DNA of 64,000 bases from a bacterium (GTDB lineage: Bacteria; Auribacterota; Tritonobacteria; UBA1439): NCBI GenBank assembly GCA_028716845.1, contig JAQUPF010000009.1:1-64000 (forward strand), written 5' to 3'. The notes below the pieces were generated by a model that saw only the letters and a list, made by a program, of their open reading frames with translations, searched no databases and was not told the DNA's origin. Positions 1 to 64,000 of the stretch are shown piece after piece (positions within the stretch are counted from its first letter, which is position 1; every line of letters begins with the position of its first letter). The position numbers and the translations under genes were made by a program.

Positions 1-165
1 GAGGAACGAGAAGGCCGCCTTCCGCTCCCCCTGGCAGACGATCCGGATCGGGAGGAGGCCGCTCCGGCGGCAGTAGTTGATGACCGCGCCCTCGTTCTCG
101 GCGATCATCGTCGCCGTCACGTTCTTGCCCTGGACGTCCTTCGCGGTGTACTTGAATGTCGCCAT
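1..165 (-). CDS. pilC: Type IV pilus/type II secretion inner-membrane platform protein (PilC/GspF), N-terminal part only
   Basis: The reverse strand reads from an ATG at 165 and runs off the window start, giving 55 codons that begin MATFKYTAKDVQGKNVTATM. A start of this kind (FKYTAKDxxGK) is typical of the PilC/GspF family, polytopic proteins that couple the assembly ATPase to the pilus. A Shine-Dalgarno-like AAGGGTGAG lies just upstream. It is preceded on the same strand by the ATPase gene ending at 396, which fits the pilB-pilC order. Only the N-terminus is visible, so type IV pilus versus type II secretion cannot be separated. Confidence 0.8.
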   Translation of the reverse strand, partial: MATFKYTAKDVQGKNVTATMIAENEGAVINYCRRSGLLPIRIVCQGERKAAFSFL

Positions 166-313
166 CGTCTCACCCTTCCCCGCGCGCCCCGCACCGCGCC
201 GCCCGCCACGGATCATTGACTGATTTCACGGAGCACCCCGCAACAGTATCCGCATCAATCCTCGACCGACAATCTGTTCCTTCCGGCCCCGGGCGTTCAC
301 ATTTGAGCTCGCG

Positions 314-390
314 TCGGATCCGTGTCCATCGGTCATAATCCGCGGTAATCCGCGGTGAATCGGTTCTTCGTCCCCGCGGCAATCCGCGGC
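314..390. repeat. Fragment of the composite CCGCGGATT-type intergenic repeat
   Basis: The pilC-pilB gap holds short blocks such as AATCCGCGGTAATCCGCGGTGAATCGGTTC and a later CCGCGGCAATCCGCGG, related to the larger repeat blocks at 13.0, 42.5, 45.2, 53.5 and 54.8 kb. No gene is seen in the gap from 166 to 395. Confidence 0.6.
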
Positions 391-395
391 CCGCC

Positions 396-2108
396 TCAGT
401 CGGGGGCCGTGACCCGCATCACCTCCTCGAGCGTCGTCTGCCCCTCCTTCGCCCGGTCGAGCCCGACCATGCGGAGCGTCTTCATCCCCCGCTCGATGGC
501 GGCGAGCTTGATCTCGCGCGCCGTCGCCCGCTTCATGATGAGGGCCCGGACGTCGTCGTCCACCGCGATCGCCTCGATGAGCGCCATCCGGCCCGAGTAG
601 CCGGTGTTGCCGCACGAGGCGCAGCCGGCGCCGCGGAGGAGCCGGAGCTTCTCGCCCGGCGCGGGCGCGAGCTGCGCCTCGCGGAGCGCCTCGGCGGGCA
701 CCTTCACCTCCCGGGCGCACTTCCTGCAGACGCGCCGGACGAGCCGCTGCGCCGCGACGAGCAGCGTCGAGGAGGAGATGAGGAACGGCTCGATCCCCAT
801 GTCGTCGAGCCGGGTGATGGCGCTGGCGGCGTCGTTCGTGTGGAGGGTGGAGAGGACGAGGTGGCCGGTGAGGGCCGACTTGACGGCGATGTCGGCCGTC
901 TCGAAGTCCCTGATCTCGCCCACCATGACGACGTCCGGGTCCTGCCGCAGGATCGACCGCAGCCCCGCGGCGAAGGTGAGGCCGATCTCCGCGTTGACCG
1001 CCACCTGGTTGACGCCGTCGACCTGGTACTCGACCGGGTCCTCGACCGTCACGATGTTGATCCCCGGCTTGTTGATCGTCATGAGCGCCGTGTAGAGCGT
1101 CGTGGACTTCCCGCTCCCGGTGGGGCCGGTGAGGAGGACCATCCCGTACGGGGCGTCGATCGCCCGGCGGAATCCCTCGAGCCCCTGCTCGTGGAAGCCG
1201 AGCTTGTCGAGGGAGAGGCTCTGGAGGCCGCTCCGGTCGAGGACGCGCATGACGACCTTCTCGCCGAAGGCGGTCGGGAGGGACGAGACGCGGAAGTCGA
1301 TCTCCCTGCCGTGGACCTTGATCCGGAACCGCCCGTCCTGCGGCAGCCGCCGCTCGGCGATGTCGAGGTTCGACATGATCTTGATGCGGGAGACGACCGC
1401 CGACTGCATGTGCTTCGGCGGGGGGGTCGACTCGTAGAGGATGCCGTCCACCCGGTAGCGGAGCCGCATATCCTTCTCGAACGGCTCGATGTGGATGTCG
1501 CTCGCGCGGCTCTTGATCGCCTGGACGATGATGAGGTTCACGATCTTGATGATGGAGACCTCCCCGGTCCGCTCGGCGAGATCGTCGAGGTTGATCTCCT
1601 GCTCGGCGTCCAGCCTCCGCACCTCGACCCCGTCGGCGTCGGCGCGCCCGAGGAGGCGCGCCATGTCCGCCTTCGCGGAGTAGTAGTTCTCGATGGCGTA
1701 CTGGAAGTCCTTCGGCGAGCAGATGACCGGGAGGATCTCCAGGCCGGTGATGAGCTTGATGTCGTCGAGGGCGAGGACGTTGAGCGGGTCCACCATGGCG
1801 AGGGTGAGGGTGTGCCCCAGGCTGGCGAGCGGGACGGCCTGGTAGGCGGTGGCCGTCTGCCGCGGGACGAGCTCCATCACCTCCGGCGCGGGCCTGAACT
1901 TCCCGAGATCGACGGCGGGGATGCGGAGATGGTCGGCGACGCAGGAGATGAGGAGCCGCTCCTCGACGTACCCCTTGTCCACGAGGAGGCGGGCGATGCT
2001 CCCCCCCTCGCTCTTGTGCTGCGCGAGGGCCTTCTGCATCTGCTCGGCGGAGATGCATCCCTCCCGGAGGAGGATGCCGGGGAGATCCTCGATGAGCGAT
2101 GTGACCAT
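396..2108 (-). CDS. pilB: Type IV pilus assembly/type II secretion hexameric ATPase (PilB/GspE family)
   Basis: A 570-residue cytoplasmic motor ATPase that powers pilus or pseudopilus extension. It shows an N-terminal MshEN/GspE-N region (about 1-150), Walker A GPTGSGKST at about 328-336, an Asp-box region near 351-360, Walker B VVMVGEIRD at about 393-401, a His-box THLHT-like segment STLHTNDA near 420-427, and a tetracysteine zinc site with C461, C464, C496 and C499. Length and motif order are normal for PilB/GspE. It follows the MshEN protein gene by 3 bp and precedes pilC, so the three form one operon. PilB versus GspE naming is not decided by the sequence. Confidence 0.93.
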   Translation of the reverse strand: MVTSLIEDLPGILLREGCISAEQMQKALAQHKSEGGSIARLLVDKGYVEERLLISCVADHLRIPAVDLGKFRPAPEVMELVPRQTATAYQAVPLASLGHTLTLAMVDPLNVLALDDIKLITGLEILPVICSPKDFQYAIENYYSAKADMARLLGRADADGVEVRRLDAEQEINLDDLAERTGEVSIIKIVNLIIVQAIKSRASDIHIEPFEKDMRLRYRVDGILYESTPPPKHMQSAVVSRIKIMSNLDIAERRLPQDGRFRIKVHGREIDFRVSSLPTAFGEKVVMRVLDRSGLQSLSLDKLGFHEQGLEGFRRAIDAPYGMVLLTGPTGSGKSTTLYTALMTINKPGINIVTVEDPVEYQVDGVNQVAVNAEIGLTFAAGLRSILRQDPDVVMVGEIRDFETADIAVKSALTGHLVLSTLHTNDAASAITRLDDMGIEPFLISSSTLLVAAQRLVRRVCRKCAREVKVPAEALREAQLAPAPGEKLRLLRGAGCASCGNTGYSGRMALIEAIAVDDDVRALIMKRATAREIKLAAIERGMKTLRMVGLDRAKEGQTTLEEVMRVTAPD

Positions 2109-2111
2109 GCC

Positions 2112-2642
2112 TCACCTCTCGGCGGCGCCCTCGTCCTCGATATCGAAAACCTTGATCCCCTCCTCCCCCTCCGGCGCCGGGGAGGGGCGATCCGACTTCA
2201 GCCGCCCGTAGTGCTCGTTGATCGCCGTTGTGATCTCGCTGTGCGTCGAGACGAAGGGGATGACGGCGCACTTCGTGAGCGCCTCGATCTCCTCCGCCGC
2301 CCGCGCGTCGAGCGGGTTCTCCATGGCGACGGTCAGGACCCTGCCCATCCGGTCCACGGGGAAGCAGCGGTGCCTGACGGCGAGGTCGAGGGGAATCAGC
2401 CTGAGCAGCTCCTTGTCCACATCGTGCTGCCGGAGGGGAAGATAGGGGATGTGGTACTGCGTGGCGACCGCGTCCACGACATCCTCCTCCCGCGCGAACC
2501 CCATCTCGACGAGGATCTCGCCGAGGAGCTTGCCGGTCTCCTTCTTGCGGACGAGGGCCTTTTCGAGATGTTCCTTTGTGATCACGCCGTGGTCGATGAG
2601 GAGCTCGCCGACCATCTTCTTGACGACCCGTTTCAAGGCCAT
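2112..2642 (-). CDS. Stand-alone MshEN/GspE-N domain protein
   Basis: A 176-residue protein starting at the ATG at 2642, preceded by a strong GGAGG eight bases upstream; longer upstream reading frames are not needed. It contains the GELLIDHGVIT...LGEILVEMG repeat pattern and a PYLPL...LIPLDLAVRH segment typical of the MshEN domain, which in MshE and PilB ATPases can bind cyclic-di-GMP. It has no ATPase domain. The tail is acidic and proline-rich. It is the first gene of the pilB operon, 3 bp before pilB, so it may be a regulatory or adaptor subunit of the motor; that role is inferred. Confidence 0.8.
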   Translation of the reverse strand: MALKRVVKKMVGELLIDHGVITKEHLEKALVRKKETGKLLGEILVEMGFAREEDVVDAVATQYHIPYLPLRQHDVDKELLRLIPLDLAVRHRCFPVDRMGRVLTVAMENPLDARAAEEIEALTKCAVIPFVSTHSEITTAINEHYGRLKSDRPSPAPEGEEGIKVFDIEDEGAAER

Positions 2643-2672
2643 GGCGCCTCCGGGAATCGGAGTGACACCCTT

Positions 2673-2701
2673 TTCATAGCACATACGATGAACAGAATCA
2701 A
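2673..2701 (-). promoter_or_regulatory. Sigma70-type promoter for the MshEN-pilB-pilC operon
   Basis: On the minus strand the -35 TTGATT (2696-2701) and -10 TATGAA (2673-2678) are separated by 17 bp, about 30 bp upstream of the ATG at 2642. Each box matches the consensus at four of six positions. Confidence 0.5.
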
Positions 2702-2708
2702 GCGCCTG

Positions 2709-2724
2709 TTTGCAGAACTGCAAA
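2709..2724. promoter_or_regulatory. Palindrome upstream of the pilB-operon promoter
   Basis: Perfect 7-bp arms TTTGCAG and CTGCAAA separated by AA, centred about 18 bp upstream of the -35 box. Position and symmetry suit a dimeric transcription factor site; no regulator is identified. Confidence 0.4.
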
Positions 2725-2767
2725 TTCGACCATGGCGCCGACTGTCCCGCCCGCGGCGACGGACCGG

Positions 2768-4633
<1,866 letters not shown>

Positions 4634-4671
4634 GACCGGTGCGCCCCGGCGCCGCCGGGGGGAGACGACTC

Positions 4672-5769
4672 CTAGAATACGTACCGCCGGGACCAGATGC
4701 TCTGGAGGAGGCCGATAGAGATGCACGTGCTGACGAGCGACGATCCGCCGTAGCTCATGAGCGGGAGCGGAAGGCCCGTGATCGGGAGGAGCCCCATCGT
4801 CATGCCGACGTTGATGACGACGTGCGCGGCGAGGAGCGCGGTGATGCCCGTGGCGAGGAGCCGGCCGAACTCGTCCCGGGATGCGTCGGCGATGCGGAGG
4901 CCGCCGTAGAGGAGCGCCCCGTAGAGGGCGAGGAGGAGGAGGCAGCCGATGAACCCGCCCTCCTCCGCGAGGACGCAGAAGATGAAGTCGGTGTGCCGCT
5001 CGGGGAGGAAGCGGAGGCGCGTCTGGGTGCCGTGGAGCCACCCCTGCCCCCAGAGGCCGCCGGAGCCGACGGCGATGAACGACTGGATGGCGTTGTAGCC
5101 GGAGCGGAGCGGATCGAGCTGCGGGTTGAGGAACACCCTGATGCGGGCCTGCTGGTAGGGCTTGAGGAGCAGCCATCCCGCCGGCAGGAGGAGGGCCCCG
5201 CCGGCGATCGGGAACAGGAGGGAGAGGCTGCTCGCCCCCGCGACGAAGAGCATCGCGAAGACCACCGGGACGATCACGAGCGCCGTGCCGAGGTCCGGCT
5301 GCCGCAGGATGAGGGCCGCGGGGATGCCCGCGAGGAGCAGCGCCCCGGCGATCGAGCGCGCGCCGGAGCGGTCCGCGTCGCCGCGGGAGAGGTAGCCGGC
5401 GAGGGCGATGACGACGGCGATCTTGGCGAACTCCGACGGCTGGACCGCGAACGTCCCGATGGCGAACCAGCTCTGCGCGCCGCGCCGCGGGTCCGCGGTG
5501 AGGAGGACGGCCGCGAGGACGAGGAGGACGGTGACGTAGATCGCGGGCGCGGCGGCGGCGAGTTTCCGGTAGTCGAAGAGGGCGAGGAGCGCCGCGGCCG
5601 CGATCCCCGCGGCGGCCCAGACCGCCTGCCGGCGGACGTACGGCACCCCGCCCCCCCCCCACGGCTGCCAGGTCGCGCTGTAGATGCAACAGAGGCCGAT
5701 GAGGATGAGGGCGGCCGCGGAGGCGGCGACGCCCCAGTTGAACCGCCGCATGGTTTTCAGGTCCGCCAT
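4672..5769 (-). CDS. rodA: Rod-shape SEDS peptidoglycan glycosyltransferase RodA
   Basis: A 365-residue polytopic inner-membrane protein that polymerises lipid II during lateral wall growth with PBP2. It has about ten hydrophobic segments and the SEDS signature segments FAVQPSEFAK and LPERHTDFIF, the latter holding the catalytic Asp (D261, matching D262 of E. coli RodA), plus GLPLPLMSYGGSS near the end. The ATG at 5769 follows GGGAGGAG by six bases. It lies 19 bp after mrdA and is part of the mreBCD-mrdA-rodA operon. Confidence 0.95.
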   Translation of the reverse strand: MADLKTMRRFNWGVAASAAALILIGLCCIYSATWQPWGGGGVPYVRRQAVWAAAGIAAAALLALFDYRKLAAAAPAIYVTVLLVLAAVLLTADPRRGAQSWFAIGTFAVQPSEFAKIAVVIALAGYLSRGDADRSGARSIAGALLLAGIPAALILRQPDLGTALVIVPVVFAMLFVAGASSLSLLFPIAGGALLLPAGWLLLKPYQQARIRVFLNPQLDPLRSGYNAIQSFIAVGSGGLWGQGWLHGTQTRLRFLPERHTDFIFCVLAEEGGFIGCLLLLALYGALLYGGLRIADASRDEFGRLLATGITALLAAHVVINVGMTMGLLPITGLPLPLMSYGGSSLVSTCISIGLLQSIWSRRYVF

Positions 5770-5788
5770 CCGCTCCTCCCGCGGCCGA

Positions 5789-7573
5789 TCAGTTCTCCGC
5801 GCCGACCCGGAGGTGGGCGGCGATGACCCGGCGCGCCGCGGGGGCCGCGAAGAACCCGCCCGACGCCTTCCCCTCCAGCATGACCGCCACGACGATCCGC
5901 GGATCGTCGAACGGCGCGTAGCCGACGAACCAGGAGTGGTTCACCCGCGCCTCCTCCGTCCCCGCCTGCGCCGTGCCGGTCTTGCCGGCGACCTCCACCC
6001 CGTCGATCCGCGCCTTCTGCCCGGTCCCGAACCTCGTCGCCACCGCCTTCCGCAACCCCTCCCGGACGACGGCGAGGTGGCGCGGATCGAGCGGGACGCG
6101 GGCGGCCGCCTCCGGCTCCGACCGGAAGACCGTCTCCCCGAGCGGCGAGACGATCCGCGCCGCCGCGCGCGGCCGCCAGACGGTCCCCCCGTTCGCGATG
6201 GCGCCCATGATGAGCGCCGCCCGGAGCGGGGTCATGAGAAGGTAGCCCTGGCCGATCGACATCACGACGGTGTCGCCGCCGCTCCAGGCGGTCAGGCCCC
6301 TGTCCCGGAGCCACGCCTCCGTCGGGACGGTCCCGGCCTTCTCCCCGGGGAGGTCGATGCCGGCGGCGGCGTCCATGCCGAACGCGCTCGCCACGCGCGC
6401 CATCTCGTCCCTGCCGGCCTTGAGCCCCGCGTTGTAGAAAAAGACGTTGCAGGAGCGCTCGATGGCCTCCTCGACGCCGACGGCGCCGTGCCCCCGATCG
6501 TACCAGCACTTGTACGTGCGCCGCCCGAGCGTGAAGGAGCCCGGGCAGCTGAACCGCGTCTCCTCCCCCACCCCGCCCCGCTCGAGCGCCGCGAAGGCGG
6601 TGAGCGGCTTCATGAGGGAGCCGGGGGGGTAGAGGCCCATGATCGCCCGGTTGACGAGCGCGTGCTCGGGATCCGAGATGATGCCGCGGACGGTCGGCGA
6701 GTCGACGGGCGGCACGAAGACGTTCGGATCGAACGCCGGGCTGCTCGCGAGGGCGAGGACCTCGCCGTTCCTCGGGTCGAGGGCGACGACCGCGCCCTTG
6801 TTCCCCTCGAGCACGGCCTCGGCGGCCCGCTGCGTCTCGAGGTCGATGCTGAGGAAGAGCGCGCAGCCGGGCTCGGGCTCCACGCGGTAGATCACCCGGT
6901 CGAGGCGGCCCCTGCTGTCCACCTGGATGCCGGCGCCGCCCGCGCGCCCCGTGAGGCGGCGCTCGTAGGTCTTCTCGAGACCCGATTTCCCGACGAGGTC
7001 CCGCCGCGAGTAGCCCGCCTCCTCCAGCTCGGCGTACTCCCCCGGGCTGATCATGCCGATGGAGCCGATGAGGTGCGCGGCGAGCGCGCCGTGGACGTAG
7101 CGCCGCCTCGGGTAGACGCCGATCTGGACGCCGGCCAGCATCGGCTGGCGCTCCTCGACCGCCAGCATCGTCCGCTCGTCCACGTCCCCCGCGATCGTGA
7201 CCGGGAGGTACGGGACCGGCCGGCCGGCATCGACCTTCCGGCGGACGGCGGCGGGATCCTCCCCGAGGATGCCGCCGAGCAGGCCGATCGTCGCCTCCCG
7301 GTCCTCCACGTCCTCCGGGATGAGCTCGACGTCGAAGCCGGGGCGGTTCTCGGCGAGGATCGCGCCGTGCCGGTCGTGGATCCGTCCGCGCGGCGCCGGG
7401 ATGCGGACGAACCGGACGCGGTTGGTCCTCGCCATCCGGGCGTAGGTCTCGCCCTGGAGCACCTGCATCCGCCAGAGCGAGAGGGTGAAGAAGGCGAGGA
7501 CGGCGGCGATGAGCAGGCCGATGATCCGGACGCGGGGCGACGAAAAGCTGGATTCGCGGCTGAACGATCTCAT
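5789..7573 (-). CDS. mrdA: Penicillin-binding protein 2 (class B transpeptidase)
   Basis: A 594-residue peptidoglycan transpeptidase with one N-terminal membrane segment (about 15-36), a pedestal domain (IPAPRGRIHDRHGAILAENRPG near 58-79) and a transpeptidase domain with S319-x-x-K322 (PPGSLMK), S374-C-N376 and K531-T-G533. The start ATG at 7573 follows AGGAGAG. The open frame extends further upstream but would overlap mreD. It partners RodA in elongation-specific wall synthesis and is encoded between mreD and rodA. Confidence 0.95.
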   Translation of the reverse strand: MRSFSRESSFSSPRVRIIGLLIAAVLAFFTLSLWRMQVLQGETYARMARTNRVRFVRIPAPRGRIHDRHGAILAENRPGFDVELIPEDVEDREATIGLLGGILGEDPAAVRRKVDAGRPVPYLPVTIAGDVDERTMLAVEERQPMLAGVQIGVYPRRRYVHGALAAHLIGSIGMISPGEYAELEEAGYSRRDLVGKSGLEKTYERRLTGRAGGAGIQVDSRGRLDRVIYRVEPEPGCALFLSIDLETQRAAEAVLEGNKGAVVALDPRNGEVLALASSPAFDPNVFVPPVDSPTVRGIISDPEHALVNRAIMGLYPPGSLMKPLTAFAALERGGVGEETRFSCPGSFTLGRRTYKCWYDRGHGAVGVEEAIERSCNVFFYNAGLKAGRDEMARVASAFGMDAAAGIDLPGEKAGTVPTEAWLRDRGLTAWSGGDTVVMSIGQGYLLMTPLRAALIMGAIANGGTVWRPRAAARIVSPLGETVFRSEPEAAARVPLDPRHLAVVREGLRKAVATRFGTGQKARIDGVEVAGKTGTAQAGTEEARVNHSWFVGYAPFDDPRIVVAVMLEGKASGGFFAAPAARRVIAAHLRVGAEN

Positions 7574-7593
7574 CTCTCCTGACCGGATGACGC

Positions 7594-8058
7594 CTACCGC
7601 ATCACCGCCCGCCAGACACGGAAGAGCGGCGGCGCGACGGCCGCGTTCACGAGCGCCCCCGCCCACGCCGACCCGATCCAGGGGGCGGGCGCCTCCCCCC
7701 GGAGCCGGGAGAAGAGGCCGGCGAGCAGCGCGGCGACGATCGTCGCCCCCGCGGCGAGGAGCGCCCGCGTCGTCCCGTGCGTCACGCCGAGCGCGCGGCG
7801 GGTCCAGTGGACAAGGAGGGCGACCGGGATGAAGACGGCGGCCGAGTGCCCGAAGGGGCCCGCCGAGAAGGCGTCCCTGAAGAGGCCGGCGCACGCGGCG
7901 ACGCCCACCGTCGCCCCCTCGCCGGCGGTCATGGCGCAGCAGACCGCGCAGACGAGGAGCAGGTCCAGCGGGAGGCCGATCCGCGCGAGCCGGTGGGCGA
8001 GGATCGTCTGGACGGCGCCGGCGACGACGAGGAGCGAGAGGGCGAGGAGCGCTCTCAC
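7594..8058 (-). CDS. mreD: Rod shape-determining membrane protein MreD
   Basis: A 154-residue, strongly hydrophobic protein with four to six membrane segments, in the canonical position after mreC. The start is a GTG at 8058 that overlaps the mreC stop (GTGA), which indicates translational coupling. MreD belongs to the elongasome with MreC, PBP2 and RodA. MreD sequences diverge widely, so the call rests on hydrophobicity, size and position. Confidence 0.85.
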   Translation of the reverse strand: MRALLALSLLVVAGAVQTILAHRLARIGLPLDLLLVCAVCCAMTAGEGATVGVAACAGLFRDAFSAGPFGHSAAVFIPVALLVHWTRRALGVTHGTTRALLAAGATIVAALLAGLFSRLRGEAPAPWIGSAWAGALVNAAVAPPLFRVWRAVMR

Positions 8059-8876
8059 CGCATGAAATCCCCCTCGTCGTCCCCCCCCGCCCCCGCGACG
8101 ACGAGCACCTCCTCGAGCATCGAGAAGTTGACGCCGGTGGAGAGGTCGGCGTAGGAGAACAGGCCGTACTCCCCCTCGTGGACGCCGGTGACCTCCCCCA
8201 CGTACAGCCCCTTCGGGTAGACGCCGCCCATCCCCGACGAGAGGACCCGGTCGCCGGGCCGCGCCTCCGTGCGGCGCGGGAGGTAGGTCAGCCGGCAGGT
8301 GTTGAAGGAGGTGCCCTCCACGACGCCGGTCTCCCGCGTCCGCTCGACGACGCCCCCGACGCGGCTCGTCCGGTCCACGAGGAGGAGCACCCTGCTCACC
8401 CCCGGCAGCGCCTCGATGACCTTCCCCACGAGGCCGTCCTCGGAGACGACCGCCATGTCCGGGCGCACGCCGTCGTCCGACCCCCGGTCGATGAGGATGC
8501 TGCCGTACCACTGGCGGGTGTCCCTGCCGACGACCTGCGCCGGGAGCATCCGCCGGGGGGCCGCGTCCCTGAAATCGAGCAGGCGCCTGAGCCGCCTGTT
8601 CTCGCTCCTGAGCTGCAGGAGGGAGAGGTTCTCCATCGTGAGCGCCTTCACCCGCTTCCGGAGGAGGTCGTTCTCGTCGGCGAGCCGCGCCCGCGAGGCC
8701 CAGAGGCCGCGCATCCCCGAGGCGCCGGCGATCACGCCGTGGCCGAACCGGACCACCGGCGAGAGGGACCGGAGGAGGCCCGCCCGCGCGGGTCCCGCCG
8801 CGCGCTCCGGCATGCTGAGCAGGGCGAGGACGAGGGCCGCCGCCGCGGCAATCCAGAGGATGCGTCGCCTGGCCAT
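8055..8876 (-). CDS. mreC: Rod shape-determining protein MreC
   Basis: A 273-residue periplasmic protein with one N-terminal membrane anchor (about 5-22), a coiled coil (about 60-105, LADENDLLRKRVKALTMENL) and a beta-rich MreC domain with the family segment VVGRDTRQWYGSILIDRGSDDGV-like pattern around 118-140. It organises the elongasome by contacting PBP2. It lies 9 bp after mreB and overlaps mreD by 4 bp. Confidence 0.93.
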   Translation of the reverse strand: MARRRILWIAAAAALVLALLSMPERAAGPARAGLLRSLSPVVRFGHGVIAGASGMRGLWASRARLADENDLLRKRVKALTMENLSLLQLRSENRRLRRLLDFRDAAPRRMLPAQVVGRDTRQWYGSILIDRGSDDGVRPDMAVVSEDGLVGKVIEALPGVSRVLLLVDRTSRVGGVVERTRETGVVEGTSFNTCRLTYLPRRTEARPGDRVLSSGMGGVYPKGLYVGEVTGVHEGEYGLFSYADLSTGVNFSMLEEVLVVAGAGGDDEGDFMR

Positions 8877-8885
8877 CTCGCGGCC

Positions 8886-9923
8886 TTACGCCCCGCGCCG
8901 TTCAACCGGGAGGAGTTTCTGGAGGAAGTAGAGCTCGTCCAGGACCTTCCCCGTGCCGAGGGCGACCGTCCTGAGCGGATCATCCGGGAGATGGACCGGG
9001 AGGCCGGTCTCCTCGGAGATGAGCTTGGGGAATCCCCGGAGGAGCGATCCCCCTCCGGTCATGATCAGGCCGCGGTCCACGAGGTCCGCGGAGAGCTCGG
9101 GCGGGCAGCGCTCGAGGGTGATCCGGACGGCCTCCACGATGGTCGCGATCGCCTCGGCGAGGGCCTCCCGGATCTCCTCGGAGCTGATCCGCAGCGTCTT
9201 GGGGAGGCCGGCGATCAGGTCGCGCCCCTTCACCTCCATCGCGAGCTCCTGCCGGAGCGGGTAGGCGGAGCCGATCGAGATCTTGATCTCCTCCGCCGTT
9301 CGCTCGCCGATCATCAGGTTGTAGTTCCGCTTGAGGTACTGGATGATCGCCTCGTCCATCTCGTCGCCGCCGACGCGGACGCTCTTGGAGAAGACGATCC
9401 CGGCGAGGGAGATGATCGCCACCTCGGTGGTGCCGCCGCCGATGTCGATGATCATGTTCGCCGCCGGCTCCTGGACCGGCAGCCCGACGCCGATCGCCGC
9501 CGCCATCGGCTCCTCGATCAGGTACACCTGCCGCGCGCCGGCCTGCTCCGCCGAGTCCTTCACCGCCCGCTTCTCCACCTCCGTGATCCCGGACGGGACG
9601 GCGATGACGACGCGGGGGGCGACGAGCGCCCGGCGGTTGTGGACCTTGCGGATGAAGTAGCGGAGCATGCTCTCGGTGATGTCGAAATCGGCGATGACGC
9701 CGTCCTTGAGCGGGCGGATGGCGACGATGCTCCCGGGCGTCCGCCCGAGCATCCGCTTCGCCTCCTCGCCGACGGCGAGGACGTTGTTCGTCCCCGCCTG
9801 GACCGCCACGACCGACGGCTCCATGAGGACGATCCCCTCCCCCTTGACGAAGACGAGGGTGTTGGCGGTGCCGAGGTCGATCCCCATGTCGTTGGAGAAG
9901 AGCCCCAGGATGTAGCCGAGCAT
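8886..9923 (-). CDS. mreB: Rod shape-determining actin-like protein MreB
   Basis: A 345-residue bacterial actin. Actin-superfamily phosphate loops are visible at the start ([13 protein letters not shown]) and at [17 protein letters not shown], and the adenosine motif at [14 protein letters not shown]. It forms membrane-bound filaments that orient wall synthesis. It is the first gene of the operon and has its own promoter 38 bp upstream. Confidence 0.97.
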
Positions 9924-9960
9924 GCGTGCACTCCGTTCGGCGGGCGGCCGTTACGGCGCA

Positions 9961-9989
9961 ATCATAATCGAGACCGCCGCCGGCCGCAA
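9961..9989 (-). promoter_or_regulatory. Sigma70-type promoter for mreB operon
   Basis: Minus-strand -35 TTGCGG (9984-9989), 17-bp spacer, -10 TATGAT (9961-9966), located 38 bp upstream of the mreB start and immediately after the stop of the preceding gene. The -10 matches five of six consensus positions. Confidence 0.6.
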
Positions 9990-9990
9990 A

Positions 9991-11661
9991 TCATTTTTCC
10001 CCGATGTCCTCCATCCGCAGGATGAGGACCTGGTCGACGGTCCCCCCGCGGACGATCGACGCGGCCATCAGCCGGCGGAAGACCTTCAGGGCGCGGACGA
10101 TCGCCGGCAGGTCGGCCTCGACCTGCGCCGCCCGCGCCGCCTCGTCCGGATCGTCGGGCCCGCCGAAGAGCCGCCGGGCTGTGAGGGCCCAGGCGGTCAC
10201 GCCGCCGGCCGCGTCCAGGGCCGCGTGGCAGTCCGCGTAGGCGAGCGAGGTGAGGCGGGACGGGAGGAGCCGCCTGAGCGCGGCGAACGACGGGTCGGCG
10301 GTCGCGCGCCGCCCGCGCCCGCCGGCGGCGTCGAGGGAGGCGCCGACGCCGTCCTCGTCCGTTCCGACGACGAGGTGCCGGCCCGCGACGGCGAACGAGG
10401 GCGAGAAGCCGGGGAGCGGCAGGGCGAGCGTGGTGATCTCCACGCCGTGCCGCTCCCGCCGCCGGAGCGACGGCCCGAGGAACGACCACGGCTGCCCCGC
10501 GGCGGCCGGCGTCGGGATGAACGACTCGAAGACCCTCGTCGCGGTCCGGCCGGCCTCGCCGGGGTTTTCCGCCTCGAGGATGAACGCGACCGCCGGCAGG
10601 GGGAGGAGGCCGCCCGTCTCGACGCCGGTGAGGAAGAACGCCGCCTCCCCGCCGATCCACGGGAGGATGTCCTTCTCCACGCTCACGCCGAGCACTTCCT
10701 CGAGATCCGGGATCGGTCCGGGGGACGGCGACCGCCGCCGGAGGGCGCGCACCGCCTCCTCGGAGTGCCTCGAGGCGCCGAGGGCGACGACGCCGGCCGG
10801 CACGAGGTCGAGCGTCTCGAGCCTCGCGGGCCTCCCGTCGCCCGCCCGCGCGGCCGTCCGCGTCCGGACGTTGAGGATGAGGCCGCCCTCCCTGAAGGCG
10901 CTGCCTCCCCACGCCCCTCCCGCGCGCGCGGCGCCCGCGGTCGCCCGGAGATGTTCGATCCCGGGCAGCCAGTCGAACCCGCTCTCGAACGCGTCCTGGC
11001 GGAAGAGGAAGCATCCGATCAGCCTCCCCCGGCGGACGGTCGGCCTCCCCGTGAGCGCCCTGAGGTCGCCGTCGCGCGCGAGGGATTCGCCCTTCCCGCC
11101 GGCGCGGAGGTCCGCCGCGGCGCGCGCGAGGTCGAGGGCGGCGCCGCGCGAGAGGGCCATGAAGGCCGCGCCTCCGCCCTCGGCGAAGGCGGCCGTGAGG
11201 CCGGCCGGGACCGGCGGCGCGAACTCGAAGAGCTCCATCCCGCCGTGCGAGCCGGCCGGGCGTGCGCCGAACCCCGCGGTCAGGAGGGGGCGGAGCGCGC
11301 CGCGCCCGCGGCCGGGCGTCGAGGCGACGAGGATCGATTCGCCGAACGGGCTCGCCGCGTCGTAGATCGCGACCGCCGCCCGCTCGCCGAGGAGCGCGCG
11401 GGCGGGGGCGCCCGCGGCATCGGGCGCGGCGCCGGCCTCGCGCATGATCCTGTCCGCCGTCCCGGTCCCGGCGAGCGCCTTCCAGGCGTTCGAGCCGGCG
11501 ACGAGGTCGGCGAGGCCGGCCGCGTCGATGATCCCGACGTAGCCGGAGGCGCCCGCCGGGATGACGCCGGCGAGCGGCGCCTCGATCGCGCGGCCCCGGA
11601 CCGAGAGGGCGATGACGACGGCGAGGGCGACGACGGCGAGGGCGAGCAGCGTTCTTCTCAT
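9991..11661 (-). CDS. Signal-anchored protein of unknown function (DUF3352-like pattern)
   Basis: A 556-residue protein from the ATG at 11661; a longer frame exists but the chosen start opens with a good signal anchor (RRTLLALAVVALAVVIALSV). The rest is predicted extracytoplasmic, Ala/Gly/Arg-rich, with repeated motifs of the type 'IPAGASGYVGIIDA', 'VVPAGVVALGASRHSEE' and 'PSFAVAGRHLVVGTDEDGV', reminiscent of DUF3352-type proteins made of two related halves. No catalytic motif is recognised. It lies upstream of mreB on the same strand but mreB has its own promoter. The family assignment is weak; the gene itself is well supported by length and codon use. Confidence 0.6.
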   Translation of the reverse strand: MRRTLLALAVVALAVVIALSVRGRAIEAPLAGVIPAGASGYVGIIDAAGLADLVAGSNAWKALAGTGTADRIMREAGAAPDAAGAPARALLGERAAVAIYDAASPFGESILVASTPGRGRGALRPLLTAGFGARPAGSHGGMELFEFAPPVPAGLTAAFAEGGGAAFMALSRGAALDLARAAADLRAGGKGESLARDGDLRALTGRPTVRRGRLIGCFLFRQDAFESGFDWLPGIEHLRATAGAARAGGAWGGSAFREGGLILNVRTRTAARAGDGRPARLETLDLVPAGVVALGASRHSEEAVRALRRRSPSPGPIPDLEEVLGVSVEKDILPWIGGEAAFFLTGVETGGLLPLPAVAFILEAENPGEAGRTATRVFESFIPTPAAAGQPWSFLGPSLRRRERHGVEITTLALPLPGFSPSFAVAGRHLVVGTDEDGVGASLDAAGGRGRRATADPSFAALRRLLPSRLTSLAYADCHAALDAAGGVTAWALTARRLFGGPDDPDEAARAAQVEADLPAIVRALKVFRRLMAASIVRGGTVDQVLILRMEDIGEK

Positions 11662-11747
11662 TGTCTTTTCCCCGTTCCGGCGATGGACTTGCCTATCATC
11701 CCACACGCGGGCGGCCGTGTGAACCGTTTTACCGGCGGGCGGCCTCC

Positions 11748-12800
11748 CTACCCCGCCGCGAGAAACCAGAGGCCGTCGAACGACTGGAACCAGAGCCGGA
11801 CGAACTCCTTCCCGCGCGAGAGTGCGCCCGTCGCCGCACGCCCGAGCGCGCCGCCTCGGCGGCGCCCCTCCGCCGGCTCCTCGTCTCCCGCCGGGTAGGA
11901 GCCGAAGCGCACCGGCTCGGCGCTCGGCAGATCCGCCTCCGCGGGCGGGACCATCGCGGCGAGGCGCTCGACGCGTTTCAGCGTGTAGACGTTGAACGGC
12001 CTCCCCGAGCGGTACATCGCGTCGGACTCGATCTGCGTGTAGAAGGTGGCGCCGGTGCCGTCGCGCCGCAGGCGGTTTCCGTTCGGGGCGATCTCGCCCG
12101 GCCCGGCGAGGGCGTACCGCTCGACGCAGTACACCCAGGCGTTGTACGGCGCGAGGCCGCGGATGAAGAAGGAGCGGTCGTCGAGGCCGGCGTGCCGGAG
12201 CGAGGCCTGGATGGTGGTGACGCAGTTGTTCGTCATCGGGACGAAGTCGTCATGGCGGCGCCGCTGCCAGTGCTCGATGATGCGCGCCTCCTCCTCGCGC
12301 GTCGTCTGGTAGACGAGCCCCCGGACGCTCCGGACGAAGAGGACGCCGTAGTCCTGGCCGAAGCCCGAGATTCCCGGGCCGGCCAGGTAGAGGTGGCCGA
12401 AGGCGGCGTTGAAGCGCTCGAGCGCCCCGGCGATCTCCGCGCGCCCCACCCGCTCCGGCGGCCGGGCCGGGTCGAGCGGCCCGAGGAAGAACTCGTCGCG
12501 CGGGAAGGCGACGAAAAATGCGTCCCGCAGGTCCTTGTCCACGGTGAGGACGAGGCCGCCGGGCTCCCCCTCCGCGGCCTGGCGGATGATCTGCTCCTCG
12601 TCCGGGACGGCGCTCTCGATGTAGAGCGCCATGTGGCCGAACGGCGTGCCGCGGAAACGAATGTCGTTCGGGAGCGGCGGGGGCCTGATGCCGTGCGTCC
12701 GTTCCATGAGGAAGATCTCGATCCGAGCGGCGGCGGGCGTTGCCGGGAGCGCCGCGCGGAGGAGGAGCGCGGCGGCGATCGTTCGGGCGGGCGTCAGCAT
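11748..12800 (-). CDS. Exported protein, possibly DUF4105-like
   Basis: A 350-residue protein from the ATG at 12800, chosen because it starts with a clear signal peptide (MLTPARTIAAALLLRAALP, cleavage after TPAAA). The frame continues upstream but into a repeat block. The mature part has a FRGTPFGHMALYIESA segment and a central TNNCVTTIQASLR segment with a single conserved-looking Cys, a pattern seen in DUF4105/papain-like surface proteins with a GH...H and NC motif. Function is unknown; the family suggestion is tentative. The C-terminus (about 300-350) is Arg/Gly-rich linker followed by WFQSFDGLWF. Confidence 0.6.
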   Translation of the reverse strand: MLTPARTIAAALLLRAALPATPAAARIEIFLMERTHGIRPPPLPNDIRFRGTPFGHMALYIESAVPDEEQIIRQAAEGEPGGLVLTVDKDLRDAFFVAFPRDEFFLGPLDPARPPERVGRAEIAGALERFNAAFGHLYLAGPGISGFGQDYGVLFVRSVRGLVYQTTREEEARIIEHWQRRRHDDFVPMTNNCVTTIQASLRHAGLDDRSFFIRGLAPYNAWVYCVERYALAGPGEIAPNGNRLRRDGTGATFYTQIESDAMYRSGRPFNVYTLKRVERLAAMVPPAEADLPSAEPVRFGSYPAGDEEPAEGRRRGGALGRAATGALSRGKEFVRLWFQSFDGLWFLAAG

Positions 12801-12828
12801 CGATGCCCGCCGCGCGAGGGAGCGCCTG

Positions 12829-12902
12829 GCCACAGAGTTCACAGAGACCACGGAGGATACTCGCCCTGCCGCGGATACACGCGGATGAGTGCGGATTGAA
12901 CA
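12829..12902. repeat. Composite intergenic repeat, fragment
   Basis: Contains CACAGAGTTCACAGAGACCACGG followed by CCGCGGATACACGCGGATGAGTGCGGAT blocks. It belongs to the repeat family seen at several other gaps. The gap 12801-13262 contains only this fragment and the next block. Confidence 0.6.
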
Positions 12903-13040
12903 GTGTCTCCACTTTCCAGAACGACATCCGCGGGCGGCGGTTCGGGTAGTATACACCAGCCGCGCGCGGAATGGGAGCGCGAAGCCGCGGCTGAGCGTAT
13001 CGTTTTGCCGCGGACAAACAACAGTTGAAAAAATAAGGAA

Positions 13041-13246
13041 CCAATCTACCACGGATTGACACGGATTATTGACGGATACCCACGGATGAAAAAACAGTTC
13101 AAAGTAGAAAGTTGAAAGCGGGAGAAAACCCCCTCCCGAGACGGAAACGCTGCCCCTTTTACTTTCAACTTTTAACTTTGAACTTTAAACTTTCAACTGT
13201 AGTTGCCATCCGTAATGATCCGTGCAAATCCGTGGTCAATTAGTTC
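13041..13246. repeat. Composite hairpin intergenic repeat block
   Basis: The left side reads ACCACGGATTGACACGGATTA then TTCAAAGTAGAAAGTTGAAAG; the right side reads CTTTCAACTTTTAACTTTG... and ends ATCCGTGCAAATCCGTGGT. Left and right arms are largely complementary, so the block can fold into a long imperfect hairpin about 200 bp in extent. Confidence 0.75.
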
Positions 13247-13262
13247 GTTATATCGTGGTATA

Positions 13263-14291
13263 GTGCCGGCCGTGAGCGGGACGCGAAAACCGTACTACGT
13301 CGACTGGGCGATCACGCGCCGGTGCAACCTGCGCTGCGCCCACTGCCGGGGGAATCCGGCCGGGGAGCTCCCGACCGGCCGCGCCCTCGAGCTCGTCGGG
13401 GAGATGGCCTCCCTCCGCCCCCGCTGGATCCTCGTCGAGGGGGGCGAGCCGCTCATGCGCGAGGACCTCTTCGACGTCCTCGGTCGGGCGCGCGCCCTCG
13501 GCCTCGAGACGTTCGTCATCACGAACGGGATGCTCCTCGACGACGGCGCCGTCGCGCGCCTGGCGGAAATCGGCGTCCGGGTGATGGTGAGCATCGACAG
13601 CCCCGACCCGGAGACGTTCGGGCGGCTCCGCGAGGGCGCCGATCTCGGGACGGTCGTCTCGGCGGCGCGCCGGGCGGCGGCGGCGGGTATCCTCTCCGCC
13701 GTCAACGCGACGCTCTCGCTCGGGAACCTGGATCAGATCCCGGACCTCTTCCGCCTCTCCGCCGATATCGGCGCGCCCCACGTCAACCTCCTGGGCCTGA
13801 AGCCGTGCGAGGGGTACGACCGGATGCGACTCGGCCCCGCGGAATACCGGCGGGCCATCGAGGCGGCCTGCCGCTCCTCCCGCGACGAGCGGATCGGCCT
13901 CTTCTTCGACGAGCCGTTCTTCGAGACCGCCGCGCGGGAATGGGGATGCGCCCGGGGGCCCGCGGGCGGCGCGAGCGCGATCACCATCTCGGAGGAGGCG
14001 GGCTGCATCATCGGGAAATACATCTTCATGACCTCGACCGGCGAGGTCTGGCCGTGCAGCTTCTCCCCGCTCGTCATGGGCGACGTCGCCCGCGAGCCGC
14101 TCCCCGCCGTCTGGGAGCGGATGGGTCGCGACGCCCGGCTCCTCGAAATCATGGACCGCCGCTCACGGAAGGGGGCGTGCGGCGCCTGCCGGTTCGCCGC
14201 CTCGTGCGGCGGCTGCAGGGCCCGCTCTCACGGCACGGGCGGCGACTGGCTCGCGGAGGACCCCGTCTGCCCGCTGAAGGAGGGAGCATGA
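13263..14291 (+). CDS. Radical SAM/SPASM domain protein
   Basis: A roughly 342-residue protein. The upstream part of the frame lies in a repeat, so a GTG at 13263 (or 13272) is the likely start. The radical SAM cluster motif is CNLRCAHC (CX3CX2C), followed by WILVEGGEPLMREDLF and VMVSIDSPDPETFGRLR. The C-terminus has a SPASM-like Cys set (CGACRFAASCGGC and a late CPLK). SPASM proteins modify peptides or cofactors using auxiliary Fe-S clusters. The stop overlaps the ATG of the next gene (ATGA), so the two are coupled. No precursor peptide is obvious nearby. Confidence 0.85.
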   Translation: MPAVSGTRKPYYVDWAITRRCNLRCAHCRGNPAGELPTGRALELVGEMASLRPRWILVEGGEPLMREDLFDVLGRARALGLETFVITNGMLLDDGAVARLAEIGVRVMVSIDSPDPETFGRLREGADLGTVVSAARRAAAAGILSAVNATLSLGNLDQIPDLFRLSADIGAPHVNLLGLKPCEGYDRMRLGPAEYRRAIEAACRSSRDERIGLFFDEPFFETAAREWGCARGPAGGASAITISEEAGCIIGKYIFMTSTGEVWPCSFSPLVMGDVAREPLPAVWERMGRDARLLEIMDRRSRKGACGACRFAASCGGCRARSHGTGGDWLAEDPVCPLKEGA

Positions 14292-15358
14292 GGACCGTCG
14301 GCATCGATCCCGGGACGATGAGTTTCGACTTCTTCGGCATGGACGGCGACCGCGTCATCATCGACCGGTCGGTCCCGTCGGCGGAGGTGGCCGCGCGGCC
14401 CGAGGCGATCCTCGACCTCCTCCGGCCGCTCGCGTCGCTCGACGCGGTCGTCGGCCCCTCCGGCTACGGCCTGCCGCTGAAGCCCATCTCGGAGGCGGGC
14501 GAGGAGGACCTCGACCTCATGTTGCCCGTCGCCCACGGCGACGTCTCCGTGAACGAGGGGATCAAGCGGGTCTTCCGCCTCATGAAGGCGGAGCGGCTCC
14601 CCGTCTGGCTCACGCCGGGCGTCATTCACCTCCCCACCGTCCCGTCGTACCGGAAGGCGAACCGGCTCGACATGGGGACCGCCGACAAGGTCTGCTGCGT
14701 CGCCCTCGGCGTGCGCGACCAGGTCCGCCGGCTCGGGATCCCCGCCGCCGGCGCCTCCTTCATCCTCGTCGAGGTCGGCTACGGCTTCACCGCCGTCATC
14801 GGCGTCGATGAGGGGCGCATCGTGGACGGGATCGGCGGGACGATGGGCGGTCCCGGCTTCCTCTCGCCGGGCGGGATGGACGCGGAGCTCGCCATCCGCT
14901 TCGACCGGATGCCGCAGAGCGTCCTCTTCACCGGCGGGGCGCGGGACCTTTCGGGCGATCCGGGCCTCACGCCCGAGCGGCTCGCCGGGGATCCCGTCCG
15001 TCACGCGGACGCGTGGCTCGCGCTCGTGGAGGGGATCGAGAAGGACGTCGCCGCCGTCCGCGTCTCGGTGCGCGCCCCCCGCGAGATCCTCCTCTCGGGT
15101 CGGCTCGCCCGGATCCCCGCCATGGCTGCCGAGCTCTCCTCCCGCCTCTCGCGGCACGGGGCCGTCCGGCACGTCGCACGGGAAGCCGGCACGGCGAAGG
15201 AGGCGGCGGAGGGCGCTCAGATCATCGGCGAGGGGCTCCTCGGCGGCCGGCACGCCGACATCGTCGAGCGCCTGGCCCTCCGCGAATCCCGCGGGACCAT
15301 GTATGACCACATCAAGGTAGACGTTGTATCCAATCTATTCCCGCGCAGGAAGATATAA
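14288..15358 (+). CDS. DUF1464-like protein with sugar/acetate-kinase-type fold
   Basis: A 356-residue protein that opens MRTVGIDPGTMSFDFFGMDG, an actin/hexokinase-superfamily phosphate-1 motif, with a second GG(T)MGGPGFLSPGG segment in the middle and a late LLSGRLARIP segment. This pattern matches the DUF1464 family ('predicted butyrate kinase'), better known in archaea; its reaction has not been established to my knowledge. It is translationally coupled to the radical SAM/SPASM gene, so the two probably act in one pathway. Confidence 0.65.
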   Translation: MRTVGIDPGTMSFDFFGMDGDRVIIDRSVPSAEVAARPEAILDLLRPLASLDAVVGPSGYGLPLKPISEAGEEDLDLMLPVAHGDVSVNEGIKRVFRLMKAERLPVWLTPGVIHLPTVPSYRKANRLDMGTADKVCCVALGVRDQVRRLGIPAAGASFILVEVGYGFTAVIGVDEGRIVDGIGGTMGGPGFLSPGGMDAELAIRFDRMPQSVLFTGGARDLSGDPGLTPERLAGDPVRHADAWLALVEGIEKDVAAVRVSVRAPREILLSGRLARIPAMAAELSSRLSRHGAVRHVAREAGTAKEAAEGAQIIGEGLLGGRHADIVERLALRESRGTMYDHIKVDVVSNLFPRRKI

Positions 15359-15550
15359 ACTTATTCACCCCTATTGACATCCTTTCCTCCGCCGTCAATT
15401 CCCTCTCGCGCAGGCATGGGATTCCCCGCCCGCTCAGGGGTCGCGCTCGCCGATCGGGCCGGCGGTTCCGGTTGCGCCCCCCCTTCTCCATTCCTCCAGG
15501 AGCTCCCGGGTGGTTGATCCGCTGCCGCGGGGGCATCCGCGCCCCCTCCG

Positions 15551-16105
15551 CTACGCCTCCGCCGCGTCGCCGGCCGGCAGCTCCGCGAGGAGGCGATCGC
15601 AGAGTTCCCGGTCAGCCTTCCCGAACAGGACGAACCGGATGTGCCGCACGGACGAGAGGCCGGGGAGCATCTCTACAACCGTGCCCAGGGCGATCCGCGC
15701 GGCGGGCTCCGCGGGATAGCCGAACGCCCCCGTCGAGATGGCGGGGAATGCGATGGACTTCAAACCGTTCTCCTCGGCCAGCTCGATAGCGCGGCGGTAG
15801 CAGGAGGCGAGCAGCCGGTCGGACGGCTCGTCCCTCCCATACACGGGGCCGAGGCAGTGGATCACATGGCGGTTCGGGAGGTTGTGCGCGCCGGTGATGA
15901 CCGCCTCGCCGGGCTTTATGGGCGCGAGCGGCCGGCATTCCTCCTCGAGCCCCGGCCCCGCGGTCCGGTGGATCGCCCCGGCCACGCCGCCCCCCATCCG
16001 CAGCGCGGCGTTCGCCGCGTTGACGACGGCGTCCATGTCGGGCTGGCGCGCGATGTTCCCCTCGACGCACTCGACCGTCACGCCGTGGATGATCCTCCTG
16101 CTCAT
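15551..16105 (-). CDS. Macrodomain (ADP-ribose-binding) protein
   Basis: A 184-residue single macrodomain. It shows VECVEGNIARQ, the DAVVNAANAALRMGGGVAGAIH loop that binds ADP-ribose, and GLKSIAFPAISTGAFGYP near the distal loop. The start at 16105 follows AGGAGGTG. MacroD-type proteins of this size usually hydrolyse O-acetyl-ADP-ribose or mono-ADP-ribosyl adducts. It stands alone between the DUF1464 gene (convergent) and a toxin-antitoxin pair. Confidence 0.92.
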   Translation of the reverse strand: MSRRIIHGVTVECVEGNIARQPDMDAVVNAANAALRMGGGVAGAIHRTAGPGLEEECRPLAPIKPGEAVITGAHNLPNRHVIHCLGPVYGRDEPSDRLLASCYRRAIELAEENGLKSIAFPAISTGAFGYPAEPAARIALGTVVEMLPGLSSVRHIRFVLFGKADRELCDRLLAELPAGDAAEA

Positions 16106-16206
16106 GGCTGCGCACCTCCTTCCTGCACCCTCCATACACGGATCGAAAGAACTGGATAATAACCTAATCCGCGGGCCGTTCGGCGGGAGGCCGGTGTGTA
16201 TGTTGT

Positions 16207-16497
16207 CTACCGTCTCTGCTTCCAGTAATCCGGGTTACGGTGGAGATGCATCACCGCAAGTATGTGGACTCTCTCCGGCTCGATGCTGAAGAGGACCCCG
16301 TAAGGAAACCTGTGGGTCAGGCAACGGCGTATTCCTTCTCCGAGAAGAGGCCACGCCGTCGGATAGGACAGGATATTTTGGATGGCTGAACAGACTTCCA
16401 TGGCGAAGTCACGCCCAAGACCCGGCTCACAATTCTCGTAGTACGAGATCGCCGCTAGAAACTCGGCCTCTGCTTCCGGGTGGAAGTCAAATGTCAT
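16207..16497 (-). CDS. RelE/ParE-family toxin
   Basis: A 96-residue protein with the family pattern FHPEAEAEFLAAISYYE, a central IRRCLTHRFPYGVLFSI strand pair, and HILAVMHLHRNPDYW at the end. ParE-type toxins poison gyrase, RelE types cleave mRNA; the sequence here does not decide. Its ATG overlaps the stop of the upstream antitoxin gene by 3 bp. Confidence 0.85.
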   Translation of the reverse strand: MTFDFHPEAEAEFLAAISYYENCEPGLGRDFAMEVCSAIQNILSYPTAWPLLGEGIRRCLTHRFPYGVLFSIEPERVHILAVMHLHRNPDYWKQRR

Positions 16498-16721
16498 TCA
16501 GCGAACTTCTTCTCGATTCCGGCGAAAACCTGATCGCCGGGCACGGCCTGCACCCTCCCCGCGCGCAGCTCAGCCAGACGGCGCTTCGCCGTATCCAGCC
16601 AGGCATTGTCAGTGCCGGCATCAGGCGGATTGAGGGTGCGAAGGAGCGAATCAACCACCAATGCGCGCTCTTCCACGGGCAGTGAGGCCGCTTCCCGTAT
16701 GATCTCCCGTGCGCTTGGCAT
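16494..16721 (-). CDS. Antitoxin of the putative addiction module family (TIGR02574-like)
   Basis: A 75-residue protein from the ATG at 16721 (SD GGGAGGTGG). The pattern AREIIREAASLPVEERALVVDSLL and a C-terminal AWLDTAKRRLAELRAG is typical of the short addiction-module component that pairs with RelE/ParE toxins. It is first in the two-gene operon, with a promoter and paired operators upstream. Confidence 0.8.
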   Translation of the reverse strand: MPSAREIIREAASLPVEERALVVDSLLRTLNPPDAGTDNAWLDTAKRRLAELRAGRVQAVPGDQVFAGIEKKFAE

Positions 16722-16748
16722 CCGCCACCTCCCTCTCATTTTGTTTCC

Positions 16749-16777
16749 ATGATACCACATGCTCTTATCTCCGGCAA
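16749..16777 (-). promoter_or_regulatory. Promoter of the toxin-antitoxin operon
   Basis: Minus-strand -35 TTGCCG (16772-16777), 17-bp spacer, -10 TATCAT (16749-16754), about 28 bp upstream of the antitoxin ATG. Confidence 0.5.
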
Positions 16778-16778
16778 T

Positions 16779-16810
16779 CCAATGAACAATTCATCCAATG
16801 AACAATTCAT
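16779..16810. promoter_or_regulatory. Two tandem palindromic sites, likely antitoxin operator
   Basis: The 16-bp unit CCAATGAACAATTCAT occurs twice in perfect tandem. Each holds the palindrome ATGAA-CAA-TTCAT. The pair abuts the -35 box of the toxin-antitoxin promoter, where autoregulatory operators normally lie. Confidence 0.55.
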
Positions 16811-16860
16811 GCATTCTCCCGGAGCGCATCATCCGCCCTGAACTGCGCATGTGACAGGCA

Positions 16861-17244
16861 TTAATGTATCTGGTTCCGCGGGCGGCCGGCCTCGGCCCCG
16901 TCCTCCGCCGGCGCCGTGGAGGGCTGCGTCGGGCGGACCACCGCCACGGCGAGCCGCGCCACCAGGGCCACGAAGACGCCGACGCCGACCAGGAGGAAAA
17001 TGATGGTGAACGCCTTGCCGGCGTCCGTCCGGGGGACGAAATCGCCGAAGCCGACGGTCGCGAGCGTCGTCACGCTGAAGTAGAGGGCGTCGAGCGGCCG
17101 CCACCCCTCATTCCGGACGTAGAACGTCGTGCTGACGGCGAGGAGGACGATGAAGACGGTGAGCAGCGCGCGGAACTCGGGATCCTTCAGGCCCCGCCAG
17201 ATCGCGCCGCCGAGACGGACGAGTATCAGGATGAACGAGAACAC
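16861..17244 (-). CDS. Two-TM potassium channel
   Basis: A 127-residue membrane protein starting at a GTG (17244) after AAGGGG. It has an N-terminal hydrophobic segment, a pore helix and the selectivity filter TLATVGFGDFVP, then a second membrane helix. This is the KcsA-like Ion_trans_2 topology. No RCK or ligand-binding domain is attached, so gating is unclear. Confidence 0.88.
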   Translation of the reverse strand: MFSFILILVRLGGAIWRGLKDPEFRALLTVFIVLLAVSTTFYVRNEGWRPLDALYFSVTTLATVGFGDFVPRTDAGKAFTIIFLLVGVGVFVALVARLAVAVVRPTQPSTAPAEDGAEAGRPRNQIH

Positions 17245-17383
17245 GCGATGCCCCTTCCCTTTCGGAAGCCGTCCGGCTCTGGGCCGGATCGGGCCGCACC
17301 CGCTGCCCGGCGCGGTGTGAGGTCAGTTCCGAAATCAGCCGGTCCGTGCCGGCAACACGATACCGCCCGGGGCCGTCTTCATG

Positions 17384-17423
17384 CAACCGATTTCAATAAG
17401 ATATCGTGGTCCGGCCCCAGCAT
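17384..17423 (+). repeat. Degenerate left part of the 144-bp repeat
   Basis: Reads CCGATTTCAATAAGATATCG then TGGTCCGGCCCCAGCAT, matching the left third of the 144-bp repeat at 18904 and 23672 with several changes. It is separated from the matching right part (17677) by about 250 bp of unrelated sequence. The gap 17245-17790 otherwise shows no gene. Confidence 0.55.
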
Positions 17424-17676
17424 CCCCCCAGCATACCGAGTTCTTTGGCCTTGGAAATCGGATGTAGGGCGAGCCGTGGGACTACCCGCACTCGGAAAAC
17501 TTGAATTTTAAAGGTTGACCCCGAGCGTGGTACGGTTTGCAATGGCTCTCTCGGCCCCCGGACCTGGCGGTCGGAATGGCTGATTTTGAACCGTTCCCCC
17601 GTGGCAGGCTTTAACCGACCGATGACACGGAGTCGAGGGGTTTTCCCCTGAAAGGGAATCCCGAGCGGAGTCGAGG

Positions 17677-17769
17677 GATCTCGATGTTCCTTCAGGGACC
17701 GAACGATGCCGAGCCGAAATCCATCCAGGGAGAATGTTAGTGTAAAGTAGAGGTCTGGCCCCGACTTTC
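17677..17769 (+). repeat. Degenerate right part of the 144-bp repeat
   Basis: Matches the right two thirds of the 144-bp repeat (GATCTCGATGTTCCTTCAGG ... AAAGTAGAGGTCTGGCCCCGA) with a handful of mismatches. It lies just downstream of the HEPN gene stop. Confidence 0.65.
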
Positions 17770-17790
17770 ATTCAGGCGCTACTTCGCAGC

Positions 17791-18219
17791 TCATACTGCC
17801 CCGCCTTCTGCCGCCTCGCCGACGAGCCTTTCCGCCCACCTTATGACTGCGTACGCAATCTCGACCGCGCGAGTAACTTCCTTCGTGGGGATAGGGCCGT
17901 TCAGCCCCGGATAACGGGCTTCAACCGCATAGGGTGTGAGCTCCTCCGCCTCGAGCACATCCGCTGGAATGTCTATCTTCTCATCAGAAACCAGCCTGAG
18001 AAGCACTTCAATATCGTGGACGAAGGGGAACGGAATCCTCCGAAAAATCATAACGGCCTTGATCGCCTTTTCCGCCGCTTGCTGAGCGAGGAAACAAACC
18101 TGATGGGACAATTCATTCTCATCCCTTTCACCCAGGCGAGCCAGGGCGAGGTCCTTGCGGGCATACGCCAGCCATTCTCCCGCTGATTCCGATCTCAGCC
18201 GATAATCATCCCGCCTCAT
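17791..18219 (-). CDS. HEPN-domain protein (toxin of MNT-HEPN pair)
   Basis: A 142-residue all-helical protein with the HEPN pattern AGEWLAYARKDLALA, CFLAQQAAEKAIKAVMI and the R61-x6-H68 motif (RRIPFPFVHDIEVLL) associated with RNase activity. It overlaps the upstream nucleotidyltransferase gene by 14 bp, the standard MNT-HEPN arrangement in which the MNT partner neutralises the HEPN RNase. Confidence 0.85.
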   Translation of the reverse strand: MRRDDYRLRSESAGEWLAYARKDLALARLGERDENELSHQVCFLAQQAAEKAIKAVMIFRRIPFPFVHDIEVLLRLVSDEKIDIPADVLEAEELTPYAVEARYPGLNGPIPTKEVTRAVEIAYAVIRWAERLVGEAAEGGAV

Positions 18220-18541
18220 ACAACACCTTCCCGCTTCGGAGAGCCGCCCCGTAAATCAACCCCGGCCTTGACACCAGGTCATTGAAACGGTCTTCCGAAA
18301 CCACGATGATGTCCATCGGCATCACGATGTCCTTCAGGAGTCTCCGTATTCGGACTGACTCCCGCCGCGGATTGTCAACATCTCCGCGAGCCACGACCAG
18401 GATATCGACATCGCGCGGCTGCCGCTTGCCGCTGACGGCCGAACCGAAGACGATAATCTTCCTTGGATTCTCCAGAGATGCGATTCTGCCGGTCGCTGCG
18501 GCAATCTTCTCCGGCGTCACCGCCCAGTACTCAGGATTCAT
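18206..18541 (-). CDS. Minimal nucleotidyltransferase (MNT antitoxin)
   Basis: A 111-residue protein with the nucleotidyltransferase motif G33-S34 (VFGSAVSGKRQPRDVDILVV) and the D44-x-D46 pair. In characterised MNT-HEPN systems this partner adenylylates a Tyr in HEPN. The start follows GAGAGG. It is first in the two-gene operon. Confidence 0.87.
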   Translation of the reverse strand: MNPEYWAVTPEKIAAATGRIASLENPRKIIVFGSAVSGKRQPRDVDILVVARGDVDNPRRESVRIRRLLKDIVMPMDIIVVSEDRFNDLVSRPGLIYGAALRSGKVLYEAG

Positions 18542-18903
18542 GCCAACCTCTCACCAACCGGCAGCCCAACCGGCGAGATCATCAATCAAGAACAACGCCC
18601 TCGGAAATTTCCTTGCAAGACCTCTTTCTCGAAATATTCGGTGAACGCGTATCCCTTCACAGAAAAATGATACACGATTCTGCCCCCCGTGGGGAAACCC
18701 GTTTCACCCGGGTTGTGGAGCCATGTTCCACATCCCTGATCTCTCTCCGTTCATCAGACGGCTTATGGGAATAGGCCACGGCGGAGGGGGGCACTCCCCT
18801 CCCCTATTCGGGAAATCGGAGCTGCGACGGGATGGCCGGAGCGGAGGACAAGAGGCCCCCACGGCGAAGCTCAGAGCGTCGGGTCCCGCAGTCCGGTGTC
18901 TTA

Positions 18904-19047
18904 CCCTTACAACGGATTGCAGCAAGATAGCGTGGTCCGACCCCAGCATGCCGATCTCGAGGTTCCTTCAGGGACCGAGCGATGCCGAGCCGAAATCCCT
19001 TCGGGGAGAATGCTAGTGTAAAGTAGAGGTCTGGCCCCGATTTTCTC
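18904..19047 (+). repeat. 144-bp direct repeat, copy A
   Basis: Copy A runs from CCCTTACAACGGATTGCAGC to GGCCCCGATTTTCTC and differs from copy B (23672-23815) at one position (GAATGCTAG versus GAATGTTAG). It begins 16 bp past the last gene of the zinc-ribbon operon. Apart from this copy, the gap 18542-19063 shows no gene. Confidence 0.95.
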
Positions 19048-19063
19048 CTAAGAAATTGATTTG

Positions 19064-19414
19064 CTAATAATACCTATAATACTGCCTCCCCACATACGCA
19101 TAGTAGCCGATAATCCCCCCCACAATACCGCATCCCAGACCCATGATTATAATATTCAAACCGTGGTTTCTCTCGCCCTTGTTCAAAAGCATGAATCCGA
19201 TGACTACTCCAGCGATTGCAATAGGCGGTAATACAATGCCCAAGCCCGAGCATACATATCCAGCCGTTATCAGTCCCTTGCCCTCGGACGCCCTCGGTCC
19301 GGGAACACCCTCTCTCCTCATGCCGGTTGGAGCAGCCGCTCCGGTCGCTTTCCCGCAATAGGCGCAGAACTTCGTGCCATCCTCGATCTGTTTGCCGCAG
19401 TTCGGACAGAACAT
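19064..19414 (-). CDS. Zinc-ribbon membrane protein
   Basis: A 116-residue protein with an N-terminal zinc ribbon (MFCPNCGKQIEDGTKFCAYCG, cysteines in CX2C...CX2C) and two membrane helices downstream (GLGIVLPPIAIAGVVIGFMLL and IIIMGLGCGIVGGIIGYYAYV). Similar small zinc-ribbon/DUF4190-like proteins are common and uncharacterised. It is the last gene of the zinc-ribbon operon, 22 bp after the hydrolase gene. Confidence 0.75.
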   Translation of the reverse strand: MFCPNCGKQIEDGTKFCAYCGKATGAAAPTGMRREGVPGPRASEGKGLITAGYVCSGLGIVLPPIAIAGVVIGFMLLNKGERNHGLNIIIMGLGCGIVGGIIGYYAYVGRQYYRYY

Positions 19415-19436
19415 GCGCCCCTCCTTTCCGCCGGCC

Positions 19437-20599
19437 CTAGGGCGGCTTAACGCGCAAGCTTCCAGTAAACCAGGTCACCGCGATATGCGCGCTGCAGATT
19501 GCGGTCCTGGGACTTAGACCATGGCGGAACAATGCGTAGATGTCATTGATGATGTCCCGGCACACTGAAAAATAGCCGTGGGCCGAACCGAGCAGGTCAA
19601 GGTCTACCTCGGAGACGTCGATCGTGTCGACGCTCCGCGTGACGACCAGGTACTCCCCCCCTTCACCAGCGCGCGGGTAGCCGGGCGCCTTCTTCGAGAG
19701 CTTAAGGGCGCTGTCGCCGGAAGATGCATACAGCGTCACGCGCCCGCACGAGGCGCTCAGCCGAGGGGCGATGTCCCGCTCGAAGACCCCGGAGTCGATG
19801 TCCGGCGCCGCGAGAATCACCTGGTCGAAAAGTCCGCCGCCGCACTCCGCCGCAACCTCCTCCACAGCGTCAGCGAGGACCCGGCTTCCCATGCTGTGAG
19901 CGATCAGGTGGATTTTCTTCGCGCCGGTGCGTTGGGCGAGGGTTTTGAGAAACTCCTTGAGGTGCGGCTTCGTCCATTGCACCGTGGCTTCCGAAGTCGT
20001 GTAGTTGATGGGCGACCATGCCTTACGAGTCGGCCAGATGTACGTCACGGGCACGCCCGGAAAGTTAAGATCGTAGGCCATCTGGGCCGTGCGGCCGACC
20101 GCGTCCTCAAATTCGTTGTTGTAACCGTGGATAAAGACGAACACGCTGCCGCCGGGCTTCTCGTTGATGGCCCTGATCCCGGCGAGGAACTCATCCTCCG
20201 CAAGCGCGCTCAGGCGCATAAGCACGACATGCTTTTTCGGATCATCCCTGAATTCGAAGCGCCACCACGCCGGGGACTCTAGCTTCCCCCTCGCGTGCCT
20301 CTTTGGGATGCTCACGGAGCATTTCCCATACTCAAGATCCCCCCGCGCGTGCCCGTAATAGTCTTTCGGCTTGCTTTCTCCTGTCCTCGCGCGATCGGTG
20401 GCGTAGTATACCTCTACGGCCACGTAATCCCTTGCCTGGTCTCCGGCATCATCATGCTCCCCGCCGCGCGTTTCCTCGGCGCATCCAGGCGCGAGATCGG
20501 AATGCACGGCCGGAGACAGACTCCGAAACGTGCGCACCCTGCGCACGCGAATGAGAAAATGGAATAAAGGGAATATGCTCTCGCCGCGGCCCGAGACAT
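19437..20599 (-). CDS. Alpha/beta hydrolase of the DUF900 type, probably a lipoprotein with a frameshifted leader
   Basis: The main reading frame encodes EVYYATDRART at the start of the domain, an oxyanion-type segment VFVFIHGYNNEF, the nucleophile elbow IAHSMGS, a late Asp (ILAAPDID) and a C-terminal HGYF His. These are DUF900 hydrolase features. The frame stays open upstream but overlaps the M48 gene, so its start is unclear. A second frame has an ATG at 20599, three bases after the M48 stop, with SD GGAAGTGAG and a lipoprotein-like leader (SLYSIFSFACAGC). Joining that leader to the hydrolase requires a frameshift between about 20414 and 20560. The domain call is firm; the N-terminus is not. 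Confidence 0.7.
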
Positions 20600-20601
20600 A
20601 C

Positions 20602-21933
20602 TCACTTCCGTTTGCGTTTCGCAGATTGAAGCTTGTTTCCGCATCCGGGGCAGAATTTAATACCCCTCGACACCTCTTTGCCGCATGAGCGGCATTTTGA
20701 TTTCCGCGGGGCCGTTTTGCCCTTCGCGATGGCGGCGCCGCAGGCGCTGCAAAACTTCGCGCCTGTCCCGGCAGCGGCGCCGCATGAGGGGCATTCACCG
20801 GCTTCGGCAGACCGTGCCGCCACTTTCGTCCCGCACCCCTTGCAGAAGGCCCAGCCGACCTCCAGTTTCGCCCCGCACTTCACGCAGGCGGATGCCGCTG
20901 CCGTCGCCGCCTGGGGTGTGCCACAATAAGGACATGTGCCCCAAGCCGGATCGATCTTCTCCTTACACTTGGCGCATGCCACCATGGGCTTGAGCGCCTG
21001 GCCGCAACCGGGGCAGAATATGATCCCGGGCTTCAGCGCGGCACCGCATGACTGGCACCGAGATGCAGCCTCCTCCCTCCTGAGGTAGTCACCCGCCAGG
21101 ATTTTCCTATATTCGTCCGAATCGCCCCAGAGTGCGACCTCCCTGCTCCTATATACGCAGAATGGATGCGTCATTCCCGCAATCTGGAGCCCTTTAAGGG
21201 CTTTGATGTAGATCCGATTCTCGATATCTTCGAACTCCTTGGCCTGAGCGTATACCTCTTCCATGTTTATCTCGCTCACCTTCACCGCCGAGGCGCCCGC
21301 CAGCTTGGCAAGGGACGAGGCCATTACGGAGGGGTTCTGCGTGACGAGAAGCGCCGCGCGGTCGCAGCTCAGCTCGGCCCTGCGGCTCCATGCGCATAAG
21401 GCAAGCTGGAGAGGAATAAGGGCTGCCTGCCCTATACTGAAGATCTGCCCCATGGCTCCGCCGACAACATCGGAGAGGATCACTGCTACGGTCTTGTAGA
21501 GCATGTGTTCGCACTTGACGTGGGAGAGCTCATGGCCGATCACACCCATGAGCTCGTCCTCGCTCAATATATCCACCAGGCCGGAATAGAGAACGATGAA
21601 GTATCGGTGCATGCCGAAGGCGTAGGCGTTCACCTGATATTGGGTATTGAGATATATTTCCGGAAGAGGGTGCATATCCAGGATCGCGGCCGCCTCCTGG
21701 AACATGGCGTATATACGCGGGCACTGCCGCGGACTGAGTCTGATATTGCTCCCCAGGAATTTTATCCTTTCGACTTCCTCCAGATAGTTTTTAGAGATCC
21801 ATTTCATTACAATCGGCAGGACGGGAATCTTCCGAAGATTCTGGATGGCCTTCAGGTCCGCGGGATGCTGGTAGGCCAAATGGCTGAGACCGGGGAATCT
21901 TTTCAGGTTATCGGCCCTTTGCGACTTTGTCAT
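20602..21933 (-). CDS. M48-family metalloprotease with five C-terminal zinc ribbons
   Basis: A 443-residue protein. The protease part (about 60-260) has HELSH at 134-138 (zinc ligands plus catalytic Glu) and E187-x3-D191 downstream (RRAELSCDRAA), the gluzincin pattern of M48 enzymes. From about 293 to the end come five CX2C...CX2C ribbons in tandem (CQSC/CPGC, CAKC/CPYC, CVKC/CKGC, CPSC/CSAC, CRSC/CPGC). M48 proteases usually have membrane helices; here only one moderately hydrophobic stretch (about 145-180) is seen. The ribbons presumably mediate binding to partners or nucleic acid. It sits mid-operon among other zinc-ribbon genes. Confidence 0.85.
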   Translation of the reverse strand: MTKSQRADNLKRFPGLSHLAYQHPADLKAIQNLRKIPVLPIVMKWISKNYLEEVERIKFLGSNIRLSPRQCPRIYAMFQEAAAILDMHPLPEIYLNTQYQVNAYAFGMHRYFIVLYSGLVDILSEDELMGVIGHELSHVKCEHMLYKTVAVILSDVVGGAMGQIFSIGQAALIPLQLALCAWSRRAELSCDRAALLVTQNPSVMASSLAKLAGASAVKVSEINMEEVYAQAKEFEDIENRIYIKALKGLQIAGMTHPFCVYRSREVALWGDSDEYRKILAGDYLRREEAASRCQSCGAALKPGIIFCPGCGQALKPMVACAKCKEKIDPAWGTCPYCGTPQAATAAASACVKCGAKLEVGWAFCKGCGTKVAARSAEAGECPSCGAAAGTGAKFCSACGAAIAKGKTAPRKSKCRSCGKEVSRGIKFCPGCGNKLQSAKRKRK

Positions 21934-22002
21934 TCAACGCCTCCTTGCGCTCATGGGTGCGGATTGTCTTCACCACCGCATGGAGCAGGGCCCGTTGACT
22001 TC

Positions 22003-22458
22003 TTATAGCTTCTGATACACTTGGAAAAGGAGCACGGCCGCCACTATGCCGATTATCCCTCCAAAATCAGCGAAGATGATAATATGCAGAAGGCCAAACA
22101 GCCCACACACAATTGCGAAGCCCATGCTGGCCCCTTTGACGTTCTGGTAGTTCCTATCCTTAATATTCTTGTGCACCAGTAAGTATATTCCCGCCGAAAT
22201 TCCTCCGAAGATCAGCATGCCGAATAGGTTCCCAAACATCACGTTGAGCAACGCAGCAACCCCTATCGCTATCGCGGCGCCGAGCGAGAGCTGTTCCATT
22301 TTCCCTATTTCCGCAACGGTCAGATTCCCTCCCGTCCGCTCCCCATGTCGCGCTCCGCGCATTTCGCATGGCACAGCGGGATATGAGATCTGTGCGCCGC
22401 ACTCGGGGCAGAACCTGTTGTCGTCTGCAATCTGCTTCCCGCATTCAGAGCAGAACAT
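22003..22458 (-). CDS. Zinc-ribbon membrane protein
   Basis: A 151-residue protein with an N-terminal ribbon (MFCSECGKQIADDNRFCPECG) and three or four hydrophobic helices from about 58 to 148. Function is unknown. It is 13 bp after the preceding zinc-ribbon gene and 69 bp before the M48 gene. Confidence 0.75.
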   Translation of the reverse strand: MFCSECGKQIADDNRFCPECGAQISYPAVPCEMRGARHGERTGGNLTVAEIGKMEQLSLGAAIAIGVAALLNVMFGNLFGMLIFGGISAGIYLLVHKNIKDRNYQNVKGASMGFAIVCGLFGLLHIIIFADFGGIIGIVAAVLLFQVYQKL

Positions 22459-22471
22459 AATATCCTCCCTT

Positions 22472-23098
22472 CTATGAAGCCGCAGCGGTTTTCGCCCCGC
22501 ACGATGTACAAAATATGGCGTCGGGCTTGAGAGGAACGCCGCACTTGCTGCAACTGTTTCCGTCCGGCTTCGCGACCGTCACCGCAGCCCCGCACGAGGA
22601 ACAGAACTTCGCGCCATGGACGAGGGGGGCACCGCATTGACAGGAAGCGGGCCCGCCCTGCTTCAACGGCTCTGCCTTCGAACCGCACCCCGTGCAGAAC
22701 TTCGCCCCCGCTTGAAGCGGAGCTCCACACTTCAGGCAAGCTAAGCGTATATCTGTATGCACAAATTGTCGCTTTAAACCGAGGTGCTCATCGAGTTTTT
22801 CAAAAAGCGTTCTGAGGTCCTTATGCTGTTGGCCTGTCATCTCGACAGGGTGTTTTGTTCTCGACTCGATGGTAACAACAACATCTCCGTCATCTGGCGC
22901 CTGGCTTACCTCAGCGTTTATCTTGGACCCCCATGTTCCCACCAAGGCTATCAGTTTTGCCGGACGATTGAATTTGATTATGCCGGCGGCCTGATCCTGT
23001 TCGATGATTTCAAGCCCCAGTTCGGCCCCCGCAGAAAGAAGCGCTCCGAATACCTCCGCGCGCTCTTTCTTGTACTTTCTCGAATCAATCGCCTTCAT
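22472..23098 (-). CDS. Soluble protein with three zinc ribbons and an unknown N-terminal domain
   Basis: A 208-residue protein. Residues 1-110 form a mixed alpha/beta domain I do not recognise (AEVFGALLSAGAELGLEIIE... FNRPAKLIALVGTWG). Residues 119-205 hold three ribbons (CLKC/CTGC, CQCG/CSSC, CSKC/CTSC). Its ATG overlaps the stop of the 67-residue gene (ATGA). Confidence 0.75.
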   Translation of the reverse strand: MKAIDSRKYKKERAEVFGALLSAGAELGLEIIEQDQAAGIIKFNRPAKLIALVGTWGSKINAEVSQAPDDGDVVVTIESRTKHPVEMTGQQHKDLRTLFEKLDEHLGLKRQFVHTDIRLACLKCGAPLQAGAKFCTGCGSKAEPLKQGGPASCQCGAPLVHGAKFCSSCGAAVTVAKPDGNSCSKCGVPLKPDAIFCTSCGAKTAAAS

Positions 23099-23298
23099 CC
23101 TCCATTCTCCTTCCCGATCGACGCGCCGCAGTGCATGCAGAATTTCATCCCATCCCGGACTTCATTCCCGCATGTCGGACAAGCGGATCCTCCGGGAGTG
23201 CACGATGCCGCTTTGGCCTTTTTTATCGCTCGCTTCGACATATACCTCCATCCGAGAATCGCAAGAAGAATCAGTCCAAAAAGAACTGGCATCATCAT
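23095..23298 (-). CDS. Small membrane-anchored zinc-ribbon protein
   Basis: A 67-residue protein with one N-terminal membrane helix (MPVLFGLILLAILGWRYM), a basic stretch (KRAIKKAKAA) and one ribbon (CPTCGNEVRDGMKFCMHCG). It starts the zinc-ribbon operon after AAAAGGAGATATTCCGC. Function is unknown. Confidence 0.75.
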   Translation of the reverse strand: MMMPVLFGLILLAILGWRYMSKRAIKKAKAASCTPGGSACPTCGNEVRDGMKFCMHCGASIGKENGG

Positions 23299-23469
23299 GC
23301 GGAATATCTCCTTTTAAAAGCGATGATTACATGAAAAACCCGGCATGGCCTGCGCCCCTGCCGGATCCAAACAGAGAGCATCACTCATGGGCAATCCTTT
23401 GAAATTATTTTCATGCAAAGAACACTTATTATCAGGTAGATGGCCTATGCTTACTGCATCACGGATTTC

Positions 23470-23498
23470 AAAATATTCTAACTGTTTCCTATTGTCAA
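23470..23498 (-). promoter_or_regulatory. Strong sigma70-type promoter of the zinc-ribbon operon
   Basis: Minus-strand -35 is a perfect TTGACA (23493-23498), the spacer is 17 bp and the -10 is TATTTT (23470-23475). It points toward the first zinc-ribbon gene with a leader of about 170 nt in which I see no confident structure. Confidence 0.6.
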
Positions 23499-23542
23499 CC
23501 ACTAATGTCCAAATTGTCCTCAGGGAAAATTCTAAAAAATAA

Positions 23543-23568
23543 TCGGGGTCACCTCTACTGTTCACTTT
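23543..23568 (-). repeat. Inverted, diverged copy of the 144-bp repeat end
   Basis: TCGGGGTCACCTCTACTGTTC resembles the reverse complement of the repeat's right end (TCGGGGCCAGACCTCTACTTT). A second GGGGTCACCT follows at about 23584. With copy B it makes an imperfect inverted pair about 270 bp apart. Confidence 0.45.
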
Positions 23569-23671
23569 GCAAAGGGAAGGGCCGGGGTCACCTATTCAGG
23601 TGGCGGTCAGCAGCAAAGACACGACACCTGTCAGGCACGCCTGTGCTATTGCCTAAAAGTCCGGGACATTG

Positions 23672-23815
23672 CCCTTACAACGGATTGCAGCAAGATAGCG
23701 TGGTCCGACCCCAGCATGCCGATCTCGAGGTTCCTTCAGGGACCGAGCGATGCCGAGCCGAAATCCCTTCGGGGAGAATGTTAGTGTAAAGTAGAGGTCT
23801 GGCCCCGATTTTCTC
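23672..23815 (+). repeat. 144-bp direct repeat, copy B
   Basis: Differs from copy A (18904-19047) at one position in 144, in the same orientation. It lies between the zinc-ribbon operon promoter and the end of hsdR. The gap 23299-23853 contains this repeat, the promoter and the inverted partial copy, and no convincing gene. Confidence 0.95.
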
Positions 23816-23853
23816 TATTGCCGACTGGTGCGGCGCCTTGTTAGACGCCCCTC

Positions 23854-26800
23854 TCATGACGTCGCCCATTCCGCAGACAAGAGCGCAGCCTGCTCCAGCA
23901 CCGTCTGCGTCGCCTTTTCCTGCTTGTCCGGAGGGTAGCCGTATTTGCGGAGAATGCGCTTGACCAGCACGCGGAGCTGCGCGCGCACGTTCTCGCGCAG
24001 CGTCCAGTCGATGGTCACATTGTTACGTACGGTCTCGACCAGCTCGCGGGCGATGCCGCGCAGCGTCTCGTCGCCGAGCACCTTCACGGCGCTGTCGTTC
24101 GTCTCGAGGGCATCATAGAAAGCGAGCTCGTCCTCGGTCAGTCCGAGCTTCTCGCCGCGCGCATCTGCTTCGCGCATCTCCTTCGCGAGCTGGATCAACT
24201 CCTCGATCACCTGAGCCGCCTCGATGGCGCGGTTCTGGTACTTTCGGATCGTCTGATCCAGCATCTCGGCGAAGGAGCGTGCCTGCACGACGTTCTTCCG
24301 CTGACGCGTCTTCAACTCGCCCTTTAGCAGCTTCAGCAGCAGCTCTACGGCCAAGTTGCGCTGCGGCATGCCCCGCACCTCGGCCAGGAACTCGTCTGAA
24401 AGGATCGAGATGTCCGGCTTCTCGAGCCCGGCGGCGGCGAAGATGTCCACAACACCTTCCGGAGCCACGGCGCGCGAGATGATCTGGCGTACGGCGTGGT
24501 CCAGCTCTTCCTCCGGACGGGCGTCGGCCGGGGCGCGCTTGGCGAGCACCGACTGCACCGCCTGGAAGAACGCGACATCGTCGCGGATGCGGAGCGCCTC
24601 CTCGTGCGGCACCGCGAGCGCAAAGGCCTGAGACAGCTCGCGGACAGCGCGGATGCAGCGATCCTTGCCGTTCTCCTGGGCGAGGATGTGCTCCTGGGCA
24701 GCCGGCAGCAGGCCGAGGCGCTCCTGCGGTGTGCCAATCGTCCATTTCGACCGTTCAAACCCGTGGAAGAGGCCACAACAGACCTCATACTTCTCCAGCA
24801 TCACGGCCACGGCCTCGTCCTGATCGAGTGCCGTCCGCCCCGTGCCACCGCTCTCCGTATACGTGGCAAGCGCCGCCTTCAGCTCGTGGGCGAGCCCCAG
24901 ATAGTCGACGACGAGCCCGCCCGGCTTGTCCTTGAAGACGCGGTTCACGCGCGCGATCGCCTGCATCAGGCCGTGCCCGCGCATCGGCTTGTCCACGTAC
25001 ATAGTGTGCAGACTCGGTGCATCGAAGCCGGTGAGCCACATATCGCGCACCAGCACCATACGGAGCGCATCAGCGGGATCTCGGAAGCGGTTCGCCAGTG
25101 CCTCCCGCCGCGGCTTGTTGCGGATGTGCTGCTGCCAGTCCGCCGGATCGGACGCCGACCCGGTCATGACCACCTTGATCGCGCCCCGCGCATCGTCATC
25201 GTCCGCCCAGTCGGGGCGCAGTCGAACCAGCTCGTGATGGAGCTCCACGCAGATGCGTCGGCTCATGCACACGATCATCGCCTTGCCATCCATCGCCTCC
25301 AGCCGCTTCTCGAAGTGCTCGACGATGTCCTCCGCGATGAGCCCTAGGCGTTTTTCGGCCCCGACGATGGCCTCGAGCTGCGCCCACTTCGTCTTCAGCT
25401 TCTCTTTCTGTTCGACCTCCTCGCCCTCGGTGGCTTCCTCGAAATCCGGGTCGATTCTGGGACGTTCGGCCTCGTCGAGCGCTAACTTGGCAAGGCGGCT
25501 CTCGTAGTAGATTGGAACCGTTGCCCCGTCCTCCACCGCGCGCTGTATGTCGTACACGCTGATGTAGTCGCCGAATACTGCGCGCGTGTTGGCGTCTACC
25601 AGCTCAATCGGAGTGCCGGTGAAGCCGATGAACGAGGCATGCGGCAGCGCGTCGCGCATGTGGCGCGCAAAGCCATCAATGAAATCATATTGGCTGCGGT
25701 GCGCCTCGTCGGCGATCACCACAATGTTGCGCCGGTCGGAAAGTGTAGGGTGCCGGTCCCCCTTCTCCTCCGGGAAGAACTTGTGGATTGTGGTGAACAC
25801 CACGCCGCCCGCTTCTACAGAGAGCAGTTGCCGCAGGTGCGCGCGGCTTTCCGCCTGCACCGGCGGCTGGCGCAGCAGCTCCTGGCAGCGGGAGAAAGTC
25901 CCGAAAAGCTGGTCGTCGAGGTCATTCCGGTCCGTGAGCACCACGAGGGTCGGATTCGCCATCGACGACTCGCGGATGATGCGGCCCGCGTAGAAGGCCA
26001 TCGTCAGGCTCTTGCCAGAGCCCTGAGTATGCCATACGACGCCCACGCGCCGATCGCCGAGCCTACCGCCGGGCTTCCTGCCCGCTTCGTAGCGCCCGCC
26101 GCCATCGGCGACCCGATCCCACGCGATCTTGGCGGCACGGAGCGTCTCCCCCACCGCCACCTGCACGGCGTGGAACTGGTGGTAACCGGCCATCTTTTTG
26201 ACGATGCGCCCGCCGCCCTCGTTCTCGAACACGATGAAGTCATGCGCCAGGTCAAGGAAGCGCCGCGGGGCCAGCAGGCCCTCGATCACGACCTGGAGCT
26301 CGGGCATGTTCGTGTCGGCCACCGCTTCGCCCGAGATCGTACGCCAGGGCTTGAACCACTCCCGGCCAGCGGTGAGCGTTCCGGCGCGCGCCTCGACGCC
26401 GTCCGAGACAACCAGCACGGCGTTGGTCGCAAACAGCGCCGGGACCTCGGCCATGTAGGTCTGGAGCTGCTGGAAGGCGGTCCAGATCGTGGCGTCCTCG
26501 CTGGCCGCGTTCTTGAGCTCGAGCACAGCGAGCGGCAGGCCGTTGACAAACAGCACCACATCCGGGCGGCGGCTGTGCTTGTTCCCGGCCTGACCGGCAG
26601 GCAGGTCGACGACCGTGAACTGGTTAACTGCCAGCCAGTCGTTACTCGCGGGATCGTCGAAGTCGATCACCCGGGCCTGCGCGCCGCGGATCGCCCCCTC
26701 GGCGTCACGGTACTCCACCGTCGCGCCGTCCACCAGCAGGCGGTGGAGCGCCCGGTTACGCTGGACCAGGTCCGCGCCCTCGGGTCGGGTCAGTTTCCGG

Positions 26801-27012
26801 AAGGCGTCGTCGAGCGCCTCGACGGGCAGATCGGGGTTGAGGCGGGCGAGCGCGTCGCGCAGGCGTTGCGCGAGCGCCACCTCGCCGTAATCGTGCCGCT
26901 CGGCGGTGAGCATGTCGGGCGCAATATCGGGGCCGTGAGCAATGCGCCAGCCGATGGACTCAAGCCAGGCGAGGGCGGCGTCTTCGACGATGGATTCGGT
27001 AAAGGAAGTCAT
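23854..27012 (-). CDS. hsdR: Type I restriction enzyme, R subunit
   Basis: A 1052-residue restriction and translocation subunit. The PD-(D/E)XK nuclease domain shows P150-D151 and E165-L-K167 ([21 protein letters not shown]). The SF2 motor has Walker A GSGKS at 331-335, DEAH at 435-438 and IGFTGTPIE after it. The start is the ATG at 27012, which gives the family's normal N-terminus; the frame extends upstream into the neighbouring gene. A diverged LPAGQAG sequence at 137-143 resembles the palindromic element seen in hsdM and hsdS. It is last in the hsd island. Confidence 0.95.
26587..26605. repeat. Diverged palindromic element in hsdR
   Basis: GCCTGACCGGCAGGCAGG differs from the hsdM and hsdS palindromes by one or two bases in one arm and encodes LPAGQAG (HsdR 137-143), just before the nuclease active site. 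Confidence 0.5.
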
Positions 27013-27103
27013 GCCGGGTAGCCTAAGAATCCAGACCCGCTGCCCGGGCCGGGAATTGGCCAGGAATAAGCCGGAATAGGCCGGAATAAGCCAAGCATTT
27101 GAT

Positions 27104-28501
27104 TCACAAGGACTTCCATCGTGCTCCCCGCCCACGACCCGCCGGAATAGCCAGTCCAAACGCCTTGAGTGTCGCGAGATCTTCTCGCACCTGACGCTCC
27201 GTGATGCCCTCTCCGAGACAAGCATGGATTTCACGCAGAGCGAGCCCGGCCGGCGATCCGTGCAGAGTCGCTAGAACGGCTCGTTGCCGCTCGGTCAGGT
27301 CCCCTGCATCCCGGTGCGGAGGCGGGTAGGCGGCCCGCCGGAACCGCACGACAACCGCGCCCGGAATCTCCAGGATCTCGGGCCTTGGCAAACCTGCTTC
27401 CTCTGCCCAGGCAGCCATCTTGAGCGTCCCCTGCCCCCACGTCTCGATGATGCCGCGCCGGTAGAAGATGCTCGCTATAAGCGGGTTCCACGGGCGCGAT
27501 TCGTGGGGCTCGAAGAGCGCCTGCGGCGTGAGGCCGAAGTGCAGGGTTCCTGAGGAGGTCACCTCCAACCGGTCGTCGTACATCGCGACGCCGACGGAGC
27601 TCCCGCCGGTCGCGTAGTCGCGGTGGCAGATTGCGTTTGCTATCGCCTCTCGGAAAGCGAGGGGCGGGTATAGCGGCTCGTCGATCCTTTTCATGCGGCC
27701 CGGATCGAAACGGCCGGCGATCGGCATGTGATCGAGGATGAACCGCTGCGCCTGCTGGAAGAGCTCGAAGGCGTGACCGTGGAACTGCCGATTGTCCAGG
27801 AACTCGCCCTTCTCTGTTCCCTTGAAGCGTGCCACCCGCAAGAGGCACTGGGGAAAGTCCGGCAGGAGGCGGGCGGCACGGCCGAAGAGCACGACCGCGG
27901 CGCGCAGCATCATATCCTGTTTCACAAGGCCAAGGCCACGAAGGATCGCCACCGGTTCGCGGGTCCCGGGGTCCTCAACACGTCCGACACGGATCCCCTC
28001 CTCCAGCGTCCGCCCGATTTCTTCGTGGTCAAGATCCGCCACCGACCAGCCGGCGGCTACCTGGTTCTCCCACCGTGTCTCCGCATGCACCCTTTCCAGA
28101 AGTACGCGGTTGTATTCCTCTCGTGACATCGGCAGGTTTGTCGTGCCGACCCGGCGGTAAGCCTGGCCGCGGTATGTGTAGGGTTGGCTGGAGCCCACTT
28201 CAACAGTCACCACGAGCACTTCGCGTCCATGGCCCACGTCGACGCGTTCAACAGAGGGAAACACCGGTGGCTCTATCTCGCGCATTTCCTGCGCGACTTC
28301 CTCCAAGGTGTGCTCGCCCACTTGCTGTTCGACAACGCGCCCGTCTGGCTCGACGCCGAAGAGCACACGGCCGCCATGGTGATTGAGCATGGCGCAGAGC
28401 GTGCGCGCGGTCTCTCGCCGCTGTCCCGTCGTGCGCTTGAACTCCTGCGTCTCGGACTCGCCGCCGGCTGCCCAGGCGGCGATCTGGTCGTGGGTGATCA
28501 T
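27104..28501 (-). CDS. AlbA/Schlafen-type ATP-binding protein (divergent AAA-4, PF04326-like)
   Basis: A 465-residue protein from the ATG at 28501 (SD GGAGG). The N-terminal AlbA_2 domain has the signature [40 protein letters not shown]. The middle holds the ATP-binding helicase-associated pattern ([22 protein letters not shown] ... [13 protein letters not shown]), and the C-terminus a winged helix ([29 protein letters not shown]). Such proteins are frequent passengers in type I RM loci. Its ATG overlaps the stop of the hsdR fragment upstream, which suggests coupling. Exact role unknown. Confidence 0.82.
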
Positions 28502-28767
28502 GCCGTCGCCTCCAGGGTCTCCGCGCCGCACCACGCGGGGAGCTGGGTCACTCGGTGCCCGATAATCCCGATGACGCGACGTTTCACGTTGACCAGAACG
28601 AGCGCGTCGCGCAGGCGTTGCGCGAGCGCCACCTCGCCGTAATCGTGCCGCTCGGCGGTGAGCATGTCGAACGCAATATCGGGGCCGTGGGCAATGCGCC
28701 AGCCTATGGCTTCTAGCCAGGATAGTGCTGCTTCTTCCACCATAGATTCAGTGAACAGTGCAATCAT
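28498..28767 (-). pseudogene. Truncated duplicate of the hsdR 5' end
   Basis: An 89-codon frame whose residues 5-55 ([19 protein letters not shown] onward) match residues 4-54 of the full HsdR almost word for word ([19 protein letters not shown]). The match stops at LAQRLRDAL and an unrelated 33-residue tail follows. The start region of hsdR is therefore present twice, 1.75 kb apart. The most likely cause is insertion of the AlbA-type gene into an ancestral hsdR with duplication, or recombination between two RM loci. It may still be translated. Confidence 0.75.
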
Positions 28768-28769
28768 GG

Positions 28770-29010
28770 TGCCTTACACAACGCGCGAATGGGAACGTCG
28801 AATAGATACTCCTCAAACGTGCCAGTTGTGCTGCGGTCGTAGAGTATGATCTCGCGAACGAAGCATTTGCGCGAAGCGGCTCGGAGCTTGCATAGCCTGA
28901 TAGAGTCACCCTTTCCCCGGTGTGTACTCAGGCAGATAAAGGCAAGTCGCCACGTCTTCTAAACGTAAGTTTGGAGGCTGGCTGATTGCGAGACGTTGTC
29001 CTACTTAACG
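28770..29010 (-). pseudogene. Decayed, frameshifted coding remnant
   Basis: On the minus strand two frames give protein-like text: RLAISQPPNLRLEDVATC... followed, after a shift near 28917, by a stretch containing LRAASRKCFVREIILYDRST and ending at a stop that overlaps the ATG of the hsdR fragment. Neither frame exceeds about 60 codons. It looks like the end of a gene broken by at least one frameshift. I do not recognise the family. Confidence 0.4.
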
Positions 29011-29049
29011 CTCCGAGCATCACAACGCGGTGCTCTCGGTGGGCCATCA

Positions 29050-30962
29050 TTACATCTCTCCTAGATCGAGACCCGATGCGGCTGCCTCCCTCATTAATTG
29101 ACAAAGAAGAATTTTTCTCTGCAGCTTCTCCTGCATCTGTCGGACCGTAAAACCAAAGAGCACGTTGACGATCCCGGCAATGGTCGCTGCTGAAAATGCC
29201 ACCGTCAGTACCCAGCCTAGAATCTGGTTTTTTGACGTAACCCCGATGGCGAATAGGATGCCGACGACAAGAACCACGCTAACAAAGATCGCAATAATCC
29301 GAGAATAACGCGTGGCCCTCCGACTACAACGCCAATACATACGCTCTCGGATCTGCCTGTAAGCAGTACGTTCCGCAATAAGCTCTTCCTGTGTTCGGCG
29401 ATGTGCGGCCCGCTCCGCCTGGTACTTTTCGCTCTCCTCTTTCTTGATTTCATTTGTTACGCGGGTCAGTGTCTCGATAATCGTCTGTTCCGTGAGTGCC
29501 TCCTCCTCGCCAAGGGTTAGGCGCATCAGTTCCTCTTGGGCCAGCGCGCTGCCTCTGAGAAGCTGATGGTCGCGGGCTGAAATTCGGCCTTTCTTTTCTA
29601 GTTTTTCCGTTTCTGCGAGGAACTTCTCTAGCATCGGCTTCGGAAGCTCCAAGGCTGCATACGAGAACGCGAGCACCTCGGCGATAGGCAAAGATGGGGC
29701 ACCCATCGGGGCTTTCAGCCATGCCATGTTGGAAAGGCTGAAATCTGTGATGACAGGCGATACCTCCCGCGACTCGTCATATCGCTCTCCGTATCGGAAT
29801 GCTGCCCGCGCGAAACCTGCATTGCTTGTCACCAGGACAGCCGCAGCCCTTTCCAAGGATAGGGGCGCCTTCCCCTTTCTCAACACGTACACGCATCTAA
29901 CTGAGTTGATATCATAGTCTCTGGCTCGCGGGTTGTAATGATACGGCACCTCGTCATCGAGGACGTTCGCAAAAACCGTCTCGTCAATCTGAAACTCTGC
30001 CATGTATGGAGGAGAGGGCCTCACTTCTACTTGGAGATTATCCAATTTCTCCTCTATCTGTTCTGCCAATAGTATAAGGTCAGATCGGGATGTGTGCTGG
30101 CGACGAGCCTCCATTACCACACCACCTCTACCGTCGGGATCTTTCAAGTGCTTCGCCGCGCCCTGAATCACACCGCGTATTTCATTGCGTGTATGTGCGA
30201 AGACGGCAACAGTACCGCCCAGTCTTCTGAGCAGCCGCACGAGTTCCTCTACAGCATCCTTCCTGAACTGCCCTTCCAGACCAAACCACCTTATTAGAAG
30301 TGGCGTGTCCAGAAAAAAGACTAAATCCTTATAACTCTGCGGTGCATTAACCAGATCCGGGCACAATAGGGCGTTGGCCAGCATGTGCCCCTGTACCAAG
30401 ACCTGAAAACTGTGAAAACGTTCCGGGTCATTCTGTTGCAGGTGGAACGCGTATTGGCTAACCAGCACAACATTTATGCGCTTCTTATGGCTGACAGGAG
30501 GAATGGCCGTACCCCGCAGGTAGGTCTTGAGGCATGGGATATCGAATTCTCTGAGAAAAGCACACAGGGCTTCCACGGCTTCCGCCGAATCGGAAAGTGT
30601 TTTTCCGCCTTCCCTCGAGAATTCTATAAGGCCTGAGATGACGGCCTGAATATGTCGACTCGCCCTGGCTTTTCTCGCTGCAATTTCGGGATCGGGAAGT
30701 CGACCAGCGATGCGATATACACCTGTCTTTTTAGTAAGGGGATGTTTGCGGGCCAGACGTTTTAAAACGATCTGTGCAACCCTCTCTGGAATCTCAAGCC
30801 CGAAGTCGGTTAAAACGTGCTGTCTTACCACTGCAGCTGTCACAGGATCCGGCCGGTGATCGACCAAAACCTGAAGAATGAAGGGGCGTAGATAGTCAAG
30901 GTAGTCTCCGCCTTGGTCAACGATGACCTTCAGCATAGCTAAACTTGTTAGAGTAGCCGTGC

Positions 30963-30966
<4 letters not shown>
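29050..30966 (-). CDS. Winged-helix/PIN-like/coiled-coil two-TM protein of the hsd island
   Basis: A 638-residue protein I do not recognise by name. Residues 20-90 look like a winged helix ending KHPLTKKTGVYRI. Residues 212-390 follow a PIN-like order: FFLDT (D220), HTRNEI (E262), an acidic cluster near RDYDINS (D350, D352), and LVTSNAGF (381-382, Asn in place of the usual last Asp). Residues 500-545 are a charged coiled coil, and two membrane helices lie at about 556-575 and 582-605. Its stop and start are set between hsdS (4-bp overlap) and the hsdR fragment, so it is cotranscribed with the RM genes. An RNase or other effector role is inferred from the fold pattern only. Confidence 0.7.
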
Positions 30967-32561
<1,595 letters not shown>

Positions 32562-32617
32562 ACAACCTTAACCTCTTAGCAATCCGTATAATCCATTCTT
32601 ATTTAATGCAACGGTAT

Positions 32618-33253
32618 TCACGAGCTATTTCCCAATCCAAAATAGCCCCGCACTTCCATGACGAAATCAGTTTCTTCACGCGATTCAGCAAGTTCTCTCA
32701 ATATCCTCCCGTCCTCAGTCCAATTACCAACGGAAGACTTTTGATCCCGATATTCACGAAATCTCCTATAGATAAACCTGATCATGTCAGTAAAAAGAAT
32801 CTGCGGAACGCCAGGAATAACAATCTCGCCACGTTTATCACCAACAGCAAGCAACCGACATGTGACATTCTTAGACTGGTAGCGCCCGGCTCGGTATAAA
32901 TCATTCGCGACAAGATCTACTTTGTTTCTCGGAAAGCAGCCGATGGCACGAAGGATCCGATGCATATTTCTATCATCAGGCCTTGTCCATGGGCCATTTA
33001 GTGCACATTCCCCCTTTTTTACCTCGGCAATAATGACGTTACAGAATGTCTGGCAATCGGAGACTATTAAATCATCTTGCATCGATCGCAGCAGATTCTC
33101 GGCACGATTAGAAAAACGCACGCCAAGTAAATCCACATCAGTGCGCTGATCGGATCCGATATCTGGATGAATAACGAAATCTTCCAGTAGCAGGAATCCG
33201 TTCAGGCGAAAATACCAATACGCTAGTCGCTCTGGATTACTCAGCATTGACAT
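32618..33253 (-). CDS. PD-(D/E)XK nuclease-like protein of the hsd island
   Basis: A 211-residue protein between hsdM and hsdS. It has the pattern RTDVDLLGVRF (D39, D41) followed by VIIAEVKKGE (E77-x-K79), which fits the PD-(D/E)XK restriction-nuclease core; the rest is not recognised. The ATG at 33253 and a second at 33247 share an AGAGGA ribosome site, the second with better spacing. It is cotranscribed with the RM genes (20 bp after hsdM). A nuclease or RM accessory role is inferred. Confidence 0.65.
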   Translation of the reverse strand: MSMLSNPERLAYWYFRLNGFLLLEDFVIHPDIGSDQRTDVDLLGVRFSNRAENLLRSMQDDLIVSDCQTFCNVIIAEVKKGECALNGPWTRPDDRNMHRILRAIGCFPRNKVDLVANDLYRAGRYQSKNVTCRLLAVGDKRGEIVIPGVPQILFTDMIRFIYRRFREYRDQKSSVGNWTEDGRILRELAESREETDFVMEVRGYFGLGNSS

Positions 33254-33273
33254 ATCCTCTTCATCGCAAAAAA

Positions 33274-34935
33274 TTATTGCTTACCATATCCCAATTCATT
33301 TAGGTTTGTCTCGATAGCGGTGTCGAGCTTGCGGCCCTCGGCCATCTGCTCGCGTAGCTGCGCAGTGAGCCTCTTCATCTTCTGCTCGAAGGGCTCGACA
33401 TCGTCTTTCTGTGCCTCCGCGCCGACGTAGCGCCCGGGGGTGAGTACAAAGCCGTGCTTGCGCACCTCTTCCAGCGTCGCACTTTTGCAGAAGCCGGGCA
33501 CATCGGCGTACTCGCCGACCTTTTCTTCGCCGCCTGCCTTGCCCTGCCTGCCGGCAGGCACGGCGGCAGGCAGGCGCCAAGCGTGATAGGTGTCGACGAT
33601 GCGGGCGATATCTTCGTCGGTCAGCTCGCGGTGGGTGCGGTCCACCATCCGGCCGAGCTTGCGGGCGTCGATGAAAAGGATCTCACCGCGGCGGTCGCGG
33701 AACTTGCCGTCCTTGCGGTCGCGCGCAAGGAACCACAGGCAGGCGGGGATCTGCGCCGAGTAGAAGAGCTGGCCCGGCAGCGCCACCATGCAATCCACGA
33801 GGTCGGCCTCGATCAGGTTCTTGCGGATCTCCCCCTCGCCCGACTGGTTCGACGACATCGATCCATTCGCGAGTACGAAGCCGGCCACGCCGGTGGGCGC
33901 GAGGTGATGCACGATGTGCTGTATCCAGGCGAAGTTGGCGTTGCCCCTGGGCGGCGTGCCGTACTGCCAGCGCTTGTCGCCGGTCAGGCGCTCGCCGCCC
34001 CAGTCGGAGACATTGAACGGGGGATTGGCGAGGATGAAGTCGGCCTTGAGGTCGGGGTGGCGGTCGGCGTGGAAGGTGTCGCCGTGGGCGATCTGGCCCT
34101 CAATACCGCGGATGGCGAGGTTCATCTTGGCGAGCCGCCAGGTGGTGTAGTTCGACTCCTCGCCATAGATCGAGATGTCGGGCTTCTTACCCTTGGGCGC
34201 CTTGCCCGCCGCCTGCCTGCCGGCAGGCAGGTTGCCGTTGCCTGAGGCGTGTGCGCGAATGAATTCCACCGACTGCACGAACATCCCTGATGAGCCGCAG
34301 CAGGGGTCGTAGACGCGGCCGCGGTAAGGCTCGAGCATTTCCACCAGGAGCTTGACCACGCAACGCGGCGTGTAGAATTCGCCGCCCTTCTTACCCTCGG
34401 CGCTGGCAAACTGCGAGAGGAAGTACTCGTAGACCCGGCCGAGCACGTCCTTGGCGCGGGCCTCTTCGTCGCCCACCTTGATGTTGCTGATCAGGTCGAT
34501 GATCTGGCCGAGGCGCGTCTTGTCAAGCGCCGGGCGCGCATAGTCCTTGGGGAGCACGCCCCTGAGCGCCGGGTTGTCGCGCTCGATTCCGGCCATGGCG
34601 TCGTCGACAAGTCGGCCGATGGTGGGCCGTTTCGCATGTGCCTTCAAGTGCGTCCAGCGCGCCTCGGGCGGGACCCAGAAGATGCTCAGGGCGCGGTACT
34701 CGTCGGGGTCCTCGGGGTCGGCGCCGGTCACCTGCTCAGCGACAAGCTTGGTGTGCTGCTCCTCGAATGCATCGGAGATGTACTTGAGGAAGATCAGGCC
34801 CAGGACAACGTGCTTGTACTCGGCCGCGTCCATGCTGCCGCGCAGGGCGTTGGCCATCTGCCAGAGCTGGGCCTCGTAGCCGACGTTGGCGGAGGTCGCG
34901 TCCGACTTGCTTGTGTTGTTCTTGCACTTCGCCAA
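33274..34935 (-). CDS. hsdM: Type I restriction-modification N6-adenine methyltransferase, M subunit
   Basis: A 553-residue methyltransferase. The start is probably TTG at 34935, which gives the family's usual N-terminus ([20 protein letters not shown]) after SD GGAAGAGG; the frame is open further upstream. Motif I is [10 protein letters not shown] (210-219) and motif IV NPPF (304-307). LPAGRQA at 236-242 and VPAGRQG near 460 are encoded by palindromic elements and interrupt the normal sequence. With HsdS it methylates the target site; with HsdR it forms the endonuclease. Confidence 0.93.
33545..33575. repeat. Palindromic LPAGRQ-type element in hsdM, right copy
   Basis: A 16-bp perfect palindrome TGCCTGCCGGCAGGCA (33545-33560) followed by an extra GGCAGGCAGG half. 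It encodes the PAGRQG segment in HsdM near residue 460. Confidence 0.75.
34212..34231. repeat. Palindromic LPAGRQ element in hsdM, left copy
   Basis: A 20-bp perfect palindrome CCTGCCTGCCGGCAGGCAGG, in frame, encoding LPAGRQ at HsdM 236-241 between motif I and the [11 protein letters not shown] segment. Confidence 0.9.
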
Positions 34936-35073
34936 TTGCGACCTCTTCCGATCGTTGCGCTGAGGCGGTGTCTTAAGGTGTCTAACGCTGCCCTTGAGCG
35001 GCGCGGTCTGAAACAACACCGAAAACCCTTGGGCGTTCCGGCGTCCGCTCGAAGGGCTTGTTGGAGCCCTGCT

Positions 35074-35478
35074 TCATATGAATCCGATTTTTCTGCTCAC
35101 TTCCAGTGTAACGACAGCTCCGTCAGGTTCTTCGATGGCAGCGATGTCAAAGGGGCATTTACCCGGGTGAGTGCCGGTGTTGACCACGAGCTCGATGTCA
35201 CCGGCGACGCTGCCAGCATTTCGGAGCAAGGCGGCGAGGTGCTCTTTCGCAAGCTGGAATAGGGCCTTGACGAGATCATAGGCTGGTAAATCCCAGATTT
35301 CTATGAGAGTGCCAAAAGCCTTAACCGCTATCCGGCCATGCGTGGTGTTTGCGGATTGGCGGGGCGTTCCGATGTGCTGCGCTTCGATTGCCGAGAACGG
35401 GAAACGGAAGACCTTTCCATCGAGGCCGGGATCGCCTATATCCTGTGGGCTGCCAAAGGTCACGACCCATGTGGGCAC
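35074..35478 (-). CDS. Hypothetical protein upstream of hsdM
   Basis: A 134-residue protein starting at a GTG (35478) with SD TAGGAG nine bases upstream. It has a beta-rich start (VPTWVVTFGSPQDIG) and a helix-rich middle (LIEIWDLPAYDLVKALFQLAKEHLAALLR). No family is recognised. It opens the hsd island transcript, 138 bp before hsdM. Confidence 0.55.
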   Translation of the reverse strand: MPTWVVTFGSPQDIGDPGLDGKVFRFPFSAIEAQHIGTPRQSANTTHGRIAVKAFGTLIEIWDLPAYDLVKALFQLAKEHLAALLRNAGSVAGDIELVVNTGTHPGKCPFDIAAIEEPDGAVVTLEVSRKIGFI

Positions 35479-35620
35479 GGTGTGTTACTCCTAACTGGGC
35501 ACCAACATGTTAAAGCTTTTTCAATATCATCAGCAATAAAAAATGGCCCCCTTCTCATCCGTCAGCCGCGACGGGGCGGGTGATGCGGGCGAGGGCGGAA
35601 GCGGGAAGCCGTGCGGGGGA

Positions 35621-36547
35621 TCAGGGGGTGTCGGGGAGGCGGGACGTATCCTCGACCGGCTGGTTCCACCAGAGGAAGGGGGCGGCGGCAAGGTACGAGG
35701 CGATGTAGCTCGCCGACTGGGCGAGGCCGATGAGATTGTGCTGGCGGATGATGTGCTCCTCGAAACCGTCATCCCCCTCGATCCAGAGCGAGCTGTTGAA
35801 GCGGATATAGCCGTCGTACTTCGCGAAGGCGAGGCGCTCGCGGCCGTCCGGAGAGACGAACTTCCGCCGCCGGATGTCGGTCCACGCCACCTTCGGCATC
35901 TCATCGAGCGTCACGGGTGAGGCCTCCGCCACCCGGTCGCCCCCGGCGGACGGGTCGATGACGACCCGCCACCGCTCCGTCCGCCAGTCGGCCGGCTCCT
36001 CGCGCTGCCGCTTCCATTCCGAGGGGACGGCGCCCGGCGCGGAGCGGAAGTTCACCCAGGCCTCGATCGAGCCGTCCCCGCGCCAGTCCACGAAGGCGAA
36101 GCCGTAGGAGAGGTAGCCCCGGTCGAACCCCTCCGGCATGAAAAAGCCGCGCCGAGCGCCGGTGCGGGAGTCGGCGAGGATGAAGTCCGGGACGGCCGGG
36201 TCGGCGAAGCGCCGCCCCCACGGCGGCGAGTGGAGGACGAGCGGCCCGTTCGGCGAGGCCGAGAAGGCGTCGGCGCCCGCGAGCCGCGCGTGCCGGCGCG
36301 TCGCCCGGTCGTAGCGGTAGACGAGGCGGCGGTCGCGATGCCGGAGGCCGACAGGGTAGAAGCGGTACCGGTCCTCGCGGTAGACGACGGCGCGCCCGCC
36401 GTCGCCGAAGGAGAAGTCGTCTACGGTGACCATGTACCGGGGACCGGGCAGGAGCGTCCCGCAGCCGGCGAGCGTGAGCGCCGACGCGGCGACGAGCGGG
36501 CGGAGGGCCCTTGCGGCCGAACGGGCGCGTTCAGCGTTCGCGCGCAT
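35621..36547 (-). CDS. Lipoprotein of unknown function
   Basis: A 308-residue protein with a lipobox in LVAASALTLAGCG (Cys at about 29). The mature part is rich in beta strands and Trp (DWRGDGSIEAWVNF, RGFFMPEGFDRGYLSYGFAFVDW) and I do not recognise it. Its 5' end overlaps the upstream phosphodiesterase-like gene by 17 bp, so the two are cotranscribed. Confidence 0.7.
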   Translation of the reverse strand: MRANAERARSAARALRPLVAASALTLAGCGTLLPGPRYMVTVDDFSFGDGGRAVVYREDRYRFYPVGLRHRDRRLVYRYDRATRRHARLAGADAFSASPNGPLVLHSPPWGRRFADPAVPDFILADSRTGARRGFFMPEGFDRGYLSYGFAFVDWRGDGSIEAWVNFRSAPGAVPSEWKRQREEPADWRTERWRVVIDPSAGGDRVAEASPVTLDEMPKVAWTDIRRRKFVSPDGRERLAFAKYDGYIRFNSSLWIEGDDGFEEHIIRQHNLIGLAQSASYIASYLAAAPFLWWNQPVEDTSRLPDTP

Positions 36548-38222
36548 GGTCCTCGATCTCCTCCAGGAACGAAACGCCGTCCAGTGCCAGGTCCCCGACC
36601 CGGTCGGCGAGGCCGAGGTAGTCGAGGATCGTCGGCACGACGTCCACGAGCCGGACGATGCCGAAGCGGCCCCGGCGGACGCGCGGCCCCGCGATGACGA
36701 GGGGGACGGCCATCTCGCCGCGGAGGAAGCCGCCGTGGCTGCTCACGTTCGGCTCCTCGAAATCCCAGTCGTCGGCGGCCACGAGAAAGAGGTCGCCGCA
36801 GAACGGGCTCTCGAAGAGCGACGGGAGCTGGGCGACGACGTCCGGCTGCGGGAGGCGCGCCGTCGCCTCGAGCCACGCCCTCGACGGGTGGAACCGGCCG
36901 TCCATGAGCCGCGCCGCGGCGGGGTCCTCGCGGCAGCCGAGCGGATCGTCCCCGCGCACGACCTCGTAGGCGTACCGCGTCGCCGGCGGATCGCCGGCCG
37001 CCCGGATGCGCCCCTCGCCGCCGGCGGAGAAGACCGCGATCTCGCCGGGCCGGGGGCTCCCGATGACGAAGCGGATCCCCTCCATCCCCCGCAGCGCCTC
37101 GACCAGGTCGACGCTCCCCGACGGCGTCCGGTAGTTCCTGACCTCGTCCCAGGCGGGCCGCGCCTCCCACGAGGCCATCCGCTCCGGCCGGACCCACTCG
37201 CCCGCGGGGTTGTGCCGGAGGTGGAGGAAGGCGTTCCGGCCGTTGTTGGAGACGATGGCGGCGAACCGGTCGTAGTGCCGCTCCCGCAGGTGCGCGTGGC
37301 CCGAGCGGTCGACGCCGGTGTAGGCGTCGAGGACGGGGATGCCGAGGTCGGCGGAGAGGCGGCGGTCGAGGAGGAGGAAGTTCTCGGCGCCGAGCCGGAC
37401 GTGGCCGTGGTCGGCGAGGAGGATGAGGCAGACGCTGTCGAGCGCCCCGTTCCGCTCCATCGCCGCCGCGAACCTGCCGAACACCTCATCCACGTTCCGG
37501 AGGATCGCCGCCGCCTCCGGCGAGAGCTGGCCGTATTTGTGGGAGACGAAGTCGAGGCCGGAGAGGTGGATGATCGTGACGCGGGGAAAGACCCCCTCCC
37601 TGTTCGCGAACTCGGCGACATCCCTGAAATGCTCCATGAAGATCTCGTCCACCTTGTCCCATTTGCCGAAGAGGTAGTTCATCCCGGCGACGATGTTGTA
37701 GTGGAGGTGGACGTTGAAGGCGCTCCCCTTCACGGAGGGGGTGGCGATCGTCGCCGTCGGCTCGTCCGGGAGCGCCTCGAAGACCGTCGGCCGCGCGAGG
37801 AACTCGTTCGGGGCGTAGTAGTCCGCCACGGAGAAGACCGAGACCCGCCGGAGCATCTCGTGGTCGAACCAGCGGTTGCCGACGACGCCCGCGCGCCCGG
37901 GGAAAGCGCCGCAGGTGAGGGCCGCGATGCTCGCGTTCGTGATCGAGGGGACCGGGGCGAGGGCGTACTCGGCGCGGGCGCCCCGGCCGACGAGGTGCCG
38001 CCCGATCGCGGGGAGGTCGCCGGCCTCGACCATCCGGTCGAAGACGTCCGCGCGGAGGCCGTCCACGATGAAGAGGACGACGTGCCGGGAGTCGAGGAGG
38101 CAGTCGAGGTGGAAGTCGAACGGGTAGTCGCTCGACTGGACGCGGCGGGAACCGGTCGCGCAGCCGGCGAGCGCCGCGAGCGCGCAGGCGAGCGCCGCGG
38201 CGCGGGACCTCATAGATGCCAT
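36531..38222 (-). CDS. Alkaline-phosphatase-superfamily lipoprotein (phosphodiesterase/nucleotide pyrophosphatase type)
   Basis: A 563-residue protein from the ATG at 38222 (a purine-rich GGAGGGGGG lies just upstream). The lipobox is LAALAGC. Metal-site and nucleophile patterns are visible: HVVLFIVDGLRADVF, VPSITNASIAALTCG (Thr/Ser nucleophile region), IIHLSGLDFVSHKYG, LLADHGHVRLG and NVSSHGGFLRGEM. These are the type I phosphodiesterase/alkaline phosphatase core motifs. It is predicted outside the cytoplasm; substrate unknown. Confidence 0.88.
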   Translation of the reverse strand: MASMRSRAAALACALAALAGCATGSRRVQSSDYPFDFHLDCLLDSRHVVLFIVDGLRADVFDRMVEAGDLPAIGRHLVGRGARAEYALAPVPSITNASIAALTCGAFPGRAGVVGNRWFDHEMLRRVSVFSVADYYAPNEFLARPTVFEALPDEPTATIATPSVKGSAFNVHLHYNIVAGMNYLFGKWDKVDEIFMEHFRDVAEFANREGVFPRVTIIHLSGLDFVSHKYGQLSPEAAAILRNVDEVFGRFAAAMERNGALDSVCLILLADHGHVRLGAENFLLLDRRLSADLGIPVLDAYTGVDRSGHAHLRERHYDRFAAIVSNNGRNAFLHLRHNPAGEWVRPERMASWEARPAWDEVRNYRTPSGSVDLVEALRGMEGIRFVIGSPRPGEIAVFSAGGEGRIRAAGDPPATRYAYEVVRGDDPLGCREDPAAARLMDGRFHPSRAWLEATARLPQPDVVAQLPSLFESPFCGDLFLVAADDWDFEEPNVSSHGGFLRGEMAVPLVIAGPRVRRGRFGIVRLVDVVPTILDYLGLADRVGDLALDGVSFLEEIEDHARER

Positions 38223-38247
38223 CCCCCCTCCCCCGCCCACGGCGGCG

Positions 38248-40971
38248 TCAGGGCCGGAGCATGCGTTTCAGCATCTCCTTCGACGTGCCGCGCAGCAGCT
38301 CCCGGCCGACGTCCTCCGGCCGCACCGGCGCCCCCTCCTCCCGCGGCTTCGGCTCGAGGACACGGTCGATCTTCCGCTCGACCTCCTTCCGGAGGCGGAG
38401 GGCGCCGATGCCGGCCACCGCGCGGGCGACGCCGTCGCGGGAGGCCTCGATGTCGATCCGGGGCTCGGCGAGCGTGCCGCCGACCGGGACCGGGAACGGC
38501 AGCTCGATCCAGCCGCCGTCGTCGGGGAAGTAGGGGGCGAGCCGCTCGTAGGGGGCCGAGCCGCGCGGGAAGGAGAGAAAGCCCATGAACGAGAGCTCGC
38601 CGCCGAGGCCCATCTCCCCCTCGAGGTGGAGGCGCGCCGGCGTCTCGCCGTCCCGGATCTCCATGAGGAGGTCGCCGGTGCCGTAGGAGTCGCCCTCGAA
38701 GATGAAGCTCCCCTCGCAGCGGGTGAAGCGCGTCTCGCCCGGCGCCTGCCGAATCATCTCGCCGAGCGAGGCGATCTCCCTGATCCGCGCCCCCTCGCCG
38801 AGCAGGAGGAGGAGCGGGGCGGTCTGCCGGATGAAACCGAACGAGTGGAACGTCCCGTCCGTGACGCGGAAGCGGCCCTCCCCCCGCATCCCCCGTGAGA
38901 CCGTCTCCCAGTCGTCCCCCTCCCCCGCGGCGGCGAGCTCGGCGGCGAGTTTCCCCGAGAGGGTGTTCCTCGACCCGTGCACGTCGGCGAGGAGGGCGGC
39001 GACATCCACCTCCGCGAGGGCGCACCGGAGCGCGTAGCGCGGCGCGGCGCCGCGCAGGTCGGCGCTGAAATTGCCCGTCCCCCGCCCGCCGTAGAACGGC
39101 AGGACGACGTCGTCGAGCGACGCGGTCCCTCCCTCGACGCGCACCGCCGCCCGCCCGTTCCGGGCGGTGAGCTTCCCGGCCCTGATCTCCCCGACGGTCA
39201 CCTTCCCCCGCCCCCTCGCCTGCATGAGGAACGGGGGGACACCCCCCGCGGCCGGCGCGGCCGTGACGGCGGCCGCCGCCTCCGAGACGAGGCGGAGGCC
39301 GCGGGCGGCCGGCCGGGACGGCGCGGCGGCGGACGAGCTGAAATCGGCCGTGTCGATGACCGGGAAGTTCAGCTCCGAATCGAAGCGGGGCCAGTCCTTG
39401 AGGTCGAACTTGATATACCCCTCGGCGACGCTCGACCCGAGCCGGGCGGTCCCCACGCCGAGGCGGGCGGCGCCCGGGGTGAAGGTGCAGACCGCGTCGT
39501 AGAGGACGGGACGGGGCAGGCCTTCAATGGCCAGCCGCCCGTCGGGCACCTTCACCGTCCCCGTGACGACCGCCTCCGCCGGCGGCTTCCCGATCCCGTA
39601 TTCGACGGCGAGATCCGCCTCCGCCGTCCCGCCCGCCTCGGCGGGCATCTCGACGAACTTCCCCGCCTCGCCGAGGTCGAGGCCCCGGCCCGAGAGGCGC
39701 GCGCGCACGAGCGGGGCGGGCACCATCTCGTACGACCCCTCCGACGAGAGGCGCAGGCTGCCGAGGACGATCGAGCCGTCCGACCAGGAGAGCGTCTCCC
39801 CGGAACGGACGAGCGACGCGGAGAGCGCCGCCGGCACGCCCGCCTCCTTCCGGAACGCGCCGTAGTCGATCGCGCTCGCGCGGAGATCGATCCGGGAGCC
39901 GATCTCCATCGGGGAGGCGGAGCTGATCGACGCCTCGAGCGACACGGCGCCGCCGAGCGCCAGGCCGGGGACGTCGAGCGAGCCGATCGCCTCCCAGGGG
40001 ATCGACGCCCCGGCGACCGTGAGCTCCGCCTTGGGCACGCCCCCGATCCCGGCGACGAAGCCGCGCGCGGTGAGCCTCCCGTCGAGGGCGGAGGCGCTGA
40101 CCGACTTCAGGTCCCAGACGCCATCCGACAGCGAGCCGACGCCGCGCGCGGAGACCGCCAGGTCGAGGCCGTCCGCCGGCGAGGCGTAGACGTCGCCCCA
40201 GCGGAGGCCGATGCCGGAGGCGGCGAGATCCGCCCGGAAGCGGAGCTGCTCGCCCGCCCACCCCCTCACCGCCACCGTTCCGGAGAGCGCGCCGCCCTCG
40301 ACGGCGAGGCCGCCGAGATCGCCCGCCGATGCGGCGAGATCGGCGAGCGCCGCCTCGGCGATCTCGCCCCGCGCGTCGATGTGCGGCAGCTTCCCCTCCT
40401 CGATGCCGCTCGCCGTGAGGTCGAGGTTCCGGACGACGACCGGCCGGCCCCACGCCGGATCGGATGCGGTCAGGACGCCGTCGCGCACGCGGACGGATCC
40501 GACGGAGACGGTGAAGGAGGGCCGCCTCGCCGGCGGCGCGGGCGGCGCGTCGGGCGGCGTCGGGGGGCGCTCGGGCTTGAAGAGGTCCTCGATGTTCCAC
40601 GTCCCGTCCTCCCGCCTGACGAGGGAGGCGCGGGGGCGGCGGAGCGCCACCGTGCTCACGCGCACGGAGCGCCAGAGGAGCGGGAGGAGCCGCACGCGCA
40701 CGGCGAGGCTCTCCGTCGTGAGGAGCGGCGTCTCGCCGTCCGCCTCGTAGACGGCGACGTCCGACGCGGTGACGCCGACGCCCGGCCAGAACGACGGGGC
40801 GAGCGAGGAGAACGCCACCCGGCGCCCCAGGCTCCGCTCGATCGCGGCGCGCGCCGTCTCGAGCAGCCGGTCGGAGCGTGCGAAGGCCCTGAGCCCCGCC
40901 GCCGCGACCACGGCGAGGACGACTGCCGCCGCCGCCGCGATGAGGAGCGTTCTCCTGAGGGATCGTCTCAT
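38248..40971 (-). CDS. AsmA-family protein
   Basis: A 907-residue protein with one N-terminal membrane anchor (LLIAAAAAVVLAVVAAAGL) followed by the AsmA start pattern (LLETARAAIERSLGRRVAFSSL ... VRVSTVALRRPRASLVRREDGTWNIEDLF). The long remainder is repetitive beta structure (LTASDPAWGRPVVVRNLDLTASG), consistent with the lipid-transport beta-groove known for TamB/AsmA proteins. It supports an outer membrane. Confidence 0.85.
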   Translation of the reverse strand: MRRSLRRTLLIAAAAAVVLAVVAAAGLRAFARSDRLLETARAAIERSLGRRVAFSSLAPSFWPGVGVTASDVAVYEADGETPLLTTESLAVRVRLLPLLWRSVRVSTVALRRPRASLVRREDGTWNIEDLFKPERPPTPPDAPPAPPARRPSFTVSVGSVRVRDGVLTASDPAWGRPVVVRNLDLTASGIEEGKLPHIDARGEIAEAALADLAASAGDLGGLAVEGGALSGTVAVRGWAGEQLRFRADLAASGIGLRWGDVYASPADGLDLAVSARGVGSLSDGVWDLKSVSASALDGRLTARGFVAGIGGVPKAELTVAGASIPWEAIGSLDVPGLALGGAVSLEASISSASPMEIGSRIDLRASAIDYGAFRKEAGVPAALSASLVRSGETLSWSDGSIVLGSLRLSSEGSYEMVPAPLVRARLSGRGLDLGEAGKFVEMPAEAGGTAEADLAVEYGIGKPPAEAVVTGTVKVPDGRLAIEGLPRPVLYDAVCTFTPGAARLGVGTARLGSSVAEGYIKFDLKDWPRFDSELNFPVIDTADFSSSAAAPSRPAARGLRLVSEAAAAVTAAPAAGGVPPFLMQARGRGKVTVGEIRAGKLTARNGRAAVRVEGGTASLDDVVLPFYGGRGTGNFSADLRGAAPRYALRCALAEVDVAALLADVHGSRNTLSGKLAAELAAAGEGDDWETVSRGMRGEGRFRVTDGTFHSFGFIRQTAPLLLLLGEGARIREIASLGEMIRQAPGETRFTRCEGSFIFEGDSYGTGDLLMEIRDGETPARLHLEGEMGLGGELSFMGFLSFPRGSAPYERLAPYFPDDGGWIELPFPVPVGGTLAEPRIDIEASRDGVARAVAGIGALRLRKEVERKIDRVLEPKPREEGAPVRPEDVGRELLRGTSKEMLKRMLRP

Positions 40972-40972
40972 C

Positions 40973-41000
40973 TTGCAGTTCCCCGCGCGGGCCGTATAAT
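40973..41000 (+). promoter_or_regulatory. Sigma70-type promoter of nfeD operon
   Basis: -35 TTGCAG (40973-40978), 16-bp spacer and a perfect -10 TATAAT (40995-41000), leading to the ATG at 41120. Confidence 0.6.
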
Positions 41001-41119
41001 GGAGTACGGGAGGCGACGGCCGGGCCCCCGGTCATGCCGACCGCCTCCCCCGGGCAACCGGAAACGGCCGACGCCCCGGGACAGGGGCTCGCTCTTATGA
41101 TACCACAGGAGACATCCCG

Positions 41120-42484
41120 ATGAGAACCGCCCCCATGCTTATCGCGGTGCTCCTCCTCGCGGCGCCGGCGGCAGGCGAGCCGCCCGGGCCGGTGTACGTC
41201 GTGCCGGTCGAGGGGGAGATAAGCCGCGGCCTCGTGTACCTCGTGCGGCGCGGGATCCGGGAGGCGGAGGCGGCGCGCGCCGCCGCCCTCGTCCTCCGCA
41301 TGAACACGAACGGCGGCCGGCTCGACGCCACCGAGGAGATCATGGAGGAGCTCGCCCACACGCCGCTTCTGACGATCACCTTCGTGGACCACAAGGCGTT
41401 CTCGGCCGGGGCCTTCATCGCGATCGCGACGAAGGCCATCTACATGGCCCCCGGCGGCCTCATCGGGGCGGCGACGCCGGTCATGGTCGGCCCGGGCGGC
41501 GGGAGGGATATGGGCGAGGCGATCGAGGAGAAGGTCACCTCCGCCACCCGGGCGATGATCCGTTCCGCCGCGCGGCGGAACGGCCACCCGGCCGCCGTCG
41601 TCGAGGCGATGGTGGACCGGGACGTGGAGATCCCGGACGTGAGCCCGAAGGGGAAGCTCCTCACGCTCACCGCCGAGGAGGCGGCGGAGGAGGCCGTCGG
41701 CCTCTCCCTCGGGACGGTCTCGTCGGTCGAGGAGATCCTCCGTCTCCGGGGGCTCGAGGGGGCGGCGGTCGTCGCGATCGAGCCCCGCTGGTCGGAAAAG
41801 GCGGCGCTCTTCCTCACCCACTCGGTCGTCTCCGGCCTCCTCCTCATGGCGGGCATGATGGGGCTCTACATCGAGTTCAAGACGCCCGGCTTCGGCCTCC
41901 CCGGCCTCGCCGGCCTCGCGGCCCTCGGCCTCTTCTTCTGGGGCCACCGCGTCGCGGGCCTCGCGGGGTTCGAGGAGCTCGCCATCCTCCTCCTCGGCCT
42001 CCTCCTCCTCGGCCTGGAGATCTTCGTCATACCGGGATTCGGCGTCGCCGGCATCGCGGGGATCGCGGCCATCTTCGCCGCCATCCTCTCCTCGATGCTG
42101 CGGCGGTTCCCCGGCGCGCCGGTCGTCCCCGAACTCGGCCGGCTCGCGCAGCCGCTCCTCTCGCTCGGCATCGGCATCGCGGGGAGCTTCTTCGGCGCCG
42201 CCATTGCCCTCCGCTACCTGCCGCGGGCCGGGGCCGCCCGCGGCATCATCCTGACCGAGGAGGAGCGCGCCGCCGAGGGGTTCAGGTCGGCGCCGCGTGA
42301 CCTCGCCGGCTACGTCGGCCGCGAAGGCGTGGCCCTGACCGACCTCCGCCCGGCCGGGAAGGCGCGCTTCGGCGAGGAGCTCCTCGACGTCGTCACGGAG
42401 GGCGACTACCTCGACCGGGGCTCCCGGATCACCGTCCTGGCCGTCGAGGGGGGCAGGGTGGTCGTCGCCGCCCGGCGGGCCTGA
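41120..42484 (+). CDS. nfeD: Long-form NfeD membrane serine protease
   Basis: A 454-residue protein with a signal sequence (MRTAPMLIAVLLLAAPAAG), a ClpP-like domain with S95 in HKAFSAGAFIA and K138 in EEKVT, the positions of the Ser-Lys dyad in archaeal PH1510, then four or five membrane helices and a C-terminal OB domain (YVGREGVALTDLRPAGKARFGEELLDVVTEG). SD AGGAGAC lies upstream. NfeD proteins work with flotillin/stomatin partners; a flotillin gene follows at 43431. Confidence 0.9.
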   Translation: MRTAPMLIAVLLLAAPAAGEPPGPVYVVPVEGEISRGLVYLVRRGIREAEAARAAALVLRMNTNGGRLDATEEIMEELAHTPLLTITFVDHKAFSAGAFIAIATKAIYMAPGGLIGAATPVMVGPGGGRDMGEAIEEKVTSATRAMIRSAARRNGHPAAVVEAMVDRDVEIPDVSPKGKLLTLTAEEAAEEAVGLSLGTVSSVEEILRLRGLEGAAVVAIEPRWSEKAALFLTHSVVSGLLLMAGMMGLYIEFKTPGFGLPGLAGLAALGLFFWGHRVAGLAGFEELAILLLGLLLLGLEIFVIPGFGVAGIAGIAAIFAAILSSMLRRFPGAPVVPELGRLAQPLLSLGIGIAGSFFGAAIALRYLPRAGAARGIILTEEERAAEGFRSAPRDLAGYVGREGVALTDLRPAGKARFGEELLDVVTEGDYLDRGSRITVLAVEGGRVVVAARRA

Positions 42485-42485
42485 C

Positions 42486-42893
42486 AAAGAACCAATTCAC
42501 CGCGGATTGCCACTGATCATTACGGATCGCCACCGATCCGGCGATAAAGAACAAATTTACCACGGATTATCACGGATCATTACGGATCACCACTGATCCG
42601 GCGGCAGCTAAAAACTGAAAAGGAACAGCGTTTTTACCGCGGATGCACGCGGATGGCAACTACAGTTGAACGTTCAAAGTTCAAAGTTCAAAGTGAAAAG
42701 GAACAGCGTTTCCATCCCGGGACGGGTTTATCGTCACGCTTTCAACTTTCAACTTTGGACTTTGAACTGTTGTTGGTCCGCGTCAATCCGCGGCGATATA
42801 GTGTGCCCTCCTGTTTTCGACTTTCAACTTTCTACTTTGAACTTTCAACTGTTGTTGTTCCGTGTTAATCCGTGGTAACTTGGTTCTTTATTC
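42486..42893. repeat. Large composite hairpin repeat block
   Basis: Contains two tandem CACGGATTA/GATCATTACGGATC-type units with CACTGATCCGGCG, then TTCAAAGTTCAAAGTTCAAAGT facing CTTTCAACTTTCAACTTTG and CTTTGAACTTTCAACTG. The two arms are largely complementary. No gene is supported in the gap between the two nfeD genes. Confidence 0.75.
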
Positions 42894-42945
42894 TGCGCCG
42901 ATTGCGCTTTCCCGCCCCCCCCGGCATGCCGTATACTACCTCCCG

Positions 42946-43419
42946 ATGGAATGGATCGTCGTCACGTTCATCGTCGGCTTCCTGCTCGTCTGCGCGGAGG
43001 TGTTCATCCCGGGGGGCGTCCTCGGCCTGTTCGGGGCGCTCTCCCTCGCCGCCTCGCTCGTCATGGCGTTCAACGCCTACGGGGCGGCGGCGGGGCTCTC
43101 CTACCTCGGGGTGATGACGGTCGCCGTCCTGATCGGGATCTGGCTCACCTACACCGTCGTCCGGCGGACGCGGGTGGGCCGGTCGCTGTTCCTCGATGAG
43201 ACGCAGCGCGGCTTCTCCTCCGCCGGGGAGGACCTCTCGGCGCTCAGGGGGATCGAGGGGACGGCGCTCACGCCGCTCCGCCCCTCGGGGAAGGCCGAGA
43301 TCGGCGGCAGGCGGATCGACGTGGTCACGGAGGGCGGAATGACGGCGCAGGGGGCGCGGGTGCGGGTCCTCTCGGTCGAGGGGGCGCGCGTCGTCGTGCG
43401 GGAGATCGAAGCGGACTAG
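42946..43419 (+). CDS. Short-form NfeD protein
   Basis: A 157-residue protein from the ATG at 42946. It has three membrane helices ([46 protein letters not shown]) and a C-terminal OB domain ([29 protein letters not shown]) and lacks the protease part. Short NfeDs pair with flotillins; the FloA gene follows 11 bp later with SD GGAGG. Confidence 0.88.
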
Positions 43420-43430
43420 GAGGTGCAATC

Positions 43431-44426
43431 ATGCCGGCGGCCATTTTCCTCGTCATCGTCATCGTGGTGGGGATCGTCTTCATCGGGATCTTCCTCTCGT
43501 TCCTGAACATCTGGGTCCGGGCGCTCGCCTCGAACGCGCACGTCAAGCTCGGCAACCTCGTCGGGATGAAGCTCCGGAAGATCAAGCCGCAGATCATCGT
43601 GGACGCGCGGATATCCGCGATCAAGGCGGGGATCGACGTGAGCACGAACAACCTCGAGGCGCACTACCTCGCCGGCGGCCGGGTGATCAACGTCGTCCGG
43701 GCGCTCATCGCCGCGGACAAGGCGAACATCCCGCTCACCTTCAAGCAGGCGGCGGCGATCGACCTCGCCGGGCGCGACGTGCTCCAGGCGGTGCAGACGA
43801 GCGTCAACCCGAAGGTGATCGACTGCCCCGACCCGCAGAAGGGGCGGACGACCGTGGACGCGGTCGCGAAGGACGGCATCCAGCTCAAGGCGAAGGCGCG
43901 GGTGACCGTGCGCGCGAACCTCGAGCGGCTCGTCGGCGGCGCGACCGAGGAGACGATCATCGCCCGCGTCGGCGAGGGGATCGTGACGACGATCGGCTCC
44001 GCCGAGACGCACAAGCGGGTGCTCGAGAACCCGGACCTCATATCGAAGAAGGTCCTCGAGAAGGGGCTCGACTCCGGGACGGCGTTCGAGATCCTCTCCA
44101 TCGACATCGCCGACATCGACGTCGGCGAGAACATCGGCGCCCGCCTCCAGTCCGACCAGGCGGAGGCGGACAAGCGCGTCGCGCAGGCGAAGGCGGAGGT
44201 GCGGCGCGCGATGGCGGTGGCGCTCGAGCAGGAGATGCAGGCCCGCGTCCGGGAGATGCGGGCGAAGGTGGTCGAGGCCGAGTCGGAGGTCCCGAAGGCG
44301 ATCTCCCAGGCCTTCCGCGAGGGGAAGCTCGGCGTCTTCGACTACTACAACCTCCTGAACATCCAGGCCGACACCGGGATGCGCCATTCGATCGGCGGCA
44401 GGGAGACGCCGCGGCAGGACGCCTGA
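43431..44426 (+). CDS. floA: Flotillin-like protein FloA (UPF0365)
   Basis: A 331-residue membrane-scaffold protein. It has an N-terminal hydrophobic hairpin, a SPFH-like domain ([21 protein letters not shown] ... [18 protein letters not shown]) and a C-terminal coiled coil ([28 protein letters not shown]). These are the FloA/UPF0365 hallmarks. It is cotranscribed with the short nfeD, the pairing known from Bacillus yqeZ-floA. Confidence 0.93.
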
Positions 44427-44456
44427 GCGGCGGCGCGCGGCCGGAGACCGCACGGC

Positions 44457-45074
44457 ATGGACATCGCCTTCATCATCATCATCATCGTCTTCGCCGTCGC
44501 GAACGCCCTCGCGAACGCCTCGAAGAAGAAGCGGGCGACGGGGGCGACGGGGGCACCGGCGCGGCGGCCGGTCGCGCAGGAGATCCCCTCGCCGCTCGCC
44601 GAGCTCCTCAGCCGTTTCCGCGAGGAGATGGCGGTGAGGGCGCCCGAGGAGGAGGCGGAGGAGGACGTCTGGGAGGAACGGGCGCACGTTGAGGAGCCCG
44701 CGCCGCCCCCGCCGCGGCCGGTCGCCCGCAAGGAGCAGCGACCCGTGCCGCTTGAGAGGATCGCCGCGGCCGCGGTGAAGGCGGCGGAGGAGGACGTCTG
44801 GGGGGAGCGGGCGTATGCGGAGGCCGGACAGGCCCGTCCCCCGGAGCGGCCGGTCGCCATCAGGGAGCAGCGGCCCGTGCCCCTCGAGCGGATCGCCGCC
44901 GTCGTGGCGAAGGCGGCGGCGCCCGCCGCGGCGGTTGCGGAGCGCGGCCCGGCCGCGCCGATCCCGCGGCTCACGAGGGAGTCGGCCCGCGAGGGGATCA
45001 TCGCCGCGGAGATCCTCGGCCCCGCCCTCGCCCGCAGGCGGCGCGGCAGGTTCGGCTCACGCCGCCTCTTCTAA
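44457..45074 (+). CDS. Small membrane-anchored protein with an internal tandem repeat
   Basis: A 205-residue protein: one N-terminal membrane helix (MDIAFIIIIIVFAVANALA), then a low-complexity acidic/proline-rich region. A unit of about 55 residues containing EEDVW-ER ... EQRPVPLERIA is present twice (about 68-105 and 112-148). No family is recognised. It follows floA by 30 bp and may belong to the same operon. Confidence 0.6.
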   Translation: MDIAFIIIIIVFAVANALANASKKKRATGATGAPARRPVAQEIPSPLAELLSRFREEMAVRAPEEEAEEDVWEERAHVEEPAPPPPRPVARKEQRPVPLERIAAAAVKAAEEDVWGERAYAEAGQARPPERPVAIREQRPVPLERIAAVVAKAAAPAAAVAERGPAAPIPRLTRESAREGIIAAEILGPALARRRRGRFGSRRLF

Positions 45075-45090
45075 CGCACGAGCAGGAATG

Positions 45091-45176
45091 CCGCGGTGGC
45101 GGAACCGGCAGACGCGCACGATTCAAAATCGTGTGTCCGAAAGGACATGAGAGTTCGATCCTCTCCCGCGGCACCA
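45091..45176 (+). tRNA. tRNA-Leu (CAA)
   Basis: Class II tRNA with acceptor GCCGCGG/CCGCGGC, a long variable arm and encoded CCA end. The anticodon stem CACGA/TCGTG encloses the loop TTCAAAA, giving anticodon CAA. The T loop reads GTTCGATCC. Confidence 0.95.
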
Positions 45177-45180
45177 GCAC

Positions 45181-45398
45181 TACAGTTCAAAGTTCAAAGT
45201 TCAAAGTAGAAAGAAGATACCATTGCTTTGCCGCGGATTGACGCGGATTATCGCGGATCATATGCGGCCCGCGGCAAGCTCCCCTTCCTCCTTCCCCTTC
45301 AATCCGCGTGGATCCGCGTGCATCCGCGGCAAAAACACTGTCACTTTTAACTTTGAACTTTCAACTGTAGTTGCCATCCATGGTGGATTGGTTCTTTG
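45181..45398. repeat. Composite hairpin repeat block after tRNA-Leu
   Basis: Left arm: TTCAAAGTTCAAAGTTCAAAG then CCGCGGATTGACGCGGATTA. Right arm: AATCCGCGTGGATCCGCGTG, GCATCCGCGGCAA, then TTTAACTTTGAACTTTCAAC. The arms pair in order, so the block forms a two-segment hairpin of about 200 bp. It starts within 5 bp of the tRNA CCA end. Confidence 0.8.
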
Positions 45399-45410
45399 CG
45401 CTTCGGGGCG

Positions 45411-46385
45411 TCAGACGCGATGGAGTGACAGGCCGTCCGGCGCGGGGCAGGTGACCGAGAGGAGGCCGGTCTCCCCGCCCGCCGTCCGGGCGACGCCGAC
45501 CGTCTCGCCGGGGACCGCGTCGCCGTAGCGGGCGCAGGCGCGGGCCGCCTCCAGGATCTCATCCTCCCCCCCGCCGCCGCAGACGAGGACGGTCGGCCCG
45601 GGGAAGCCGCGGGGGGTGAGGAGGACGTCCCCCTCCCGCGCCATCTCCCGGAGGCGCCGGTTCTCCGCCTCCTTCCGGCCGACGACGATCTTCCGCCCGC
45701 TCCCGAGCCGGAAATGCCTGCCGACCTTGAGCAGGTCGATCGCGCGCACGTCGCCGAGCCCCTCGCGGTCGCGGAGGTCGCGGAGGCGGCGCGAGAAGCC
45801 GGGATCGGTCAGGAGGCAGCCGCCGGCGGGGCTCGGATACTCCTCCACGCCGTACTCCGCCGCGAGCGCCATCTGGGGCTTCCGGGAGCGGCCGTGGAGG
45901 CCGAGGAGGCGCGACCGGTCCACCTTCCCCTCCCGCTCCGGGACGGTCTCGTCGAGGAGCGCCGCGCTGAGCGGCCGGAGGAGCAGCCCCTCGCAGCCGG
46001 ACCGCTTCTCGACGACGCGGAGCGCCTGCCGGTTCTGCGACATCGGCCGCTCGTTGAGCACCTCGCCGGTGAAGACGAAATCGTACCCCTCCTCCCGCAT
46101 GATCCCCCCCGCGATCCGCACCATGAGGATGTGGCAGTCGATGCACGGGTTCATGTTCGCCCCGAAGCCGTAGCGGGGGGCCTTCATCATCTCGAGGTGC
46201 TCCGCCGTGATGTCGCGGACGAGGAGGGGGATGCCGAGGCGGGCGGCGGCCCGGCGGGCGTTCCCCGCCCCGAAGAAGGGGGACTCGAAGGAGATCGCCG
46301 TCGTCTCGATCCCCTGCTCCCTGAGGACGCAGACGGCGAGGATGCTGTCGAGCCCCCCCGAGAGCAGGCCGAGCGCGCGCGTCAC
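45411..46385 (-). CDS. PP-loop ATPase, thiouridylase-like (MnmA/ThiI type) with extra C-terminal domain
   Basis: A 324-residue protein starting at GTG (46385). The N-terminus has the PP-loop SGGLDS (LGLLSGGLDSILA), then CIDCH and FVFTGEVLNERPMSQNRQAL and SPAGGC. The C-terminal part (GRHFRLGSGRKIVVGRKEAENRRL) resembles an NFACT-R/DUF814 RNA-binding segment, which suggests action on tRNA. Similar proteins are annotated as tRNA thiouridine synthases; substrate not settled. Its start overlaps the preceding gene's stop. Confidence 0.75.
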   Translation of the reverse strand: MTRALGLLSGGLDSILAVCVLREQGIETTAISFESPFFGAGNARRAAARLGIPLLVRDITAEHLEMMKAPRYGFGANMNPCIDCHILMVRIAGGIMREEGYDFVFTGEVLNERPMSQNRQALRVVEKRSGCEGLLLRPLSAALLDETVPEREGKVDRSRLLGLHGRSRKPQMALAAEYGVEEYPSPAGGCLLTDPGFSRRLRDLRDREGLGDVRAIDLLKVGRHFRLGSGRKIVVGRKEAENRRLREMAREGDVLLTPRGFPGPTVLVCGGGGEDEILEAARACARYGDAVPGETVGVARTAGGETGLLSVTCPAPDGLSLHRV

Positions 46386-47689
46386 CGGCGCCCCTCCCCC
46401 ATCCGCTCCTCGACGAACCGCCTGCCGAGGGCGGCGCAGTTGTTCATGTTCCGGTCATACGGGTAGATCTGGCTGGTGTTGACGAGGGAGAGCCCCCGGA
46501 CCGCCGTCTCGAAGGGCGGCATCCGATCCCGGTAGCCGAGGGTGTAGACGACCGTGCCGTGGCGGGCGCGGAACAGGTGCGTCCGCTCGACCCACTCCCG
46601 GCGGAACGCCGGGTTCACGAGGCGGAGCGAGGCCTCGTGCGCGCGGAAGTAGGAATCGGCGTCCATCCGCCAGAGCGGGTCGTCCGCGTCCACGTAGTTG
46701 AACAGGTAGACGATCCGCCGCCCGCCGTACCGCTCCGGCGGGATGAAGTTCGTGTGCTCGATGAGGCCGCCGAAGGTGATCCGTGGGTCGCTGACGTTGA
46801 GCCAGTAGACGGGGCTGATCGATTCCCGGCACTCCATGACGAGGCAGACCACCGCCTGGTAGTCGATCCCCTCGAGGCGCGCCCGGTCGGCGCCGGGGAG
46901 CGGCGGCGCGATCTTGAGGAACTCCGGGATCGGGACCGTGCAGACGGCGGCGTCGAAGGCGGCCTCCGTGCCCCCCGCGAGGACGCCGCGGACCGCCCCG
47001 CCCTCCGCGATGACGCCGGTCACGGGAACGCCCTCCCGCAGGACGCCGCCGCGGGCGACGATCTCCTCCTTCAGCCGCTCGATCATGCGCTCGAAGCCGC
47101 CGTCGAGGTAGCCGAGCTCCTCGCGCATCCCCCCCCTGCTCCGCGATCGCGCCCGCGGGTGGATCCTCCCCCAGATCCAGGCGGCGGGGATGCGGTCGTA
47201 CGAGCCGCCGAACTTGAGCCGGAGGAGCGGCTCCCAGACGACCCGGTAGGCGTTCGCGCCCACGTGCCGGGAGAACCACTCCCCGCAGGTGACGCGGTCG
47301 AGCGCCGACCAGTCCTCCATCCGCTGGAGGCGGAGGATGGCGAGCCCCATCCGCACCCGCTCCATCGGCCGGAGCGGCCTGAAGCGGAGGAGGTCGAGCG
47401 GCGTCCCGAACCGGTGGACGCCGCCGCCGTGGAAGAAGCCGACCGGCGAGGGGCGCCAGACGAGCCGGCCGGCGAGGCCGAGGTCGCCGATCCAGTCGAG
47501 GACCGCGCCGTCGGTCTTGAAGATATGGTGGTAGAACCGCTCGACCCAGACGTCGCCGACGCGGAACGATCCCGCGAGGCCGCCGGCGCGAGCGTCCCGC
47601 TCGAAGAGCGTCACCTCGTGCCCCCGCGCGAGCAGCTCGCGGGCGACGCTGAGCCCCGTGATGCCGCCGCCGATGACGGCCGCCCTCAT
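46382..47689 (-). CDS. FAD-dependent amine-oxidase-like oxidoreductase
   Basis: A 435-residue protein starting at the ATG at 47689; the frame is open further upstream but overlaps the next gene. It has the dinucleotide-binding start MRAAVIGGGITGLSVARELL with Glu at the end of strand 2 (LFERD) and the segment GGLAGSF. It resembles the protoporphyrinogen oxidase/phytoene desaturase-type enzymes found in glycan and lipid clusters. It is coupled by ATGA overlap to the flippase-like gene upstream. Confidence 0.8.
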   Translation of the reverse strand: MRAAVIGGGITGLSVARELLARGHEVTLFERDARAGGLAGSFRVGDVWVERFYHHIFKTDGAVLDWIGDLGLAGRLVWRPSPVGFFHGGGVHRFGTPLDLLRFRPLRPMERVRMGLAILRLQRMEDWSALDRVTCGEWFSRHVGANAYRVVWEPLLRLKFGGSYDRIPAAWIWGRIHPRARSRSRGGMREELGYLDGGFERMIERLKEEIVARGGVLREGVPVTGVIAEGGAVRGVLAGGTEAAFDAAVCTVPIPEFLKIAPPLPGADRARLEGIDYQAVVCLVMECRESISPVYWLNVSDPRITFGGLIEHTNFIPPERYGGRRIVYLFNYVDADDPLWRMDADSYFRAHEASLRLVNPAFRREWVERTHLFRARHGTVVYTLGYRDRMPPFETAVRGLSLVNTSQIYPYDRNMNNCAALGRRFVEERMGEGRR

Positions 47690-48660
47690 CCCCGATCCGC
47701 CTGCTCGATCTCCCGCAGGCTCCAGCCGCTCGCGCTCATGAAGGCGAGGCCGAGCCCGGTGACGGAGACATACTGGAGGGCGTGGACGACGATGATGTAC
47801 CCCATCGCGGCGTCCTTCCCGACGCCGAACGGGGCGAGGGCGGCGACGGCGGGCAGGTCGAAGGTGCCGACGTAGCCGGGCATGGCGGGGACCATGATGG
47901 CGATGTTGACCACGACGAGGGTGAAGAAGGCGGCGTGCGGGGGGAGGCCCATCCCGAACCCCCGCATGATGATCCAGAAGACGCACCCCTCCAGGAGCCA
48001 GACGGCGAGCGAGGAGGCGATCACGGCCGCCTGCCGCCCCGCGGAGGAGAGGAAGGCGAGGCCGGGGAGGAACGAGTCGATGAGCCGCGCCGAGAGGGCG
48101 TGGAACCGGCCCGGGAGGATGCGGGAGACCGCCTTGAGCGCCGCGGCGGCCCGCGCGGGGCGGAAGGCGGCGTAGAGGAGGAGGCCGAGCGCGGCGAGGA
48201 AGACGGGGGCGCCGAGCGCCGCGTACCGCCTGATCTCCGGGGTGGTCGCGCTGAAGATGAGCACGAAGAGGAAGAGGCCGATGAGCGTGAGGCCGTCGTA
48301 CACCCGCTCGACGACGATCGTCGCGAACCCCGCGCTCCCGCTGATCCCCTCGCGCCGCTTGATCGCCCAGGCCCGCACGACCTCCCCCATCCGCAGCGGG
48401 AGGATGTTGTTCGCCATGAAGCCGATCATGACGACGATGAACGAGCTCCGGAAGGGCACGCGCTTGAGCGGTGCGAGCATGACCTGCCAGCGGAACGCGC
48501 GGACGGCGAAGCCGAGCAGGTAGACGGCGAGCGCCGGGGCGAGGTAGCGCCAGTCGAATTCCCGCAGGTGGGCGCCGACGCTCCGCCAGTCGAAGGTGAA
48601 GACGATGACGGCGACGGCGACGGCGCTCACCGCCGCGCCGATGCCCCTGCCGCGCCTCAT
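47686..48660 (-). CDS. LPG-synthase-TM-type membrane protein (UPF0104)
   Basis: A 324-residue polytopic protein from the ATG at 48660. The family pattern is clear: RWQVMLAPLKRVPFRSSFIVVMIGFMANNILPLRMGEVVRAW and [15 protein letters not shown], and VPAMPGYVGTFD. Related proteins occur as stand-alone flippase-like membrane domains. It is a paralogue of the C-terminal half of the next gene and overlaps both neighbours by 4 bp. Confidence 0.85.
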   Translation of the reverse strand: MRRGRGIGAAVSAVAVAVIVFTFDWRSVGAHLREFDWRYLAPALAVYLLGFAVRAFRWQVMLAPLKRVPFRSSFIVVMIGFMANNILPLRMGEVVRAWAIKRREGISGSAGFATIVVERVYDGLTLIGLFLFVLIFSATTPEIRRYAALGAPVFLAALGLLLYAAFRPARAAAALKAVSRILPGRFHALSARLIDSFLPGLAFLSSAGRQAAVIASSLAVWLLEGCVFWIIMRGFGMGLPPHAAFFTLVVVNIAIMVPAMPGYVGTFDLPAVAALAPFGVGKDAAMGYIIVVHALQYVSVTGLGLAFMSASGWSLREIEQADRG

Positions 48661-50381
48661 GCGCCGACCCCCGGCGCCGCCGCGCGCCCGTCGTCCCGCG
48701 CCCGGACGACGTCGAAGTTGTGCCGGAGGAAGAAGACGATGCCGAGGACCGTCACCGGGACGTACTGCGTGAGGTGCAGGGCGATCGCGTAGCCCGCCGC
48801 GAGGGCCGGATCGACCGCGGCGAGCTGCAGGAGGGCGAGGGTGCAGAACCAGACGAACGTCCCCACGTAGCCGATCGACGGCACGATCAGGCCGAGGTTG
48901 ACGATCCCGAGGATGAAGAACGGGGCGTAGCGGGGCAGCTCCAGGCGGAACGCCCGGATGAAGCACCAGTACATCCCCGCCTCGGCGCTCCAGACGAGGA
49001 GCGAGAGCGCGGCGGCGGCGAGGACGAGCCGCTCGGCGAGGAGCACCTCGAGCCCCCGGATGAAGCTGTCGACGGCGGTCCGCGCCTCCGCCTTGAGGTA
49101 CCGCTCCGCGAGCGTCTCCACGCGGCGGTAGATGCCGGTGTCCCGGCCGAGCACCTTGCCGGCGACGAGGTAGAAGAGCATGACGAAGAGGGAGAAGAAG
49201 ATGAAGATGCCGAGGACGAAGATCCGGTTCACGATCGGCCGGAAGCTCACGGCCATGAGGATGAGGGCGAGGATGAGGATGAGGGTGAGGCCGTCGAGGA
49301 GCCGCTCGACGACGATCGTGGCGAAGGTCTGGCTCTTGGAGAAGCGGTGGACGCGGCCGAAGTCGTACGCCCGGACGAGCTCCCCCATCCGGACGGGGAG
49401 GACGTTGTTCGCCATGAAGCCGACGACGATCCCGGAGAAGAGCTCCCCGATCCGGAACCGCCGCGCCGGGAGGAGCAGGACCCGCCACCGGAGGCTCCTG
49501 AACCAGAAGCTCGCGCCGTAGGCGGCGAGGCCCAGCCAGATGAGGCGGCGGTCGGCGGCCCGGATGGCGCTCGTGAAGCCGTGGTAGTCGATCCGCCGGG
49601 CGAAGAGGATGATGAACGCCGCGCTCACGAGGGAGGCCGCGATGAGCTTCTTCCAGTTGACCCTGAAGATGTGGAGCCAGAGGAGGGCGAGCTCGCGCAG
49701 CGTCCGGAAGACGTCGCGGGGGGAGACCGTGGATTTCCCGCGCGTCCGGGGCAGGTGCGCGACGCCGGCCTCGACGATGGTGAGGCCCGCGCGCTTCGCC
49801 CGGACGAGGATCTCCGTGTCGATGAGGAAACGCTCGGACCTGATCTCGATCCGGTCGAAGACCGACCGCCGGAAGAGCTTGAAGGCGCAGTCGATGTCGC
49901 GCACCCGGAGGCCGAAGACGAGGCGGATGATGCGGTTGTAGACGCGCGAGACGAACTTCCGGAGCGGCCGGTCCTGCCGGTCGGCCCGGTAGCCCACGAC
50001 CATGTCCACCCCCTCCCGCATGAGGGGGAGGAGCTTCCGGACGTCGCGGATGTCGAACTGGCAGTCCCCGTCCGTGTAGAGGACGAGGTCCTTGCGGGCG
50101 CCGTGGAAGCCGCTCTTCAGGGCGTTCCCGTAGCCGAGATTGTGGGGGTGGCGGATGACGCGGACGCGCGGGTTCTCCCGCGCGAGGCGGTCGGCGATCT
50201 CGCCGGTCCGGTCGGTCGAGCCGTCGTCGACGATGACCACCTCGTAGTCGTCGGTGATCCCGCGCAGGACCCGGTCCACCTCGAGCGTCTGCCGCTCGAC
50301 GTTCTCCTCCTCGTTGAAGCACGGGAAGAAGACGGTGAGGGACGGCCGCGTGCCGGGCGGGGGCGGGGCGTCCGCCTTCAT
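48657..50381 (-). CDS. Glycosyltransferase family 2 fused to an LPG-synthase-type membrane domain
   Basis: A 574-residue fusion starting at the ATG at 50381. Residues 14-235 are a GT2 ([21 protein letters not shown] at 48-57, DGDCQFD at 104-110, [14 protein letters not shown]). Residues 245-560 are the same polytopic domain as the neighbour ([49 protein letters not shown]). Polyprenyl-phosphate sugar transfer followed by membrane handling is a likely role. Confidence 0.88.
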
Positions 50382-51316
50382 TCGATGACCGTCCTGAAGT
50401 GGCCGATCGTCTCCCGCAGCCCCTCCTCGAGGCCGACCCTCGGCTCCCAGCCGAGGGCGCGGCGCGCGAGGGCGATGTCGGGCTGCCGGACCTTCGGGTC
50501 GTCCACGGGGAGCGGCCGGTGGATGATCCTGCTCGCGCTCCCCGTCAGCCGGATGATCTCCCGGGCGAACTGCATGACCGTCATCTCGGACGGGTTGCCG
50601 ATGTTGACCGGGTCGTTCAGGTCCGACATCGCGAGCCGGTAGATCCCCTCGATCAGGTCGGAGACGTAGCAGAAGCTCCTCGTCTGCGAGCCGTCGCCGA
50701 AGACGGTCAGGTCCTCCCCCTTCATCGCCTGGGAGATGAAGGTGGGGACCACCCGGCCGTCCCTGATCCGCATCCGGGGGCCGTACGTGTTGAAGATCCG
50801 AACGATCTTCGTGTCGAGGCCGTGGAATCGGTGGTAGGCCATCGTCATCGCCTCGGCGAAGCGCTTCGCCTCGTCGTAGACGCCGCGGGGGCCGATCGGG
50901 TTGACGTTGCCCCAGTAGCTCTCGGGCTGGGGGTGGACGAGCGGGTCGCCGTACACCTCGGAGGTGGAGGCGAGCAGGAACTTCGCCCCCTTCGACTTTG
51001 CGAGGCCGAGCGTCTTGTGGGTGCCGAGGGCGCCGACCTTGAGCGTCGGGATGGGGAACTCGAGGTAGTCGATCGGGCTCGCGGGCGAGGCGAAGTGGAA
51101 GATGAAGTCGACCTCCCCCTCGATGTAGAGGTACTCGGTGACGTTCTGCTTGATGAAGGTGAAGTCCTCGTTGCCGGCGAGGTGCTCGATGTTCCTGATG
51201 CTCCCGGTGAGGAGGTTGTCGAGGCAGATGACCCTGCACCCCTCGGCGAGGAGACGGTCGCACAGGTGCGATCCGAGGAACCCCGCGCCGCCGGTCACGA
51301 CGCATGTCTTCTTCAT
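50378..51316 (-). CDS. UDP-glucuronate decarboxylase-like SDR (UDP-xylose synthase type)
   Basis: A 312-residue extended SDR from the ATG at 51316. NAD-binding [13 protein letters not shown], the catalytic Y-x3-K in [25 protein letters not shown] and [20 protein letters not shown] are all typical of UXS/UDP-glucuronate decarboxylase. It supplies a pentose nucleotide sugar, likely for the glycosyltransferase next to it (4-bp overlap). Confidence 0.88.
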
Positions 51317-51359
51317 GTGCGTTCTCCGTGCGCCGGGCGCCGAACGCCCGCGCGGCCCC

Positions 51360-52244
51360 TCACCGCCCCATCCACAGGATGAGGACGACCGCAAGCGCCC
51401 AGAGGAGGACGTCCGCCAGCAGCGGGCCGTCGGTGAGGAGCGTGCGCTCCGGGCTGCCCCCCTCCTCCCGCCGGTGGACGAGCCAGAGGTAGCGGAAGAT
51501 CCCGTAGATGACGAAGGGGGTCGTGAGGAACAGGTTCCCGCTCACCTCGCCGACCGTCCGGGGGGAGAGGCTGTAGAGGACGTACGCCATGAGCGTGGAG
51601 GAGGTCACCACGGCGATCATCTGGTCGAGCAGATAGGTGGAGTACTCCTCGAGGATCGGCCGGTGCCGCGGCGCGTCCGCCTCGAGGAGCACCAGCTCGT
51701 GCCGCCGCTTGCTGAGGGCGAGGAAGAGGGCGAGCAGGATCGTGCAGATGAGGAGCCAGGGGGAGACCTCCACGCCGATCGCCACCCCGCCCGCCGCCGC
51801 CCGCATGACGAAGCCGACGGCGATGACCATGACGTCGATGATCACCACGTGCTTGAGGATGAAGGAGTACGCGAGGAGCAGCACGAGGTACGCGAGCGAG
51901 ACGATGCCGAGGGCGGTCCCGATGCGGAAGGCGGCCGCGAGCGCCGCGGCCGCGACGATGAGCGCGGCGGCGACGGCCGTCGCCGCCGGGAGCCTCCCGG
52001 AGGCGACCGGGCGCGCCCGCTTGTACGCGTGGCGCCTGTCCTCGGGGGCGTCGGCGACGTCGTTGAGGAGGTAGGTCGCGCCCGAGAGGCCGCAGAAGAT
52101 GAGGAAGGCGGCGCAGACGACCGCCACGTCGCCGGGGTGCGTGAACCGCCGCGAGAAGATGAGCCCCGCGAAGATGATGAGGTTCTTGATCCACTGCCGC
52201 GGCCGCATCGACTCGATGACGACCGGCACCACCCCCCCGCTCAT
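51360..52244 (-). CDS. UbiA-family prenyltransferase, decaprenyl-phosphate phosphoribosyltransferase-like
   Basis: A 294-residue polytopic protein with the Asp-rich [12 protein letters not shown] motif and a second ALSKRRHEL segment. [18 protein letters not shown] at the start is typical of the DPPR-synthase branch (Rv3806c-like) that attaches phosphoribose to polyprenyl phosphate. It fits with the adjacent GT2 and pentose-forming SDR in a cell-envelope pentose pathway; that linkage is inferred. Confidence 0.82.
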
Positions 52245-52274
52245 CCCCTCCCCCCCCGCGTCGCCGCAAGAATA

Positions 52275-52350
52275 TGGTGGAGCAGACGGGATTCGAACCC
52301 GTGACCCCCACGTTGCGAACGTGGTGCTCTCCCGGCTGAGCTACTGCCCC
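52275..52350 (-). tRNA. tRNA-Ala (CGC)
   Basis: Class I tRNA on the minus strand, with acceptor GGGGCAG paired to CTGCTCC (one GU), encoded CCA at 52275-52277, D arm AGCTCAGCCGGGAGAGC and T loop GGTTCGAATCC. The anticodon stem CCACG/CGTGG encloses TTCGCAA, anticodon CGC. Confidence 0.93.
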
Positions 52351-52380
52351 ACCCGTGAACGGCGGCGCCGGGACGGCCGC

Positions 52381-53175
52381 TCACCGCGGCCGTCCGGCCC
52401 TCGACTCGATGACGCGCGCCGCCGCGATGCACGCCTCGTACAGGAGCAGCATCGGCACCGCCATCATGACCTGGCTGACCGCGTCCGGCGGCGTCAGGAC
52501 GGCGGCCAGGACGAATATCGAGACTATAGCATACCCGCGCCCGGCGCTCAACGTGCGCCGGTCGAGAATCCCGAGGGCCACGAGGACGATGACGACGAGC
52601 GGCAGCTCGAAGACGAGGCCGAAGGCGAGGAGGAGGCGCGTGACGAACGTCGTGTACTCGTTGATCGTCCACAGGTTCTCGATCCCCATCATCCGGTTGA
52701 AGTTCCAGAGAAAGCGGATCGCGAGCGGGAGCGTCGTGAAGTAGCAGAACGCCATCCCCGCGTAGAAGAGCGCCGCACCGGCGATCAGGGCGGGCGCGAA
52801 GAGGCGGCGCTCCCGCCGCGTGAGGGCCGGGAGGATGAACATGCCGGCGGCGTAGAGCATGAACGGCAGGGCGAGGACGAGGGCCGCGCCGGCGGCGATC
52901 TTCATCGCCGCCGCCACCCCCCCCGCCGGGGAGAGGGTGGGGAGGCCGGAGGGGGCCTGCTCGCCCGCCGCGACGGCGGCCGCGCCCAGCGGCCGCATCA
53001 GGACGGCGACGGTGTATCCCCGGATGGTGAGCGGGAGGCAGACGGCGAAGGCGACCCCGAAGGCGGCGAGGACGGTGAAGAGCGTCCGGCGCAGGTCCTC
53101 GAGGTGCTCGATGAACGGCTTCTCGACCGGCGCCTCGGGCGCGGCGGCGTCAGGCGGGGGGCGGCGTCCGGTCAT
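52381..53175 (-). CDS. tatC: Sec-independent translocase TatC
   Basis: A 264-residue six-helix receptor for twin-arginine substrates. It has PFIEHLEDLRRTLF at the start (the conserved N-terminal segment), FxRMMGI...TINEYTTFVTRLLLAFGLVFELP in the middle and ILTPPDAVSQVMMAVPMLLLYE at the end. The ATG at 53175 (rather than the GTG at 53199) is preferred because the latter overlaps its SD. It overlaps tatA by 26 bp. Confidence 0.93.
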   Translation of the reverse strand: MTGRRPPPDAAAPEAPVEKPFIEHLEDLRRTLFTVLAAFGVAFAVCLPLTIRGYTVAVLMRPLGAAAVAAGEQAPSGLPTLSPAGGVAAAMKIAAGAALVLALPFMLYAAGMFILPALTRRERRLFAPALIAGAALFYAGMAFCYFTTLPLAIRFLWNFNRMMGIENLWTINEYTTFVTRLLLAFGLVFELPLVVIVLVALGILDRRTLSAGRGYAIVSIFVLAAVLTPPDAVSQVMMAVPMLLLYEACIAAARVIESRAGRPR

Positions 53176-53371
53176 CCCCGCGGTCCCCGCGCCCTTCACC
53201 CTCCTCCTCGGCCTCCTTTATCCCCTTCTTGAACTCCTTGACGCCCTTCCCCATGCTGCGCATCATCTCCGGCAGCCGCCGGGCGCCGAAGAGGAGGAGG
53301 ATGATGAAGAGGATGATCAGGAGCTCCGCGAACCCGAACTGCTGGAATACCGCGAGGGGCATCGGCTGCAT
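53150..53371 (-). CDS. tatA: Twin-arginine translocase subunit TatA
   Basis: A 73-residue protein from the ATG at 53371 (SD AAGGAG). One N-terminal helix (FGFAELLIILFIILLLFGARRLPEMM) and an amphipathic helix (RSMGKGVKEFKKGIKEAEEE) give the TatA hallmark; the FGxxxLP hinge is present. It is cotranscribed with tatC. Confidence 0.92.
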   Translation of the reverse strand: MQPMPLAVFQQFGFAELLIILFIILLLFGARRLPEMMRSMGKGVKEFKKGIKEAEEEGEGRGDRGDDRTPPPA

Positions 53372-53514
53372 CGTCGCCGCTCCTTTCGTGCGGAGGCCTC
53401 CCGCCGGGGCCTCCTGCACATCATACCAAAGCCCGTCCGGGTAAAACAGCGCCGAGGCCGCCCCTGCCGCACAATGAACCCCGCGCCACGGTTAAACGAA
53501 GGATATATCTATGA

Positions 53515-53790
53515 AGCAACAATCTACCACGGATTGACACGGATTATTGACGGATATTCACGGATTAGACAACAGTTAGAAATTGAAAATAAGAAAAACA
53601 AATTTGCCGCGGATTGACGCGGATTATCGCGGATAATACGCGGCAAGCACCTCTTCTCCCTTCCTCTTCAATCCGCGTGGATCCGCGTTCATCCGCGGCA
53701 AAAACGCTGTTCCTTTTTAGTTTTAGCTGCCGCTGGATCAGTGGCGATCCGTAATAATCCGTGATAGTCCGTGGTGGATTGGTTCTTTGA
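53515..53790. repeat. Composite hairpin repeat block
   Basis: ACCACGGATTGACACGGATT, a TTAGAAATTGAAAATAAG stretch, CCGCGGATTGACGCGGATTA, AATCCGCGTGGATCCGCGTT, GTAATAATCCGTGATAGTCC and a final GTGGTGGATTGGTTCTTTGA make up the block. Left CGCGGATT units face right AATCCGCG units, so it can fold. The gap 53372-53866 holds only this block and the ppx leader. Confidence 0.75.
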
Positions 53791-53866
53791 ACCCGTGACG
53801 CGATTGCAGCACGTCGGGGCCCGCCTCCGCTTTATGCTACACTGGCGTGGCGGCCCGGGGGATGCC

Positions 53867-54784
53867 ATGCGCGTCTGCGCGATCGACGTCGGTTCCAACT
53901 CCGTCCGCCTCCTCGTCGCCGACGAGGGGCCGGGCGACGCGCTCCGCGCCGTCGAGCGCGCGCTCGAGATCACCCGCCTCGGCGAGGGGATGGGGAGGGG
54001 CGGCCGCATCCTGCCCGGGGCCGCGGAGCGGACCGCCGCGGCCGCGGCCGCCTTCGTCGAGCGGGGGCGCCGCCTCGGCGCCGACCGCTTCGTCCTGTTC
54101 GGCACCTGGGCGCTCCGCGAGGCGGAGAACGCGCGACTGTTCCTGGACCTCGCGCGGGAGCGGACGGGATTGGATATCCGCGTCCTCTCCGCCGGGGAGG
54201 AGGCATCCCTCGCCTACCGCGGCGCGACGCGGGGCCTCTCCCCCGCCGGCGAGCCCGCGACGGTCGTCGACATCGGCGGGGGGAGCGCCGAGTTCATCGC
54301 GGGGGAAGGCGGCGGGCCGAACGCCTGGGCGAGCCTCCCGATCGGCTGCGTGCGAATGACCGAGCGATTCCTCGCGGACGATCCTCCTCCCCCGGGCGCG
54401 CGCGCGGCGCTCCGGCGGTTCGTCATGGAGGAACTCTCGCGGGCGGCCGTCCCCGCCGTGCCGGCGGGGGGAATGCTCATCGGCGCGGGCGGGACGATCA
54501 CCACGGCGGGCGCGCTCGCCCTCGGCCTCGCGCGCTACGACCCGGAACGGATTCACGGCTTTCGCATCGGGGCAGGGCGCGTCGGAGACCTCATCGAGCG
54601 GCTCTCCCGCATCCCCCTCGAGGAGCGGCGGGGCCTGCCCGGACTCGAGCCGAAGCGGGCCGACGTCATCGTCGCGGGGCTCGTCACGCTCCGCGCCGTC
54701 ATGGACCACCTGGGCGCGGCGGAGATGACGGTGAGCGACGAGGGGATCCTCCACGGCGCCGCCGCCGAGGCCTTGGGCGAATGA
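53867..54784 (+). CDS. Exopolyphosphatase/GppA-type phosphatase
   Basis: A 305-residue protein starting MRVCAIDVGSNSVRLLVAD (phosphate-1 motif), followed by VVDIGGGSAEFI (phosphate-2) and LIGAGGTITTAGALALG. These are the Ppx/GppA signatures. It lacks the C-terminal HD-like extension of longer Ppx proteins, so polyphosphate versus pppGpp specificity is open. The upstream frame lies in a repeat. Confidence 0.88.
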   Translation: MRVCAIDVGSNSVRLLVADEGPGDALRAVERALEITRLGEGMGRGGRILPGAAERTAAAAAAFVERGRRLGADRFVLFGTWALREAENARLFLDLARERTGLDIRVLSAGEEASLAYRGATRGLSPAGEPATVVDIGGGSAEFIAGEGGGPNAWASLPIGCVRMTERFLADDPPPPGARAALRRFVMEELSRAAVPAVPAGGMLIGAGGTITTAGALALGLARYDPERIHGFRIGAGRVGDLIERLSRIPLEERRGLPGLEPKRADVIVAGLVTLRAVMDHLGAAEMTVSDEGILHGAAAEALGE

Positions 54785-54793
54785 TACAACGCA

Positions 54794-54985
54794 CCAACAG
54801 CCGCGGATTGACGCGGATTATCGCGGATAATACGCGGCCTGAGGCAAGTTCCTCTTTCCCTTCCTCTTCAATCCGCGTGGATCCGCGTGCATCCGCGGTA
54901 AAAAACGTTGGTGCTTTTCACTTTTAACGTTGAACGATCAACTGTAGTTATGATCCGTGGGAATCAGTGGTAAATTCCTTCTTTG
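54794..54985. repeat. Composite hairpin repeat block
   Basis: CGCGGATTGACGCGGATTAT and its facing AATCCGCGTGGATCCGCGTG with GCATCCGCGG, then CACTTTTAACGTTGAACGAT and a terminal GTGGTAAATTCCTTCTTTGA. It is close to the blocks at 45.2 and 53.5 kb. It lies between ppx and the rhomboid gene. Confidence 0.75.
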
Positions 54986-55011
54986 AACGCGCCGCGGGGG
55001 CGGACCGCTTG

Positions 55012-55791
55012 TCAGTACCAGGCCGGGCCGCGGCGGCGGCGCCGCGCGAACAGCGGGACGAGGAGGAGGCCGGCGACGAAGCCGCCGATGTGGGCGTACC
55101 AGGCGATGTTGCCGCCGCCCCTCGCCATCAGCAGTTGCATGAGGAACCAGAGGCCGAGGAAGACGAAGGCGGGGAGCTCCACCAGCGTGAAGTAGAAGAA
55201 GAGGGGGACGAGGGTGAGGACCCGGGCGTGCGGGAAGAGGACGATGTAGGCCCCCATCACCCCCGCGATGGCGCCGCTCGCCCCGACGGTGGGCATGGCG
55301 GAGTCGGGGTTTGCGGCGACGTGGAGGGCGGATGCGGCGACGCCGCAGACGAGGTAGAAGAGGAGGAAGCGGGCGTGCCCCATCGCGTCCTCCACGTTGT
55401 TGCCGAAGATCCAGAGAAAGAGCATGTTGAGGCCGAGGTGGAACACCCCGCCGTGGAGGAACATGGAGGCGAGGAGCGGCAGGTAGAGCCATCGGAGCGC
55501 CCCGGCGGGGCCGCGCACCGGCACCGCCCGGAGGGCCGCGGGGACCGCCCGGTCCCGGAGGGGGAACGGCCCGCCCGCCGTGACGGCGGGGATGACGGGG
55601 ACGACCCGGACGCCCCTCGCCACCGCGTACGGTATCACGCCGTGCCGGTAGACGAACGCCTGCTCGGCGGCGGGACCGCGGGCGAGGCCGACGGCGGCCT
55701 GGTAGAGGAAGACGGCGGCGCAGGCGCCCGCGATGGCGACCGTCACCGCGGGCGCGGTGGACGCGGGGTTGATGTCTCGGATCGGCAGCAT
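55012..55791 (-). CDS. Rhomboid-family intramembrane serine protease
   Basis: A 259-residue polytopic protein. The catalytic Ser lies in TVGASGAIAGVMGAY and the catalytic His in AWYAHIGGFVAG; HGGVFHLGLNMLFLWIFGNNVED is the conserved loop and helix 2 pattern. The Ser-His dyad is intact. Substrates are unknown. Confidence 0.93.
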   Translation of the reverse strand: MLPIRDINPASTAPAVTVAIAGACAAVFLYQAAVGLARGPAAEQAFVYRHGVIPYAVARGVRVVPVIPAVTAGGPFPLRDRAVPAALRAVPVRGPAGALRWLYLPLLASMFLHGGVFHLGLNMLFLWIFGNNVEDAMGHARFLLFYLVCGVAASALHVAANPDSAMPTVGASGAIAGVMGAYIVLFPHARVLTLVPLFFYFTLVELPAFVFLGLWFLMQLLMARGGGNIAWYAHIGGFVAGLLLVPLFARRRRRGPAWY

Positions 55792-55835
55792 GGCCGCGGC
55801 CGGTCGGGAGGGGAGGCGCGCGGCCCCCGTCCCCC

Positions 55836-56774
55836 TCAGGACGGATGGCCCATCAGGAGGGCCATGATGCCCTTCTGGACGTGGAGACGGTTCTCGGCCT
55901 GGTCGAAGATGATCGAGGAGGGCCCGTCGAGAACCTCGTCGGTGGCCTCCTCCCCCCTGTGGGCCGGCAGGCAGTGCATTACCTTCACCCCCGGCTTCGC
56001 GCGGGCGAGGAGCGCGGCGTTGACCTGGTAGGGGGCGAAGACCCTGAGCCGCTCCTCCCGCTCCCCCTCCCGTCCCATGCTCGCCCAGACGTCCGTGTAG
56101 ATGATGTCGGCGCCGGCCACCGCCCGGGCGGGATCGCGCTCGATGGCGATCCGCGCGCCGGCCGCGCGGGACGTCTCCCAGATCCCCCCGTCCGGCTCGT
56201 AGCCGCTCGGCGGGCAGAGGGTGAGGGAGAAATCGAGCCGCGCCGCCGCCTCGACCCAGGAGTTCGCGACGTTGTTGCCGTCGCCGATGAAGACGATCCG
56301 CATCCCGCCGAGGCGCGGCTCGGCGGGGTCGATGCCGGCGTGCTCGAGGATCGTGTAGACGTCGCCGAGCACCTGGCAGGGGTGCGAGAGATCGGTGAGG
56401 CCGTTGATGACGGGGATCGAGGCGTGCCGGGCGAGTTCGACGACGTCCGCGTGGCTGTAGGTGCGGATCATGATGCCGTCGAGGTAGCGGGAGAGCGTCC
56501 GCGCCGTGTCGAGGATCGTCTCCCCGCGGCCGAGCTGCAGGTCGGCGGCGGAGAGGTAGAGGCCGCAGCCGCCGAGCTGGTAGATGCCGACCTCGAACGA
56601 GACGCGCGTCCTCGTCGAGGGCTTGTGGAAGATCATCCCGAGCGTCTTCCCCGCGAGGACCGGCGTGGGGATCCCGGCCCGCAGCTTCTCCTTCAGGTCT
56701 CTCGTCGCGGAGAAGATCTCGATGATATCGTCCCGGTCGAGATCGGAGATGGCGATCAGGTCAGCCGCCTTCAT
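55836..56774 (-). CDS. argF: Ornithine carbamoyltransferase
   Basis: A 312-residue cytoplasmic enzyme making citrulline from ornithine and carbamoyl phosphate. It has STRTR at 53-57 (carbamoyl phosphate), HPCQ at 131-134, the ornithine SMG loop (WASMG at about 231-235) and HCLP at 267-270, all standard OTCase motifs. Normal length. It is 4 bp after thrC on the minus strand. Confidence 0.93.
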   Translation of the reverse strand: MKAADLIAISDLDRDDIIEIFSATRDLKEKLRAGIPTPVLAGKTLGMIFHKPSTRTRVSFEVGIYQLGGCGLYLSAADLQLGRGETILDTARTLSRYLDGIMIRTYSHADVVELARHASIPVINGLTDLSHPCQVLGDVYTILEHAGIDPAEPRLGGMRIVFIGDGNNVANSWVEAAARLDFSLTLCPPSGYEPDGGIWETSRAAGARIAIERDPARAVAGADIIYTDVWASMGREGEREERLRVFAPYQVNAALLARAKPGVKVMHCLPAHRGEEATDEVLDGPSSIIFDQAENRLHVQKGIMALLMGHPS

Positions 56775-56778
56775 CGGC

Positions 56779-58017
56779 TCACCCCATCCCCAATTTCGAG
56801 ACCGCCGCCTTCAGGTTCTCGATCGCCGGCTCGACGGCGATCGTGCGCCCGGCGATCTTCATGGCGCTGTCCACGTCCTTGAGGCCGTTGCCGGTCACGA
56901 GGCAGACGATCCGCTCGTCGCCCCGGAGGGCGCCGTCGGCGACGAGGCGGCGGAGCCCCGCGACCGAGGCGGCGCCCGCGGGCTCGGCGAAGACGCCGGC
57001 CCCCCGGGCGATGAACGGGATCGCGTCGAGGATCTCCGCGTCGCTCACCTTCACCGCCATCCCGCCCGATTCGCGCACCGCCCGCACCGCCATCAGCCCG
57101 TCCCGCGGTAGGTCCACGGAGATGCTGTCGGCGACGGTGGTCGCCCGCACCGGCCGGATGCGGCCGTCGCCGCGGACCGCATCCACGACGGCGCTCGACA
57201 GCTCCGACTGCACGGCGACGAGCCGGGGGAGCCGGTCGATGAGGCCGACGGCGAGGAGGTCGCGGAAGCCCTTCCAGACGCCGCTGATGATGTTCCCGTC
57301 CCCCACCGGCACGAAGACGAGGTCCGGCACCTCCCAGCCGAGCTGCTCGCACACCTCGAACGAGACGCTCTTCTTCCCCTCGCGCGTGTACGGGTTGTAG
57401 CCGGTGTTCCTGTTGTACCAGCCGTACTCGGCGGTCGCCTTAAGGCACAGGTCGAAGGCGTCGTCGTACGACCCCCGGACGGTGAAGACGGTCGCCCCGA
57501 AGATGAGGAGCTGCGCGATCTTCGCCTTCGGCGCGCTCGCGGGGACGAAGATGATCGGGCTCATGCCGATGCTCGCGCAGAGGCAGGCGGTCGATGAGGC
57601 CGCGTTGCCGGTCGAGGCGCCGCAGAGCTTGTCGCAGCCGAGCTCGAGCCCCTTCGCGACGGCGACCGCGCTCGCCCGGTCCTTGAACGAGGCGCTCGGG
57701 TTCCTCCCGTCGTCCTTCAGCAGGACCTCCCGGAGGCCGAGGCCGCGGGCGACGCGGTCGGCCCGGTAGAGCGGCGTCCAGCCGATCCGGAGCGGCATGA
57801 TCCTGGAGCGGTCGTGGAGGGGGTAGAGGTCCCAGTAGCGCCAGACCGAGTGGTCGGCGTCCCGGGCGAGCGACTCGCGGGTGAGCGCCTTCCGGATGCG
57901 GGCGTGGTCGTAGGCGACCTCGAGGTTCCCCCCGCAGGCGCCGCAAACGTAGGTCATCCCCTCGGCGCCGGTCTCGGCGCCGCAGGCCGTGCATCGCAGT
58001 CCGAGAACGTGGCTCAT
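56779..58017 (-). CDS. thrC: Threonine synthase-type PLP enzyme
   Basis: A 412-residue fold-type II PLP enzyme from the ATG at 58017 (SD GGGAGGG). A short N-terminal zinc ribbon (LRCTACGAETG ... YVCGACGG) is followed by the PLP lysine segment NPSASFKDRA and the phosphate loop GDGNIISGVWKGF. This matches the ThrC2/archaeal-type threonine synthase. It sits between carbamate kinase and argF, so a related PLP lyase of amino acid fermentation cannot be excluded. Confidence 0.8.
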   Translation of the reverse strand: MSHVLGLRCTACGAETGAEGMTYVCGACGGNLEVAYDHARIRKALTRESLARDADHSVWRYWDLYPLHDRSRIMPLRIGWTPLYRADRVARGLGLREVLLKDDGRNPSASFKDRASAVAVAKGLELGCDKLCGASTGNAASSTACLCASIGMSPIIFVPASAPKAKIAQLLIFGATVFTVRGSYDDAFDLCLKATAEYGWYNRNTGYNPYTREGKKSVSFEVCEQLGWEVPDLVFVPVGDGNIISGVWKGFRDLLAVGLIDRLPRLVAVQSELSSAVVDAVRGDGRIRPVRATTVADSISVDLPRDGLMAVRAVRESGGMAVKVSDAEILDAIPFIARGAGVFAEPAGAASVAGLRRLVADGALRGDERIVCLVTGNGLKDVDSAMKIAGRTIAVEPAIENLKAAVSKLGMG

Positions 58018-58054
58018 TTCCCTCCCGGATCGGTTCGGGCCCGCGGCCGCCTGA

Positions 58055-59026
58055 TTACTCCGCGACCGGGTCCGGGACCACCCTCGTCCCCGCGGTGCCG
58101 ATGAGGGCCGAAACCGCCTTGTCGAGGCTCGTGATGATGGCGCACTGGCCGCCCCACTCGATGAACCGCATGCAGGCGAGCACCTTCGGCCCCATGCTCC
58201 CCGCCTTGAAATGCCCCTCGGCATGGAGCTTCCGCATCTCGGAGAGCGTGACCGTGCGCACCGCCTTCTCCTGCGGCGTGCCGAAATGCACCCTCGCGGC
58301 ATCGACGTCGGTGAGGATGAGGAAGATGTCGGCCCCGACGACCTCCGCGAGCCGCTCCCCCGCCTTGTCCTTGTCGATGACCGCCGCCGTCCCGCGGAGG
58401 TTGTCCTCCGCGTCGTAGACGACGGGGATGCCGCCCCCGCCCGAGGCGATGACGACCATCCCCCCCTCCACCATCCGGCGGATGGCGACGTACTCGATGT
58501 TCCTGATCGGATCGGGGGAGGCGACGACGCGCCGGAAGCGCCTCGCGACGCTCTTCGGCTTCACCTCCTTGATGACGTAGTCGGGCCGCTCCTTCTTGAT
58601 CCGCGCGGCCTCCTCCTCCGTGTAGAACGGGCCGACCGGCTTCGACGGGTCCTTGTAGTCGGGGTCGTCCTCGCTCACGAGGACCTGGTTGACGATGGAG
58701 ACGACGGGGAGCGGCATCTTCTCCTGCCAGAGCATGTTCTGCATGGTCTGCTGGAACATGTAGCCGATCTGCCCCTGGGTCATCGCCCCGACGATGTCGA
58801 GCGGCTGCGGCGGCACCTCGGCCGCCCCCGCCTCCTGCTGGATGAGGAGGTTCCCGGCCTGGGGGCCGTTGCCGTGGGTGATGACGAGCCGGTGGCCGTA
58901 CCTGAGCATGCTCACGAGCTGCCGGCAGGTGATCGCCACGTTCCGGCGCTGCTCCTCGGCGGTGCCCGCCTCATCCGCCTGCTTGATCGCGTTCCCGCCC
59001 AGCGCGACGACGATGATCTTCCTCAT
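58055..59026 (-). CDS. arcC: Carbamate kinase
   Basis: A 323-residue amino-acid-kinase-fold enzyme from the ATG at 59026 (SD GGGAGG). MRKIIVVALGGNAIKQ, LVITHGNGPQAGNL, VIASGGGGIPVV and FKAGSMGPKVLACMRFIEWGG are the family motifs. It makes ATP from carbamoyl phosphate and ADP. Adjacent carbamoyltransferase genes suggest a carbamoyl-phosphate-based fermentative or catabolic path. Confidence 0.93.
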   Translation of the reverse strand: MRKIIVVALGGNAIKQADEAGTAEEQRRNVAITCRQLVSMLRYGHRLVITHGNGPQAGNLLIQQEAGAAEVPPQPLDIVGAMTQGQIGYMFQQTMQNMLWQEKMPLPVVSIVNQVLVSEDDPDYKDPSKPVGPFYTEEEAARIKKERPDYVIKEVKPKSVARRFRRVVASPDPIRNIEYVAIRRMVEGGMVVIASGGGGIPVVYDAEDNLRGTAAVIDKDKAGERLAEVVGADIFLILTDVDAARVHFGTPQEKAVRTVTLSEMRKLHAEGHFKAGSMGPKVLACMRFIEWGGQCAIITSLDKAVSALIGTAGTRVVPDPVAE

Positions 59027-59101
59027 CTGCCATGCCTCCCCGGTTCCGAATCGCGCCCGGACCGAACCCGGGCGCCGTTCCATCCGCGGCGACGGCCGCG
59101 G

Positions 59102-59374
59102 TCAACACCCCGGCGGGCGCTGCGCGCCGCGCCCCCCCGCACGCCGCCGGGACGAGACCGCCCGCTGCAGGAGCGCGGGGACGGATGAGGCGGCGGCGAA
59201 GGTCGCGATTTGGATTGCGAGCCGGCAGCCGGCGGCCGCCTCGACGAGCGCGAGGATCGCTGCGGCGCCGAGCCAGTACAGGTAGGAGCCCATCCGCATC
59301 CAGGCGCCGAGCATCAGGACGGCGGCGAGAATGCCCCAGACGAGCCAGGGCTGGACTGCCGCTGCTTCCTGCAT
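59102..59374 (-). CDS. Small membrane protein of unknown function
   Basis: A 90-residue protein with two or three hydrophobic segments (WGILAAVLMLGAWM, YLYWLGAAAILALVEAA, IATFAAASSVPALL) and a basic tail. The arrangement recalls the membrane part of NfeD-like proteins, but the likeness is weak. It lies in the carbamate kinase-carbamoyltransferase gap on the same strand. Confidence 0.45.
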   Translation of the reverse strand: MQEAAAVQPWLVWGILAAVLMLGAWMRMGSYLYWLGAAAILALVEAAAGCRLAIQIATFAAASSVPALLQRAVSSRRRAGGRGAQRPPGC

Positions 59375-59410
59375 CTCCGTCTCCCGGCCGGAAGGTGCCC
59401 CGAGCCCGCC

Positions 59411-60421
59411 CTAGGCCATCGTGAGGGCCATGATCGCCTTCTGGACGTGGAGGCGGTTCTCGGCGACGTCGTAGATGATGGAGCGCGGGCCGCTCGCCAC
59501 CTCGTCGGTCACCTCATGGCCGCGGTCGATCGGCATCGGGTGGGTGAAGAGGGCGTCGTTCGTGCGCTTCATCTTGGCGGCGTCGCAGATCCACTCCGTC
59601 AGCGCGAGGGCCTTCTCAATCTCACCCGCCTTGTCGAACTCGCCGGAGTCGTAGGCGTGCGGCGTCATCCAGTTCCGCGAGTAGACGACGTCCGCCCCCT
59701 CGTACCCCTCGCGTGGATCGTGGGTGATCTCGAAGCGCGCCTTGTGCTCCGCGCAGTTCTTCTTCACCTGGTCGAGGACCGCGGGGTCCAGGTCGTACCC
59801 CTCCGGGTGCGCGAGCGTGACGTCCATGCCCAGGCGCGAGCAGATGAGGATGCTCTCCTGCACCGAGCACCAGGAGCGCGCGAGCGCCCCATGTCCCCAC
59901 ACCTGGAGCAGCTTCTTCCCCTTCAGGTTCGCGCCGAGGTGCCGCCGGAGCCCCATGACGTCCGCGAGCCCCTGGCAGGGGTGGAACTTGTCGTGCGCCA
60001 TGCTGACGACGGGGATCTCCGACCATCGGGCGTACTCCCGGATGAGGGCGTCCCCCTCGCCGTAGGCGCCGATCTTGTCCTCGAGGATCCGGATCCCCAG
60101 GCCGCAGGCGTAGCGGGCCATGACCTTCGCCGCGTCCTCGACCGTCTCGCCGGCGGTCTTCGCGGTCTTCAGCCGCATGCTCTTCGGCTCCAGGAACTGG
60201 GCGTGGCCGCCGAGCTCGGTCGCGGCGCACTCGAAGCTCTGCCGCGTGCGGACCGAGGGGTTGTAGAAGAACATGAAGAACGTCCTGTTCGCGAGGACGC
60301 CGGTGAATTTCGGGTCGTACCGCTTCGCCTGCATCTCCTCGGCGAGCTCGAGCGTCGCAAGGAGCTCCTCGCGCGACCACTCCTGCGTGCAGACGAGATC
60401 CCGCCCCTTCAGACTCTTCAT
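59411..60421 (-). CDS. Carbamoyltransferase paralogue of unclear specificity (OTC-like, HPMP active-site variant)
   Basis: A 336-residue protein with SVRTR at 56-60 and HPCQ at 147-150 as in ornithine transcarbamylase, but the usual HCLP catalytic loop is HPMP (THPMPIDRGHEV at about 293-304), closer to the HPGP/HPLP of aspartate carbamoyltransferase. The C-terminal ENRLHVQKAIMA is OTC-like. No SMG loop is seen. The acceptor could be acetyl- or succinylornithine, putrescine, oxamate or another amine. SD AAAGGAG precedes the ATG. Confidence 0.8.
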   Translation of the reverse strand: MKSLKGRDLVCTQEWSREELLATLELAEEMQAKRYDPKFTGVLANRTFFMFFYNPSVRTRQSFECAATELGGHAQFLEPKSMRLKTAKTAGETVEDAAKVMARYACGLGIRILEDKIGAYGEGDALIREYARWSEIPVVSMAHDKFHPCQGLADVMGLRRHLGANLKGKKLLQVWGHGALARSWCSVQESILICSRLGMDVTLAHPEGYDLDPAVLDQVKKNCAEHKARFEITHDPREGYEGADVVYSRNWMTPHAYDSGEFDKAGEIEKALALTEWICDAAKMKRTNDALFTHPMPIDRGHEVTDEVASGPRSIIYDVAENRLHVQKAIMALTMA

Positions 60422-60463
60422 CCCGCTTCTCCTTTCAACGCCTCCCCGGCGCGCCGGGAACGG

Positions 60464-61537
60464 TCAGAGCCTCCCGCCCATGATCATCGCCATGATCGCC
60501 TTGTGGGCGTGGAGCCTGTTCTCGGCCTCGTCGAAGACGACGGACTGCGGCCCGTCGATGACCTCGTCCGTCACCTCCATGTCGCGGTCCGCCGGGAGGC
60601 AGTGCATGTAGATGCCGTCGTGCTTGACGAGCTTCATCTTCTTCGCGTCGCAGATCCAGTCCTTGTTCCGGTCGAACAGCTTCTTCATCCCCTTCAGGTC
60701 GGCCGGCTTCACGATCTTGCCGCCCTTGACCTTCGCGAAGTACTCGCCGGAGCCCCAGCACTTCGGGTACACGATATCCGCGCCCTCGAACGCCGCTTCC
60801 ATGTCGTCCGTCTCCTCGAAGGTCGCGTTGTTCATCTTCGCGTACCGCCTGCACGTGGCGATGACCTCGGGGTCGAGCTCGAAGCCCTTCGGGCGGGCGA
60901 AGACGACGTCGCAGCCCATGAGGCTCGGGGCGAGGACGAGGGACTGCGGCACCGCGTACGGCTTGTGCGTCGAGCCGGAGTAGGCCCACGACATGACGAA
61001 CCGGACGCCCTTGAAGCCGCCCTTCTTCTCCCGCACGCACATCATGTCCGCGAGCGCCTGGGTCGGGTGGAGCTTGTCGCACTCCATGTTGATGACCGGG
61101 TGCCGCATGTACTCGGCGAACTCCTTCATCGTCTCGTGGCAGAACCCGTAGATCCAGTGGCCGTGCTCCCCGTACATCCGGATGGAGAGGGCGTCGCCGG
61201 TCCGGTCGAGCACCTGGGCGACGTCGCAGATCCGCTCGGTCTGGTACGGTATCTCGTATCCCTTCCTCGCGGGGGTGTAGGTCTTCCCCGGCTCCAGGTC
61301 CACACAGTAGCCGCCGAGCTGCTGGATGCCGGCGGCGAAGGTCGAGCGCGTGCGGAGCGACTGGTTGAAGAACATCATGTAGAGGGTCTTCCCCCGGAGG
61401 ATGTGCGTCTGGTCCTCGTTCATCGCGTAGCGGCGCTTGAGCTCGAGCGCCACGTCGATGAGGGTCTCCCACTCCTCCCTGGAATAGCTGAACTCAGGGT
61501 CGATCCAGTCCCTGCCGCAAAAACCGTTCGTCTTCAT
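60464..61537 (-). CDS. Knotted-type carbamoyltransferase (YgeW/AOTCase-like)
   Basis: A 357-residue paralogue with SLRTR at 60-64, HPTQ at 157-160 and HCLP at 312-315. The segments SWAYSGSTHKPYAVPQS, FARPKGFELDPEVI and MHCLPADRDME follow the YgeW/acetylornithine carbamoyltransferase branch, which forms a knotted fold. Natural YgeW substrates are not established. It lies 42 bp upstream of the HPMP paralogue on the same strand, so the two probably share a transcript with arcC. Confidence 0.82.
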   Translation of the reverse strand: MKTNGFCGRDWIDPEFSYSREEWETLIDVALELKRRYAMNEDQTHILRGKTLYMMFFNQSLRTRSTFAAGIQQLGGYCVDLEPGKTYTPARKGYEIPYQTERICDVAQVLDRTGDALSIRMYGEHGHWIYGFCHETMKEFAEYMRHPVINMECDKLHPTQALADMMCVREKKGGFKGVRFVMSWAYSGSTHKPYAVPQSLVLAPSLMGCDVVFARPKGFELDPEVIATCRRYAKMNNATFEETDDMEAAFEGADIVYPKCWGSGEYFAKVKGGKIVKPADLKGMKKLFDRNKDWICDAKKMKLVKHDGIYMHCLPADRDMEVTDEVIDGPQSVVFDEAENRLHAHKAIMAMIMGGRL

Positions 61538-61670
61538 CCCCTCTCCCTTCCTCCCTCCGTTCCGGCGAGGCGCGTGCGCGCCTTTTCAGCGCCGGGGAGG
61601 GCAGTGTAGCAAAGGGGGGTCCGGTGTCAACACCATTTCGCCCGGCAGCGCCGAAAGCACGAAGAAGCAA

Positions 61671-61728
61671 TCAACCACCGATTCCCACGGATCATTACGG
61701 ATCGCCGCTGATCCGACGGCAGCCGAGA
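61671..61728. repeat. Fragment of composite repeat
   Basis: CACCGATTCCCACGGATCAT then TACGGATCGCCGCTGATCCG match parts of the block at 42.5 kb. It lies upstream of the phosphate-permease gene. Confidence 0.6.
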
Positions 61729-61762
61729 GACAACAGCCTGAAGATATAGGGCTCCAAAGCGC

Positions 61763-61791
61763 TTGCGGCGGCCGGCCGTATTGCCTACAAT
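61763..61791 (+). promoter_or_regulatory. Sigma70-type promoter of the phosphate permease gene
   Basis: -35 TTGCGG (61763-61768), 17-bp spacer, -10 TACAAT (61786-61791), ending 35 bp before the ATG at 61827. The -35 is identical to that of mreB. Confidence 0.55.
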
Positions 61792-61826
61792 GAGTCCGCG
61801 CGCGCCATCGGCGCGGGGAGGATCAG

Positions 61827-62792
61827 ATGCTCCTGACTGGCCTCACCCTCCTCGGGGGTCTCTTCCTCGGCTGGGGGATCGGCGGCAACAACGCCGGCAA
61901 CATGTTCGGCACCGCCGTCGGGACGAACAGCGTCCGCTACAGGACGGCGATCTGGCTCATCGCCGTCTTCTGCGTCGTCGGCGCCTACCTCGAGGGCTGG
62001 AAGCTCTACGCGGGGTACAAGTTCGCCCAGGAGATGAGCATGACGCAGGCGGTCATCTGCACCTTCTCCGCCGCCATCGTCATCATCGGCCAGACCGCCA
62101 TGGGGATCCCGACCTCGACGTCCCAGACGTCCGTCGGCGGCGTCATGGGGATCGCCATCTACTCCGACGGGTGGGCCGGCGCCGACTGGTTGAAGCTCCT
62201 CGGCTGGCTCTTCTGCTGGGTGGTGCTCCCGGTCGTCTCGGGCCTCTTCAGCTTCCTCTGCGTGCGGTTCGTCGGGCCGCTCCTGAACCGCTGCGTCCGG
62301 CGGCTGACGGTCCTCAACTTCATCTACAAGACGGGCCTCGTCGCCTTCGGCTGCTACGGCTCCTACACCCTCGGCGCGAACAACGTCGTCGTGACGACCG
62401 GGCCGTTCTTCCAGGCCGGCCTCTTCGGCGACCCGTCGCTCAAGCGGGCGGCCGTCCTCGCGGCGATCGTCGGGGGAGTCAGCATGGCGCTCGGCGCGCT
62501 CATGTACGGCAGGAAGGTGATGCGGACGATCGGCAAGGACATCACCGCGCTCGACCCGTTCGCCGCCCTCGTCGCCGTCCTCGCCCACTCCGTGGCGATG
62601 CACTTCTTCACGGCGCTCCACGTCCCCGTCTCCTCCTCGCAGGCGATCGTCGGCGCCGTCGCCGGCGTGGGCTTCTCCAAGGGGACGAACATGGTCAACA
62701 GGAAGATCCTCCTGTCGATCCTCGCCGGCTGGTTCCTCTCCCCCGTCATCTCCGCCCTCGCCACGGTGGGGGTCGCCTGGTTCTTCCTGTAG
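61827..62792 (+). CDS. PiT-family inorganic phosphate transporter
   Basis: A 321-residue polytopic permease. The PiT repeats are visible: GWGIGGNNAGNMFGTAVG near the start and GANNVVVTTGPFF in the second half, plus TAMGIPTSTSQTSVGGVMG and VPVSSSQAIVGAVAGVGF. PiT carriers take up phosphate or metal-phosphate by ion symport. The ATG follows GGGAGGATC. The 3' end overlaps the convergent HAD gene by 47 bp. Confidence 0.92.
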   Translation: MLLTGLTLLGGLFLGWGIGGNNAGNMFGTAVGTNSVRYRTAIWLIAVFCVVGAYLEGWKLYAGYKFAQEMSMTQAVICTFSAAIVIIGQTAMGIPTSTSQTSVGGVMGIAIYSDGWAGADWLKLLGWLFCWVVLPVVSGLFSFLCVRFVGPLLNRCVRRLTVLNFIYKTGLVAFGCYGSYTLGANNVVVTTGPFFQAGLFGDPSLKRAAVLAAIVGGVSMALGALMYGRKVMRTIGKDITALDPFAALVAVLAHSVAMHFFTALHVPVSSSQAIVGAVAGVGFSKGTNMVNRKILLSILAGWFLSPVISALATVGVAWFFL

Positions 62793-63477
62793 GCGATCCC
62801 CGCCCGCCGGCGGCGCCGAGGAGGGCCGGCACGGCGGTCGCGTCGTTGAGGATGTAGTCCGCCCCCGCCCTCTCCAGGTCCTCCCTCGTCCCGCTCCCCG
62901 TGAGGACGCCAGCGGTCCGCATCCCGTGCCGCCTCCCCGATTCGATGTCGATCGGGTGGTCCCCCACCATGAGCGCGCGCGCCGGCTCGGCGCGGAGGAG
63001 GGCGAGGCAGCGCCCGAGGTGGACCGGGTGGGGCTTCACGTGCTCGACGGCGTCGCGCGGGAGGAAGGCCCCGCACGCCTCCGCGATCCCCGGGAAGGCG
63101 AGCCGCGCCGCCGCGGCCGAGTTCCTCGTCACGACGCCGACGGCCACGCCCCGCGCGCGGAGCCGCCCGAGCATGCGGCGGACCCCCGGGAGGGGGCCCG
63201 ACCGGGCGGCCGCCTCGCACTCGACGGCGAGGATCGCCCCGTGCGCCGCCGCGCGGACCGCGCGCGCGAGCGGGCCGCTCCCGTCGAGGCGGGCGGCCGC
63301 GGCCTCCACCATCTCCCAGATACGGAGGCCGCGGACCTCCGCGACGTCGACGCCGTGCGCGGAGAGGACCGCCTCCACGCGCGCGCGCATGAGACCGAAG
63401 TCGATGGTCGGGCGGACAAGGGTGCCGTCGAGATCGAAGACGACGGCCTCGAGCGGCGGCGGCGAGGCGGAGTGCAT
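62746..63477 (-). CDS. HAD-superfamily hydrolase (phosphoglycolate phosphatase-like)
   Basis: A 243-residue protein with motif I VVFDLDGTLVRP, motif II VGVVTRNS (Thr), motif III region VKPHP and motif IV MVGDHPIDIESGR. This is the Gph-type HAD core. The last 30 residues are a Gly/Arg-rich tail encoded within the convergent overlap with the phosphate permease gene, so the true end may have drifted. Confidence 0.85.
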   Translation of the reverse strand: MHSASPPPLEAVVFDLDGTLVRPTIDFGLMRARVEAVLSAHGVDVAEVRGLRIWEMVEAAAARLDGSGPLARAVRAAAHGAILAVECEAAARSGPLPGVRRMLGRLRARGVAVGVVTRNSAAAARLAFPGIAEACGAFLPRDAVEHVKPHPVHLGRCLALLRAEPARALMVGDHPIDIESGRRHGMRTAGVLTGSGTREDLERAGADYILNDATAVPALLGAAGGRGSPTGRTRRPPPWRGRR

Positions 63478-63489
63478 GCGCGGGGCCCC

Positions 63490-64000
63490 TCAGCGGCCGC
63501 GCCGGACGGCGAGCCGCGCGATCGTCCCGCCGTCGACCCTGAACGGCGCGCGCGGCGGCGCCGGGGCCGGGAGGCGGTCCATGGACGCGAACGGGGTTGC
63601 CCCCAGCTTCATGTTCCAGGCGCGCACCATGAGGCGCTCGAGGTTGACCGCGTCGGCCGCGTTGTAGGCGAGGAGCGTCTCCAGCGCTCGCGCATCGCCG
63701 CGGCGGCGATATTCGTTCCAGAGGAGCACGGCGCAGAAGCCGTCCACGCCGTCGAGTTCCCCCCGGTCGATCCCGAGCGCCCGCTCGCACCGCTTGAGGC
63801 CGCCCGTGACGCCGAGGCTCCGCAGGACATACCGCAGGTCGACGTGGGGGACGTGGATCCTGACGCCCAGGTCGTCCTCGATGAAGGGGAGATCAAAGCA
63901 CGTCCCGTTGTAGGTGACGACGAGGCGGTAGTGCATGATGTCGTCGCGGAAGTCGCGCAGGTTGTCGTCCCGCACGTAGCAGCGGACCTCCTCTCCGTCG
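63490..64000 (-). CDS. RNase H-like 3'-5' exonuclease (YprB type), C-terminal part
   Basis: The frame is open to the window end and continues DGEEVRCYVRDDNLRDFRDD upstream of the first visible start codon, so it is a 3' portion. HYRLVVTYNGTCFDLPFIED is the exonuclease-like motif II region and YNAADAVNLERLM the Asp-rich motif III. This is the YprB/PF13482 pattern. It ends 12 bp before the HAD gene start on the same strand. Confidence 0.8.
   Translation of the reverse strand, partial: DGEEVRCYVRDDNLRDFRDDIMHYRLVVTYNGTCFDLPFIEDDLGVRIHVPHVDLRYVLRSLGVTGGLKRCERALGIDRGELDGVDGFCAVLLWNEYRRRGDARALETLLAYNAADAVNLERLMVRAWNMKLGATPFASMDRLPAPAPPRAPFRVDGGTIARLAVRRGR

Follow-up and report, generated by a model that had tools for sequence, protein, structure and literature searches.

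Direct repeats resembling fused RAYT-type transposon ends flank a zinc-ribbon operon in a low-G+C accessory island of a member of the Auribacterota

Results

A zinc-ribbon operon within an accessory island

The DNA analysed here, referred to as the window, is a stretch of 64,000 nucleotides at the start of contig JAQUPF010000009.1 (assembly GCA_028716845.1). Between about 16 and 31 kb its G+C falls below that of the sequence on the left, and this part encodes a ParE-type toxin-antitoxin pair, an ion channel, a HEPN-MNT pair, a six-gene operon and a type I restriction-modification (RM) system. The low G+C and the accessory nature of these genes indicate that the operon is one module of an accessory island and, as the modules adjoining it are similarly low in G+C, it does not differ from the island in this respect. 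Three copies of a repeat (R1 to R3), composed of two end motifs named F1 and F2, lie among these modules:

17384..17421, plus strand: left half of R3, an F2 end, about 250 bases from the right half
17677..17771, plus strand: right half of R3, an F1 end with interior sequence (92% over 93 bases)
17791..18541, minus strand: HEPN-MNT module, located between R3 and R1
18904..19047, plus strand: R1, composite repeat of 144 bases (F2 end, spacer of about 60 bases, F1 end), its end motifs tied to Y1 transposases
19064..19414, minus strand: operon gene 6, zinc ribbon and hydrophobic segments, 116 aa
19437..20567, minus strand: operon gene 5, DUF900 alpha/beta hydrolase, with the start codon set by us in a frame that stays open further upstream
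20602..21933, minus strand: operon gene 4, M48 peptidase with C-terminal zinc ribbons, 443 aa
22003..22458, minus strand: operon gene 3, zinc ribbon and hydrophobic segments, 151 aa
22472..23098, minus strand: operon gene 2, several zinc ribbons, 208 aa
23095..23298, minus strand: operon gene 1, small membrane-like protein with zinc ribbon, 67 aa
23470..23498, minus strand: sigma-70-like promoter match TTGACA-17-TATTTT upstream of the operon (a consensus match only)
23541..23569, minus strand: degenerate inverted F1 end, CGGGGTCACCTCTACTGTTCACTTT, beside R2
23672..23815, plus strand: R2, second copy of the composite repeat
23854..27012, minus strand: type I RM gene hsdR, in the next module after R2

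The operon thus comprises four zinc-ribbon proteins, the M48 peptidase and the DUF900 hydrolase. Matches to the sigma-70-like consensus numbered five in the region against 3.1 expected. Among the other 43 genomes of the phylum searched the DUF900 gene was not found, and for the M48-zinc-ribbon protein the related genomes searched yielded only partial relatives. An orthologous operon elsewhere was rejected: the best relative, an M48-zinc-ribbon protein encoded in an Acidobacteria MAG, is 36% identical, no partner operon was seen among the ORFs around it, and plasmids yielded M48-domain relatives only.

Two other sets of repeats were observed in the window. A direct repeat of 157 bases (89%; 26847-27003 and 28599-28755) lies upstream of hsdR and of a Schlafen/AlbA_2-type gene, its copies being located near the start codons of these two RM-island genes. 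A further interspersed family (13033-13251, 42483-42892, 45179-45383, 53514-53788, 54800-54984, and 61659-61723) is partly self-complementary and built of inverted-repeat units of 200-280 bases.

Three copies of the repeat in one orientation

The initial annotation had described two 144-bp direct copies with one mismatch, without an ORF, around a complete operon and its promoter and directly beside RM genes, and our analysis bears this out, the promoter being a putative one. R1 and R2 are 143/144 identical, are in direct orientation 4768 bases apart and differ solely at position 19013 (C versus T); a weaker similarity continues for 14 bases further left, giving 158 bases at 96%, and the length of the match excludes chance. 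Between the copies lie the six ORFs (19064-23298) and AT-rich upstream DNA, and no convincing gene was found inside the repeat. Folding of the 144 bases was not above that of shuffled sequence (z-scores of 0.56 and 0.15); a structured RNA was thus rejected, Rfam matches in the window being limited to two tRNAs.

What the annotation as a pair overlooked was the interrupted third copy, R3, outside the operon, as well as the inverted F1 partner at 23541-23569, which, paired with R2, may make up a MITE-like element some 270 bases long. All three copies share one orientation and each lies, in terms of the genes' strand, just 3' of a minus-strand gene: R3 is located 19 bases beyond the stop codon of HEPN (17791), R1 starts 16 bases beyond that of the last operon gene (19064), and R2 is found 38 bases beyond that of hsdR (23854). 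The repeats thereby mark module boundaries in the accessory island, i.e., those of HEPN-MNT, the zinc-ribbon operon and RM.

As the genome is in 36 contigs, apparently from a metagenome assembly, and the repeat is about as long as a short read, a false join at the 144-base repeat was considered. Such an artefact is highly improbable given that the copies differ by one base and all of their flanks are different, that the gene strand is consistent over both junctions, and that a diverged third copy is present nearby.

Each end matches the terminal motif of a different Y1 transposase family

The right end of the 144-mer, AGTGTAAAGTAGAGGTCTGGCCCCGATTTT, fits the F1 motif TTAGTCAATAGTAGAGGTCTGACCCYGA..TTTT, for which the consensus TTAGTCAATAGTAGAGGTCTGACCCYGAW..TTTT was derived from 39 distinct copies in the fetched loci of four genomes. 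In all five F1 elements examined, which are located on contigs 5 and 7 of the source genome and in one locus each of the relatives G001, G002, and G004, a Y1 gene lies between inverted copies of the motif. Of the 44 genomes of the phylum searched, F1 was confined to four, which all belong to the family of the source genome; the reversed control pattern was absent in the other three F1 genomes and occurred once in the source genome. The left end, GCAAGATAGCGTGGTCCGACCCCA, fits a second motif, F2, with the sequence AAGATATCGTGGTCCGACCCCA (also written AAGATATCGTGGTCCGACCCC). In both of the elements analysed (G005 and G003) F2 ends bracket another Y1 protein, distinct from that of F1, and the motif was present in 6/6 members of the family with a few one-mismatch matches elsewhere in the phylum.

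Both the F1 and the F2 Y1 proteins score over the cut-off for PF01797. Against the curated RAYT model NF047646 the one protein tested, the F1 Y1 protein of contig 5, gave 66.2 bits, which is below the 80-bit cut-off. Residues 242-332 of this contig 5 protein (L167) show a weak match to the DnaA C-terminal region (NCBIfam TIGR00362, E 2e-4). A third Y1 gene on contig 10 of the source genome (L011, 37356-37577) is flanked by a different palindrome, CCACCTCGTAGGTGG, with a near-reverse on the opposite side, and looks like a third RAYT-type family. In G002 another pair of inverted F1 ends (L163, about 560-3310) is 2.7 kb apart and has two main ORFs in place of the Y1 gene. These ORFs resemble what we take to be IstA/IstB-type (IS21) genes, and for this reason the pair was read as a nested insertion and not as captured cargo.

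With a left end fitting F2 and a right end fitting F1, the 144 bases run from the end of one family to that of the other in the same direction, and on this sequence basis we read the repeat as terminal motifs of two IS200-like transposase families (Y1, RAYT-type) fused head to tail. There is no Y1 gene in the repeats of the window themselves, and end motifs without a transposase are dispersed in the source genome and the family. The location of the motifs around Y1 genes, together with this dispersal, indicates that they are REP/RAYT-type non-autonomous transposon ends. Neither transposase, on the other hand, would have an obvious substrate in a unit whose two ends come from different families.

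Extended copies occur in local arrays

Elsewhere in the source genome, for which genome-wide figures were drawn from sequence searches and retrieved loci, matches to the repeat are mostly of 25-40 bases at one of its ends, the longest being 77 bases at 78% on contig 1. A second array was detected on contig 6, where two copies in direct orientation, each about 170 bases long, share 90% identity and end at the same F1 motif; they surround a single gene, adjoin a BrnT/BrnA pair and also have only end-sized matches elsewhere. Extended copies ending at the F1 motif therefore form local direct arrays at two places, the operon locus and contig 6, and seem to arise locally. In both arrays the right-hand identity ends where the motif and its T-rich stretch end, which favours duplication or homogenisation involving the element ends, and the presence of both halves in R3 suggests that the fusion probably predates the copying.

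Discussion

We consider it probable that the repeats are non-autonomous REP/RAYT-type elements, i.e., F2 and F1 ends with a join of about 60 bases, which have spread locally and between which the operon merely lies. The F2-F1 composite would have formed once and then spread in its neighbourhood, with the Y1 proteins presumably mobilising the repeats in trans. The near-identical pair is most likely, from the pattern of identity, the product of a recent local duplication or homogenisation; duplication or gene conversion could have proceeded via RecA or via transposase activity at the ends. In this view the operon would be bracketed through occupying a space between repeats and not as demonstrated transposon cargo.

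The initial annotation had proposed a recombinational cassette or composite mobile element. The part of this proposal that holds is that the repeats are mobile-element sequence, but most copies of the ends are unrelated to the operon, no transposase is present inside and there is a third copy. A check for similar repeats at other cargo, suggested in the same annotation, did find them, R3 following HEPN-MNT and a second array being present on contig 6. Many dispersed copies unrelated to cargo had been named as evidence against a cassette, and for the end motifs this is largely what was found, the dispersed RAYT-type ends being mostly unrelated to the operon. No transposase, integrase or recombinase is encoded between R1 and R2, and no target-site duplication was found in the outer flanks of the two copies. 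The 144-mer had no match in plasmid or phage collections, which led us to reject a plasmid or phage origin, and the exact 19-mer of its right end was absent from viral contigs. A composite transposon or mobile cassette is thus not demonstrated, and nothing shows movement of the gene cluster itself; deletion or excision between R1 and R2 is possible.

A specific form of mobility would be integration of a circle made up of one repeat and the operon: a single crossover with a repeat already present between MNT and hsdR would insert it and leave direct repeats, and the reverse reaction would excise it. We regard this as unlikely, even if the near-identical direct repeats at both ends, the failure to find the operon proteins in relatives (save for partial relatives of the M48-zinc-ribbon protein) and a regional G+C below that of the backbone are as it would predict. 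The unit has no recombinase inside, its repeat matches no plasmid or phage, the third copy is outside it, the adjoining modules are similarly low in G+C, and no empty site was seen among the relatives searched, a set without a genome of the same genus.

The location of the repeats after genes also raises the possibility that accessory modules are exchanged at RAYT-type ends following each gene or operon, with Y1 transposases or recombination between ends driving what would be an integron-like array. An end motif in one and the same orientation closes three modules here and at least two on contig 6, and among end motifs within 100 bases of a called gene in the source genome the ends face gene 3' ends 15 times versus five times for 5' ends. 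This bias is suggestive only, because it rests on heuristic gene calls, and it drops to 12:5 once local duplicates are collapsed; moreover, REP-like elements are tolerated mainly between genes anyway. A 12-base sequence identical to a common start of integron attC sites, TCTAACAAGGCG, does occur on the minus strand at 23834-23845, right after the stop codon of hsdR. An integron was nevertheless rejected, as a second half to this sequence was not seen and the genome yielded no integron integrase over cut-off; the best match to TIGR02249 was 85.5 bits versus a cut-off of 265 bits, and control genomes likewise give sub-cut-off matches. Nor does the repeat, with the folding z-scores of 0.56 and 0.15, behave as an attC-type folded site. 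Exchange of modules through these ends therefore appears very doubtful to us, but if true such ends may contribute to the reshuffling of modules in islands of toxin-antitoxin and restriction genes.

Under the reading that we favour, local REP/RAYT-type elements, a documented kind of element takes the place of a supposed new mobile cassette, and two Y1 end motifs, each with its transposase, are now defined for this bacterial family. A composite transposon requires a transposase and a defined unit. The locus shares with such transposons the two direct repeats around a set of genes, but its repeats are not insertion sequences, there is no transposase and a third copy is present. It resembles an integron cassette array in having a repeat in the same orientation after each module, and differs from one in that the genome has no integron integrase over cut-off and the repeat no attC-type folding.

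The closest likeness is to the REP/RAYT system, in which an inverted pair of REPs, each headed by GT(A/G)G, has been described on either side of RAYT genes (PMC2817692). Shared features are dispersed short ends, inverted pairs around a Y1 gene, a GTAG/GTGG-like start, and a mostly extragenic location. In contrast to that system, the palindromes of F1 and F2 (GGTC-N-GACC, by inspection) are far shorter, the copy number is in the tens and not in the hundreds, and the contig 5 protein scores beneath the curated RAYT cut-off. In view of the very short palindrome and of this sub-cut-off transposase we use the label RAYT-type without asserting that the system is a strict member. Also on record are REP arrays next to gene clusters and hybrid dimers that combine different REP families (PMC3733652). 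The repeat reported here is like these in combining two different end families in one unit and in forming a local array beside genes, and is unlike them in that its ends, in head-to-tail order, have a spacer of about 60 bases between them and that whole accessory modules follow.
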